Source: Fidelibacterota bacterium (GTDB taxonomy: Bacteria; Pseudomonadota; Alphaproteobacteria; Rhodospirillales; Rhodospirillaceae). Taken from it: 38,268 nucleotides of DNA. Of this stretch, positions 1 through 38,268 are shown piece after piece. Position numbers and translations under genes: made by a program. Location of the stretch: assembly GCA_947470105.1 (NCBI GenBank), contig CANISR010000012.1:1-38268 (forward strand), in the 5' to 3' direction. A model generated the notes under the pieces. It was not told the DNA's origin and ran no database searches. It saw nothing but the letters and a program-made list of their open reading frames with translations. The first letter of the stretch is position 1, and each line of letters opens with the position of its first letter.

Positions 1-9
1 GGATCTGGG

Positions 10-27
10 AAAACTTCCTCGCGGAAG
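10..27 (-). terminator. Possible terminator after groEL
   Basis: Read on the minus strand, CTTCC and GGAAG form a 5-bp stem closed by a GCGA tetraloop and followed directly by TTTT. It lies about 10 bases past the groEL stop. The stem is short, so this is a weak intrinsic terminator call. Confidence 0.4.
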
Positions 28-37
28 CCTGAGAGAG

Positions 38-1720
<1,683 letters not shown>

Positions 1721-1767
1721 CTACTTGGCGACGATGGCGGGCTATTGCGCGCGCCGTCGGCGGTCGC

Positions 1768-1783
1768 CCGGGAGCATTCCCGG
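1768..1783. repeat. Small inverted repeat in groEL leader
   Basis: CCGGGA and TCCCGG form a perfect 6-bp stem around GCAT, a second hairpin in the predicted groEL leader. An A-rich stretch follows on the plus strand, so it is not an obvious terminator in the groEL direction. Confidence 0.35.
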
Positions 1784-1862
1784 AGCGAAAAAATAAGAAT
1801 GTGGAATGTGTGCGAAACGCCGGTGTGAGGATCCGCGGCGCGGCGGACATGCTGGGCACCTT

Positions 1863-1891
1863 ACATGGGGTGTGGGGCGCCGGATTGCAAG
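1863..1891 (-). promoter_or_regulatory. Heat-shock sigma-32 (RpoH) type promoter for groEL
   Basis: On the minus strand the site reads CTTGCAA, 14 bases, then CCCCATGT. This closely matches the enterobacterial sigma-32 consensus (CTTGAAA, 11-16 bases, CCCCATNT). It points at groEL and would give a leader of about 235 bases. The match is seen in the sequence; its use by RpoH is inferred from the family of the downstream gene. Confidence 0.6.
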
Positions 1892-1908
1892 GTTGAACAT
1901 GACGCTCG

Positions 1909-1939
1909 CCCGGCCTCACCCTTAGCGGGGGAGGCCGGG
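1909..1939. repeat. Strong GC-rich hairpin between groEL leader and rcnB-like gene
   Basis: CCCGGCCTC (1909-1917) pairs with GAGGCCGGG (1931-1939), and CCC/GGG inside the loop can extend the stem. It starts about 20 bases after the stop of the minus-strand RcnB-like gene and just upstream of the groEL promoter. No T-run follows, so it may be a transcript 3'-end structure or a dispersed intergenic palindrome. Confidence 0.45.
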
Positions 1940-1958
1940 GGTGCTTACGTTTGCGGCG

Positions 1959-2810
1959 CTAGTCGATGATCGCCCAGTTTCCGTCCGGCTGCTGGCAGGC
2001 GCGGCCACGGGCTTCCTCGGGGCGATTGTTGATGTAGACAGTCTGCGAGAACACCGCGCAGCGGAAATCGTCCTCGTCGTCGTAGTAATCGAGTACCCGC
2101 ATTTCGCCGCGGTGGCGGTTCTGGGGGTTGTTCCACTGGTAGACCGCGCCCGGCCGGCCGCTGTTGAAGCCCAGGGAATAGGATTGGTAGGCAAAGCTGC
2201 GGTCGCCACAGTCCATCTTGGACGTCAAAGCCGCGCCCATGGCCCCGCCGGCGATGACGCCGGCCGCGGTGGCGGCGCCCTGGTCGCGGCGTCCACTGGC
2301 TGCATTGCCGAGGATGCCGCCGAGGATCGCGCCGGCCAGCACGCCGGCCGGATCGGGCCGGCTGCGGCATTCGGTGTAGGCGATGTCGTCATTGTAGGTG
2401 TAGGCGCGGCTGTAACGCGCGCGCCAGAGTTGGTCGCGGTTGCCCGGGCGCTGCACCACGCGCGGCGGCGGCACCAGCCTGATCTCGGCGACGACGCCCG
2501 AGCGCGTATTGACTAAAACGTACTGACCGCCCAGCAGCATCCATTGCATGCCGCGCGCGGGTGCGCGTAGGCCGCTATTGCGCCAGTCGCGATATACATA
2601 CTGGTCGCTCAAGTATTCGCGCGGCACCCTCTGGCCTTTGTTCCAGGCGCGGTCATGGCCCTGATCGCGCCTCCAGTAATCGGGATCTCCATCGCGGCGG
2701 TCGTCGCGGCGCTCATCGCGCCGGTCGTCGCGGCGTCCGTAATCGGCGCCTTGGGCGGCGGTGGCCGCCAGCAATGACAAGGCGATGGTGGTGATGATGG
2801 TCTTTTTCAT
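1959..2810 (-). CDS. Exported RcnB-domain protein with glycine-zipper region
   Basis: A 283-residue envelope protein. The signal peptide is at residues 1-22 (MKKT..., ending before ADYG). It is followed by an Arg/Asp-rich stretch of RRDDRRDERR type. Next comes an RcnB-like domain (WRRDQGHDRAWNKGQ, then a tract ending QYVLVN), known from the periplasmic nickel/cobalt efflux modulator RcnB. A glycine-zipper segment follows (GAILGGILGNAASG then GVIAGGAMGAAL), as in outer-membrane 17-kDa antigens. The C-terminal domain has three cysteines and aromatic repeats. The start at 2810 is chosen for AAGGA 6 bases upstream and the signal peptide. No metal transporter gene is nearby, so a metal role is not supported by context. 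An operator-like palindrome lies upstream. Confidence 0.8.
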   Translation of the reverse strand: MKKTIITTIALSLLAATAAQGADYGRRDDRRDERRDDRRDGDPDYWRRDQGHDRAWNKGQRVPREYLSDQYVYRDWRNSGLRAPARGMQWMLLGGQYVLVNTRSGVVAEIRLVPPPRVVQRPGNRDQLWRARYSRAYTYNDDIAYTECRSRPDPAGVLAGAILGGILGNAASGRRDQGAATAAGVIAGGAMGAALTSKMDCGDRSFAYQSYSLGFNSGRPGAVYQWNNPQNRHRGEMRVLDYYDDEDDFRCAVFSQTVYINNRPEEARGRACQQPDGNWAIID

Positions 2811-2874
2811 GAGTGTTCCTTTGAGGGGCGCGCGGATCGGATCGGCGAGGCGCCATCCTGGATCCGCTCTCGTC

Positions 2875-2902
2875 CGCGCATTTGATCGGGGGTCAATGCG
2901 CG
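2875..2902. promoter_or_regulatory. Operator-like inverted repeat upstream of the RcnB-domain gene
   Basis: CGCGCATT (2875-2882) and AATGCGCG (2895-2902) form a perfect 8-bp inverted repeat. The inner bases read TTGATC, three bases, GGTCAA. That resembles a Crp/Fnr box but is one base wider than the usual TTGAT-N4-ATCAA. It lies 65-92 bases before the RcnB-domain gene and just downstream of a Crp/Fnr regulator gene. Confidence 0.35.
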
Positions 2903-2984
2903 AGGGGCCGCACCGTAACTTATATACGAAGCGGAGCGGCGTAGGTGTCCGGTTTTGCACAGATCCGCGGCAGTTGAAAACCGC

Positions 2985-3758
2985 TCAGTCGTGTACAATC
3001 ACGTTCAGCAGCGACGTATGGATTTTCAGGGTGCCGTTGTATTCGATGAACCCCAGCTTGCGGAACTTGTTCATGAAAAAGTTGATCCGCGAGCGGGTCG
3101 TGCCGACCCGTGACGCCAGCACCTCCTGATTGATGCGGGGGATGGTTTCCATCTTCCCTTCCTTGCCGATATTGGCCAACAGCAACAGCACGCGCGCCAG
3201 GCGCTTTTCGCTGGAATTGAACAGGTGATCGACCAGATCGGCCTCCACCTGGATGCTGCGCGACAGCAGGAACGTCATGAAGATTTGCGACAGCGTTGGT
3301 TCGTCGCGCAGCACGCGGATCATGGTCTGCTTTTCGATTTTGATGATGGAGGCTTCGGCAGTGACACTGGCAGTAGCGATATGCAGCGGCTGACCGGCGA
3401 GGCAGCCTTCACCGAAGAACTCGTCGGCGCCCAGCACAGCAATCACGCCTTCCTTGCCTTGCTTGGAAATGACGGTGATCTGCACTTTGCCCTTCTGGAT
3501 GTAAAATACCGCATCGGCCGGATCGCCCTGCAGGAAGACGGCCTCGCCCGATTTGTATTTCCCGATGAAGCGACCGACGCCGACGGTATCAAGGAACGCC
3601 TGGGCATTGAATTTCTTGATCGGCTGGTCGCCCGGCAGCGCCCGCAAGATGCCCGTTCTCGACGGGGCGCGGGTCTTTGGCGCGTGAGTTGCGGCCTTGG
3701 AGTTTTTCGGGGATGGGGACAAGAACGATCTCCTATTGGCGATAGAGCGCTTGGTCAC
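2985..3758 (-). CDS. Crp/Fnr-family transcriptional regulator
   Basis: A DNA-binding regulator of 257 residues. About 55 basic, low-complexity N-terminal residues precede a cyclic-nucleotide-binding-type beta-barrel (GEAVFLQGDPADAVFYIQKG through FFGEGCLAGQP). A dimerisation helix follows, then a C-terminal winged helix (EVLASRVGTTRSRINFFMNK). The type is common in alphaproteobacteria and acidobacteria. It has no Fnr-style N-terminal cysteine cluster, so the ligand is unknown. The start is GTG at 3758, which overlaps the stop of the upstream lipoprotein gene as GTGA, implying translational coupling. A shorter form starting nearer residue 50 is possible because the N-terminal extension is unusual for the fold. 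Confidence 0.9.
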   Translation of the reverse strand: MTKRSIANRRSFLSPSPKNSKAATHAPKTRAPSRTGILRALPGDQPIKKFNAQAFLDTVGVGRFIGKYKSGEAVFLQGDPADAVFYIQKGKVQITVISKQGKEGVIAVLGADEFFGEGCLAGQPLHIATASVTAEASIIKIEKQTMIRVLRDEPTLSQIFMTFLLSRSIQVEADLVDHLFNSSEKRLARVLLLLANIGKEGKMETIPRINQEVLASRVGTTRSRINFFMNKFRKLGFIEYNGTLKIHTSLLNVIVHD

Positions 3759-4243
3759 GGGATGGAAACGAGCACCGCGACGCGGCGGTCGCGCCGGAGC
3801 TTAGGGTCGCCGAACGTTCCGGTTCGGATGTTTTCGCCGGGGATGCCGGCCGCCATCAGGGCGCTACGCACGGCCAGCACGCGCTGGTCGGTCAGCTTTT
3901 GATCATGCGGATCGCGGCCGTATGCGTCCATGGACCCATCGATACCGAAGATGAGCGATGGGTTCGCCGCCGCGTAGGCCGCGAGTTCGTCGGCGGCCGG
4001 ACGGCCCCCAAGGATATCGGCGAGATTATATGCGAATATGAAGTCGCGATACGAGGACCATCCGGGAAGCGTACCAAACTGGCTGGGGGCGGCGGATAAG
4101 GCCGGGCCTTTTGGAACCGTCTGGCGGAGGTCCGTCCGCGCGGCCGGAGCGCGCACGTCCTGCTGGGCGCAGGGGCAGGGCTGTGGCGTGCTGCAACCGG
4201 CGGTCAGCAGCGCCGCTGCGGCAAAGCTCAGGAGTAGTTTCAT
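3755..4243 (-). CDS. OmpA-family lipoprotein
   Basis: A 162-residue outer-membrane lipoprotein, probably facing the periplasm. The signal peptide ends in the lipobox LTAGC with the lipidated Cys at residue 17. The C-terminal half looks like an OmpA/Pal peptidoglycan-binding domain: an Asp-Gly start (GIDGSMDAYG), the conserved LTDQRVLAVRSALMAAGIP helix and a final RRDRRVAVLV strand. Start 4243 is supported by GAGGA 5 bases upstream. The gene overlaps the following Crp/Fnr gene by four bases, so an envelope protein and a regulator are made together. A link to envelope-stress signalling is inference only. Confidence 0.85.
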   Translation of the reverse strand: MKLLLSFAAAALLTAGCSTPQPCPCAQQDVRAPAARTDLRQTVPKGPALSAAPSQFGTLPGWSSYRDFIFAYNLADILGGRPAADELAAYAAANPSLIFGIDGSMDAYGRDPHDQKLTDQRVLAVRSALMAAGIPGENIRTGTFGDPKLRRDRRVAVLVSIP

Positions 4244-4352
4244 GGGAGTCCTCGGGCGCGGGCTGCGCGGGGCGGAGATGTAGCAGTCGCCCCGGCGCCG
4301 GGGTGTGCCGCAGTGAACAGCGCAGTTCGAAAAAGGCGGGCATAGATCATGA

Positions 4353-4595
4353 ATGTCGGAAATCACCGCAGATCAAAGTCGCGCCGCGCGCGCACTCCTC
4401 CACATGTCGGAAGAGGGCCTCGCCGCCGCCGCCAATGTGGGGCTCGCCACCTTGCGGGCATTCGAGGCCGGCCTGAACCTGCCGACCTCGAACAGCTTGC
4501 GCTCCATCCGGCTGGCGCTCGAGCACGCGGGTATCGAACTGGTTGTGGGCGCGGACCCTGGCGTGCGGCTCTCCGTCAGGGGCGCCCGGGCCTGA
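4353..4595 (+). CDS. Small XRE-like helix-turn-helix protein
   Basis: An 80-residue protein that is almost entirely one Cro/CI-type HTH domain: QSRAARALLHMSEEGLAAAANVGLATLRAFEAG, followed by the typical tail LRSIRLALEHAGIELV and a Gly-Val-Arg-Leu end. Such single-domain proteins bind DNA as dimers. The ribosome-binding site is weak (AAGG about 18 bases upstream), and another ATG four bases upstream is in a different frame. It is divergent from the OmpA-like lipoprotein gene 110 bases away and could regulate it. That is inferred from position only. Confidence 0.8.
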   Translation: MSEITADQSRAARALLHMSEEGLAAAANVGLATLRAFEAGLNLPTSNSLRSIRLALEHAGIELVVGADPGVRLSVRGARA

Positions 4596-4643
4596 AATTC
4601 AAAGCTCCGTAACCCCGAATCACCAACCAAATGAGAACCCCAA

Positions 4644-4832
4644 ATGCCGCTCATGCAAGTGATCCTCGTCCTCATCGCCGCCGGTGTGCTGCTGTGGCTG
4701 GTGAACAATTACATTCCCATGGACGGGAAGATTAAGAACATCCTCAACGTCGTGGTCGTGGTTGTTCTGGTGGTGTGGTTGCTGCAGGCCTTCGGCATCC
4801 TCGGCTCACTCAGCACAATTAGGGTCGGCTAA
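4644..4832 (+). CDS. Small two-helix membrane protein (Thivi_2564 type)
   Basis: A 62-residue inner-membrane protein with two hydrophobic helices, at about residues 4-24 and 34-54, separated by a short loop, NYIPMDGKIK. This pattern matches a widespread small membrane family named after Thivi_2564, whose function is unknown. It follows the XRE-like gene by 48 bases on the same strand and may share its transcript. Confidence 0.75.
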   Translation: MPLMQVILVLIAAGVLLWLVNNYIPMDGKIKNILNVVVVVVLVVWLLQAFGILGSLSTIRVG

Positions 4833-5319
4833 GGCCCTATCAGGCTTGCCGGGCGATCCGAGCGGCGCGCAGGCCAGGCCAATGGCCATAGGTCCGGCCG
4901 CCGTTGAGCCCAGTACCCGGGACCAGCATCACCCGAGCCTGCGCCGTGGTCGGTTCTGCCGCCGGCGCTCTCTTCCACCCCGGCGGCTGCACGGCTACTG
5001 AGCGGGCCGGGCATGGCTGAGAATCATCCCGCAGACAGACCCCGAAGGCGCTGCCAGGTTCATAAGATGCCCGTGAATAAAACCAAAGCATGTAGCCGCG
5101 CCGCCGTTACATGACCTTTGCGGGCCGGGCCGACTTATTATACTGTTGATTTCGTTGACGGATTTTGTAGCGCATTAGTCGAAAATAACGAGCTAGACCC
5201 TTCATTAACGGGCGGCTGGTACAGAAGGCGCTCTGGGATGCTAAGCCTAGAGCAATTAACCCCATATGTTGGGCCGGGAGAGCGAGCTTGCGAGCGTCTG
5301 AACTCACATCCGGTGACTC
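4833..5319. other. Gene-free stretch before the methyltransferase
   Basis: About 490 bases with no convincing gene. Short frames crossing it show no family resemblance. Its middle (about 5130-5200) is much more AT-rich than its surroundings, and TATACT at 5139-5144 could be a -10 element, but no good -35 stands in front of it. I see no tRNA fold, terminator or strong palindrome. Confidence 0.5.
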
Positions 5320-6336
5320 ATGACGTCCGCCGCGCGCGAGAAGAAATTCTACGTCTGGGACACCTACTGGGACACCAACCAAGTCTATTCCTTCGGAATA
5401 GATAACCAGCCCCGCGTGGCCGCGACGCTGGCGAACTTCTGGGCGTGGCTGTCTGGTGCGTTGCCGCCCGGGTCCAATGTGCTCGATGTGGCCTGCGGCA
5501 ACGGCGCCGCCGCGCTGATCCTGTCGCGGGCCGCCAAGAAGGCCGGCCGCCCCATGACGGTCACCGGCATCGACGAGGCGGCCATCGATCCTGTGCGCAC
5601 GGTGCCCGAGCACGCGACAGATCTCGCCGAGATCACCTTCCGTCCGCGTGTCGCCATGGAGGACCTGCCGTTCCCCGATGCGAGCTTCGATGCGGTCATC
5701 AGCCAGTTCGGGTTTGAGTTCGGCAATCCCGCCGCCGGCCTGATGGAGGCGGCGCGGGTTATAAAGACCAACGGGACCTTGGCTGTGCTCGCCCTGCCCT
5801 CAGGCAGCGTGGCGGTGAACGCGGCGCGCAAATCCCTCAAGCAGGCCCGCTTCCTTTTGGCGGAATCCGGGCTGTTCGATTCCGCCCTGACCATGATCCG
5901 TGAATATTACGCGGCGCCCGGCGACGTGGCGGAGGAGAAGCTCCAGGCCGAACTGGCGGACTTTTCCAAAGCGGTCGAGAAGATGTTCAACAGATTCGAC
6001 GAGAGCGAGATCGGCATCCTGTCGGTGATCGTTTCGTGCCTTTACAAGATTTTTGCCGACCGCAAGACTGCCCAGGCCGACGTGCAGTTGGCGGCCATCG
6101 AGACCGCGCGTACGCGCCTCGCACATTACGCCGCGCGCGACCAGGCCATCATCAAGGCGGCGGTGCCCGACGGCAATCTATGGCCGTTCCGGCCTGCTCT
6201 GCTGGCGGCGGGGTTCGCCCTGACCGATAGCCGCGCGGTGCTGGCTCAAGGCCACGGCATCCTGGCGTTCCAGATCATCGCGGTGCGGCTGCCACCGAAA
6301 GCGCCGCCGCCAGCTCCGCCGCAGCAGCCGGCCTAA
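5320..6336 (+). CDS. SAM-dependent class I methyltransferase
   Basis: A 338-residue cytosolic methyltransferase of the UbiE/type-11 kind. The SAM-binding motif I is VLDVACGNGAAAL at residues 54-66. An acidic motif II region (VTGIDEAAID), the motif LPFPDASFDAVISQFGFEF and the post-motif EAARVIKTNGTLAVLALP follow in the usual order. The C-terminal 150 residues are helical and would form the substrate cap. The protein ends in a Pro/Ala-rich tail (PPKAPPPAPPQQPA), which is odd for this fold. The substrate cannot be told. The gene stands alone and is convergent with the exported operon, with only four bases between the stops. Confidence 0.88.
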   Translation: MTSAAREKKFYVWDTYWDTNQVYSFGIDNQPRVAATLANFWAWLSGALPPGSNVLDVACGNGAAALILSRAAKKAGRPMTVTGIDEAAIDPVRTVPEHATDLAEITFRPRVAMEDLPFPDASFDAVISQFGFEFGNPAAGLMEAARVIKTNGTLAVLALPSGSVAVNAARKSLKQARFLLAESGLFDSALTMIREYYAAPGDVAEEKLQAELADFSKAVEKMFNRFDESEIGILSVIVSCLYKIFADRKTAQADVQLAAIETARTRLAHYAARDQAIIKAAVPDGNLWPFRPALLAAGFALTDSRAVLAQGHGILAFQIIAVRLPPKAPPPAPPQQPA

Positions 6337-6340
6337 AGTC

Positions 6341-7459
6341 TTATTGTCCGCCGGCGGCGCGTTGATCGACCGGTTTGGCGCCGGGCGTGGGCGCAGCGTC
6401 AGCCACGCTCTTTTCGGGGTGCAGGATGAAGGCCTGCGCGAACTTCATCTCGGCGGCGGCAGAGATGGCGGTCATCTTGCCGTCCGGCCCAGGATAGGCG
6501 TCGGCGAGCTTGCGCATGGCGCGGGTGATGGACGGGATCGACATCTGGCCGTAGCTGGAGTGGTGGGTCGACCAGTTGATCGTGAACCTGTGCTGCCAGT
6601 CCTTAACGTCCACATAGCCGCCGAGCAGCCCTTCGGCCGAGTTCTCCGTGAGACGCAACTGGAACTTCGCCTGCTTGAACCCCTGGTCGGGATTGGTGTC
6701 GAAGGTCAGCGCCCAGGGCAGCTTGATGTCTGAGGCTTCGGTGGTGAGCACGCCGTCGACGATCTTGCCCTTGAGGCGGTGGATGTAGCGCTTGCCCCAG
6801 CGGTCATCGATTCGCTGGGTGCCGCCGGCGATGAAGTCCTTGCCGTTGGCGCTGGTCAGCAGTCCGTCGAGCCCGCGGTAGGTGGTTACTGTCACGTCAT
6901 TGTCGTTGGTGAGGTCGTCGACGTCGGTGATCTCGAGCAGCACGCGGTTGAAGATGTACCGCTGCATGTAATCGTTCTCGAAGAAGTAGTTGGCGCCGTC
7001 GGGGCCGCGGAAGCCGGGCACGCAGCCCAGCACGCGGTACAATTCATTGTCGATGCCGGTGTCGCCACGCGGCCCGGAGAAATCCTTGGAGCCGATTTTG
7101 CCGTCGAGGTTCAAGCCCAGGGCCATCTTGCCCGCGGCATAGCGGAACGGCAGCGGGCCTTTGTCGGTCTCGGGCTCGTTCTCGTTGGGGAACCAGATGT
7201 CGGCTTCGCGTGCCAGGTGAGTTTCGAGCAACGTGCGCTGCTTGCCGTCGTCGGGATACAGGGCTTTGAACTGCTCGCGCGGGCCGTCGTTGAGGCCGGC
7301 GGGGCACTCGGTTTTTCCGTCCGGGGTCTGGTAGACCGCCCAGGACTTGTTGGTCAGCACATAGCCGATGGTGCGGTTGGTGATGCCCTCCGCGGAGGCT
7401 GCCAAGGGAACTGCGGCCACGGCCGCGGCCAGCGCGGAAAGGCGCACGAATTTATGCAT
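6341..7459 (-). CDS. Unrecognised secreted protein, last gene of the PSD/HXXSHH operon
   Basis: A 372-residue exported protein whose family I do not recognise. The signal peptide is at residues 1-23 (MHKF..., ending LAASAEG). The mature part is rich in Asp, Gly and aromatic residues and has only two cysteines (TECPAGLN and LGCVPGF), which could form one disulfide. The segment LLEITDVDDLTNDNDVTVTT looks beta-rich. The second half has WQHRFTINWSTHHSSYGQM, where His-His could bind metal. Several starts are possible. The ATG at 7459 is preferred because GGAG lies 9 bases upstream and the signal peptide begins there. The upstream gene ends 14 bases away. The operon context suggests it works with the other three exported proteins. 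Confidence 0.8.
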   Translation of the reverse strand: MHKFVRLSALAAAVAAVPLAASAEGITNRTIGYVLTNKSWAVYQTPDGKTECPAGLNDGPREQFKALYPDDGKQRTLLETHLAREADIWFPNENEPETDKGPLPFRYAAGKMALGLNLDGKIGSKDFSGPRGDTGIDNELYRVLGCVPGFRGPDGANYFFENDYMQRYIFNRVLLEITDVDDLTNDNDVTVTTYRGLDGLLTSANGKDFIAGGTQRIDDRWGKRYIHRLKGKIVDGVLTTEASDIKLPWALTFDTNPDQGFKQAKFQLRLTENSAEGLLGGYVDVKDWQHRFTINWSTHHSSYGQMSIPSITRAMRKLADAYPGPDGKMTAISAAAEMKFAQAFILHPEKSVADAAPTPGAKPVDQRAAGGQ

Positions 7460-7473
7460 CACATTCATCTCCA

Positions 7474-8826
7474 TCAACCCGCGTTCGAATAGAAGTCGTC
7501 CCGCAGCCAGTAGGCCTTGAAGCCGTTGCGGAAGCCGAAGAATTCGCCCCAGGCGTCGCCTTCGACATCGCCGACGGCATCGCGCTCAAAGTTATAAACC
7601 GGGCGTCCGCGATAGGCCCACACCCGCATGGCATTGGCCTGATCCGGCGTCGCGTAATGGCCGCTCAGAGGATCGATGTCGATGGGGGTCCAGGTTTTGT
7701 TGGGCGCCTTGGCGTCCTTCGCGGCGGCAACGGGCCGCCATGTCTTGAGACAGCGCGCGGCGTCGCCGCCGCCGCACACGGCGAGGCGGTATTCCTGCGG
7801 ACTGGTCGGGTGATCGCAGGTCTGCTGGTCGAGGGCGTCGTCACCGCAGGTGTAGAGGTAGATGGTCTTGCCGGCCGCGTCGGCCAGGACGATGCCGCCG
7901 TGGCTCTCCTGCTGGGTGAATTCCTTGGGCCAGGCGGGGGCCCGCTGGGTGTAAACGTTGTGCCAGCCGGGCTCATCGGTGCCGAGCATATTCTTGGGGC
8001 GGCCATCAGCGATGAAGGTGTAGAGCGGCTTCTTGCGGAACGACCACTGCCGCACCCCCGGCGAGCGCTGGATGATGGTCCATTCGCCCTGGGGCTGCGA
8101 GGTTTCCGCCGCCAGCACCGGGCTCCACTTCTTGAGGCAGCCCGCGTCGCAGTTGGATTTGTCGGCGCCGTCGCCGTCCCAGGCGTAGACCGAGAAGCCG
8201 GCGAAATTCACCAGCATGCGCCCGGTGTTCATTTGGCGGATCTCGAAGGCCGGGGGGATGTTGGGATGGGGGCCGATGGGCTCGCGGATGCCGGGGCCGT
8301 CGCCGCGGGCCCTGCGGTTGGTCCCGCCGATGACATCGCCGGGGGCGGTGTCGAGCGTCGAGGTGTAAAGCGGATAGCCGTCATAGGCCCATTGCGGCGC
8401 GCCGTCCTTGCGGGCGATCACCGTCCATTTGCCGACCGGGCTGGCGTCCTTGCCGGCCAGCACCGGAGGCCATACCTCCTGGCAGCTCTTGCGGGTGGCG
8501 GCGTCCGGCAGGATGAGACCGGCGGGGTAGGGGCTCATGAGCCCCGAGTTCACTTTGTAGACTTCGGAAGTGCAGGCCGAAGGCGCGTTCTTGCGGTCGC
8601 CCACATCCCCATTGCGTAAGCCCTTCAACGGCCAGCTATAGAGCGTCTTGCCGGCGGCATCGGTGAACACAGGTCCTTCGACCTCGTTGACGACTACGCC
8701 GAAGCCCGGCGGCATGGGTTCAGGAAGATAACCTTCGCGCTCCACCACAGCACGCTGCGCGCCCGCCGGGCTTGCGCTGAGGAGCAGAGCGGCGAACAGG
8801 CCGCTCAGAACATGATGTGCCCGCAC
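7474..8826 (-). CDS. Secreted protein with three PF03640-type repeats
   Basis: A 450-residue exported protein. After a signal peptide (ending SASPAGAQ) it carries three copies of the 'secreted repeat of unknown function' seen in COG4315 lipoproteins. Each copy has the order G-K-T-x-Y, Cys pair, W-x-P-V, W-T-x-I, W-x-(Y/F)-x-x-x-P-(V/L)-Y. Examples are GKTLYSWPL, then EVWPPVLAG, then WTVIARKDGAPQWAYDGYPLY. Copies 2 and 3 are more cysteine-rich (CDAGC; YTCGDD...QQTC). The start is GTG at 8826, with AAGGAA about 9 bases upstream and only 11 bases after the previous stop. In other bacteria such repeats accompany electron-transfer or exported proteins, but their function is unknown. Confidence 0.85.
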   Translation of the reverse strand: MRAHHVLSGLFAALLLSASPAGAQRAVVEREGYLPEPMPPGFGVVVNEVEGPVFTDAAGKTLYSWPLKGLRNGDVGDRKNAPSACTSEVYKVNSGLMSPYPAGLILPDAATRKSCQEVWPPVLAGKDASPVGKWTVIARKDGAPQWAYDGYPLYTSTLDTAPGDVIGGTNRRARGDGPGIREPIGPHPNIPPAFEIRQMNTGRMLVNFAGFSVYAWDGDGADKSNCDAGCLKKWSPVLAAETSQPQGEWTIIQRSPGVRQWSFRKKPLYTFIADGRPKNMLGTDEPGWHNVYTQRAPAWPKEFTQQESHGGIVLADAAGKTIYLYTCGDDALDQQTCDHPTSPQEYRLAVCGGGDAARCLKTWRPVAAAKDAKAPNKTWTPIDIDPLSGHYATPDQANAMRVWAYRGRPVYNFERDAVGDVEGDAWGEFFGFRNGFKAYWLRDDFYSNAG

Positions 8827-8837
8827 AGTAGGTTTCC

Positions 8838-10190
8838 TTAAGCCAGGATTTCGCCGATGGCCTTGTTGGTGTTGTTGCTCTTGGTGCCCCACTCCTTCAC
8901 CTGCAGGCCCATGACCTGCATGGCGGTGAATCCGAGGCGGGTGGCGGGGCTGCCGGCGCCGTCGATATGCAGGCCGCTCTTGAGCTTGCCGCCGGCACGG
9001 CCGGCCGTGAACATCGGCATGCCGTCGAGGGAGTGGACGCGGGCGTAACCATGATCCGTGATCGCGTGGATGAAGACGTTATCGAGCACGGTGCCGTCGC
9101 CTTCCTTCACTTTGCTGAAGGCCTGCACGTAGTAGGCCCATTCCTCCATGGCGCGGCGGGTGAACCACGAGGCGTTGGGCTGATAGCCCAGGGTGTCATC
9201 CACAGCTTCTTCATGGGTGCAGGTGTGGTGCGGCTTCTCGTAGCCGGGCTTGATCGTGGAAGATGACGCCGCCGCGTAGGCCATGTTGAACACGCGGGTC
9301 TGATCGCAGGCCACCGCCATGACCATGATATCGGTCATGAGCCGGTGCCGCGCCGAGACCATTTCGGCAGCACCCCCCATGGCGCCGTCTTCCTTGGGCG
9401 CCTTCACCGGCACGCAGGCGGCGCGCGGCTCGGGCTTGGTGAGCTGCTGGTCAAGCTGCTTCTCGATATGGCGCAGACCGCTGAGGTACTGGTCGACACG
9501 GGCCTTGTCCTCGGCGCCGACGCGGGATTCCACGCGTTTGACGTCGTCCATGACCGCCGACAGCACGCTCTTGCGCACCATGGCCTTGGGGTTCGGCTTG
9601 AACTCCTTGGCGTTCGGGTCCTGGAACTCCGGCCCGAACAGGCGGGTATAAAACTGCGTCGGCGACCACTCCGGCGTCGTCGGCGTGGTCTGGTTCTCAT
9701 AGGAATAAGTCGTACGCACGTCGCCCGTGGCCGTGGCCGTGAGCGTCTTGAACCGGGTCTTGCGGCTGACTTCGTTGGCGATGGTGATGTCGATGGACTC
9801 TCCGGGCTTGTCGCCGGCGGTCTGGGGTGTCGACCCGCTCATCTGAATCACCCAGCCGGTGTAGTGGCACAGGTTCTGATAGGTGTCGCGGAAGGCGGTG
9901 AAATTGGTAAGAAGGTTGATCCGGTCCCGTACCGGCGCCAGCATGGCGATCTCCTCGGGGAGATCGAAGCCGGCGCCGCGCTTCTTGGGGACGAAAATCT
10001 TGGACGACATGCCTAGCCCCCAGAACCAGGTGCCGTAGCGCACCGGCAGGGGCGACCCGTCGGCCATGGCGTTGCCATTGCCGTTGAGGAACACGTCCAG
10101 CAGCGGCAAGGCCACCGTGACCGCCGAACCGTTCAACATGCCCTTGAGCATGCGGCGGCGGTTCAGGAGGGAGATGAGGAAAGAGTCCAT
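8838..10190 (-). CDS. DUF1552 (HXXSHH-family) exported protein
   Basis: A 450-residue exported protein. Its N-terminus, LLNRRRMLKGMLNGSAVTVALPLL, is a Tat-like signal (paired Arg, then a hydrophobic stretch), so it is probably exported folded. The body matches the DUF1552 family: the early GTWFWGLGMSSKIFVP and INLLTNF, then PGESIDITIANEV, the VDQYLSGLRHIEKQL helix, and the end GMPMFTAGRAGGKLKSGLHI. The family is named for an H-x-x-S-H-H motif. The matching place here, about residue 320, reads HHTCTHE, a variant. The start at 10190 has GGAG 6 bases upstream; a longer form could start at 10205. It is encoded directly after the PSD-type lipoprotein, the usual partner. Confidence 0.88.
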   Translation of the reverse strand: MDSFLISLLNRRRMLKGMLNGSAVTVALPLLDVFLNGNGNAMADGSPLPVRYGTWFWGLGMSSKIFVPKKRGAGFDLPEEIAMLAPVRDRINLLTNFTAFRDTYQNLCHYTGWVIQMSGSTPQTAGDKPGESIDITIANEVSRKTRFKTLTATATGDVRTTYSYENQTTPTTPEWSPTQFYTRLFGPEFQDPNAKEFKPNPKAMVRKSVLSAVMDDVKRVESRVGAEDKARVDQYLSGLRHIEKQLDQQLTKPEPRAACVPVKAPKEDGAMGGAAEMVSARHRLMTDIMVMAVACDQTRVFNMAYAAASSSTIKPGYEKPHHTCTHEEAVDDTLGYQPNASWFTRRAMEEWAYYVQAFSKVKEGDGTVLDNVFIHAITDHGYARVHSLDGMPMFTAGRAGGKLKSGLHIDGAGSPATRLGFTAMQVMGLQVKEWGTKSNNTNKAIGEILA

Positions 10191-10201
10191 TTTGTACTCC
10201 A

Positions 10202-11917
10202 TCATTTCGCGGATGATTTAAGCGCGGTGCGCGCCTCGTTTTTCGCAGCGGGGGGAGCTTCCACCGCCGAGAACGCGGTGCTTAGGGCGATGGTGCGCAG
10301 AAGTGTCGGGAAGCGGTAGCCGCTGGCCGCGAACTGCGCGTTCAAATAGGCCAGCATGGGCCTGGCGGCGTCGGTGACGGAGCCGCCGGAGCCGTAGCTG
10401 AAAGTCCGCTCTACCAGGCACGTGGGCAGCGACGGGTGGTCGTGCAGGGCCTGGCCCAGGCCCACGACGTTGGTGAAGGCTTTGCCATCCAGACTGCCGC
10501 TGGCGTCGATGGCCTCGCCTTTTTCGGTGGTGCGGAACTTGCCCGAGCCGTCGAAATTCTCGAGCGCCAAGCCCATGGGATCAGTGATCTTGTGGCAGCC
10601 GGCGCAGACCGGATTGGCGAGGTGCAAGTTTACCCGCTCGCGCTGGGTCTTGATGTTGGACTTGGGATTCTCGACCGCCGAGAAGTCCACATTGGCGGGC
10701 GGCCGCGGCACCGCTTGGCACAGCAGCAGTTCACGCAAGGCCTTGCCGCGCAACGTTGGCGAACTGCGGCCCGGATGCGAATGCACCGCGAGGAAGCTGA
10801 TGTGGGTAAGGATGCCAGTGCGCGGACTTTCGGCCGGGAACTCGTAAGGCACCCAGCCGCGTCCGGCGGGTACGCCGTAGATCGGCGCGAGTGCTGTCGA
10901 GATGAAGGTTTTGCGCGTGGTGTAGAGGTCGCGGTAGTCGCCGTTGTTGGTGACCAGGTGATCGACGATGGTGCGCAGGGTCTGCTCGCGGGCATCGGCG
11001 GCGGTGGCGCCGGTGAACGACGGATAGGTCTCGGCGTCCTTCGAAAGTGTGGCGAAGTCGTCGAAGCCGAACATGTCGTCGAAGAAGGCGCGCACGCCGG
11101 ATTCAACCCGCGGGCTGGCCAGCATCATTTCGACCACGCGGGCGCGGCCCTTGGGTGTCTGCAATTCGCCGCGGGCGGCGGCGTCCAGCAGCGCGCTGTC
11201 CGGCCCGGCGTTCCACAGGAACAGGCTGAGACGGGTGGCGAGCGAATAGGCCTCCAGCCGCTGATGGCCGGGGCGCGCGGGGTCGGCTTCGGTGGTCTCG
11301 GCGATCAGCAGCATCTCGGGGCTGAGCAGCATGCCCTCCAATGCGTAGGCCAATCCGGCGTAGAAATCCTTGAAGCGCACCGCGGCCTCATTGGCTTCCT
11401 TGACCAGAGCTTCGGATTGATCCGGCGCCAGCGGGTGGCGATAGAGAAGCCGGCCGATGGCGGGCAGGAATTTGCCCGCACAGGCCGCGTCGGCGGCTTT
11501 GTCGTCCTTGGGCTTGCACGGAATCAGGAACGTGCGGTGGGTTGCATTGGTGACCTCGGAGGCCACCAGGGACGCGGTGCGTTGATACTGCTCGAGCTGA
11601 GAGTCACTGACGCCGGCGACGGCGGCGCCGTTGCCGAGCAGGCCGGTCGTGCGCACCAGCGGCGGGAAGCGGGTGTCGAACTTGAGGTCCGGCCCGAAAA
11701 TATTGGCGAGCGTGTTGGTGTACTGCTGCGCGCTCATGACCCGAAGACGTCGCGGCGTAGCGACGTCGGCAGGCGCGGAGGCGTCGCTCGAAGTGGCGCC
11801 CGCAGCGACCTTGGGGGCAGCGCGCCCAGCGGAGGTCGTAGAAGAGGGCGCCGAGCACCCCGCGGCGATCACGGCGCAAAAGGCTACGGAGAGAATTCTT
11901 GAATATACGCGCAACAC
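10202..11917 (-). CDS. PSD/DUF1592-DUF1588-DUF1585 lipoprotein with CXXCH motif
   Basis: A 571-residue exported lipoprotein. The lipobox is VIAAGC near residue 21. The order follows the planctomycete-type PSD family: an N-terminal PSD3-like part (RRLRVMSAQQYTNTLANIFG), DUF1592 (SLATRLSLFLWNAGPD), DUF1588 with HSHPGRSSPTLRGKALRELLLC, and DUF1585 (CLVERTFSYGSG). A single c-type haem motif, CAGCH, lies at residues 438-442 in the conserved context NPVCAGCHKITDPMGLALENFD. Haem binding is likely for the family but not proven. The start is GTG 11917 or TTG 11914, both behind AGGGAG. It is the first gene of the four-gene exported operon. Confidence 0.88.
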   Translation of the reverse strand: MLRVYSRILSVAFCAVIAAGCSAPSSTTSAGRAAPKVAAGATSSDASAPADVATPRRLRVMSAQQYTNTLANIFGPDLKFDTRFPPLVRTTGLLGNGAAVAGVSDSQLEQYQRTASLVASEVTNATHRTFLIPCKPKDDKAADAACAGKFLPAIGRLLYRHPLAPDQSEALVKEANEAAVRFKDFYAGLAYALEGMLLSPEMLLIAETTEADPARPGHQRLEAYSLATRLSLFLWNAGPDSALLDAAARGELQTPKGRARVVEMMLASPRVESGVRAFFDDMFGFDDFATLSKDAETYPSFTGATAADAREQTLRTIVDHLVTNNGDYRDLYTTRKTFISTALAPIYGVPAGRGWVPYEFPAESPRTGILTHISFLAVHSHPGRSSPTLRGKALRELLLCQAVPRPPANVDFSAVENPKSNIKTQRERVNLHLANPVCAGCHKITDPMGLALENFDGSGKFRTTEKGEAIDASGSLDGKAFTNVVGLGQALHDHPSLPTCLVERTFSYGSGGSVTDAARPMLAYLNAQFAASGYRFPTLLRTIALSTAFSAVEAPPAAKNEARTALKSSAK

Positions 11918-11963
11918 CAGCTCCCTGTGCCCGGCGACGGTCCTCCCGAGCCAGCGAATACTT

Positions 11964-11981
11964 TATATGATGCATTATATA
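11964..11981. promoter_or_regulatory. AT-rich palindrome overlapping a -10-like element before the exported operon
   Basis: An 18-bp near-perfect palindrome, TATATGATG/CATTATATA (one mismatch per arm), stands out in GC-rich DNA 47-64 bases before the PSD lipoprotein gene. On the minus strand it contains TATAAT. A second small inverted repeat (GAGGT, CATC, ACCTC) lies beside it at about 11990-12003. It is probably promoter plus operator. Confidence 0.4.
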
Positions 11982-12135
11982 TCAAGCGGGAGGTCATCAC
12001 CTCTCCGAACGGCCTCCGAGAACTAAAAGGCGAAAAACGGCCCCAAGTCGCCATATCGCACCGCACCATAGCCGCACCTGAAAATAGCCGGCGGCGCGAC
12101 TCGAACTGTGGGGGCTTTTCATGAAGGCGGACGAA

Positions 12136-12175
12136 CGCCAGACGCGGGCTATTGCGTTGCCTTCGGCGTCTGGCG
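12136..12175. repeat. Inverted repeat over the amidase stop codon
   Basis: CGCCAGACGC (12136-12145) and its exact complement (12166-12175) flank 20 bases that contain the stop codon of the minus-strand amidase gene. It could end or protect the amidase transcript. No T-run follows. Confidence 0.4.
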
Positions 12176-13849
12176 GCGGCGGGTGGCTTGTTCGAACGCA
12201 AACGCCAGCCCCAACAGCTTGGGCTCGCTGCAGGCCTGACCGAGCAAGCTCACCCCGAACGGCCGTGACTTATCCGGCGTGTCGCCAGCAGGCGCGCGCG
12301 GGTTGGAAACCAAGGCGAAGGGCACGGTGATCGCGGGATATCCGGCCAGCGCGCCGATGCTGGAGGCGCCGCCACCCGGAATCAGCAGCGCATCAAGTTT
12401 ATTGGCGGTGATGGCGGCATCGATGCCGTATTCACCGGCGAAGGCTTTGTCCTTGGCGCGGTCGGCTTCGTAGCGGGCCTTGTCCTTCTCCAGGTCCCAG
12501 GCGTCGGAGCGGTCGAGGAAGACCTGCCCAAACTTGATGGCGCCATAGGCTGCGTGCTCGGTGTTCCAGGCGCGCAGCTCGGTCATGGTCTTCACGGGCG
12601 CCGATGCGCCCTGACTCGCGAGCCACAGATTAAAGTCGCGCTTCATGCCGTAGCCCAGCACCGCCGAGCACAATTCGCGCGTATCCGCCGGATCTTCCGG
12701 CAATTCATCGCCGCACACGATCCGCCGCAGCACGTTCCTGGCGGGATCGGTGGCGGTCACGCTGGGGATGTCGGCCGGATCGACGATCTCGGCGCCCGCG
12801 GCTTTGAGTGCGGTGATGGCCTCCTGCATGGCTTCGGCTTCGTCGGGCCGCAGGCCGGGGCGGCCACGGACCGCGCCCGGCGGCGTGAACTTGTCGTAGT
12901 AGGCCGTGCGCGGAATACCGATGCGCGCACCCTTCAAAGCGTCGGCTTTGAGGGAAGGGAGATAGTCGTGTCCCGACGGCGTGCAAGTGTTGGTGGCGGG
13001 ATCGTTGGCGTCCGGGGCGGCGCCCTCCAGCGCACCCATGAGAATGGCGATGTCGGTGACCGTGCGCGCCATGGGGCCGGCGGTGTCCTGGTCGATGGTG
13101 ATGGGGATGATGCCGTGGCGGCTGATGCGCCCTATCGTCGGTCGCAACCCGACGATCATGGCGGCGTTGGACGGTCCCAGGACCGAGCCGCTGGTGTCGG
13201 TGCCGATGTTGGCGGCCCAGAACCCGGCGGCGACGCCGATGCCCGAGCTTGATCCGGCGGGGCTCAAGGCAGGTTCGCCGTTGTCGGCGGCGCGGGGATC
13301 GAAGGGGTTGTAGCTGAAACCGCGCACGGCGTTGTAGCCGCCGGGCGCCGGCGTCGGCGGTTCGGCCAGGGCCCCGGCCAGCTCCGACATGGTCGACTTG
13401 GCGAAGATCAGCGCGCCCGCGTCGCGCAGGTTCTTGACCAGCGTCGCCTCATAGGGCGGCACGAAATCCTTGAAGGCCAGCGCGCCGCCGGAGGTCGGCA
13501 TGGTGGTGGTCTGGATGTTGTCCTTCAGCGCGATGGGGATGCCGTGGAGGGGCCCGCGCACCTTGCCGGCCGCGCGCTCGCGGTCCATCTCATCGGCGTC
13601 TTTGAGCGCGTTGGGATTGACCGACACCATCCCATGAAGCTTGTTTTCATAGAGCGCGATGCGCACCAGATATTGGGTCGTCAATTCCCGCGAGGTGACG
13701 CGGCCGTCTTTCAGCGCGGCTTGAATCTCCTGGATGGTGGCGTTGGCCACATTGAACGGGGGGGCCGCTGGCTTGGGGGCGCAGCCGGCGATGATGCCAC
13801 AACCTAAAGCCAGGCAGACAAACGCCGCGGCGCCAAATTTAAACGGCAT
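12149..13849 (-). CDS. Amidase-signature lipoprotein
   Basis: A 566-residue hydrolase of the amidase-signature family, which cleaves amide bonds with a Lys-Ser-Ser triad. The expected parts are present: Lys109 in PIALKDN, the GSSSG segment near residues 199-203 (cis-Ser), and the likely nucleophile Ser222 in GTDTSGSV. The N-terminus is a lipoprotein signal (GCGIIAGC, Cys23), so it should be anchored in the cell envelope, unlike the cytosolic GatA of tRNA amidation. Start 13849 has GAGGGGG 4-5 bases upstream. It lies 230 bases upstream of the exported operon on the same strand. The substrate is unknown; a peptide or an aryl or fatty-acid amide is possible. A related amidase is cut by the right window end. 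Confidence 0.92.
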   Translation of the reverse strand: MPFKFGAAAFVCLALGCGIIAGCAPKPAAPPFNVANATIQEIQAALKDGRVTSRELTTQYLVRIALYENKLHGMVSVNPNALKDADEMDRERAAGKVRGPLHGIPIALKDNIQTTTMPTSGGALAFKDFVPPYEATLVKNLRDAGALIFAKSTMSELAGALAEPPTPAPGGYNAVRGFSYNPFDPRAADNGEPALSPAGSSSGIGVAAGFWAANIGTDTSGSVLGPSNAAMIVGLRPTIGRISRHGIIPITIDQDTAGPMARTVTDIAILMGALEGAAPDANDPATNTCTPSGHDYLPSLKADALKGARIGIPRTAYYDKFTPPGAVRGRPGLRPDEAEAMQEAITALKAAGAEIVDPADIPSVTATDPARNVLRRIVCGDELPEDPADTRELCSAVLGYGMKRDFNLWLASQGASAPVKTMTELRAWNTEHAAYGAIKFGQVFLDRSDAWDLEKDKARYEADRAKDKAFAGEYGIDAAITANKLDALLIPGGGASSIGALAGYPAITVPFALVSNPRAPAGDTPDKSRPFGVSLLGQACSEPKLLGLAFAFEQATRRRQTPKATQ

Positions 13850-14082
13850 GAATCCCCCTCATTGCACCGCTCCGAAAGCGCCACCCCGGCGCACCTTCGT
13901 CATGGTGCGGCGGCCGACTTGGGCAATCAACCGAGTATATTTTGCAGGCCGCCTGAGGATTTTTCACGCTTTTCTGAGGGCCCGCACTCCCGGGGTTGTG
14001 AGCCGTTCGGGCGCAAAGATGGCGCCAAAGCTGTTATAAGTCGCTGTAATAAGCCTCAGTGCCGGCTACCTCTGGAGATGTC

Positions 14083-14517
14083 ATGAACCGCCGCGTCCTT
14101 GCCGTCCTTGCCGTCCTTGGCGTCCTTGCGTGCCTGGCTTCACCGCCGTCCCGCGCCACGCAACTGCCCAACGGCGTGATTGTCTCCAGCGCGAGCGACC
14201 TGGAATTCCAGTGCGTCAACGCCGTGGTGCTGGCCGAAACCAAGAACCGCACCTTCACGGAAGACCAGCGCCTGGCGGCGCAATACTGCGCGGGATATTT
14301 TTCCGCGCTCAACGATACGCTGATGGTGCTGCGCGACAGCGGCTTCAATCCCATGGGGATTTGCTATCCCGCCGCACCCCAGCCGCCGGTGGTCGCCATC
14401 CGCGCGTTTATCGATTTCGTCAATCATCACGAAGACGCGCGCAAATCCCTGGCCATGCCGGTGGCGCTGGCCGCCCTCGCCGAGGCGTTCCCCTGCAGCC
14501 GCTTCACGCCGAAGTAA
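14083..14517 (+). CDS. Rap1a/Tai-like secreted protein
   Basis: A 144-residue exported protein. The signal peptide is about residues 1-26 (MNRRVLAVLAVLGVLACLAS...). The mature part has the Rap1a/Tai pattern: four cysteines (FQCVN, AQYCAGYF, GICYP, FPCSRF), the helix QYCAGYFSALND, and a C-terminal VALAALAEAFPC. The founding members are immunity proteins against type VI amidase effectors, but many homologues stand alone in genomes. No effector or secretion gene lies near, so immunity is not supported here. Start 14083 has GGAG 5 bases upstream. It is divergent from the amidase lipoprotein gene. Confidence 0.75.
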   Translation: MNRRVLAVLAVLGVLACLASPPSRATQLPNGVIVSSASDLEFQCVNAVVLAETKNRTFTEDQRLAAQYCAGYFSALNDTLMVLRDSGFNPMGICYPAAPQPPVVAIRAFIDFVNHHEDARKSLAMPVALAALAEAFPCSRFTPK

Positions 14518-14806
14518 TTCTCAGCAGGTCTGAAATAATTCTCACGCCGATTTTCCGAAGACGAACACTTTGGCGATCGAGCCAGACGTTTTTCTGAACA
14601 GTTGCGTTGATTTGCCTGCGAAATTAAAGCTCCTTTCCTCAAGCTTTCTATTGGCGGGACAACCTATCTATAGCGTAATCTTGTCACGCGAGAGGGCGAC
14701 GCACTGTTTAATATAGACTCCCGTGTATCCGCCGGCCTGTTCTCGCGCGCGTATTGCTCCTGCGCGAGGTGAGCCGGTCCCATCCCTCTCACTCGGGTGA
14801 ACACAC

Positions 14807-15499
14807 GTGTCGCATCTCCTCCTCATCGAAGACGATTCCGATCTCGCAAGCGGCCTCAATGCGTCGCTGGCCCAGTCCGGCTACGACGTGACGCATCTCA
14901 CCAACGGCAACGAAGCCGTGGCCGCCTGCAACGGCTCCAACTACGACGTGGTGGTGCTGGACCTAGGGTTGCCCGATATCGACGGCATCGAAGCCCTGAA
15001 GCGCATGCGTGAGCAAGGCCTGCGCGCGCCGGTGCTGATCCTCACCGCCCGCGACGGCCTCAAGGACCGGGTCAACGGCCTCGACGCCGGCGCCGACGAT
15101 TATCTCGGCAAGCCCTTCGAACTCATGGAGCTGGAGGCGCGCGTGCGCGCGCTGTTGCGCCGGACGCGTGCGGGCGACGCCGAGCAGATGAAGTTCGGCT
15201 CCATCAGCTTCGACAGCACCGAGCGCCAAATGTTCGTCAACGGCAAGCCGCTCCTGCTCACCGCCCGCGAGATCGCGGTGCTCGAAGCGCTGCTGGCCAA
15301 GGCCGGGCGCATCGTCAGCAAGGAAAACATCTTTAGCTCGATCTATGAACTGGAGAGCGACGCGAGCACCTCGGCGATCGAGGTTTACGTCAGCCGCGTG
15401 CGCAAGAAACTCGACGCCGCCGGCGCCGGCGTGGGGATCCGCGTTCTGCGGGGCCTGGGCTACCGGCTGGAGCTGGCCGAGGAAGCCCTTAGTGCTTAA
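14807..15499 (+). CDS. OmpR/PhoB-family response regulator
   Basis: A 230-residue two-component transcription factor. The receiver domain is at residues 1-115, with the acidic pocket IEDD, phosphoacceptor Asp52 (VVLDLGLPD) and Lys102 (LGKPFE). The C-terminal OmpR-type winged helix (about 130-225) has LLLTAREIAVLEALLAKAGRIVSKE and the recognition helix SAIEVYVSRVRKKL followed by IRVLRGLGYRL. The start is GTG at 14807. It is encoded 12 bases before its histidine kinase. Confidence 0.93.
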   Translation: MSHLLLIEDDSDLASGLNASLAQSGYDVTHLTNGNEAVAACNGSNYDVVVLDLGLPDIDGIEALKRMREQGLRAPVLILTARDGLKDRVNGLDAGADDYLGKPFELMELEARVRALLRRTRAGDAEQMKFGSISFDSTERQMFVNGKPLLLTAREIAVLEALLAKAGRIVSKENIFSSIYELESDASTSAIEVYVSRVRKKLDAAGAGVGIRVLRGLGYRLELAEEALSA

Positions 15500-15511
15500 A
15501 GCAGCCATCGC

Positions 15512-16945
15512 ATGATCGAACTGCGGCCCGATAGTTTAAGACGGAGGCTTCTCGTCCGGCTATCGGTGCCGCTGCTTGGTCTCATGCTGGTGGGCGCGGT
15601 CTTGTCGTTCGGGGCAGCGCGCTATTTCGCCGCCATGGTGCACGACCAGTGGCTCTATGACTCCGCCATGTCGCTGGCGTCGCAGATCGGCCAGATCGAG
15701 GGGCAGGCCGCGTTGGACCTGACCGATCAGGCGGTCCAGATGTTCGAGTGGGACCACACCGACCGCATCTATTACGAAGTGGCAGGTCCGCTGGGCCACA
15801 TCTTCGGCAACACCGTCGTGCCGTTGCGGCCCGAGGTCACAGCCAATCCGCAGCCTGGCGTGCCGCGCTATTTCGCGACCGTGGTGGAGGGCATTCCCGT
15901 CCGTGCCGCCACCATCTTTGTGACCGGCGCCGGCGGCCAGCCGGTGACCGTGACGGTGGCCGAGACCCTGGCCAAGCGCGATACCGTGGTGCGCCACATC
16001 ATGGTGGCCATGCTGCCGTTGGAGGCGGGGTTTCTGCTGATCGCCGGCGCGCTGATCTGGTTCACGGTTACTACTACCTTGCGCAGCCTCGACACCTTGT
16101 CGCAGCGTATCGCCGGGCTGGACGCCGACCGGTTGGAACCGGTGTCGGATGTGTCCGACGTGCCGGCGGAAGTGGGCCCGCTTGTGAACGCGCTCAACCA
16201 GCTCATCGCGCGCCTTGCCAACGTCACGGAAGCGCAGCGGCGCTTCGTCGCCAATGCAGCCCACCAACTGCGCACGCCGCTCGCCGCCATGCAGGTCCAG
16301 ACCCAGCGCGCGCTGCGCGAGGCGGACCCGGCGCGCCAGGCGTCGGCGTTGGCGGATATTCAAAAGGCGATGGTGCGCCTCAAGCATATGACCCAGCAGT
16401 TGCTGAGCCTGGCGCGGGCCGAGCACGAGCCGGGGCGGACCCTGGAAATGCAGGATCTGGACTTGGCGGCGCTGACGCGCGATGCGCTGGAGCCACTGGC
16501 AGACGCCGCCATCGCCAGGTCCATGGACCTCGGCTACGACGGACCGTCCATCGGTGTATGGATTAAGGCCGAACCGCAGTTGCTGCGTGAACTGATCGCC
16601 AACCTGGTGGACAACGCCATCCGCTATGGCCGCATGGGCGGCATGGTCACCGCGCGCGTGACGCGGGCGCCCCTCTCCATCGCGGTGGAAGATGATGGCC
16701 CCGGCATTCCCGACGCCGAACGCGCTCACGTGACCGAGCGGTTTTACCGCCTGTCGTCGAGCCCGGCGGGGGGTAGTGGTCTCGGCCTGTCGATCGCGTC
16801 CGAAATTGCCGCGCGCCATAACGCGACCTTGACCATCACGACACCGCCCAGCGGGTGCGGGACTCTGGTCACGATTACGTTTTCCGGCATGGAGAGCGCG
16901 AGCCCACCGCAAACCGCGCCGCCGCGCGCGGCCGCGGCGGAGTGA
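15512..16945 (+). CDS. TctE/QseC-type sensor histidine kinase
   Basis: A 477-residue inner-membrane sensor kinase. Transmembrane helix 1 is about residues 15-40. A periplasmic sensor domain of the 2CSK_N kind spans about 41-165 (WLYDSAMSLASQI is typical), helix 2 about 167-190, then a HAMP-like linker. The dimerisation helix has phospho-acceptor His251 in NAAHQLRTPLA. The ATPase domain has NLVDNAIRYG, EDDGPGIP and GGSGLGLSIA. TctE-type kinases usually sense small carboxylates, but no transporter gene is adjacent, so the signal is unknown. A Pro/Ala-rich tail follows the catalytic domain. Confidence 0.93.
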   Translation: MIELRPDSLRRRLLVRLSVPLLGLMLVGAVLSFGAARYFAAMVHDQWLYDSAMSLASQIGQIEGQAALDLTDQAVQMFEWDHTDRIYYEVAGPLGHIFGNTVVPLRPEVTANPQPGVPRYFATVVEGIPVRAATIFVTGAGGQPVTVTVAETLAKRDTVVRHIMVAMLPLEAGFLLIAGALIWFTVTTTLRSLDTLSQRIAGLDADRLEPVSDVSDVPAEVGPLVNALNQLIARLANVTEAQRRFVANAAHQLRTPLAAMQVQTQRALREADPARQASALADIQKAMVRLKHMTQQLLSLARAEHEPGRTLEMQDLDLAALTRDALEPLADAAIARSMDLGYDGPSIGVWIKAEPQLLRELIANLVDNAIRYGRMGGMVTARVTRAPLSIAVEDDGPGIPDAERAHVTERFYRLSSSPAGGSGLGLSIASEIAARHNATLTITTPPSGCGTLVTITFSGMESASPPQTAPPRAAAAE

Positions 16946-16988
16946 GGTCTTCAGCGCGTTGTGCTTTGTTCCTGAGCGAAGCGGGCTA

Positions 16989-17405
16989 TTAAGCGCGCCG
17001 CTCCAGCCGCACCACATTAGAGCGCACCGCGGCGGTGAGCGGCACCATCATGGCGCTCTGGCTTTTGAGCATGAGTGACGCCACGTCGCAGGACGTGGCG
17101 GCCATGGCTTCCCACAGCGCGAAGGGCCCCATCTGCGCCCGGGCGGTGAGCATGCGCCGGGCCACGGCCGGGGCAAAGGTCATCATCGTGCCGACGAGCG
17201 CCATGCCGACCGCATAGGATGCAGTGATCTTCTCCATGACCATGCGTGACATCTCCGCCGGGTCGGCGGGGCCTTGGGTGCGCATGGCGATGACCTTACC
17301 GGTGCCCGCGGCCAACTCCGCGGTGCCGCGCAGGCTGCGCGCAGCGGCGACGAAATTTCGCTCCGCCTTCTTGAGTGCGGCCTTGCGGGTGGATTTCGTG
17401 CGCAT
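16989..17405 (-). CDS. Phasin-like protein
   Basis: A 138-residue protein, mostly alpha-helical and rich in Ala and Met. A basic N-terminus (MRTKSTRKAALKKAE) precedes long amphipathic helices (SRMVMEKITASYAVGMALVG... and ...LTAAVRSNVVRLERRA). This pattern resembles phasins, which coat polyhydroxyalkanoate granules, but no signature motif makes it certain. Start 17405 has AGGA 5 bases upstream. It is convergent with the histidine kinase gene. A near-consensus EcfG site lies upstream, so stress control is plausible. No PHA synthase gene is in the window. Confidence 0.6.
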   Translation of the reverse strand: MRTKSTRKAALKKAERNFVAAARSLRGTAELAAGTGKVIAMRTQGPADPAEMSRMVMEKITASYAVGMALVGTMMTFAPAVARRMLTARAQMGPFALWEAMAATSCDVASLMLKSQSAMMVPLTAAVRSNVVRLERRA

Positions 17406-17457
17406 GGGGGTCCTATCAGTTCTGAGTCGCGGTGATTGGTGTTGAAGTCCTCTGCAC

Positions 17458-17482
17458 AACGTCGCCGCGCGCGAATTGTTAC
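17458..17482 (-). promoter_or_regulatory. Near-consensus EcfG promoter for phasin-like gene
   Basis: On the minus strand the site reads GTAAC, 16 bases, CGTT, eight of nine positions of the alphaproteobacterial EcfG consensus GGAAC-N16/17-CGTT. It ends about 53 bases before the phasin-like start. It is back to back with a perfect site for the divergent gene. Confidence 0.4.
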
Positions 17483-17575
17483 TGCTGCATAAACACCAGA
17501 TGCGCCGGGCTTATGGGTGCAGTGCTGTCAATGCATCATAACATTCATGTGGCGGCTTTCTTTCCCGGTCACACA

Positions 17576-17600
17576 GGAACTGTATGCCGGCCTAGTCGTT
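17576..17600 (+). promoter_or_regulatory. EcfG general-stress promoter for the Gln-rich protein gene
   Basis: GGAAC at 17576-17580 and CGTT at 17597-17600 are exactly 16 bases apart, a perfect match to the consensus of the EcfG sigma factor that runs the PhyR/NepR general stress response. The start codon of the next gene is 38 bases downstream, a normal leader length. Confidence 0.72.
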
Positions 17601-17637
17601 TCATTGGTGTCTGAAACAACAGAAGAGAGTGTCCTCC

Positions 17638-17880
17638 ATGAACCAATCCAATCAGGACAGCCAGAAGCAGCAGAACCAGCAGCAGTCCGGCCAGAATCAA
17701 CAGGGCGCGGGTCAGCAGGGCGCCGATAAGGACCGTAACAAGTCCGGCCAGCACGATCCGCAGAAGCAGCAGAGCCAGGAAGACAAAGATCGCCAGCGCC
17801 AGCAGGGCGACGATTCCAAGCGCGATGAAGCCAAGCGCTCCGGCCCGCAGTCCGATAGCGACAAGAGCGACAAGAAGTAA
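17638..17880 (+). CDS. Small glutamine-rich, intrinsically disordered protein
   Basis: An 80-residue, extremely hydrophilic protein made almost only of Gln, Lys, Asp, Ser, Asn and Gly, with no hydrophobic core and no cysteine, aromatic or signal sequence. It begins MNQSNQDSQKQQNQQQ and ends in charged DKSDKK. It should be disordered in the cytosol and may act like hydrophilin-type stress protectants. That is inferred from composition and from the perfect EcfG promoter upstream. GAGAG lies 9 bases before the ATG; an in-frame GTG at 17629 is an alternative start. A clear terminator follows at once, so it is a one-gene transcript. Confidence 0.78.
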   Translation: MNQSNQDSQKQQNQQQSGQNQQGAGQQGADKDRNKSGQHDPQKQQSQEDKDRQRQQGDDSKRDEAKRSGPQSDSDKSDKK

Positions 17881-17909
17881 TCCACGCGGATTGCGAGACT
17901 GAAGCCAGG

Positions 17910-17945
17910 CCCTCCGTGCGCAAGCACGGAGGGTTTCGCTTTTTA
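17910..17945 (+). terminator. Intrinsic terminator after the Gln-rich protein gene
   Basis: CCCTCCGTG and CACGGAGGG form a perfect 9-bp stem with a 6-base loop (CGCAAG), followed by TTTCGCTTTTTAG. It starts 30 bases past the stop codon and also stands at the end of the convergent metY gene. Confidence 0.88.
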
Positions 17946-17952
17946 GTGGTGT

Positions 17953-19245
17953 TTATGAAGCCTTCAGCGCCTGTTCGAGATCGGCGAGGATGTCGTCGAT
18001 ATGCTCTATGCCCAGCGACAGGCGGACGTAACCTTCGCTCACGCCGGATTTAAGCTGCTCGTCGGCGGTGAGCTGCGAGTGTGTGGTGGATGCCGGGTGG
18101 ATGGCTAGTGAGCGCACATCGCCGATATTCGCCACATGATAGAACATCTTGAGACTATCAATGAACGCGCGGCCGGCAGCGGCGCTGCCTTTGAGTTCGA
18201 AGCCCAGCAGAGCGCCGTACCCGCCTTTCAGGTAGGCATCGGCGCGCCGCTTGACCTCGCCCGTCTGCTGACTGGGAAAGATCACCTTCGTGACTTTGGG
18301 ATGTTTGGCGAGGTAGTCGGCCACGGCATTGGCGTTGGCGCACTGTTGGCGGATGCGCAAGGCCAGGGTCTCCAGCCCCTGTATGAACATGAAGGCGTTG
18401 AACGGCGACATGGCGGCGCCCACGTCGCGCAGCAGGGTCACGCGCGCCTTAATTATATAAGCGATGGGCCCGAGCGGCTTCACGGCCTGGGTCCACACCG
18501 CGCCGTGGTAGCTGGGGTCGGGGGTGTTGAGCATGGGGAAGCGTTTGGCATTCTTCTCCCAGTCGAAGGTGCCGCCGTCTACGATGATGCCGCCGATGGA
18601 GGTGCCGTGGCCGCCGATATACTTGGTGGTCGAATGCATGACGATGGCGGCGCCATGGTCCAGCGGCCGGCACAGCACGGGTGCGGCGGTATTATCCATG
18701 ATCAGCGGTACGCCCAAGCTGGCGCCGATCTTAGCCACCTCGGTGATGGGGAACACATTCAGTTTCGGATTGGGCAGCGTTTCGCCGTAGTAGCAGCGCG
18801 TTTTGTCGTCGGTAGCGCGGCGGAAATTCTCCGGGTCGGAGGGATCAACGAAGCGGCATTCGATGCCCATGGTCTTCATGGTATTGGCGAACAGGTTCCA
18901 GGTGCCGCCGTAGATGTCGGTGGAGCACACCAGATTGTCGCCGGCGTGGGTGATGTTTTGCACCGCGAACAGGGATGCAGCCTGGCCCGACGACAGCGCG
19001 AGGGCGGCGATACCACCTTCTAGCGCAGCGACGCGCTCCTCCAGCACGGCCTGGGTCGGGTTCATGATCCGGGTGTAGATATTCCCGAACTCTTTCAGCG
19101 CGAACAGGTTGCCAGCATGCTCGGTGGAATTGAACTGGTAGGAGGTGGTTTGATAGATCGGCACCGCCACAGCATTGGTGGTGGGGTCGGACCTGTAGCC
19201 CGCGTGCAAGGCGATGGTTTCCGGATGTTTTGATGTTGTCGGCAT
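17953..19245 (-). CDS. metY: O-acetylhomoserine sulfhydrylase
   Basis: A 430-residue PLP enzyme of the Cys/Met metabolism family that makes homocysteine from O-acetylhomoserine and sulfide. The length fits the MetY subgroup, not the shorter MetB/MetC (about 380-400). The PLP lysine is Lys208 in VMHSTTKYIGGHG. Other family marks are the N-terminal ETIALHAGYRSDPTT, YTRIMNPTQAVLEERVAALEGG, and the end EGYVRLSLGIEHIDDILADLEQAL. The start at 19245 fits the family; the open frame extends further upstream without homology. A GGAG motif lies 9 bases upstream. I see no SAM riboswitch in the leader. Confidence 0.93.
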   Translation of the reverse strand: MPTTSKHPETIALHAGYRSDPTTNAVAVPIYQTTSYQFNSTEHAGNLFALKEFGNIYTRIMNPTQAVLEERVAALEGGIAALALSSGQAASLFAVQNITHAGDNLVCSTDIYGGTWNLFANTMKTMGIECRFVDPSDPENFRRATDDKTRCYYGETLPNPKLNVFPITEVAKIGASLGVPLIMDNTAAPVLCRPLDHGAAIVMHSTTKYIGGHGTSIGGIIVDGGTFDWEKNAKRFPMLNTPDPSYHGAVWTQAVKPLGPIAYIIKARVTLLRDVGAAMSPFNAFMFIQGLETLALRIRQQCANANAVADYLAKHPKVTKVIFPSQQTGEVKRRADAYLKGGYGALLGFELKGSAAAGRAFIDSLKMFYHVANIGDVRSLAIHPASTTHSQLTADEQLKSGVSEGYVRLSLGIEHIDDILADLEQALKAS

Positions 19246-19449
19246 TGGATCGTTCTCCCTCTGGGCGGCGTAACGGCAATGTTCGCGCGGTGGGAGAATA
19301 TAGCCGCAAAAACGGCCCCAAAACACGGGCCAACGGGGGGATTGGCGCCTGCCTTGTGGGGCCGTTCTTATCGTCCTGCCGGGGGGATCCCTGGGGTGAG
19401 GGACGGAGGACTGTTGAACGGGGCTGACGGGCCGGCCGTTCATAAAGTT

Positions 19450-19477
19450 AATGTAAGAAGGGCCCCCTTTGTTTCAA
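19450..19477 (-). promoter_or_regulatory. Possible housekeeping promoter for metY
   Basis: On the minus strand TTGAAA and TACATT are 16 bases apart, a fair sigma-70 match about 205 bases before the metY start. The site lies in a relatively AT-rich patch. It is a candidate only. Confidence 0.3.
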
Positions 19478-19500
19478 GCCGGCGCGACAATTTTTTAGGG

Positions 19501-20217
19501 TTAATCCAACGTCGCGGCGAGGGCGAGAAGGGCGCCTTTCGGGTCGTCCTCGATGGTATCGCCGTGAGAGACGATGACGCGCTTGAGCGGCAGCGCGGCC
19601 CACGCTCTGAGCTGATTGGCCAAGTCAGCCTTGCCCTTGCCGATGGCCAGCTTCACAAGCGCCGGCACATGCGGCGTATCGCCGGCAAAGCCCATCAATT
19701 GTAGCATCCAACCGCCGAAACCGTGCGGGTGGTGGATATTGCCGACAATGTCATTGAGCACCAGGGTGACGCCGCTGGCGCCGTGAATCTCAAGTGCTGC
19801 TTCGTGATTGTGCCTGCCCGGTACTGTGACAAAGCGCACGTTCGGGTCGGCAAAAGTGACGTCCGTGGCGTCTACGGGCACGATCTTCGCCACCTTCGCC
19901 CGTGCGCCTTCCGGGGCGATGACCTGGATCGAAGGATAGCGGTCCTTCCAGATCTTGGCGTCCAGGCGGTGACGGTCGTTGGGGACGATCAAGTAGGCGA
20001 GGGTTCCGAAGTCTTCGAGCTCGCGCATTTCGTCCTCGTCGAGGGCGATGCCGTTGAACACCACCGCGCGCCCGTCGCGCATGCGCACGACCGTCATGCG
20101 CCGCGGAAAATCGCCCACTGCCATTTTGATGTCGCCGACGACGGTAAGGATGTTCTCTTCTACGGCACGCAGGCGTTCGTGGGGCAGGACGGTCCAGTGT
20201 TCCAGCGGTGCGGACAC
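19501..20217 (-). CDS. Metallo-beta-lactamase-like protein, DUF4336 type
   Basis: A 238-residue cytosolic protein resembling the DUF4336 branch of the metallo-beta-lactamase fold. Typical segments are FPRRMTVVRMRDGRAVVFN, LIVPNDRHRLDAKIW, a central PGRHNHEAALEI and VTLVLNDIVGNIHHPHG, ending with LKRVIVSHGDTI. The classical HxHxDH metal motif is missing, so it may not be a hydrolase, or may use a different metal site. The start is GTG at 20217, behind AGGAGA. A perfect EcfG promoter lies 30 bases upstream, so the protein belongs to the general stress response. Confidence 0.75.
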   Translation of the reverse strand: MSAPLEHWTVLPHERLRAVEENILTVVGDIKMAVGDFPRRMTVVRMRDGRAVVFNGIALDEDEMRELEDFGTLAYLIVPNDRHRLDAKIWKDRYPSIQVIAPEGARAKVAKIVPVDATDVTFADPNVRFVTVPGRHNHEAALEIHGASGVTLVLNDIVGNIHHPHGFGGWMLQLMGFAGDTPHVPALVKLAIGKGKADLANQLRAWAALPLKRVIVSHGDTIEDDPKGALLALAATLD

Positions 20218-20246
20218 GAGGCTCTCCTAAAGGCAGGTTGAAGGCC

Positions 20247-20271
20247 AACGTTGCTAGGAGGAGCGTGTTCC
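20247..20271 (-). promoter_or_regulatory. EcfG general-stress promoter for the DUF4336 gene
   Basis: On the minus strand GGAAC (20271-20267) and CGTT (20250-20247) are exactly 16 bases apart, a perfect consensus match. The site ends 29 bases before the GTG start codon, in the only gap between this gene and the isochorismatase gene. Confidence 0.72.
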
Positions 20272-20334
20272 GGAGCGTGGGTGAATACAGCCGATGCGTG
20301 CGCGCCGGTATATCCAGCGCAATAATGACGCGAT

Positions 20335-20817
20335 CTAGGCGGATAGGGCCGCGAGCACGTCTTCGTATCGGTCGATGACCTTGCCGAAGTGATGGCGCCA
20401 CAGACTCACCCCGAGCGCGCCGCTGCGGTCGAGGGATGAGCCGATCGTGAGATCGGCGATCAGGGTGGGGTGCAGCCCGGCATCGAACAGCGCGAAGCCC
20501 GCCGCGAGAACGCAGGTATCGGCCTGGATGCCGCAGACCAGGATGCGGTCGGTCTTAAGTGCGCCCAGGTAGGCGACGGTCTCCGGCGTGGGAGCGTAAC
20601 CGTGCTTGATGAAAACCTTGTCCGCCGCAACCAAGCACTCATCAGAGGGGCCCGGCGCCCAGTTCAGTTGGGCGCGGAAGGGAACCACCGCCTCGTCGTG
20701 GCGCTCGACGGTGGCGGCGGAGGGCATTAGTGGCAGCAGCTTTTCGATGCCGGCGATCAGGTCCGGCGGCGGCGCGAAACTGGCCTGAACGTCGATGATG
20801 AGAAGCGCTTGGCGCAT
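20335..20817 (-). CDS. Isochorismatase-family cysteine hydrolase
   Basis: A 160-residue cytosolic hydrolase of the isochorismatase/nicotinamidase fold. The catalytic triad is visible: Asp9 (LLIIDVQASF), Lys71 (VFIKHGY) and Cys102 (GIQADTCVLA). It resembles small ycaC-like or nicotinamidase-related members; the substrate is unknown. The start at 20817 is chosen because the conserved core begins there. A longer form starting at 20868 would overlap the start codon of the divergent gene. Spacing to the DUF4336 gene (117 bases) allows a shared transcript, but that gene has its own promoter. Confidence 0.82.
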   Translation of the reverse strand: MRQALLIIDVQASFAPPPDLIAGIEKLLPLMPSAATVERHDEAVVPFRAQLNWAPGPSDECLVAADKVFIKHGYAPTPETVAYLGALKTDRILVCGIQADTCVLAAGFALFDAGLHPTLIADLTIGSSLDRSGALGVSLWRHHFGKVIDRYEDVLAALSA

Positions 20818-20867
20818 GGCCTGAAAGTAGGCCAAGCTGGGGAGCCGATCAATCTTAGGGGACACCA

Positions 20868-21698
20868 TTGACGCCCTTGACCTGTCCGCATTGCGCCTCC
20901 GTGCGCGATACGCCGTTCTGCGCGGCCTGCGGCGAGGCGCCCATCAAGCCCCGCGACCTGTCGCTCCCAGGCCTGGTGGAGATGGTCTACACCGCCTTCA
21001 GTCCCGTGGACGGCAAGGTGCTGCGCAGCTTTCGCAAGCTGCTCACCCATCCCGGCGGCCTGACGCGGGCGTTCCAGGACGGCCTGCGCAAACCCTACAT
21101 CGGCCCGCTCCAGATCTTCCTGCTCGCGAACGTGCTGTTCTTCGCGGTGCAGTCTTTCACCGATTTCAAGGTGTTCACGGCGACGCTGGAGGCTCGGCTG
21201 CTGCCGACGCAGATGTTGAGCGATCTCAGCCAGGCGCTCCTGGATGCACGGCTCCACGCCACCGGGCGCAGCTTCGCCCAATATGCCCCGGTGTTTGACC
21301 AGGCGGTGGCGGTGAATGCGAAGTCCCTGATCGGTTTGATGGTGCCCTTCCTGGCCGTACTACCGCCGTTCGTGTTCTGGCGCGCTGCAAAGCCGCTCGC
21401 TGTGCATGTCGTGTTCTCGCTGCACTTCTACGCCTTTTTGACCTGCATGTTCTGCCTGCCGCTGGCGGGTGTGATTTTCGCCCGGCGTCTGGGTTTCAGC
21501 GGTCCGGTGCCGCAGTCCGTCGACAATTCCATGGCGATCTCTATGGTGATGGCGAGCGCAGTCTATTTTTATATGGCCGCCGCAACGGTCTACGGCGCGC
21601 GGGGCACCGCGCAGACGATGGTGCTGACCTTCGGCGCGGTGGCGATCTTCTTTGCCTACCGCTTCGTGCTGCTGCCGATCACGCTCTATACGACTTGA
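20868..21698 (+). CDS. DUF3667-type membrane protein with zinc ribbon
   Basis: A 276-residue protein. A zinc ribbon lies at the N-terminus (Cys6, Cys9, Cys18, Cys21 in CPHC and CAAC). A cytosolic part follows with FSPVDGKVLRSFRKLLTHPGGLTRAF, the hallmark of DUF3667. About five membrane helices follow (about residues 83-103, 145-165, 174-200, 220-243, 250-272). The start is TTG at 20868, decided by AGGGGA at a good distance upstream. Function is unknown for the family. Its start lies only 50 bases from that of the divergent isochorismatase gene, so the two promoters must lie inside each other's coding regions. Confidence 0.8.
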   Translation: MTPLTCPHCASVRDTPFCAACGEAPIKPRDLSLPGLVEMVYTAFSPVDGKVLRSFRKLLTHPGGLTRAFQDGLRKPYIGPLQIFLLANVLFFAVQSFTDFKVFTATLEARLLPTQMLSDLSQALLDARLHATGRSFAQYAPVFDQAVAVNAKSLIGLMVPFLAVLPPFVFWRAAKPLAVHVVFSLHFYAFLTCMFCLPLAGVIFARRLGFSGPVPQSVDNSMAISMVMASAVYFYMAAATVYGARGTAQTMVLTFGAVAIFFAYRFVLLPITLYTT

Positions 21699-21699
21699 C

Positions 21700-22008
21700 C
21701 TAGCCGGCCGCGGCCCTGAAGGCGTCGGCGACCGCCGCGGCGCTCGGCAGCTGCGACGTGACGGATACCAGGACCCTGAGCGGCGGGATCTTGGAATCGT
21801 CTTTTTCGTCCAAGAGGCCGGTGCAGATCTTCGCGACGGTCTCCGGGTCGCCCGTGAACAGCAGGCGTTCGGCGGTTCCAGGGCGGGCAAGCGATTTGAC
21901 CGTCAGCCCATGGCGGTCCAACGTCAGCAGGATGTGATCGCCGTTGGCGAGTTCGATCTCGCTGTACGGAGTCGCGAAGTTGTCGTCGTAAGACACGATC
22001 AAGCCCAT
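21700..22008 (-). CDS. Conserved-looking hypothetical protein
   Basis: A 102-residue soluble protein that I do not recognise. It has no signal peptide, cysteine motif or membrane helix apart from one Cys in KICTGLL. It looks alpha/beta, with a Pro/Ala-rich C-terminus (QLPSAAAVADAFRAAAG). It starts one base after the stop of the TMEM175-like gene, so it is in an operon with it and may be its partner. It is convergent with the DUF3667 gene, with one base between the stops. Confidence 0.65.
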   Translation of the reverse strand: MGLIVSYDDNFATPYSEIELANGDHILLTLDRHGLTVKSLARPGTAERLLFTGDPETVAKICTGLLDEKDDSKIPPLRVLVSVTSQLPSAAAVADAFRAAAG

Positions 22009-22009
22009 G

Positions 22010-22585
22010 CTACGCCCCCATTTGTCTTTCGATGCGCCGGTCCGGCACCAGCCACATCAGCGCCACGCCGATATAAATCGCACCCGCGATCTTAGGCTCG
22101 AACGCGGTGCTGACGATGGCAATGGCGTAGAGCGCCGGCGAGATCTTGCCTTTCACATCGCGGCCAACGGCCTTTGCCAGGACGGGATTCTCCTGCTGTG
22201 TGGCCATGATGGCCCGCTGCAGAATGTAATAGGCGATGGCGGCCATGAGCAGGACTCCGCCGTAGAACGCCAGCGGCAGGGCGCCGAAGTGGTTCTCGCC
22301 GACCCAGCCGGTGACGAAGGGGAACAGGGACAGCCAGAACAGCAGATGCAGGTTGGCCCACAACACTCCGCCCGTCACATGTGTGGCGGCGTGCAGCATG
22401 TGGTGATGATTGTTCCAGTAGATGCCGACGTAGACGAAGCTGAGGATATAGCTCAGGAACACCGGAGCGAGGGGCATGAGCGCCGCCAGGTTCTCGCCGT
22501 GCGGCACCTTCATCTCCAGCACCATGATCGTGATGATGATCGCGATCACCCCGTCGCTGAATGCCTCCAGCCTGCCTTTACCCAC
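22010..22585 (-). CDS. TMEM175-like potassium channel (DUF1211)
   Basis: A 191-residue inner-membrane protein with about six helices. The N-terminal helix carries the family signature RLEAFSDGVIAIIITIMVLEM (Phe-Ser-Asp motif), which lines the pore in bacterial TMEM175 channels. The second helix ends with YVGIYWNNHHHML, also typical. The start is GTG at 22585. Bacterial members conduct potassium as tetramers; selectivity cannot be told here. It shares a transcript with the next small gene. Confidence 0.87.
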   Translation of the reverse strand: MGKGRLEAFSDGVIAIIITIMVLEMKVPHGENLAALMPLAPVFLSYILSFVYVGIYWNNHHHMLHAATHVTGGVLWANLHLLFWLSLFPFVTGWVGENHFGALPLAFYGGVLLMAAIAYYILQRAIMATQQENPVLAKAVGRDVKGKISPALYAIAIVSTAFEPKIAGAIYIGVALMWLVPDRRIERQMGA

Positions 22586-22717
22586 CCGAGCCCCCTCACG
22601 CTGAACGTGCCGATTTATAGCAAAATTAAGGCAGGTTGCGCGCCTACTTCCGCCTTTTTCGGGCGTTATGTTGAGTACAAGGCCCGGTGTATCCGGCCCC
22701 TTTTGTAGGAGATGAAT

Positions 22718-23113
22718 ATGAAAGCCCCCATTTTAGCTGTCATTGCTGCCGGTCTCCTGGCCGGCGGTTTCGCCGGCGTGACGGGCAATACCGCGTCCGC
22801 GGCCGGTGTCCGCGAGGCCCGCATTCCGTTCGTGCAATACGGCGGTATCCGCGATTGGCGCACCGCCAGTGACGACGAGTTGTTCGTCCAGGGCCGCGAC
22901 CGGCGCTGGTATCATGTGGAACTGATGGGTCCCTGTAACGGGCTTGAATTCGCCAACGGCGTCCGGTTTATGCCGTCCGACTCTGCCGGTACCTTTGACC
23001 GCTTCAGTTGGATCCAGACTAGCGACCAGCGTTGCAAGGTGCAGTCGGTGACCGCTATCCGCGGCGAGCCCTATGTGCCGAACCACCCCCGGCCGCGCGG
23101 CGACCGAAGCTAG
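22718..23113 (+). CDS. DUF6491-type exported protein
   Basis: A 131-residue exported protein with a signal peptide (MKAPILAVIAAGLLAGG..., cleaved near ASAAG). The mature part has IPFVQYGGIRDWRTASDDELFVQGRDRRWYHVELMGPCNGLEFA and GTFDRFSWI...QRCKV, the pattern of DUF6491, a small family I associate with Caulobacterales and relatives. The two cysteines may form a disulfide. AGGAG lies 6 bases before the ATG at 22718; an earlier ATG at 22712 is less well placed. Function is unknown. Confidence 0.8.
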   Translation: MKAPILAVIAAGLLAGGFAGVTGNTASAAGVREARIPFVQYGGIRDWRTASDDELFVQGRDRRWYHVELMGPCNGLEFANGVRFMPSDSAGTFDRFSWIQTSDQRCKVQSVTAIRGEPYVPNHPRPRGDRS

Positions 23114-23136
23114 TTTCTACCTGCGATAACGTGCTG

Positions 23137-23173
23137 AACGGCGGGTCCTATCCAGGGCCCGCCGTTTTGCTTT
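23137..23173 (+). terminator. Intrinsic terminator after DUF6491 gene
   Basis: AACGGCGGGTCC pairs with GGGCCCGCCGTT (one G-U pair) around TATCCA, followed by TTGCTTT. It stands 24 bases after the stop codon. Confidence 0.82.
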
Positions 23174-23226
23174 GTGGGCGGCGGGGTTAAACTAGGCCAC
23201 GCTGTATTTCAAAAGAGGGGATGACC

Positions 23227-23643
23227 ATGATCAGAGTATTGGCATGCGCCGCCGCCGCACTTGGCCTTATGGCAGCGGCTGTTGCTTACGGCGCCGAGGG
23301 CGGCTGGAAACCCGGACTGGCTTACGATCATGTGCTGCCCAATGTGCCGGGCAAAAGCCTCAGGGCTGTTGTGGTGGAATAGGCGCCGGGGCAGGCGTCG
23401 CCGGCGCATTTCCACGCCAGGTCGGCGTTCATCTCCGCGACCGTTCTGGAAGGCGCCGTGCGCAGCCAGGTCAATGACGGACCGGCCAAAATCTATCACG
23501 TGGGCGAAACCTTCACCGAATCACCCGGCGACCGCCATAGCATCAGCGAGAACGCCAGCAAGACTGAGCCCGCGCGCCTGCTGGCGGTGTTTGTGTTGGA
23601 TAGCACTGAGACCGTGCTCACGACGCCCGATCCCAAAAAATAG
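23227..23643 (+). pseudogene. Cupin-domain secreted protein with in-frame TAG
   Basis: Reading through one TAG gives about 138 residues in one frame: a signal peptide (MIRVLACAAAALGLMAAAVAYG), then a single cupin barrel with HFHARSAF (metal-binding His) and GPAKIYHVGETFTESPGDRHSISENAS, ending near LLAVFVLDSTETVLTTPD. The TAG is at 23380-23382 (codon 52), between VVVE and APGQASPAHFH, where relatives usually have Tyr. Everything after it keeps full family similarity, so the lesion is recent, is a read error, or is suppressed. The true start is ATG 23227 (GAGGGG 6 bases upstream) or ATG 23221. Confidence 0.75.
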
Positions 23644-23648
23644 AAGTC

Positions 23649-24125
23649 CTACTTTTTAGCGGCGCCGCAACTTGCCGACAGCCAGCGCGCGTCCAGGGTC
23701 ATGCTCATATTGCCGAGCATGCCCTCCAGGGTGGCCGCTCCCTGCACCCGGGTCGGCGAGGGCGCGTCCACGCGCGCGGCGCCCGTGCCGGTGAAGAGGC
23801 CGGTGCAGGCAATGCCCGCCTCAAAATGGCGCGGTGTGGACACACCGGTGTTGCGGGTACAGCCGGACTGCTTGTCGAACCGGTCGAAGCCGGCGGCGAT
23901 GTCCTTCTGTGTGACGCAGGCGCGCTCCACCCGCGGCCGCCCGTCCATGCGCTCGAACTGCGCGCGCTGTTCATCCGGCAAGCTTTGCAGCAGCGCCGGC
24001 GGAATCTGCAGCCCTTCGATGGCCAGGGTGCTCGTAACTTCCCAAGCGCCCTCCTTGATGTCGAGAGTCTCCGCCATGGCGGCGTGGGTAAAGGCAATGA
24101 GGGCGAGGACTGTGATGATGCGCAT
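23649..24125 (-). CDS. DUF3617-type exported protein
   Basis: A 158-residue periplasmic protein. The signal peptide is at residues 1-18 (ending HAAMA). It is followed by the DUF3617 pattern: IKEGAWEVTSTLAIEG, a segment with ERACVTQKDIA, CTRN, and a C-terminal ATLEGMLGNMSMTLDARWLSASCG. Four cysteines likely make two disulfides. Function is unknown. Its stop lies five bases from that of the convergent cupin pseudogene. Confidence 0.78.
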   Translation of the reverse strand: MRIITVLALIAFTHAAMAETLDIKEGAWEVTSTLAIEGLQIPPALLQSLPDEQRAQFERMDGRPRVERACVTQKDIAAGFDRFDKQSGCTRNTGVSTPRHFEAGIACTGLFTGTGAARVDAPSPTRVQGAATLEGMLGNMSMTLDARWLSASCGAAKK

Positions 24126-24172
24126 GGGCCATACCTTGCCCCGCGTATGTGGCGGCGGCGTGGCAGAGTCCG

Positions 24173-24574
24173 TCAGCCGAACCCGGGCGCGAATTCGATC
24201 AGGTCCCATTTGTTGCCTAGGACATCCTGGAACACCGCCACCGTGCCATATGGCTCGCTCCGCGGCGCCTCGGTGAAGGCGACGCCGCGCTCAACGTAGG
24301 CGCTGTAGTCGCGCTGGAAGTCGTCGGTGTGCAGGAACAGGAACACGCGTCCGCCGGTCTGGTCTCCCACCCGTGCGGTTTGCTCCGGCGTAGCAGCCTT
24401 GGCGAGCAGGATGCTCGTGCCGTGGCCGCCCGGCGGCGCCACCAGCACCCAGCGCTTGCCGCCGCCGAGGGCCGTGTCGCTCACCAGCGCGAAGCCCAGC
24501 TTCTCGGTAAACCAGGCGATGGCCGGGTCGTAGTCGTGGACCAGGAGTGCGACGGAACCGATGTGCTGAGTCAT
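24173..24574 (-). CDS. VOC-superfamily (glyoxalase-like) protein
   Basis: A 133-residue protein with the two beta-alpha-beta-beta-beta halves of the vicinal-oxygen-chelate fold. The first half starts HIGSVALLVHDYDPAIAWFTEKLGF and the second FLFLHTDDFQRDYSAYVERGVAF, ending DVLGNKWDLIEF. Metal-ligand positions are His4 and the final Glu of DLIEF, as in glyoxalase/bleomycin-resistance relatives. The substrate is unknown. The ribosome-binding site is weak (AAGG 13 bases upstream). It lies 47 bases before the DUF3617 gene on the same strand. Confidence 0.88.
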   Translation of the reverse strand: MTQHIGSVALLVHDYDPAIAWFTEKLGFALVSDTALGGGKRWVLVAPPGGHGTSILLAKAATPEQTARVGDQTGGRVFLFLHTDDFQRDYSAYVERGVAFTEAPRSEPYGTVAVFQDVLGNKWDLIEFAPGFG

Positions 24575-24608
24575 GATTCTAAATACGCCTTAGGGTTTTC
24601 CATCTCGC

Positions 24609-24754
24609 GTCATCCTTGGGCGAGCGAAACTCGACCGGGGATCCAGGGCGGTAACGATGGAGGGCTGTCAGGGAACACGCTGTTAGACGCGTCGAGATAT
24701 TCTCAGCCGGCCATCTTTTCTATCCTGGATTCCCGGGTCAAGTCCGGGAATGAC
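24609..24754. repeat. Intergenic palindromic repeat element
   Basis: GTCAT at 24609 and ATGAC at 24750-24754 bound a region with diverged inverted arms. The left arm (24629-24647) is the complement of the right arm (24724-24743), about 17 of 19 positions with one gap, and both contain CCTGGAT-x-CCCGG. The right arm also carries its own hairpin, ATTCCCGG/CCGGGAAT. Similar 'CCCGGGTCAAGTCCGGGAATGAC' type palindromes are common dispersed repeats in alphaproteobacterial intergenic DNA. Confidence 0.6.
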
Positions 24755-24784
24755 AATGGAGCGTGGGGCAGACATCCCAAAACA

Positions 24785-24813
24785 AAACGGCGGACCTTTG
24801 GGGTCCGCCGTTT
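24785..24813 (-). terminator. Intrinsic terminator after ybdD-cstA operon
   Basis: AAACGGCGGACC and its exact complement form a 12-bp stem with a 5-base loop. On the minus strand it is followed by TGTTTTGGG. It stands 22 bases after the stop of the YbdD-like gene. Confidence 0.8.
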
Positions 24814-24834
24814 GGCATTCTTATCTCGGTCCGG

Positions 24835-25068
24835 TTAACAGCAGGCCTTCATGCCGCCGCCGTTGAATTTGGCGTTCATGCGGTTGTCGAAGAAGGCCTG
24901 GTAGGTCATGGCCTCCTTGTCCGGATGCGTGACCTTCATATGCGCAACGTAAGTGTCGTAATCGGGTACGCCGCACATGAGGCGGCCAGCTTCGGCGACG
25001 CGGCCGAACCAGAGAGAAATCAGATTCTCCGGTTCGGCCTTCGTTGCCTTGTCTTTCCGCTTAGCCAC
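24835..25068 (-). CDS. YbdD/YjiX-family small protein
   Basis: A 77-residue cytosolic protein with the family pattern MCGVPDYDTYVAHMKVTHPDKEAMTYQAFFDNRMNAKFN and the terminal double cysteine (KACC). It is nearly always encoded right after a CstA/BtsT transporter, as here, 20 bases after the cstA stop, and is thought to assist it. The start is GTG at 25068 with GAGGT upstream. Confidence 0.9.
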   Translation of the reverse strand: MAKRKDKATKAEPENLISLWFGRVAEAGRLMCGVPDYDTYVAHMKVTHPDKEAMTYQAFFDNRMNAKFNGGGMKACC

Positions 25069-25088
25069 GGCGTTTACCTCGGCCCCGC

Positions 25089-27140
25089 TTATTCAGCAGC
25101 GTGCATGATCGGGGGCTGGCCCGGGATCATCGGCGCGGTGCGGTTGCTGCGCACCGCCCTGACCGCAAACGCCAGCATCGAGATGACACAGGCCAGGAAA
25201 ATCGCTGCCAGCGCCGCGTCGATATAGGCGTTCACCACCAGGCGGCCCATCTGCTCCACCGACTTGGCCGGTGCGATGACGCGGCCTTCGTCGATGGCGG
25301 TTTGCAGCAACTTGGCCTGGGCCAGGAAGCCGATGGTGGGCGAGCTGTGGAAGATCTTCTGGAAGCCCGCGGTGAGGGTGCACGCCAGCAGCCACACCAG
25401 CGGAACCGCCGGAACCCAGATGTACTTGGTGTACCCGTTCTTCACGAAGGCCACGACCACGAAGGTCAGCGCCATCGACGCCAGGAGCTGGTTGGCGACG
25501 CCGAACAACGGCCACAGGGTGTTGATGCCGCCGAACGGATCGACCACGCCCTGATAGAGGAAGTAGCCCCACAGGAAGCAGGCGAGGAACGACCCGATGA
25601 TGTTGCCGGCCCAAGAAGAGGTGGAGCCGAGAACAGGGTTAATCTGCCCGGCCAGGTCCTGGATCATGAACCGCGCCACGCGGGTGCCCGCGGTCAGCGT
25701 GGTCATGATGAACATGGCTTCGAACAGGATGGCGAAGTGGTACCAGAAGGCCATGGCCTCCTTGCCGCCCACAGCGCCGGACAGGATGTGCGCCATGCCG
25801 ATGGCGAGCGTGGGCGCGCCGCCGGTGCGTGACAGCACCGAACCTTCGCCGACGTTGGCCGCAGTTTCATGGATCAGTTCCGGCGTGATGACGAAGCCCC
25901 AGCTTGAGATCACCTGCGCTGCGGACTCGGCGGTCGGTCCGATAACCGAGGCCGGGCTGTTGACGGCGAAGTAGAGGCCGGGTTCCAGCACGCAAGCGGC
26001 GCACATGGCCATGATGGCGACGAAGGATTCCATCGCCATGGAGCCGTAGCCGATCGGCGTCGCGAGGGTTTCCTTATCCAGCATCTTCGGCGTGGTGCCC
26101 GAGGACACCAGCGCGTGGAAGCCGGAAATGGCGCCGCAAGCAATGGTGATGAACAGGAAGGGGAACAACGATCCCTTCCACACCGGGCCGGTGCCGTCGA
26201 TGAACTGGGTCATGGCCGGCATGTGCAGTTCAGGCAGGGTCACCAGGATGCCGATGGCGAGGGCGACGATGGTGCCGATCTTGAGGAAGGTGGAGAGGTA
26301 ATCGCGCGGCGCCTGCATCATCCACACCGGCATGACGGCGGCGGCGAAGCTGTAGATGATCAAGGCCCAGGCCAGTTGTTCACCGGTCCAGGTGAAGGCT
26401 TCGGCCCAGGTGGGGTCTTCCGCGACGTATTTGCCGAGGATCAGGGCGACCATCAGCAGCGCGAAGCCGACGACGGAGATTTCGAGGATTTTGCCCGGGC
26501 GGATCCAGCGCATGTACACACCCATCAGCAGCGCGATGGGCATGGTCATGACGACCGTGAAGGTGCCCCAGGGCGAGTGGGCGAGGGCCTGCACAACCAC
26601 GAGGCCGAGGACGGCCAGCAGAATGGTGACGATGGCGAGGATGCCGAACTGGGCGACGGTGCCCGCATCCTTGCCGAGGTAGTTCTTGATCATCGTGCCG
26701 AGTGATTCACCGTCGCGGCGGGTGGAGAGCGCCAGGACCACGTAGTCCTGCACACAGCCCGCCAGACAGGCGCCGATGATGATCCACAGCGTTCCGGGGA
26801 GGTAACCCATCTGCGCCGCGAGCACCGGGCCGATGAGCGGGCCGGCGCCGGCGATGGCGGCGAAGTGATGGCCGAAGAGCACGTATTTATTCGTCGGCAC
26901 ATAGTCGAGGCCGTCGTTCTTGCGGACCGCCGCGGTTTCCCACTTGCTGTTCAGGCCGAGCACGGTCTTGGCGATGAACTGCGCGTAGAAACGATAAGCG
27001 ACGAAGTAAGAACAGGTCGCGGCCACAACCAGCCAGGCGGCGTTGATGGTCTCGGCGTTGTTCAAGGCGATTAGGCCCAGGGCGAACGCCCCCAACAACG
27101 CGACGGCGCCCCAGCCGACGGATTGGAGAGTCGTACTCAT
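25089..27140 (-). CDS. cstA: CstA-family peptide/pyruvate transporter
   Basis: A 683-residue inner-membrane transporter with many helices. The family marks are YRFYAQFIAKTVLGL, KYVLFGHHFAAIAGAGPLIGPVLAAQMGYLPGTLWI, the ALSTRRDGESLGTM loop, FHALVSSGTTPKML, and FEAMFIMTTLTAGTRVARF. E. coli relatives take up peptides or pyruvate when carbon is short. The start at 27140 has GGAGG 7 bases upstream. It forms an operon with the YbdD-like gene. No LytS/BtsS sensor is adjacent; the TctE-type kinase pair is 10 kb away and not clearly linked. Confidence 0.95.
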   Translation of the reverse strand: MSTTLQSVGWGAVALLGAFALGLIALNNAETINAAWLVVAATCSYFVAYRFYAQFIAKTVLGLNSKWETAAVRKNDGLDYVPTNKYVLFGHHFAAIAGAGPLIGPVLAAQMGYLPGTLWIIIGACLAGCVQDYVVLALSTRRDGESLGTMIKNYLGKDAGTVAQFGILAIVTILLAVLGLVVVQALAHSPWGTFTVVMTMPIALLMGVYMRWIRPGKILEISVVGFALLMVALILGKYVAEDPTWAEAFTWTGEQLAWALIIYSFAAAVMPVWMMQAPRDYLSTFLKIGTIVALAIGILVTLPELHMPAMTQFIDGTGPVWKGSLFPFLFITIACGAISGFHALVSSGTTPKMLDKETLATPIGYGSMAMESFVAIMAMCAACVLEPGLYFAVNSPASVIGPTAESAAQVISSWGFVITPELIHETAANVGEGSVLSRTGGAPTLAIGMAHILSGAVGGKEAMAFWYHFAILFEAMFIMTTLTAGTRVARFMIQDLAGQINPVLGSTSSWAGNIIGSFLACFLWGYFLYQGVVDPFGGINTLWPLFGVANQLLASMALTFVVVAFVKNGYTKYIWVPAVPLVWLLACTLTAGFQKIFHSSPTIGFLAQAKLLQTAIDEGRVIAPAKSVEQMGRLVVNAYIDAALAAIFLACVISMLAFAVRAVRSNRTAPMIPGQPPIMHAAE

Positions 27141-27359
27141 GATGAATCCTCCCGATGCAAAAATTTCGCGCCCATCTTAACCGAGAGGTTACAGCGAATG
27201 GAAGTGCCGCTTGGCCGTTACACCCGGGGAAGGATTGCCCCCTATCCCCGCGATTTGGGCCAAGAAATCGCCTCCGAAAACGTCATGCTGCAGTGCGGTC
27301 GCGGTTGAATTGCTCCGGGGCGCTCGGGAAAATGGGTCCTAATCGCCTGGAGGGATCAG

Positions 27360-27659
27360 ATGCCTCACTTTCTCCTGTTTTACGACACCGCATCCGACTA
27401 CCTGGAGCGTCGGCCCCAATACCGCGCCGCCCACCTGGAACAGGCCCGCGCCGCCAAGGCCCGCGGCGAGCTTTTCCTGGCTGGCGCCCCGGCCGACCCT
27501 GTGGGCGGGGCAGTTTTGATGTTCACGGGGGCGGATAAGTCGGTCGCGGAGGACTTCGCGCGCACGGATCCTTACGTCACCAACGGCCTGATCACGTCGT
27601 GGAAGGTGCGCGAGTGGACCACCGTCATCGGCGATGCCGCAGCGCACCCAATTCCCTGA
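27360..27659 (+). CDS. YciI-like protein
   Basis: A 99-residue cytosolic ferredoxin-like-fold protein. The YciI marks are HFLLFYDTASDYLERRPQYRAAHLEQARAAKARGELFLAGA, with the conserved His of RAAHL, then GADKSVAEDFARTDPYVTNGL and the end SWKVREWTTVIG. The role of the family is unclear; some relatives dehalogenate or decarboxylate. GGAGG lies 6 bases before the start. It is divergent from cstA. Confidence 0.9.
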   Translation: MPHFLLFYDTASDYLERRPQYRAAHLEQARAAKARGELFLAGAPADPVGGAVLMFTGADKSVAEDFARTDPYVTNGLITSWKVREWTTVIGDAAAHPIP

Positions 27660-27803
27660 AAAACCAAACGTCAGAATCGCGCTGCGATCCTTCCGCAAAA
27701 TATCCGCCAGACCATTGTCTCCGCAGGAAAGTTTCGCCGGCATTTGCATGGCCGTGCTCGTTTTTTGCAGGCTTCCGACAACGTTCATGCGTGTCATAAG
27801 GTG

Positions 27804-27841
27804 GCCAGCCGGACTTTGAATAAAAATTCCGCCGGGCTGGC
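27804..27841. repeat. Inverted repeat in the leader of the branched-chain dehydrogenase operon
   Basis: GCCAGCC (27804-27810) pairs with GGCTGGC (27835-27841), with GG/CC extending inward past a bulged G, around an AT-rich loop. It lies about 100 bases before the E1-alpha gene and could be an RNA structure or an operator. No known regulator site is recognised. Confidence 0.3.
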
Positions 27842-27942
27842 GTTACGTTGCGTCAGTACTGGTGAGCGTGCACCGGCGCCAGGGATGCGTGAGGCCGGAA
27901 AGGCCCCGCTGTTGAGCCCGCTGTGTTGAGATTGGGAGATCG

Positions 27943-29223
27943 ATGACCAAACCCGTTTCCAAGGCCAAACCCGCGCCCGCTCCTGTAGCAGGCCACAATG
28001 CCGTTCCATTGAAACTCCGGGTTCCAGAACCCAAGGCGCGCCCTGGGCAACCCGCCGACTTCAGCCATATGACTTTCCCCGCAGCGGGTGCCACGCGCCG
28101 GCCGGATGTGTCCTCCAAATCCGATGATATGCGCGACCTGGCCTACGGCCTCGTGCGCGTGCTCGACGAAAGCGGCACAGCCGTCGGCCCGTGGGCGCCC
28201 AAGATCGACCCGGAAGTCATGAAGCGCGGCCTGCGCGTCATGATGATGTGCCGTGTGTATGACGACCGCATGTACCGCGCCCAGCGCCAGGGCAAGACGT
28301 CGTTCTACATGAAGGGCACCGGCGAAGAGGCGGTGACCGCAGCCGCGGCCCTCGCACTCGACGATTCCGACATGCTGTTCCCGGCGTACCGTCAGCCCGG
28401 CCTGTTGTTCGTGCGCAACTGGCCCATGCTCGACATGATGAACCAGATTTACTCCAACGCCGGCGACCGCCTCAAAGGCCGCCAGTTGCCGGTGATGTAT
28501 TCCGCCAAGGACGCGGGCTTCTTCTCCATCTCCGGCAACCTCGCCACCCAGTTCGCCCAAGCGGTAGGCTGGGCCATGGCGTCCGCGATCTCCGGCGACA
28601 CCCGTATCTGCGCCACCTGGATCGGCGACGGCTCCACGGCCGAAGGCGACTTCCACCACGCGCTCACGTTTGCATCGGTCTACAAGGCGCCGGTGATCCT
28701 CAACATTACCAATAACCAGTGGGCCATATCGTCCTTCCAAGGCATCGCCGGCGGCGGCGAAGCGCCGTTCGCAGCCCGCGGCATCGGCTACGGCCTGCCG
28801 TCCTTACGCATCGACGGCAACGACTTCCTCGCGGTCTACGCCGCCACCCAATGGGCCGCCGAGCGGGCGCGCACCAATCAGGGCGCCACGTTGATCGAGC
28901 ATTTCACCTACCGCATGGAAGGCCACTCCACCTCGGACGACCCCTCGCGCTACCGCGCGGCGGACGAACGCCAGAAGTGGCCCCTCGGCGATCCCATTGA
29001 GCGCCTGAAGCAGCACCTCATCAAGCTCGGCCACTGGTCCGAGAAGGAGCATGTGCAGCAGCAGGAAGACCTCGAGAAGGAAGTGAAGGACACGCAGCGC
29101 CAGGCCGAGGCCATCGGCACGCTGCAGTCCGGCGAGAAGCCGCACCCCAGCACGATGTTCGAGGATGTCTACAAGGAACCCGATCAGCGCCTGCGCAAGC
29201 AGCGCCAGCAGTTTGGATTTTAA
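27943..29223 (+). CDS. bkdA1: Branched-chain 2-oxoacid dehydrogenase E1 alpha subunit
   Basis: A 426-residue subunit of the complex that oxidatively decarboxylates the 2-oxoacids of Val, Leu and Ile. With E1 beta it binds thiamine diphosphate: the motif GDGSTAEGDFHHALTFASVYKAPVILNITNNQWA runs from the GDG at about residue 228 to the Asn-Asn. YRMEGHSTSDDPSRYR matches the phosphorylation-loop region of the family. An N-terminal extension of about 50 residues (KLRVPEPKARPGQPADFSHM) is typical of the branched-chain enzyme and not of pyruvate dehydrogenase. It is the first gene of a four-gene operon. Confidence 0.94.
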   Translation: MTKPVSKAKPAPAPVAGHNAVPLKLRVPEPKARPGQPADFSHMTFPAAGATRRPDVSSKSDDMRDLAYGLVRVLDESGTAVGPWAPKIDPEVMKRGLRVMMMCRVYDDRMYRAQRQGKTSFYMKGTGEEAVTAAAALALDDSDMLFPAYRQPGLLFVRNWPMLDMMNQIYSNAGDRLKGRQLPVMYSAKDAGFFSISGNLATQFAQAVGWAMASAISGDTRICATWIGDGSTAEGDFHHALTFASVYKAPVILNITNNQWAISSFQGIAGGGEAPFAARGIGYGLPSLRIDGNDFLAVYAATQWAAERARTNQGATLIEHFTYRMEGHSTSDDPSRYRAADERQKWPLGDPIERLKQHLIKLGHWSEKEHVQQQEDLEKEVKDTQRQAEAIGTLQSGEKPHPSTMFEDVYKEPDQRLRKQRQQFGF

Positions 29224-29226
29224 AAC

Positions 29227-30240
29227 ATGTCATCCATGAACATGATTCAGGCCATCAACTCCGCCCATGCGGTGATGATGGAAAAAGACCCCAAGGTCGT
29301 CGTGTTCGGCGAGGACGTGGGCTATTTCGGCGGCGTGTTCCGCGCCACCGAGGGCCTGCAGGCCAAGTTCGGCATCAACCGCTGCTTCGATGCGCCGATC
29401 TCAGAAGGCGGCATCGTTGCTGCGGCCATCGGCATGGGTGCTTACGGACTGCGCCCGCTGATCGAGATCCAGTTTGCCGACTATATCTATCCGGCCTTTG
29501 ACCAGCTCACGTCCGAAGCCGCGCGTCTGCGCTATCGTTCGGGCGGCGAGTTCACGGCGCCCTTGACCGTGCGGACGCCTTACGGCGGCGGCATCTTCGG
29601 CGGCCAGACCCACAGCCAGAGCCCCGAGGCCCTGTTCACCCATGTGGTGGGCCTGAAGGTCGTGGTGCCGTCCACGCCTTATGACGCCAAGGGCCTGCTC
29701 ATCTCCTCGGTCGAGGACGACGACCCGGTGATCTTCCTGGAACCCAAGCGCCTCTACACCGGCCCGTTCGAGGGGCACTCCACCGATGGTGTGAAGACCT
29801 GGGCCGGGCATCCGGCCGGCGAAGTGCCGGACGGCCATTACAATGTGCCGCTCGGCAAGGCGAACATCGTGCGCGAAGGCAACGCCATGACCGTGCTGTG
29901 CTACGGCACCATGGTCCATGTGGCCCTGGCGGCGACGCGCGAGACCGGCATCGACGCCGAGGTGGTGGACCTGCGCTCGCTGGTGCCCCTGGACGCCGAG
30001 ACCATCATCGCCTCGGTCAACAAGACCGGCCGCTGCCTGGTGGTGCATGAGGCTACCTACACCTCGGGCTTTGGCGCGGAACTGGCGGCCATCGTGCAAC
30101 AGGAATGCTTCTATAATCTCGAAGCCCCCATCGACCGCGTTTGTGGCTGGGACACGCCCTATCCGCATGTGTTCGAGTGGCAGTACTTCCCGGGCCCCGA
30201 CCGTGTCGGCGCGGCCATGAAAAAGATGATGGAGGCCTGA
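29227..30240 (+). CDS. bkdA2: Branched-chain 2-oxoacid dehydrogenase E1 beta subunit
   Basis: A 337-residue partner of E1 alpha. It carries the transketolase-like pyrimidine-binding domain (VVVFGEDVGYFGGVFRATEGL, RCFDAPISEGGIVAAAIGMGAYG, EIQFADYIYPAFDQ), then the C-terminal domain with VVDLRSLVPLDAETI and LVVHEATYTSGFGAEL. It starts three bases after the stop of the E1-alpha gene, so the two are likely made in equal amounts. Confidence 0.94.
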   Translation: MSSMNMIQAINSAHAVMMEKDPKVVVFGEDVGYFGGVFRATEGLQAKFGINRCFDAPISEGGIVAAAIGMGAYGLRPLIEIQFADYIYPAFDQLTSEAARLRYRSGGEFTAPLTVRTPYGGGIFGGQTHSQSPEALFTHVVGLKVVVPSTPYDAKGLLISSVEDDDPVIFLEPKRLYTGPFEGHSTDGVKTWAGHPAGEVPDGHYNVPLGKANIVREGNAMTVLCYGTMVHVALAATRETGIDAEVVDLRSLVPLDAETIIASVNKTGRCLVVHEATYTSGFGAELAAIVQQECFYNLEAPIDRVCGWDTPYPHVFEWQYFPGPDRVGAAMKKMMEA

Positions 30241-30244
30241 GACC

Positions 30245-31510
30245 ATGGGCGCATTTCAATTCAAGCTGCCCGACATCGGCGAAGGCACTGCCGAGGCTGA
30301 AATCGTCGCCTGGCACGTGAAAGTCGGCGACAAGGTCAAGGAAGACCAGCCGCTAGTGGACATGATGACCGACAAGGCCACGGTGGAGCTGAGCAGCCCC
30401 GTGGAAGGCATCGTCCAAAGTCTGGGCGGCGAAATCGGCAAGAAAGCGGCAGTGGGGTCCGTGCTGGTGACCTTGGCAACCGAAGGCGGTGCTGATCTGC
30501 CTGCTGAAAAGCCCAAAGCTGCCGCACCCGTGCCCGTTGCCGCACCGGCGCCTGCGCCGAAGACAGAAGCAGCACCAGCACCCGCGAAAGTGTCCGCGCC
30601 GGTGGCTGAAGCGCAAGCCCCCAAGCACACAGCACCCGGCACGCGTCCCGCCGCATCGCCGGCGGTGCGCCGTCGCGCCGATGAACTCGGCATCAAGCTG
30701 CAATACGTGGCGGGCACGGGCCCGCAAGGCCGCATCACCCACACCGACCTCGATGCCTTCGTGAGCAGCGGCGGCAAAGGAGCGGTTGTTGCGCGCGGCA
30801 AGACCCAGCGCACCACTGTCACCGACATTCCCGTCATTGGCATGCGCCGCCAGATCGCCGAGCGCATGCAGCTCGCCAAGCGCCAGATCCCGCATTTCAC
30901 TTACGTCGAAGAAGTGGACATGACGGCGGTGGACGAGCTGCGCGCTGTCATGAACGCCGGGAAGAAGAAGGAGCAGCCGAAACTCACCGTGCTGCCGTTC
31001 TTCATGCTGACGATGGCCAAGGCGCTGGAGGACTTCCCCCAGATCAACGCGCTCTATGACGATGAAGCCGGGGTCGTGCACCGCCACGCCGGCGTGCACA
31101 TCGGCATGGCCGCCCAGACCGACAAAGGCCTCATGGTGCCGGTGGTGCGCCATGTGGAAGCCCGCGACATCTGGGACCTGGCCGAGGAAATCGGCCGCCT
31201 CGCGACCGCTGCCCGCGACGGAAAAGCCAAGCGCGAGGAACTGATGGGTTCCACCATCACGCTCACCAGTCTGGGCACCTTGGGCGGGGTGGTCGCAACA
31301 CCCGTCATCAACCGTCCGGAAGTGGGCATCATCTGCCCCAACAAGATCATAGACCGCCCGGTGGTGAAGAACGGTCAGATCGTGGTGCGCAAGATGATGA
31401 ACCTGAGCTCGTCCTTCGACCACCGCGTCGTCGACGGCGCCGATGCCGCTGCCTTCATACAGCGCATGAAAACGCTGCTGGAACAGCCCGCACTCATCTT
31501 TATGCCTTAA
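30245..31510 (+). CDS. bkdB: Branched-chain 2-oxoacid dehydrogenase E2 (dihydrolipoyl acyltransferase)
   Basis: A 421-residue core enzyme that passes the acyl group to CoA. It has one lipoyl domain at residues 1-80 with lipoylated Lys44 in MMTDKATVEL. An Ala/Pro-rich linker follows (about 85-135), then a peripheral-subunit-binding domain (AVRRRADELGIKLQYVAGTGPQGRITHTDLDAF). The C-terminal catalytic domain has the active-site motif DHRVVDGAD. The single lipoyl domain fits BCKDH better than the multi-lipoyl pyruvate enzyme. It begins four bases after the E1-beta stop. Confidence 0.95.
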   Translation: MGAFQFKLPDIGEGTAEAEIVAWHVKVGDKVKEDQPLVDMMTDKATVELSSPVEGIVQSLGGEIGKKAAVGSVLVTLATEGGADLPAEKPKAAAPVPVAAPAPAPKTEAAPAPAKVSAPVAEAQAPKHTAPGTRPAASPAVRRRADELGIKLQYVAGTGPQGRITHTDLDAFVSSGGKGAVVARGKTQRTTVTDIPVIGMRRQIAERMQLAKRQIPHFTYVEEVDMTAVDELRAVMNAGKKKEQPKLTVLPFFMLTMAKALEDFPQINALYDDEAGVVHRHAGVHIGMAAQTDKGLMVPVVRHVEARDIWDLAEEIGRLATAARDGKAKREELMGSTITLTSLGTLGGVVATPVINRPEVGIICPNKIIDRPVVKNGQIVVRKMMNLSSSFDHRVVDGADAAAFIQRMKTLLEQPALIFMP

Positions 31511-31522
31511 GGCCGATTTTAA

Positions 31523-32917
31523 ATGACCGAAACCATCACCACTAAAGTCCTCGTCGTCGGCGGGGGCCCCGGCGGCTATGTGGCGGCCATCCGCTGCGGG
31601 CAGCTTGGCCTCGAGACCGTGCTGGTCGAAGGCGACCGTCTCGGCGGCACCTGCCTGATCCGGGGCTGTATCCCGTCAAAGGCCATGATCCATGTGGCCG
31701 ACCGGTTTGCCGGAATGACCGCCGCCGTGGGCAAGGGCCATCACGGCATTTCGCTGTCCACCGCGCCCAAGCTCGACCTCGCCGCCACGGTGAAGTGGAA
31801 AGAGACCGTGGTGGATAAGCTCAATAGCGGCGTCACCGCATTGCTCAAGCGCGCCAAAGTGCGCGTGGTGGAAGGCTGGGGTGTGTTCTCCAACGCCAAG
31901 ACCTGCACCGTGAAGACCAAAGCCGGCGACGTGACCATTAAAGCCGAGTACGTCATCCTCGCCACAGGATCAGAACCGGTGGGCCTGCCCCATATTCCGT
32001 TCGGCGACGCTGTGATCTCCTCGACCGAGGCGCTGCTGCTGCAGGAAGTTCCCAAGAAGATGGTGGTGATCGGTGCAGGCTACATCGGCCTGGAGCTTGG
32101 CATTGCCTTCCGCAAGTTCGGCGCCGAAGTGACGGTGGTGGAAGCCCAGGACCGCATACTGCCGCTCTACGACCGCCAGCTCACCGCGCCGGTGGCCGCT
32201 TCGGTCGAGAAGCTTGGCATTAAAGTGATGCTCGGCGCCAAGGCCCAGGGCTTCAAGAACGGCAAGCTCGCCGTGGAAGACAAGGACGGCAAGACCAGCG
32301 AGATCGCCGCGGACTCCCTGCTGGTGACAGTCGGCCGCAAGCCGCGCACCGCGGGCTGGGGCATCGAGGCCATGAGCCTCGATATGAACGGCAAATTCGT
32401 GAAGGTGGACGACGCCTGCCGCACGCCCATGCAGGGCGTGTTCGCCATCGGCGACCTGGTGGGCGAGCCCATGCTGGAACACAAGGCCGCGGCCCAAGGC
32501 GAAATGGTCGCCGAAATCATCGCCGGCCATAAACGCCGCTTCGACCCCGCAGCCATCCCGGCCGTGTGCTTTACCGACCCCGAGATCGTCACGGCCGGCC
32601 TGACGCTGGAAGAGGCCGCCGCCAAAGGCATCGACGCCACCACCTCCATGTTCCCGCTCACGGCAAATGGGCGGGCGCTGTCCATGGACGCCGGCGAGGG
32701 CTTCGTACGCGTGGTCGCCCGCAAAGACGACAAACGCATCATCGGCATTCAGGCCGTCGGCGCTCATATCGCCGAACTGTCGGGTGAGTTCTCCATGGCC
32801 ATCGAAATGGCCGCGACCCTCGAGGACATGGCGGGGATCATCCACGCCCACCCGACCCTGAGCGAGGCGTTCTTCGAGGCGAGCTTGCGCGGGTTGGGGC
32901 ACGCCATCCACATTTAG
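31523..32917 (+). CDS. lpdA: Dihydrolipoyl dehydrogenase (E3)
   Basis: A 464-residue FAD flavoenzyme that reoxidises the lipoyl group with NAD+. It has the FAD-binding GGGPGGYVAAIR, redox-active Cys44 and Cys49 in GGTCLIRGCIPSK, the NAD-binding GAGYIGLELG, and the C-terminal catalytic His in IHAHPTLSEAF. The Leu-Ile-Arg replacing the usual Leu-Asn-Val between the cysteines is mildly unusual and recalls LpdV-type enzymes of branched-chain complexes. It is 12 bases after the E2 gene and closes the operon; no clear terminator follows. Confidence 0.96.
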   Translation: MTETITTKVLVVGGGPGGYVAAIRCGQLGLETVLVEGDRLGGTCLIRGCIPSKAMIHVADRFAGMTAAVGKGHHGISLSTAPKLDLAATVKWKETVVDKLNSGVTALLKRAKVRVVEGWGVFSNAKTCTVKTKAGDVTIKAEYVILATGSEPVGLPHIPFGDAVISSTEALLLQEVPKKMVVIGAGYIGLELGIAFRKFGAEVTVVEAQDRILPLYDRQLTAPVAASVEKLGIKVMLGAKAQGFKNGKLAVEDKDGKTSEIAADSLLVTVGRKPRTAGWGIEAMSLDMNGKFVKVDDACRTPMQGVFAIGDLVGEPMLEHKAAAQGEMVAEIIAGHKRRFDPAAIPAVCFTDPEIVTAGLTLEEAAAKGIDATTSMFPLTANGRALSMDAGEGFVRVVARKDDKRIIGIQAVGAHIAELSGEFSMAIEMAATLEDMAGIIHAHPTLSEAFFEASLRGLGHAIHI

Positions 32918-32961
32918 CGTGGTGAACCTCCGGGGCGCGCCCGCTGTGCGGCGAATTAGCG

Positions 32962-33050
32962 GCGAATTAAATGTACCAGGTACAATTAATTCGCTCCGTC
33001 GCTGTACCGAACTGATGAGCAGGTTAATTGTGCCTGGTACATTTAATTTG
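32962..33050. repeat. Paired palindromic element (REPIN-like)
   Basis: Copy A (32962-32994) is a 33-base palindrome, GCGAATTAAATGTACC, A, then the complement with one mismatch. Copy B (about 33022-33050) has almost the same sequence in inverted orientation (its complement contains AAATTAAATGTACCAGG). The two can fold into one long hairpin. AT-rich palindromes in inverted pairs in GC-rich DNA are typical of REP doublets moved by RAYT transposases. No transposase lies in the window. Confidence 0.65.
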
Positions 33051-33082
33051 TGCGGCACCGCCGACGTTTCCGGGAGATGACC

Positions 33083-33490
33083 ATGCAATGGCCTTCGATC
33101 ACCGCCGGGTATCTCGGCGTTCTCGGGTTGCTCTATCTGGCGCTCGCGATCCAGGTCGTGCGCTTGCGCCGCCGGCACAAAGCCGGTTTCGGTGACGGCG
33201 GCAATGAGGCCCTGCGCTGCGCGATCCGCGCCCACGGGCACTTCGCCGAATATGTGCCTCTGATCGTTCTCATGGTCGCCCTGCTGGAAATGTCCGGCCT
33301 GGCCAGCGCAAAAGTCCACACGCTGATGGGGCTTTTGCTGGTGTCGCGTGTTCTCCATCCCCTCGGCATGTACGCGAAGCCCTTTACCCTGCAATTCCGC
33401 GCTGGCCGCATCGGCGGCATGGTGCTGACCATCGCGGTGCTGGTCACCAGCGCGGTCCTGATTTTGCAGCGCTCTCTCTTCGGCGCCTAA
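33083..33490 (+). CDS. MAPEG-family membrane protein
   Basis: A 135-residue inner-membrane protein with four helices. The MAPEG pattern is clear: the first helix ITAGYLGVLGLLYLALAIQVVRLRR, then LRCAIRAHGHFAEYVPLIVLMVALLE with the conserved Arg/His glutathione-region residues, then VHTLMGLLLVSRVLHPLGMYA and a last helix. The family includes eicosanoid and glutathione metabolism enzymes; most bacterial members are uncharacterised. GGGAG lies 6 bases before the ATG at 33083. Confidence 0.88.
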   Translation: MQWPSITAGYLGVLGLLYLALAIQVVRLRRRHKAGFGDGGNEALRCAIRAHGHFAEYVPLIVLMVALLEMSGLASAKVHTLMGLLLVSRVLHPLGMYAKPFTLQFRAGRIGGMVLTIAVLVTSAVLILQRSLFGA

Positions 33491-33696
33491 GTCCTTTGGC
33501 CCACCGGGCGATAGCCTGGGGGAGAATAGGGGCCTGAATGCGGGGACCTAGCCCTCCGAAAAAAGGGGGGTAGCCCTTTTTAGCGCCCGGTTATCCCTTT
33601 GCCGCCTTGCGGGTAGAGGCCCGCGCAGAGCTTATCACTTCAGACGCCGGCCATCCCTGGGCCGGCCACGGTGTTTCTGCCTCTGAAGGAATAATC

Positions 33697-34535
33697 ATGC
33701 TGAACGTGACGGCCCCTAAAGCAGCTTTACTCACGATGGTACTGGCCGTCGCCTTGACGCCCCTGGCGCCGTCGCGGGCAACCGCGCAGGAGCTGCGGGA
33801 ACTGACGACCGATCGGCCGGACCAGACCGAAAGCCCCAGTTCCGTGGACAAGGGGCACTTCCAGGTCGAGATGGACTTTTTCACGATGAGCAGCGACCGC
33901 ACCCGCGAGGCCGGGCGCGACCTGCGGACCACCAGCTACGGCGTCATGCCGGTCAATTTCAAATATGGCCTGACCGACAATTCGGACATCCAGGTGATAT
34001 TCGACAGCTATCAGCACAGCCAGACCAAGGACATCGCTACCGGGCGCGTACTCGCCAAAACCCGCGGCGCCGGCGACCTGACCATCCGCTACAATACAAT
34101 TTCTTCGGCAACGACGGCGGCAATGCTCTCGGCGTAATGCCGTTTATCAAGCTGCCGACCAATTCGAATGGTGTAGGCAACAAGCGCGTCGAGGGCGGCG
34201 TCATCGTTGCTTATGCCATCGAGCTTGGCGGGGGTGCGGGTCTCGGGCTGATGACCGAGGTGGACTTCCTGCGCAACGACACCGACACAGGATATACGGC
34301 GACCTTCGTCAACTCGGCGACTGTGGGCTTCGACTTGACCTCTCGTATTGGCGCCTATGTGGAACTGTTTTCCGCCAAAAGCACCCAGCCCGGAGCGCAG
34401 TGGGAAGTCCAAGCCGACGCTGGCGTCAGCTTTGCCATATCACCCACCGCGGCTCTCGATCTCGGCGTCAACGTGGGCGTCACCAAGGCCGCACCGGATA
34501 TCGGCCCGTTTATCGGTCTCTCGGTGAAATTTTAG
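33697..34535 (+). pseudogene. Outer-membrane transporter-like protein (Phenol_MetA_deg type), frameshifted
   Basis: Two frames together make an outer-membrane beta-barrel of about 279 residues. The first has a signal peptide, then ELTTDRPDQTESPSSVDKGHFQVEMDFF and YGLTDNSDIQVIF, as in the PF13557 family near aromatic-degradation clusters. It runs off frame after GAGDLTIRY near 34094. The other frame continues without gap as NFFGNDGGNALG, MPFIKLPTN... to the terminal strand IGLSVKF, ending in Phe as barrels do. One missing base in CTACAATACAAT explains it. The rest looks under normal coding constraint, so the break is recent or a sequence error. Confidence 0.75.
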
Positions 34536-34628
34536 GCCGGGGAAGTTTTAGGCGAATTTCAAAGCCAGGGTCCGCCGCATTTGCCCAATCGGGCTGACCC
34601 TGCGGCATTTATTCAACAGGAGGCTTCC

Positions 34629-36364
34629 TTGCTTCAGAACACACGTATATTCGTCCGGCTCATCGCCCTCATCGCGGTGCTGCTGGCTTTCATGCTCGCT
34701 ATCGCCGTCGACGGTATCACCGCCATGTCGGGCATGCGCGACAGCATCAAAACCCTCTATGAAGAGCGGGCCGTGCCCCTGGTGCAGATCGCCGAAATCT
34801 TGGATCTGTTGAACGATGACCGCACCGATGTGCACGCGGTCGCCACGGTCTCTGATCCGGCCAAGCTGGCCGAGATCGACGGAAAATCGCCGCCACCGAC
34901 AAGGATATCGATGAGGGATGGAAGGCCTATCTCGGCAGTTCCATCACGCCGGAAGAGAAGAAGCTGGCGGACATCGCTGAAAAGGCGAAAAGCGACTATC
35001 GGGCCGTCGCCCGCAAAGTGATCGCTGCAGCGCGCACGGGAAATGCCGCACAGCTCGCGCAGCTGGAATTGCAGGATGCCGAGGTTGCATTCGACAAGGT
35101 CAACGGGTCGTTCGACGCCTTGAAGCAGTTTCAAGCAGACTTGGCGAAAGAGGAATTCGAGAAGGCCAACGCCAACTTTACCAGCGACAGCCGCACCTTG
35201 TTCGGCATTCTCGCCGCGGCTCTGATCTGCGGCGCTGCGCTCGCGCTGATGATCGGGCGTTCCATCGCGCAGCCGCTCAATCAGATCATTCAAGTGATGA
35301 ACGAACTTACCAACGGGAATCTGAGTGTTGACGTCACCGGAACGGATCGCGGGGACGAGGTCGGCGATGTCAGCCGCGCGGTCTCGGTTTTCAAGACCGG
35401 CCTCGGCGAGACCGAGCGGCTCCGGCAGCAGCAGGGCGAACTGAGCGCCAGGGCGGACGCCGAACGTAAACAGGCGTTGCTCGATATGGCCGATGAATTC
35501 GAGAATGCCGTCGGCGGCATGGTGAAGGGCGTGGCGGCCTCCGCGACGGAGATGCAGGCGACCGCCCAAGCTCTGGCCGCTTCGTCCTAGCTGACCAAAG
35601 GACAGGCTGGCGCCGTGGCGGCGGCGGCCGAAAACACCAGGCACAACGTTCATACGGTCGCGGCCGCGACGGAAGAACTGTCGGCCTCCTTCCGCGAGAT
35701 CAACGAGCGTGTCGCGGAATCGACCCAGATCATCGGACAGGCTGTCTCCCAAACCCAAAGCACGTCCCAGCAGGTCGCGAGCCTGGAAGATGCCGCAAAC
35801 CGCATCGGCACAGTTGTCGGCTTGATCACCGATGTGGCCGAACAGACCAACCTGCTGGCCCTTAACGCCACCATCGAGGCGGCGCGTGCGGGCGACGCCG
35901 GCAAGGGTTTCGCGGTGGTGGCATCGGAGGTGAAGGTTCTCGCCTCTCAAACCGCCAAGGCCACCAACGAGATCCGCACCCAGATCCAGGCCATTCAGGA
36001 CGCCACCCGTATGTCGTCCCAGGCCATTGCCGAAATCTCCCGGACCATCGGCCGGGTCAACGAGATATCGACCAGCATCGCGGCGGCCGTCGAAGAGCAG
36101 ACCGCAGCCACCGGCGAGATTTCACGTAACGTGTCCCAGGCCGCCGAGGGTACGGCCGATGTCACAGCCAATGTGGCGGGCGTTTCGGAGGCAGCGATGT
36201 CGTCGAGCGCCGCGGCGGATCAAGTTCTGACCGCGGCGGGAGAACTCAGCCGCAGCAGCTAAGGACTTTCGGAGCAGGTCAACACCTTCCTCCGCAATGT
36301 GCGCAAAGGCGGTCAAGCCGATGAAGCCGCCACACAAAAGCCCCGGCTGCGGGCCGTAGCATAG
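34629..36364 (+). pseudogene. Methyl-accepting chemotaxis protein with three lesions
   Basis: A chemoreceptor of about 578 codons. TTG start at 34629 behind AGGAGG; helix 1 (IALIAVLLAFMLAIAV); a four-helix-bundle sensor domain; helix 2 (LFGILAAALICGAALALMIG); a HAMP domain; and the signalling domain with the hairpin tip [24 protein letters not shown]. Three lesions are visible: a one-base loss near 34880-34886 (in GACGGAAAATC), TAG at 35588-35590 where Gln is expected, and TAA at 36260-36262 just before the final helix. The frame after each still matches the family to the end at 36364. With three breaks it cannot give a normal receptor. Confidence 0.82.
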
Positions 36365-36434
36365 GGGTCACGACCGGCCGCGGGAAGAATTCCGGCGGCC
36401 GGCCTTCGAGCCGTCGAAAAGCAGCGCCCAAGAC

Positions 36435-36461
36435 AAAGCCCGCCACATTGTGGCGGGCTTT
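36435..36461. terminator. Terminator copy 1 between chemoreceptor and response regulator
   Basis: AAAGCCCGCCAC and its complement make a 12-bp stem around ATT, with A-rich and T-rich flanks, so it can work on both strands. It ends the chemoreceptor gene and the convergent receiver gene. A near-identical copy stands at 37276. Confidence 0.82.
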
Positions 36462-36529
36462 GCTATTTCAGACCTGAGCAGTGTGGCTTAGCCGCCCTTT
36501 ATCCGCCTTCGGCGAATAGCGGCGTCGCG

Positions 36530-36985
36530 TTAGGCAATCTGGAATGCCGCGGCGTCGATCTGGTGATAGCGCCGCTGGTTGAGCGGGAAGGTGCGGCGGC
36601 GGGCCGCGCCGACGGTCATCTGCAGTTTGTTGACGCTGAATGGCTTCACCAGGAAAGCGTTCACGTCCAGGCTGCGGGCGGTACCGGCGACGCTCTCCGA
36701 GGCGAGCCCCGACATCAGCACGACGCACATGTCCGGGCGGAAATTCTTGGCCACTGTCGATGTGCGGATATGGAACAGCATCTCGAGGCCGTTGCCCTCC
36801 GGCATGCAGACGTCGGCGATGACGCAATCGAAGCGCTCGCGGCTGCCGGAGAGCGTCGCAAAAGCTTCGTAGCCGGATCGGGCGACGGACACCTTGGTTG
36901 CACCCAGCCGCTTCAGCAAATGGGACACGCTCTCGACGGTCAATGGGTCGTCATCGACGACGAGCAGATTCATTTCGGCGAGCAT
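36530..36985 (-). CDS. Receiver-only response regulator
   Basis: A 151-residue, CheY-like single-domain response regulator. It has the acidic pocket VVDDDP, phosphoacceptor Asp58 in CVIADVCMPEG, the Ser switch in VVLMSGL and Lys in FLVKPFS. The last 30 residues (RRRTFPLNQRRYHQIDAAAFQIA) form a tail without a known output domain. ATG 36985 is preferred; TTG 36988 and ATG 36973 are alternatives and no strong ribosome-binding site decides. No kinase is adjacent. It is convergent with the broken chemoreceptor and may have belonged with it. Confidence 0.88.
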   Translation of the reverse strand: MLAEMNLLVVDDDPLTVESVSHLLKRLGATKVSVARSGYEAFATLSGSRERFDCVIADVCMPEGNGLEMLFHIRTSTVAKNFRPDMCVVLMSGLASESVAGTARSLDVNAFLVKPFSVNKLQMTVGAARRRTFPLNQRRYHQIDAAAFQIA

Positions 36986-37275
36986 CAAAAGAACTCATAA
37001 GTCGGAGAAGAACGAGCTGCATCTTCGCCGTGCCGCGTCATCAAAGTCTTAAGGGATGGGGCTGGCACGGATTATTTCCGCCCGTTATCTGTTGGGCTGG
37101 AGTCCGCGGCGACATCTACTGCTGGTGCCACTTCCTTCCGTGAATATTGGTCCACGCTGTCTGTTCAACGCCCGGTTCTACCGAACCTTGCGGCTGCTTA
37201 ATCCCCCACGGCCTGGTGCGCGGTGCGGCCGCCGTGAAGCCGAATCGGGCGGGTCTGGCCATTCGCTCAAAAGAC
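36986..37275. other. Gene-free stretch upstream of the receiver gene
   Basis: About 290 bases between the receiver gene and the next terminator. Short frames here show no family resemblance. I found no consensus promoter, tRNA or repeat in it. It must hold the receiver gene's promoter on the minus strand. Confidence 0.45.
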
Positions 37276-37302
37276 AAAGCCCGCCACATCGTGGCGGGCT
37301 TT
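37276..37302. terminator. Terminator copy 2 after the right-hand amidase
   Basis: It has the same 12-bp stem as the copy at 36435 with loop ATC in place of ATT. The similarity extends from AAGAC before the stem to GCT-CTTCAG-like bases after it. It stands 26 bases after the stop of the minus-strand amidase gene and serves it. Confidence 0.8.
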
Positions 37303-37327
37303 GCTGCTTCAGCCGGAGACTCGTTTT

Positions 37328-38268
37328 CTAGTCGCCCTTTACCGTTACGGTGGCGCCGGGCAGGGGCGGGGTGTGGATCGGGCGGCGGCGGGCGTGGGTG
37401 CCTTGCTCGAAGCTGTAGCCCAGGCCCAACAACTTGCCTTCGCTGAATCCCGTGCCGACGAAGGAGATGCCCACCGGCAGATTGTCACCGGTGAAGCCCG
37501 CGGGCACGACGAGGTCCGGCACGCCGGCCAAGCTCACGACGTTGGTACCGGAGGCGCCACCGGCAGCATCACCGCCGCCGGTTGAGGCGATCAGCCCGGT
37601 CCTGCGCGACGAGGTCGGGTAAATGATGGCGTCCAGTTTATTGCTGGCAATGACGCCGTCCACCGTGCCGCGTACAGCGGGCAGGATGTGGTCGCGCACC
37701 ATGGTGTAGCGATAGTCCTGCATGGTGCCGCTGGAAGCTTCCTGCTTGAACAGAGCCCAGCGCACGGGGTTGGGCCGCGCGCCGTCGGGCCGGCTGGTGG
37801 TGAATTTCTCGGCGCGTTCGATCATCTCCTCCAGCGACTTGGGATACTTGGGCCCAAGGGTGGCGAGGTAGGCCTTCATCTGCACGGGAAATTCGGGCCA
37901 GCGCACGGCGTTGTAATACTCGCGGCTGCTCTGCAGCAGCCAGCGGGGATAGTGCACGTCGACGATAGTGGCCCCCGCCTTCTTCATCTGGTCCATGGCG
38001 GAGGTGATGGCCCAGTCGACTTCCGGATCCTGGCCCATGAGGTCGCGGACGATGCCGAGGCGCGCACCCTTGAGCGCCGTGGGATTGAGGTTCTTGGTGT
38101 AGTCCTTCTCGAACTTGCCGGCGCTCGCCTTAGTGGCCTCGTCGGCCGGATCCACGCCCACCATCACCGACAGCATGGCGGCGATGTCCGAGACGTTGCG
38201 CGTCATGGGTCCGCCGGTATCGAAGATCAGCGCCAGCGGAATGATGCCGCTGCGGGACAACAGGCCCA
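37328..38268 (-). CDS. Amidase-signature protein, 5' end outside the window
   Basis: The C-terminal 312 or so residues of an amidase-signature enzyme, open at the window edge. The first complete residues, GLLSRSGIIPLALIFDTGGPMTRNVSDIAAML, are the conserved block just after the catalytic nucleophile, so the Lys-Ser-Ser triad lies outside. The C-terminus has SLAGVPDLVVPAGFTGDNLPVGISFVGTGFSEGKLLGLGYSFEQGTHAR, the usual end. Whether it carries a signal peptide like the amidase at 12149-13849 cannot be seen. Similarity between the two is at family level in the visible part. Confidence 0.92.
   Translation of the reverse strand, partial: GLLSRSGIIPLALIFDTGGPMTRNVSDIAAMLSVMVGVDPADEATKASAGKFEKDYTKNLNPTALKGARLGIVRDLMGQDPEVDWAITSAMDQMKKAGATIVDVHYPRWLLQSSREYYNAVRWPEFPVQMKAYLATLGPKYPKSLEEMIERAEKFTTSRPDGARPNPVRWALFKQEASSGTMQDYRYTMVRDHILPAVRGTVDGVIASNKLDAIIYPTSSRRTGLIASTGGGDAAGGASGTNVVSLAGVPDLVVPAGFTGDNLPVGISFVGTGFSEGKLLGLGYSFEQGTHARRRPIHTPPLPGATVTVKGD

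Follow-up and report, generated by a model that had tools for sequence, protein, structure and literature searches.

The four genes at positions 6,341–11,917 of the window (the whole 38,268-nt stretch analysed) constitute a real operon of exported proteins. They belong, as one copy among many, to an extensive paralogous system, a conserved and co-diversifying unit that occurs in tens of copies per genome. Tens of paralogues share this gene order and other genera have it as well, so the layout cannot be attributed to chance. Guided by the genes found next to the copies, we propose, with confidence just short of even, that the operon is one version of a multi-copy, substrate-specific, TonB-linked periplasmic module.

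All four genes lie on the reverse strand. The sequence-only reading of this DNA had described them as separated by about 11–14 bases, and the open reading frames (ORFs) bear this out, with gaps of 11, 11 and 14 bases when the likely starts read from the ORF list (10190, 8826 and 7459) are used. The first gene, PSD (10202..11917), encodes a lipoprotein with a lipobox-like AAGC and the Pfam domains PSD3-PSD5-PSD4-PSCyt3-PSD2 (DUF1587/1595/1592/1588/1585) in that order, four of them above the curated cut-off and PSD5 slightly below it (33.3 against 34.2 bits). Its translation contains a lone c-type haem-attachment motif, CAGCH (10592..10606), in agreement with the single CXXCH reported earlier, and its closest relatives in our set are the PSD proteins of loci L009 (81%), L010 (80%) and L086 (71%). 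Since exactly one CxxCH was present in each of the 101 PSD proteins longer than 450 amino acids, PSD is likely to be a mono-haem c-type protein, as predicted from sequence, and a multihaem electron conduit of the Mtr-like type is unlikely. CxxCH was absent from the 95%-conserved columns of the other three families.

The second gene, HXXSHH (8838..10205, likely start MDSFL at 10190), matches PF07586 (DUF1552) at 168.3 bits against a cut-off of 30 and begins with a twin-arginine-like signal. The earlier assignment to DUF1552 with a Tat-like start therefore stands, but the literal HXXSHH motif is absent, its local form in the translation being HTCTHEE (9207..9227). Across the family, RR was invariant in 106/106 aligned members, Hxx[ST]H occurred in 112/112 and Hxx[ST]HE[E/D] in 105/112, and literal HxxSHH in none of the 112, the window protein included; judged by its profile match, the window protein is a family member with an altered name-giving motif. 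DUF1501 proteins accompany other PSCyt genes. HXXSHH resembles them weakly and locally around its segment LLDN...[TS][DE], but profile comparison by hhalign gave a relationship no support (probabilities of 0.7% and 0.1% over two runs, using the 17 of 20 DUF1501 loci that gave a usable ORF), and none of the 33 stretches in viral contigs that fit the HXXSHH pattern was a relative.

The third gene, REP (7474..8892, likely start GTG at 8826), encodes a protein with a Sec-type signal that matches PF03640 (Lipoprotein_15) at 4.6e-32 and 109.7 bits (cut-off 24.4). The match falls into four stretches, which the alignment suggests are three Cys-bearing modules, in keeping with the three cysteine-bearing secreted repeats first noticed. 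The same repeats are found in PF03640 lipoproteins of the SCO0930 family, and REP scores 92.9 bits to the NCBIfam SCO0930 model (NF040526); however, this is far under the equivalog cut-off of 275 bits, and REP sits inside a four-gene cassette. The fourth gene, UNK (6341..7477, likely start ATG at 7459), encodes an exported protein that had resisted placement and still does. Neither Pfam (E≤0.01) nor NCBIfam (E≤0.1) offered a matching family, and PDB sequences gave no match at E≤10, whether by single sequence or by profile. By these absences it appears to belong to a new protein family. Searches of PDB sequences with all four proteins, singly and as profiles, gave no credible relative (best E 0.089), and AlphaFold models of UNK (6 sequences, mean pLDDT 32.9) and HXXSHH (4 sequences, mean pLDDT 30.6) were unusable. 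An amidase gene (PF01425; 12149..13849, same strand) of lipoprotein type lies 231 bases upstream and is accessory, outside the core.

The host bacterium is known from environmental DNA only. Its 3.86-Mb draft genome contains 28 HXXSHH, 22 DUF1592 and 30 UNK matches (that of the window included) and at least 102 PF03640 repeats, which correspond to about thirty diverged paralogous cassettes whose core genes occupy approximately 3.8% of the genome; one copy-number search of this genome scored 150 of 200 candidates. UNK was found in each of the 18 further species searched within the genus (2–41 copies each), in 4/7 sister-genus genomes and in 5/384 genomes of a class-wide draw. In two of the searches, whose genome sets overlapped, no more than five candidates were scored from any one genome, and another search listed part of its matches. 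Within the genus, copy number rose with genome size (rho 0.75, n=19, uncorrected for descent).

The four genes are neighbours elsewhere too, in two orders: UNK-PSD-HXXSHH-REP and, as in the window, PSD-HXXSHH-REP-UNK. Among 101 HXXSHH genes from nine genomes or contigs, 51 lay in the former arrangement, 13 in the latter and 8 had UNK on both sides. Thirteen of the remaining 29 were truncated where a contig or region ended, 4 lay in PSD-HXXSHH-REP without an adjacent UNK and 12 were arranged otherwise, some of these through losses by the gene caller. Genes were called by our own script as long ORFs with high third-position GC, and ORFs on the opposite strand sometimes displaced core genes (among them REP on contig C157, UNK on C166 and one HXXSHH gene of G020, where 21/22 were kept), so the linkage counts are lower bounds. 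Because the loci of relatives were taken around HXXSHH matches (G003, G015, G019, G020, G022 and G024) or UNK matches (G286, G366, G139, G180 and G223), counts of linkage made from the other gene are biased for these genomes. Outside the family, all 9 loci taken around UNK matches of G286 and G366 had the order UNK-PSD-HXXSHH-REP.

Distances between copies of the partner genes were correlated over 67 complete cassettes (Mantel r 0.75–0.88), a set that comprised neither cassettes with UNK on both sides or without an adjacent UNK nor those that were cut, and the correlation held when permuted within genome and type. This co-diversification fits a functional unit as read from the sequences; such correlations are also expected from linked genes that are inherited jointly.

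TonB receptors were enriched around the cassettes. In G000, where the HXXSHH, PSD, UNK and two REP positions served as cassette marks and three distances were tried, 11/48 receptors lay within 3 kb of a cassette (3.3 expected, p 3e-4), 14/48 within 5 kb (4.1 expected, p 2.9e-5) and 16/48 within 8 kb (4.8 expected, p 1e-5). For three further genomes we used HXXSHH positions only, rounded genome sizes and two distances. In G020, 9/45 receptors lay within 5 kb (2.7 expected, p 0.001) and 15/45 within 8 kb (3.9 expected, p 3e-6); within 8 kb lay 6/29 receptors (1.5 expected, p 0.003) in G003 and 8/37 (2.9 expected, p 0.007) in G015; the 5-kb excess was not significant in G003 (3/29 against 1.1, p 0.1) or G015 (4/37 against 2.2, p 0.17). 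The receptors near cassettes come from two separate receptor clusters. Numerous cassettes have no close receptor, and the whole contig of the window contains no PF00593 match.

A comparison of labels between genes near to and far from cassettes, made without loci L009, L022 and L046, likewise gave TonB receptors in 30/249 near and 4/107 far genes, and NHL proteins in 12/249 and 1/107. The far set comprised 103 non-TonB proteins, 102 of which were annotated; the NHL protein omitted (L015:465-1625), which would weigh against NHL enrichment, is included in the label counts. Near annotation covered a random 133 of the 219 non-TonB genes, with the 25 commonest families listed. What else adjoins a cassette differs from one to the next; transporters, regulators of the LysR type and enzymes of oxidation or hydrolysis all occur. 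No strong upstream regulatory word common to the cassettes emerged among 7- and 8-mers in G000, G003, G015 and G020, and no consensus promoter was found. The amidase, NHL and CHRD partners vary between genera and the adjoining enzymes share no single chemistry, which counts against the module explanation: some of the adjacency may stem from insertion at random.

Starting from the observed gene unit, we infer a substrate, a redox chemistry and a physical complex. A TonB receptor would import a particular organic compound, oligomeric or slow to permeate, through the outer membrane. The exported proteins, acting at that membrane or in the periplasm, would bind the compound and process it. PSD would act as a mono-haem c-type oxidoreductase lipoprotein, HXXSHH as its Tat-exported partner or catalytic subunit, and REP and UNK as subunits for binding or scaffolding, and the products would pass to the varied catabolic genes alongside. 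Each cassette may serve a different compound, which would account for the deep divergence of the paralogues, the lack of a common upstream word and the rise of copy number with genome size.

An alternative that we regard as rather unlikely is that the cassettes build diversified structural complexes of the cell surface or envelope, for adhesion, matrix formation or surface variation, with the haem and HXXSHH proteins maturing or cross-linking them and the TonB receptors incidental. REP and UNK would suit this role: both are secreted, no catalytic signature is recognised in either, and they have diverged furthest, with mean distances of 0.66 and 0.68 compared with 0.52 and 0.53 for the other two. 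Half cassettes of REP-UNK without PSD-HXXSHH (contigs C148 and C42) point the same way, as does the CHRD-type protein that joins the cassette in sister genera (a cluster of 26, one member of which was Pfam-tested, with 22 directly adjacent). The receptor excess in four genomes argues against it, as do the many neighbours that are transporters, regulators or catabolic enzymes and the absence of pilin, S-layer and adhesin domains from the 25 families most frequent among 133 near neighbours. That the copies result largely from non-adaptive amplification of a mobile or recombining repeat family, with no distinct function per copy, seems very improbable: copies are many, some are tandem and contigs break inside them, but the reading frames are intact (an internal stop in 1/30 UNK and 0/28 HXXSHH matches of the window's genome), sister-genus copies interleave in a midpoint-rooted tree, whose branch support was not inspected, and the alignments show conserved His, Asp and Glu.

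We also give a low probability to a role in extracellular electron transfer, respiration or redox sensing, part of which the sequence-only reading had suggested. The conserved haem motif of PSD is compatible with it, and so are two kinds of neighbour seen at some cassettes, PQQ dehydrogenases (cluster of 5) and a cytochrome c in which two c-domain stretches occur (cluster of 3); in addition, the available part of a Pseudomonas putida design study, drawing on domain comparison, lists DUF1587, DUF1588, DUF1592 and DUF1595 with the domains of unknown function that should be added for anaerobic respiration (PMC7789669). Yet each PSD protein has a single CxxCH and the conserved columns of its partners have none, cytochromes are rare among the neighbour clusters annotated, and a generic conduit needs no thirty diverged copies. 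Similarly improbable is a module for acquiring peptides or amide compounds, in which amidase and peptidase neighbours would mark the substrate class and other members deliver. Amidases of the PF01425 type lie near the window cassette and several others of its genome, and S9 and M20 peptidases near some other cassettes; however, 8 of the 9 amidase-cluster members among the loci taken fall in the window's genome, where one is distant from any cassette, and the ninth is in G020, and other cassettes carry Rieske, P450, PQQ, FMN or molybdopterin enzymes instead.

If the module explanation is true, about 4% of the genome is an unrecognised system for processing organic matter, the function of which could be tested by pairing single cassettes with compounds. 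The lineage offers a handle on it, with a fixed four-gene unit that includes two additional partners (one of them a new family) and with genomes of 2–4 Mb, and the varied neighbours of each paralogue could hint at its substrate.

The cassette belongs to the 'planctomycete-specific cytochrome' kind. As far as the available portions of these sources go, PSD/PSCyt genes reach high copy number in some freshwater Verrucomicrobia genomes, with their function stated as unknown, and PSCyt proteins were proposed to act in the periplasm or cytoplasm on mono- or oligomers (He et al. 2017, PMC5615132), and a CBM2-bearing DUF1592 protein of Cellvibrio is tabulated in a study of a lignocellulose community (PMC6004670). 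The Verrucomicrobia system likewise has the PSCyt3 and PSD domains in one protein, in high copy and adjoining a conserved unknown family, which on the text available we take to be DUF1552/HXXSHH (PMC5615132). By comparison with that account, the cassettes here are in another lineage, have two more fixed partners (the PF03640 protein and UNK) and are enriched for TonB receptors nearby, with neither CBM nor sulfatase among the 25 families most frequent in 133 near neighbours.

SusCD-type polysaccharide utilisation loci are TonB-receptor-linked exported modules, many and paralogous in one genome, with varied accessory enzymes and regulators. The cassettes are also many, paralogous, exported and TonB-receptor-linked, with varied enzymes and regulators, but they differ in that the core consists of a haem-motif protein and HXXSHH and many cassettes lack a nearby receptor. 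They may differ too in their enzymes, as neither SusD nor glycoside hydrolases are in the 25 commonest near-neighbour families (133 neighbours annotated). The proposed module would work like such a locus, with a haem-protein complex replacing the glycoside hydrolases. We suggest tentatively, as a possibility well below even, that the four proteins form one periplasmic oxidative-processing complex, fed by TonB receptors and present in about thirty substrate-specific versions per genome, as a hitherto undescribed class of nutrient locus and a non-polysaccharide counterpart of Sus-type loci.

Four closely spaced genes occupy 6341–11917 of the minus strand and encode, in reading order, a lipoprotein (PSD) with PSD3, PSD5, PSD4, PSCyt3 and PSD2 domains (DUF1587/1595/1592/1588/1585) that has a single CAGCH motif, an HXXSHH-family protein (PF07586) whose start resembles a twin-arginine signal, a secreted protein (REP) whose PF03640 repeats we read as three cysteine-bearing modules, and an exported protein (UNK), the window copy of which had no Pfam or NCBIfam match. 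Measured from the likely starts, the genes are separated by 11, 11 and 14 bases, which confirms the genes, strand and spacing of the exported operon proposed by the sequence-only reading. Its term 'HXXSHH protein' held for the family and failed for the name-giving motif, which is HTCTHEE in the window copy; the literal motif was found in 0 of 112 family members of our set, and Hxx[ST]HE[E/D] in 105. Alignment of 106 HXXSHH proteins revealed strong conservation of His, Asp and Glu, with H114, H327, H331, E368, D375 and H391 invariant. All 101 PSD proteins longer than 450 aa had a single haem motif, and the two secreted proteins were the most variable of the four. Upstream of the operon lies an AT-rich near-palindrome around ATGCAT (11964–11984), words of which were absent upstream of the other cassettes of the same genome, bar one loose match. 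Elsewhere the window encodes a cpn60-family ORF of 559 aa (38–1717), a small secreted protein with a Rap1a-immunity-like domain (PF18602; 14059–14517) adjoining a two-component system (14807–16945), and four adjoining genes with 2-oxoacid dehydrogenase complex domains (E1 alpha, E1 beta, E2 and E3; 27943–32917).

The cassette occurs in two orders, UNK-PSD-HXXSHH-REP (type B) and PSD-HXXSHH-REP-UNK (type A, that of the window). Among 101 HXXSHH genes sampled from seven genomes and two titled contigs, 51 lay in type B and 13 in type A cassettes, 8 had UNK on both sides, 4 lay in PSD-HXXSHH-REP sets cut by a contig or region end and 4 in such sets without an adjoining UNK, 9 were otherwise end-cut and 12 showed other arrangements. 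Fewer than 60 bases separated 198 of the 201 pairs of neighbouring core genes in the 67 complete cassettes. We found PSD or HXXSHH within three genes of 106 of the 117 UNK genes that reach 250 aa, REP within the same distance of 97, and no core partner around 5, counts that are biased in the relatives because most loci there were fetched around HXXSHH. These data show a four-gene unit. Two half cassettes (L030:3926-6449 and L017:14687-17247, both fetched loci) consist of REP-UNK without PSD-HXXSHH and adjoin amidases or a TonB receptor.

The genome that the window comes from (3.86 Mb in 299 contigs, 94% complete) contained 28 matches to PF07586, 22 to PF07631, 30 to UNK (window copy counted) and at least 102 to the PF03640 repeat, with 150 of 200 candidates scored; some family matches are fragments at contig ends. 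PF07586, PF07631 and PF03640 had no match in 14 of 14 well-known control genomes. Core genes totalled 147.6 kb, or 3.8% of the genome, summed over the window itself plus 34 of the 36 stretches fetched from this genome (L022 and L046, with only a small REP-like ORF, were excluded). The four-gene system is real, conserved and strikingly amplified.

The UNK profile was present in all 18 other searched species of the window's genus (2–41 copies) and in four of six genomes from the family's other genera (3, 27, 6 and 7 copies; none in two); it was absent from one further genus of the family and from 16 of 16 genomes of other families in the order. A class-wide draw gave matches in 5 of 384 other genomes, and a phylum-wide draw in 1 of 397, a genome already among those five. 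Copy number rose with genome size (rho 0.75, p 0.0002, 19 species; rho 0.88 in the 13 species at least 90% complete; kinship ignored in both). Of the five genomes matched in the class-wide draw, G286 and G366 had the full cassette in all nine loci fetched around UNK, G139 and G223 had UNK-PSD-HXXSHH without REP, and in G180 two genes separated UNK from HXXSHH-PSD; because of these arrangements, UNK-PSD-HXXSHH may be an older core to which REP was added. When HXXSHH, PSD and UNK proteins were joined and placed in a midpoint-rooted tree, paralogues from four sister-genus genomes (G019, G020, G022 and G024) interleaved, which suggests that many copies predate those genera. Most type A cassettes, though not all, fell in a single clade of the window's genus. 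A contig titled Candidatus Marinimicrobia (CANJOI010000188.1) carried close relatives (HXXSHH 88%, PSD 81%) whose order matches that in the Rhodospirillaceae-titled locus L010, and is perhaps mislabelled or mis-binned.

Pairwise distances of the four proteins correlated across 67 cassettes (r 0.75–0.88, p 0.0005), which shows co-diversification. Linked inheritance alone would be expected to give some of this correlation, which was weaker when the own genome's six type A cassettes were taken alone (r 0.41–0.70, p 0.0065–0.08) and persisted across the set under shuffling within genome and type.

TonB-dependent receptors (PF00593) were enriched near cassettes. In the own genome, 11, 14 and 16 of 48 receptors lay within 3, 5 and 8 kb, respectively (4.1 expected within 5 kb, p 2.9e-5), and G020, which belongs to another genus and whose receptors form a separate cluster, had 9 of 45 within 5 kb (2.7 expected, p 0.001). 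The 5-kb excess was not significant in two other genomes, G003 (3 of 29 versus 1.1, p 0.1) and G015 (4 of 37 versus 2.2, p 0.17); at 8 kb it was significant in both (6 of 29, p 0.003; 8 of 37, p 0.007). Of 249 genes no more than two positions from a core gene, 30 were receptors, versus 4 of 107 genes five or more positions away. The window's contig had no receptor match anywhere; in L010, a close relative of its cassette (HXXSHH 89% identical) comes after a receptor-like ORF and a pair of REP and UNK genes; the own-genome counterpart of this pair lies beside a receptor on contig C42.

No single chemistry predominates among the other neighbours. A lipoprotein amidase lies upstream of the window's cassette, and S9 and M20 peptidases, amidases, alpha/beta hydrolases, metallo-beta-lactamase-fold proteins, LysR regulators and transporters occur near others, as do VanA-type Rieske oxygenase, P450, luciferase-like monooxygenases, PQQ and FMN dehydrogenases, and molybdopterin enzymes, one resembling pyrogallol hydroxytransferase. 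In the window's genus we found a 15-member cluster of NHL beta-propeller proteins, and G020 had one further ORF with an NHL label. Small exported proteins make up another cluster, of 26 members (for example, L053:9341-9856 in G020; one tested member is a CHRD protein), which spans four sister-genus genomes; 22 members directly adjoin a core gene, and loci fetched from the window's genus contained none. Separately, an exported family of about 158 aa (L086:3894-4367 and eight relatives, all in G015) lies near cassettes; the one member tested had no Pfam match.

Guided by export, the single haem motif, the conserved HXXSHH residues, the two variable secreted proteins and the nearby receptors, we propose that the cassette could encode a periplasmic or outer-membrane processing complex, each cassette with a distinct substrate. 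Haem binding, complex formation, oxidation and the substrates are steps that we infer, and we rate the chances of the mechanism as about even. Our searches of open-licence PubMed Central literature yielded no description of the four-gene cassette, and the portions of its full text retrieved gave no function for DUF1592, DUF1552/HXXSHH/PF07586, PF07631, PSCyt3, PF03640 or COG4315, nor, where two or more of them occur together, for DUF1501, DUF1553, DUF1549, PSCyt1, DUF1588 and DUF1585. In the excerpts retrieved, these families appear as table or list entries: a Cellvibrio DUF1592 protein bearing CBM2 in a lignocellulose table (PMC6004670), the DUF1552 protein RB9955 in an expression table for Rhodopirellula (PMC2754498), a PF03640 row in a modelling table (PMC8078820), and DUF1592 and its sister domains among those listed for anaerobic respiration (PMC7789669). 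In the same literature, planctomycete-specific, cytochrome and TonB-dependent occurred together only in a freshwater Verrucomicrobia study (PMC5615132), which states that nothing is known of PSCyt function and proposes that PSCyt genes act on mono- or oligomers, mirroring glycoside hydrolases. Our processing-complex view is related to that one. PSD and HXXSHH are partners of a known but unexplained kind, here joined by a PF03640 protein and a new family, UNK.
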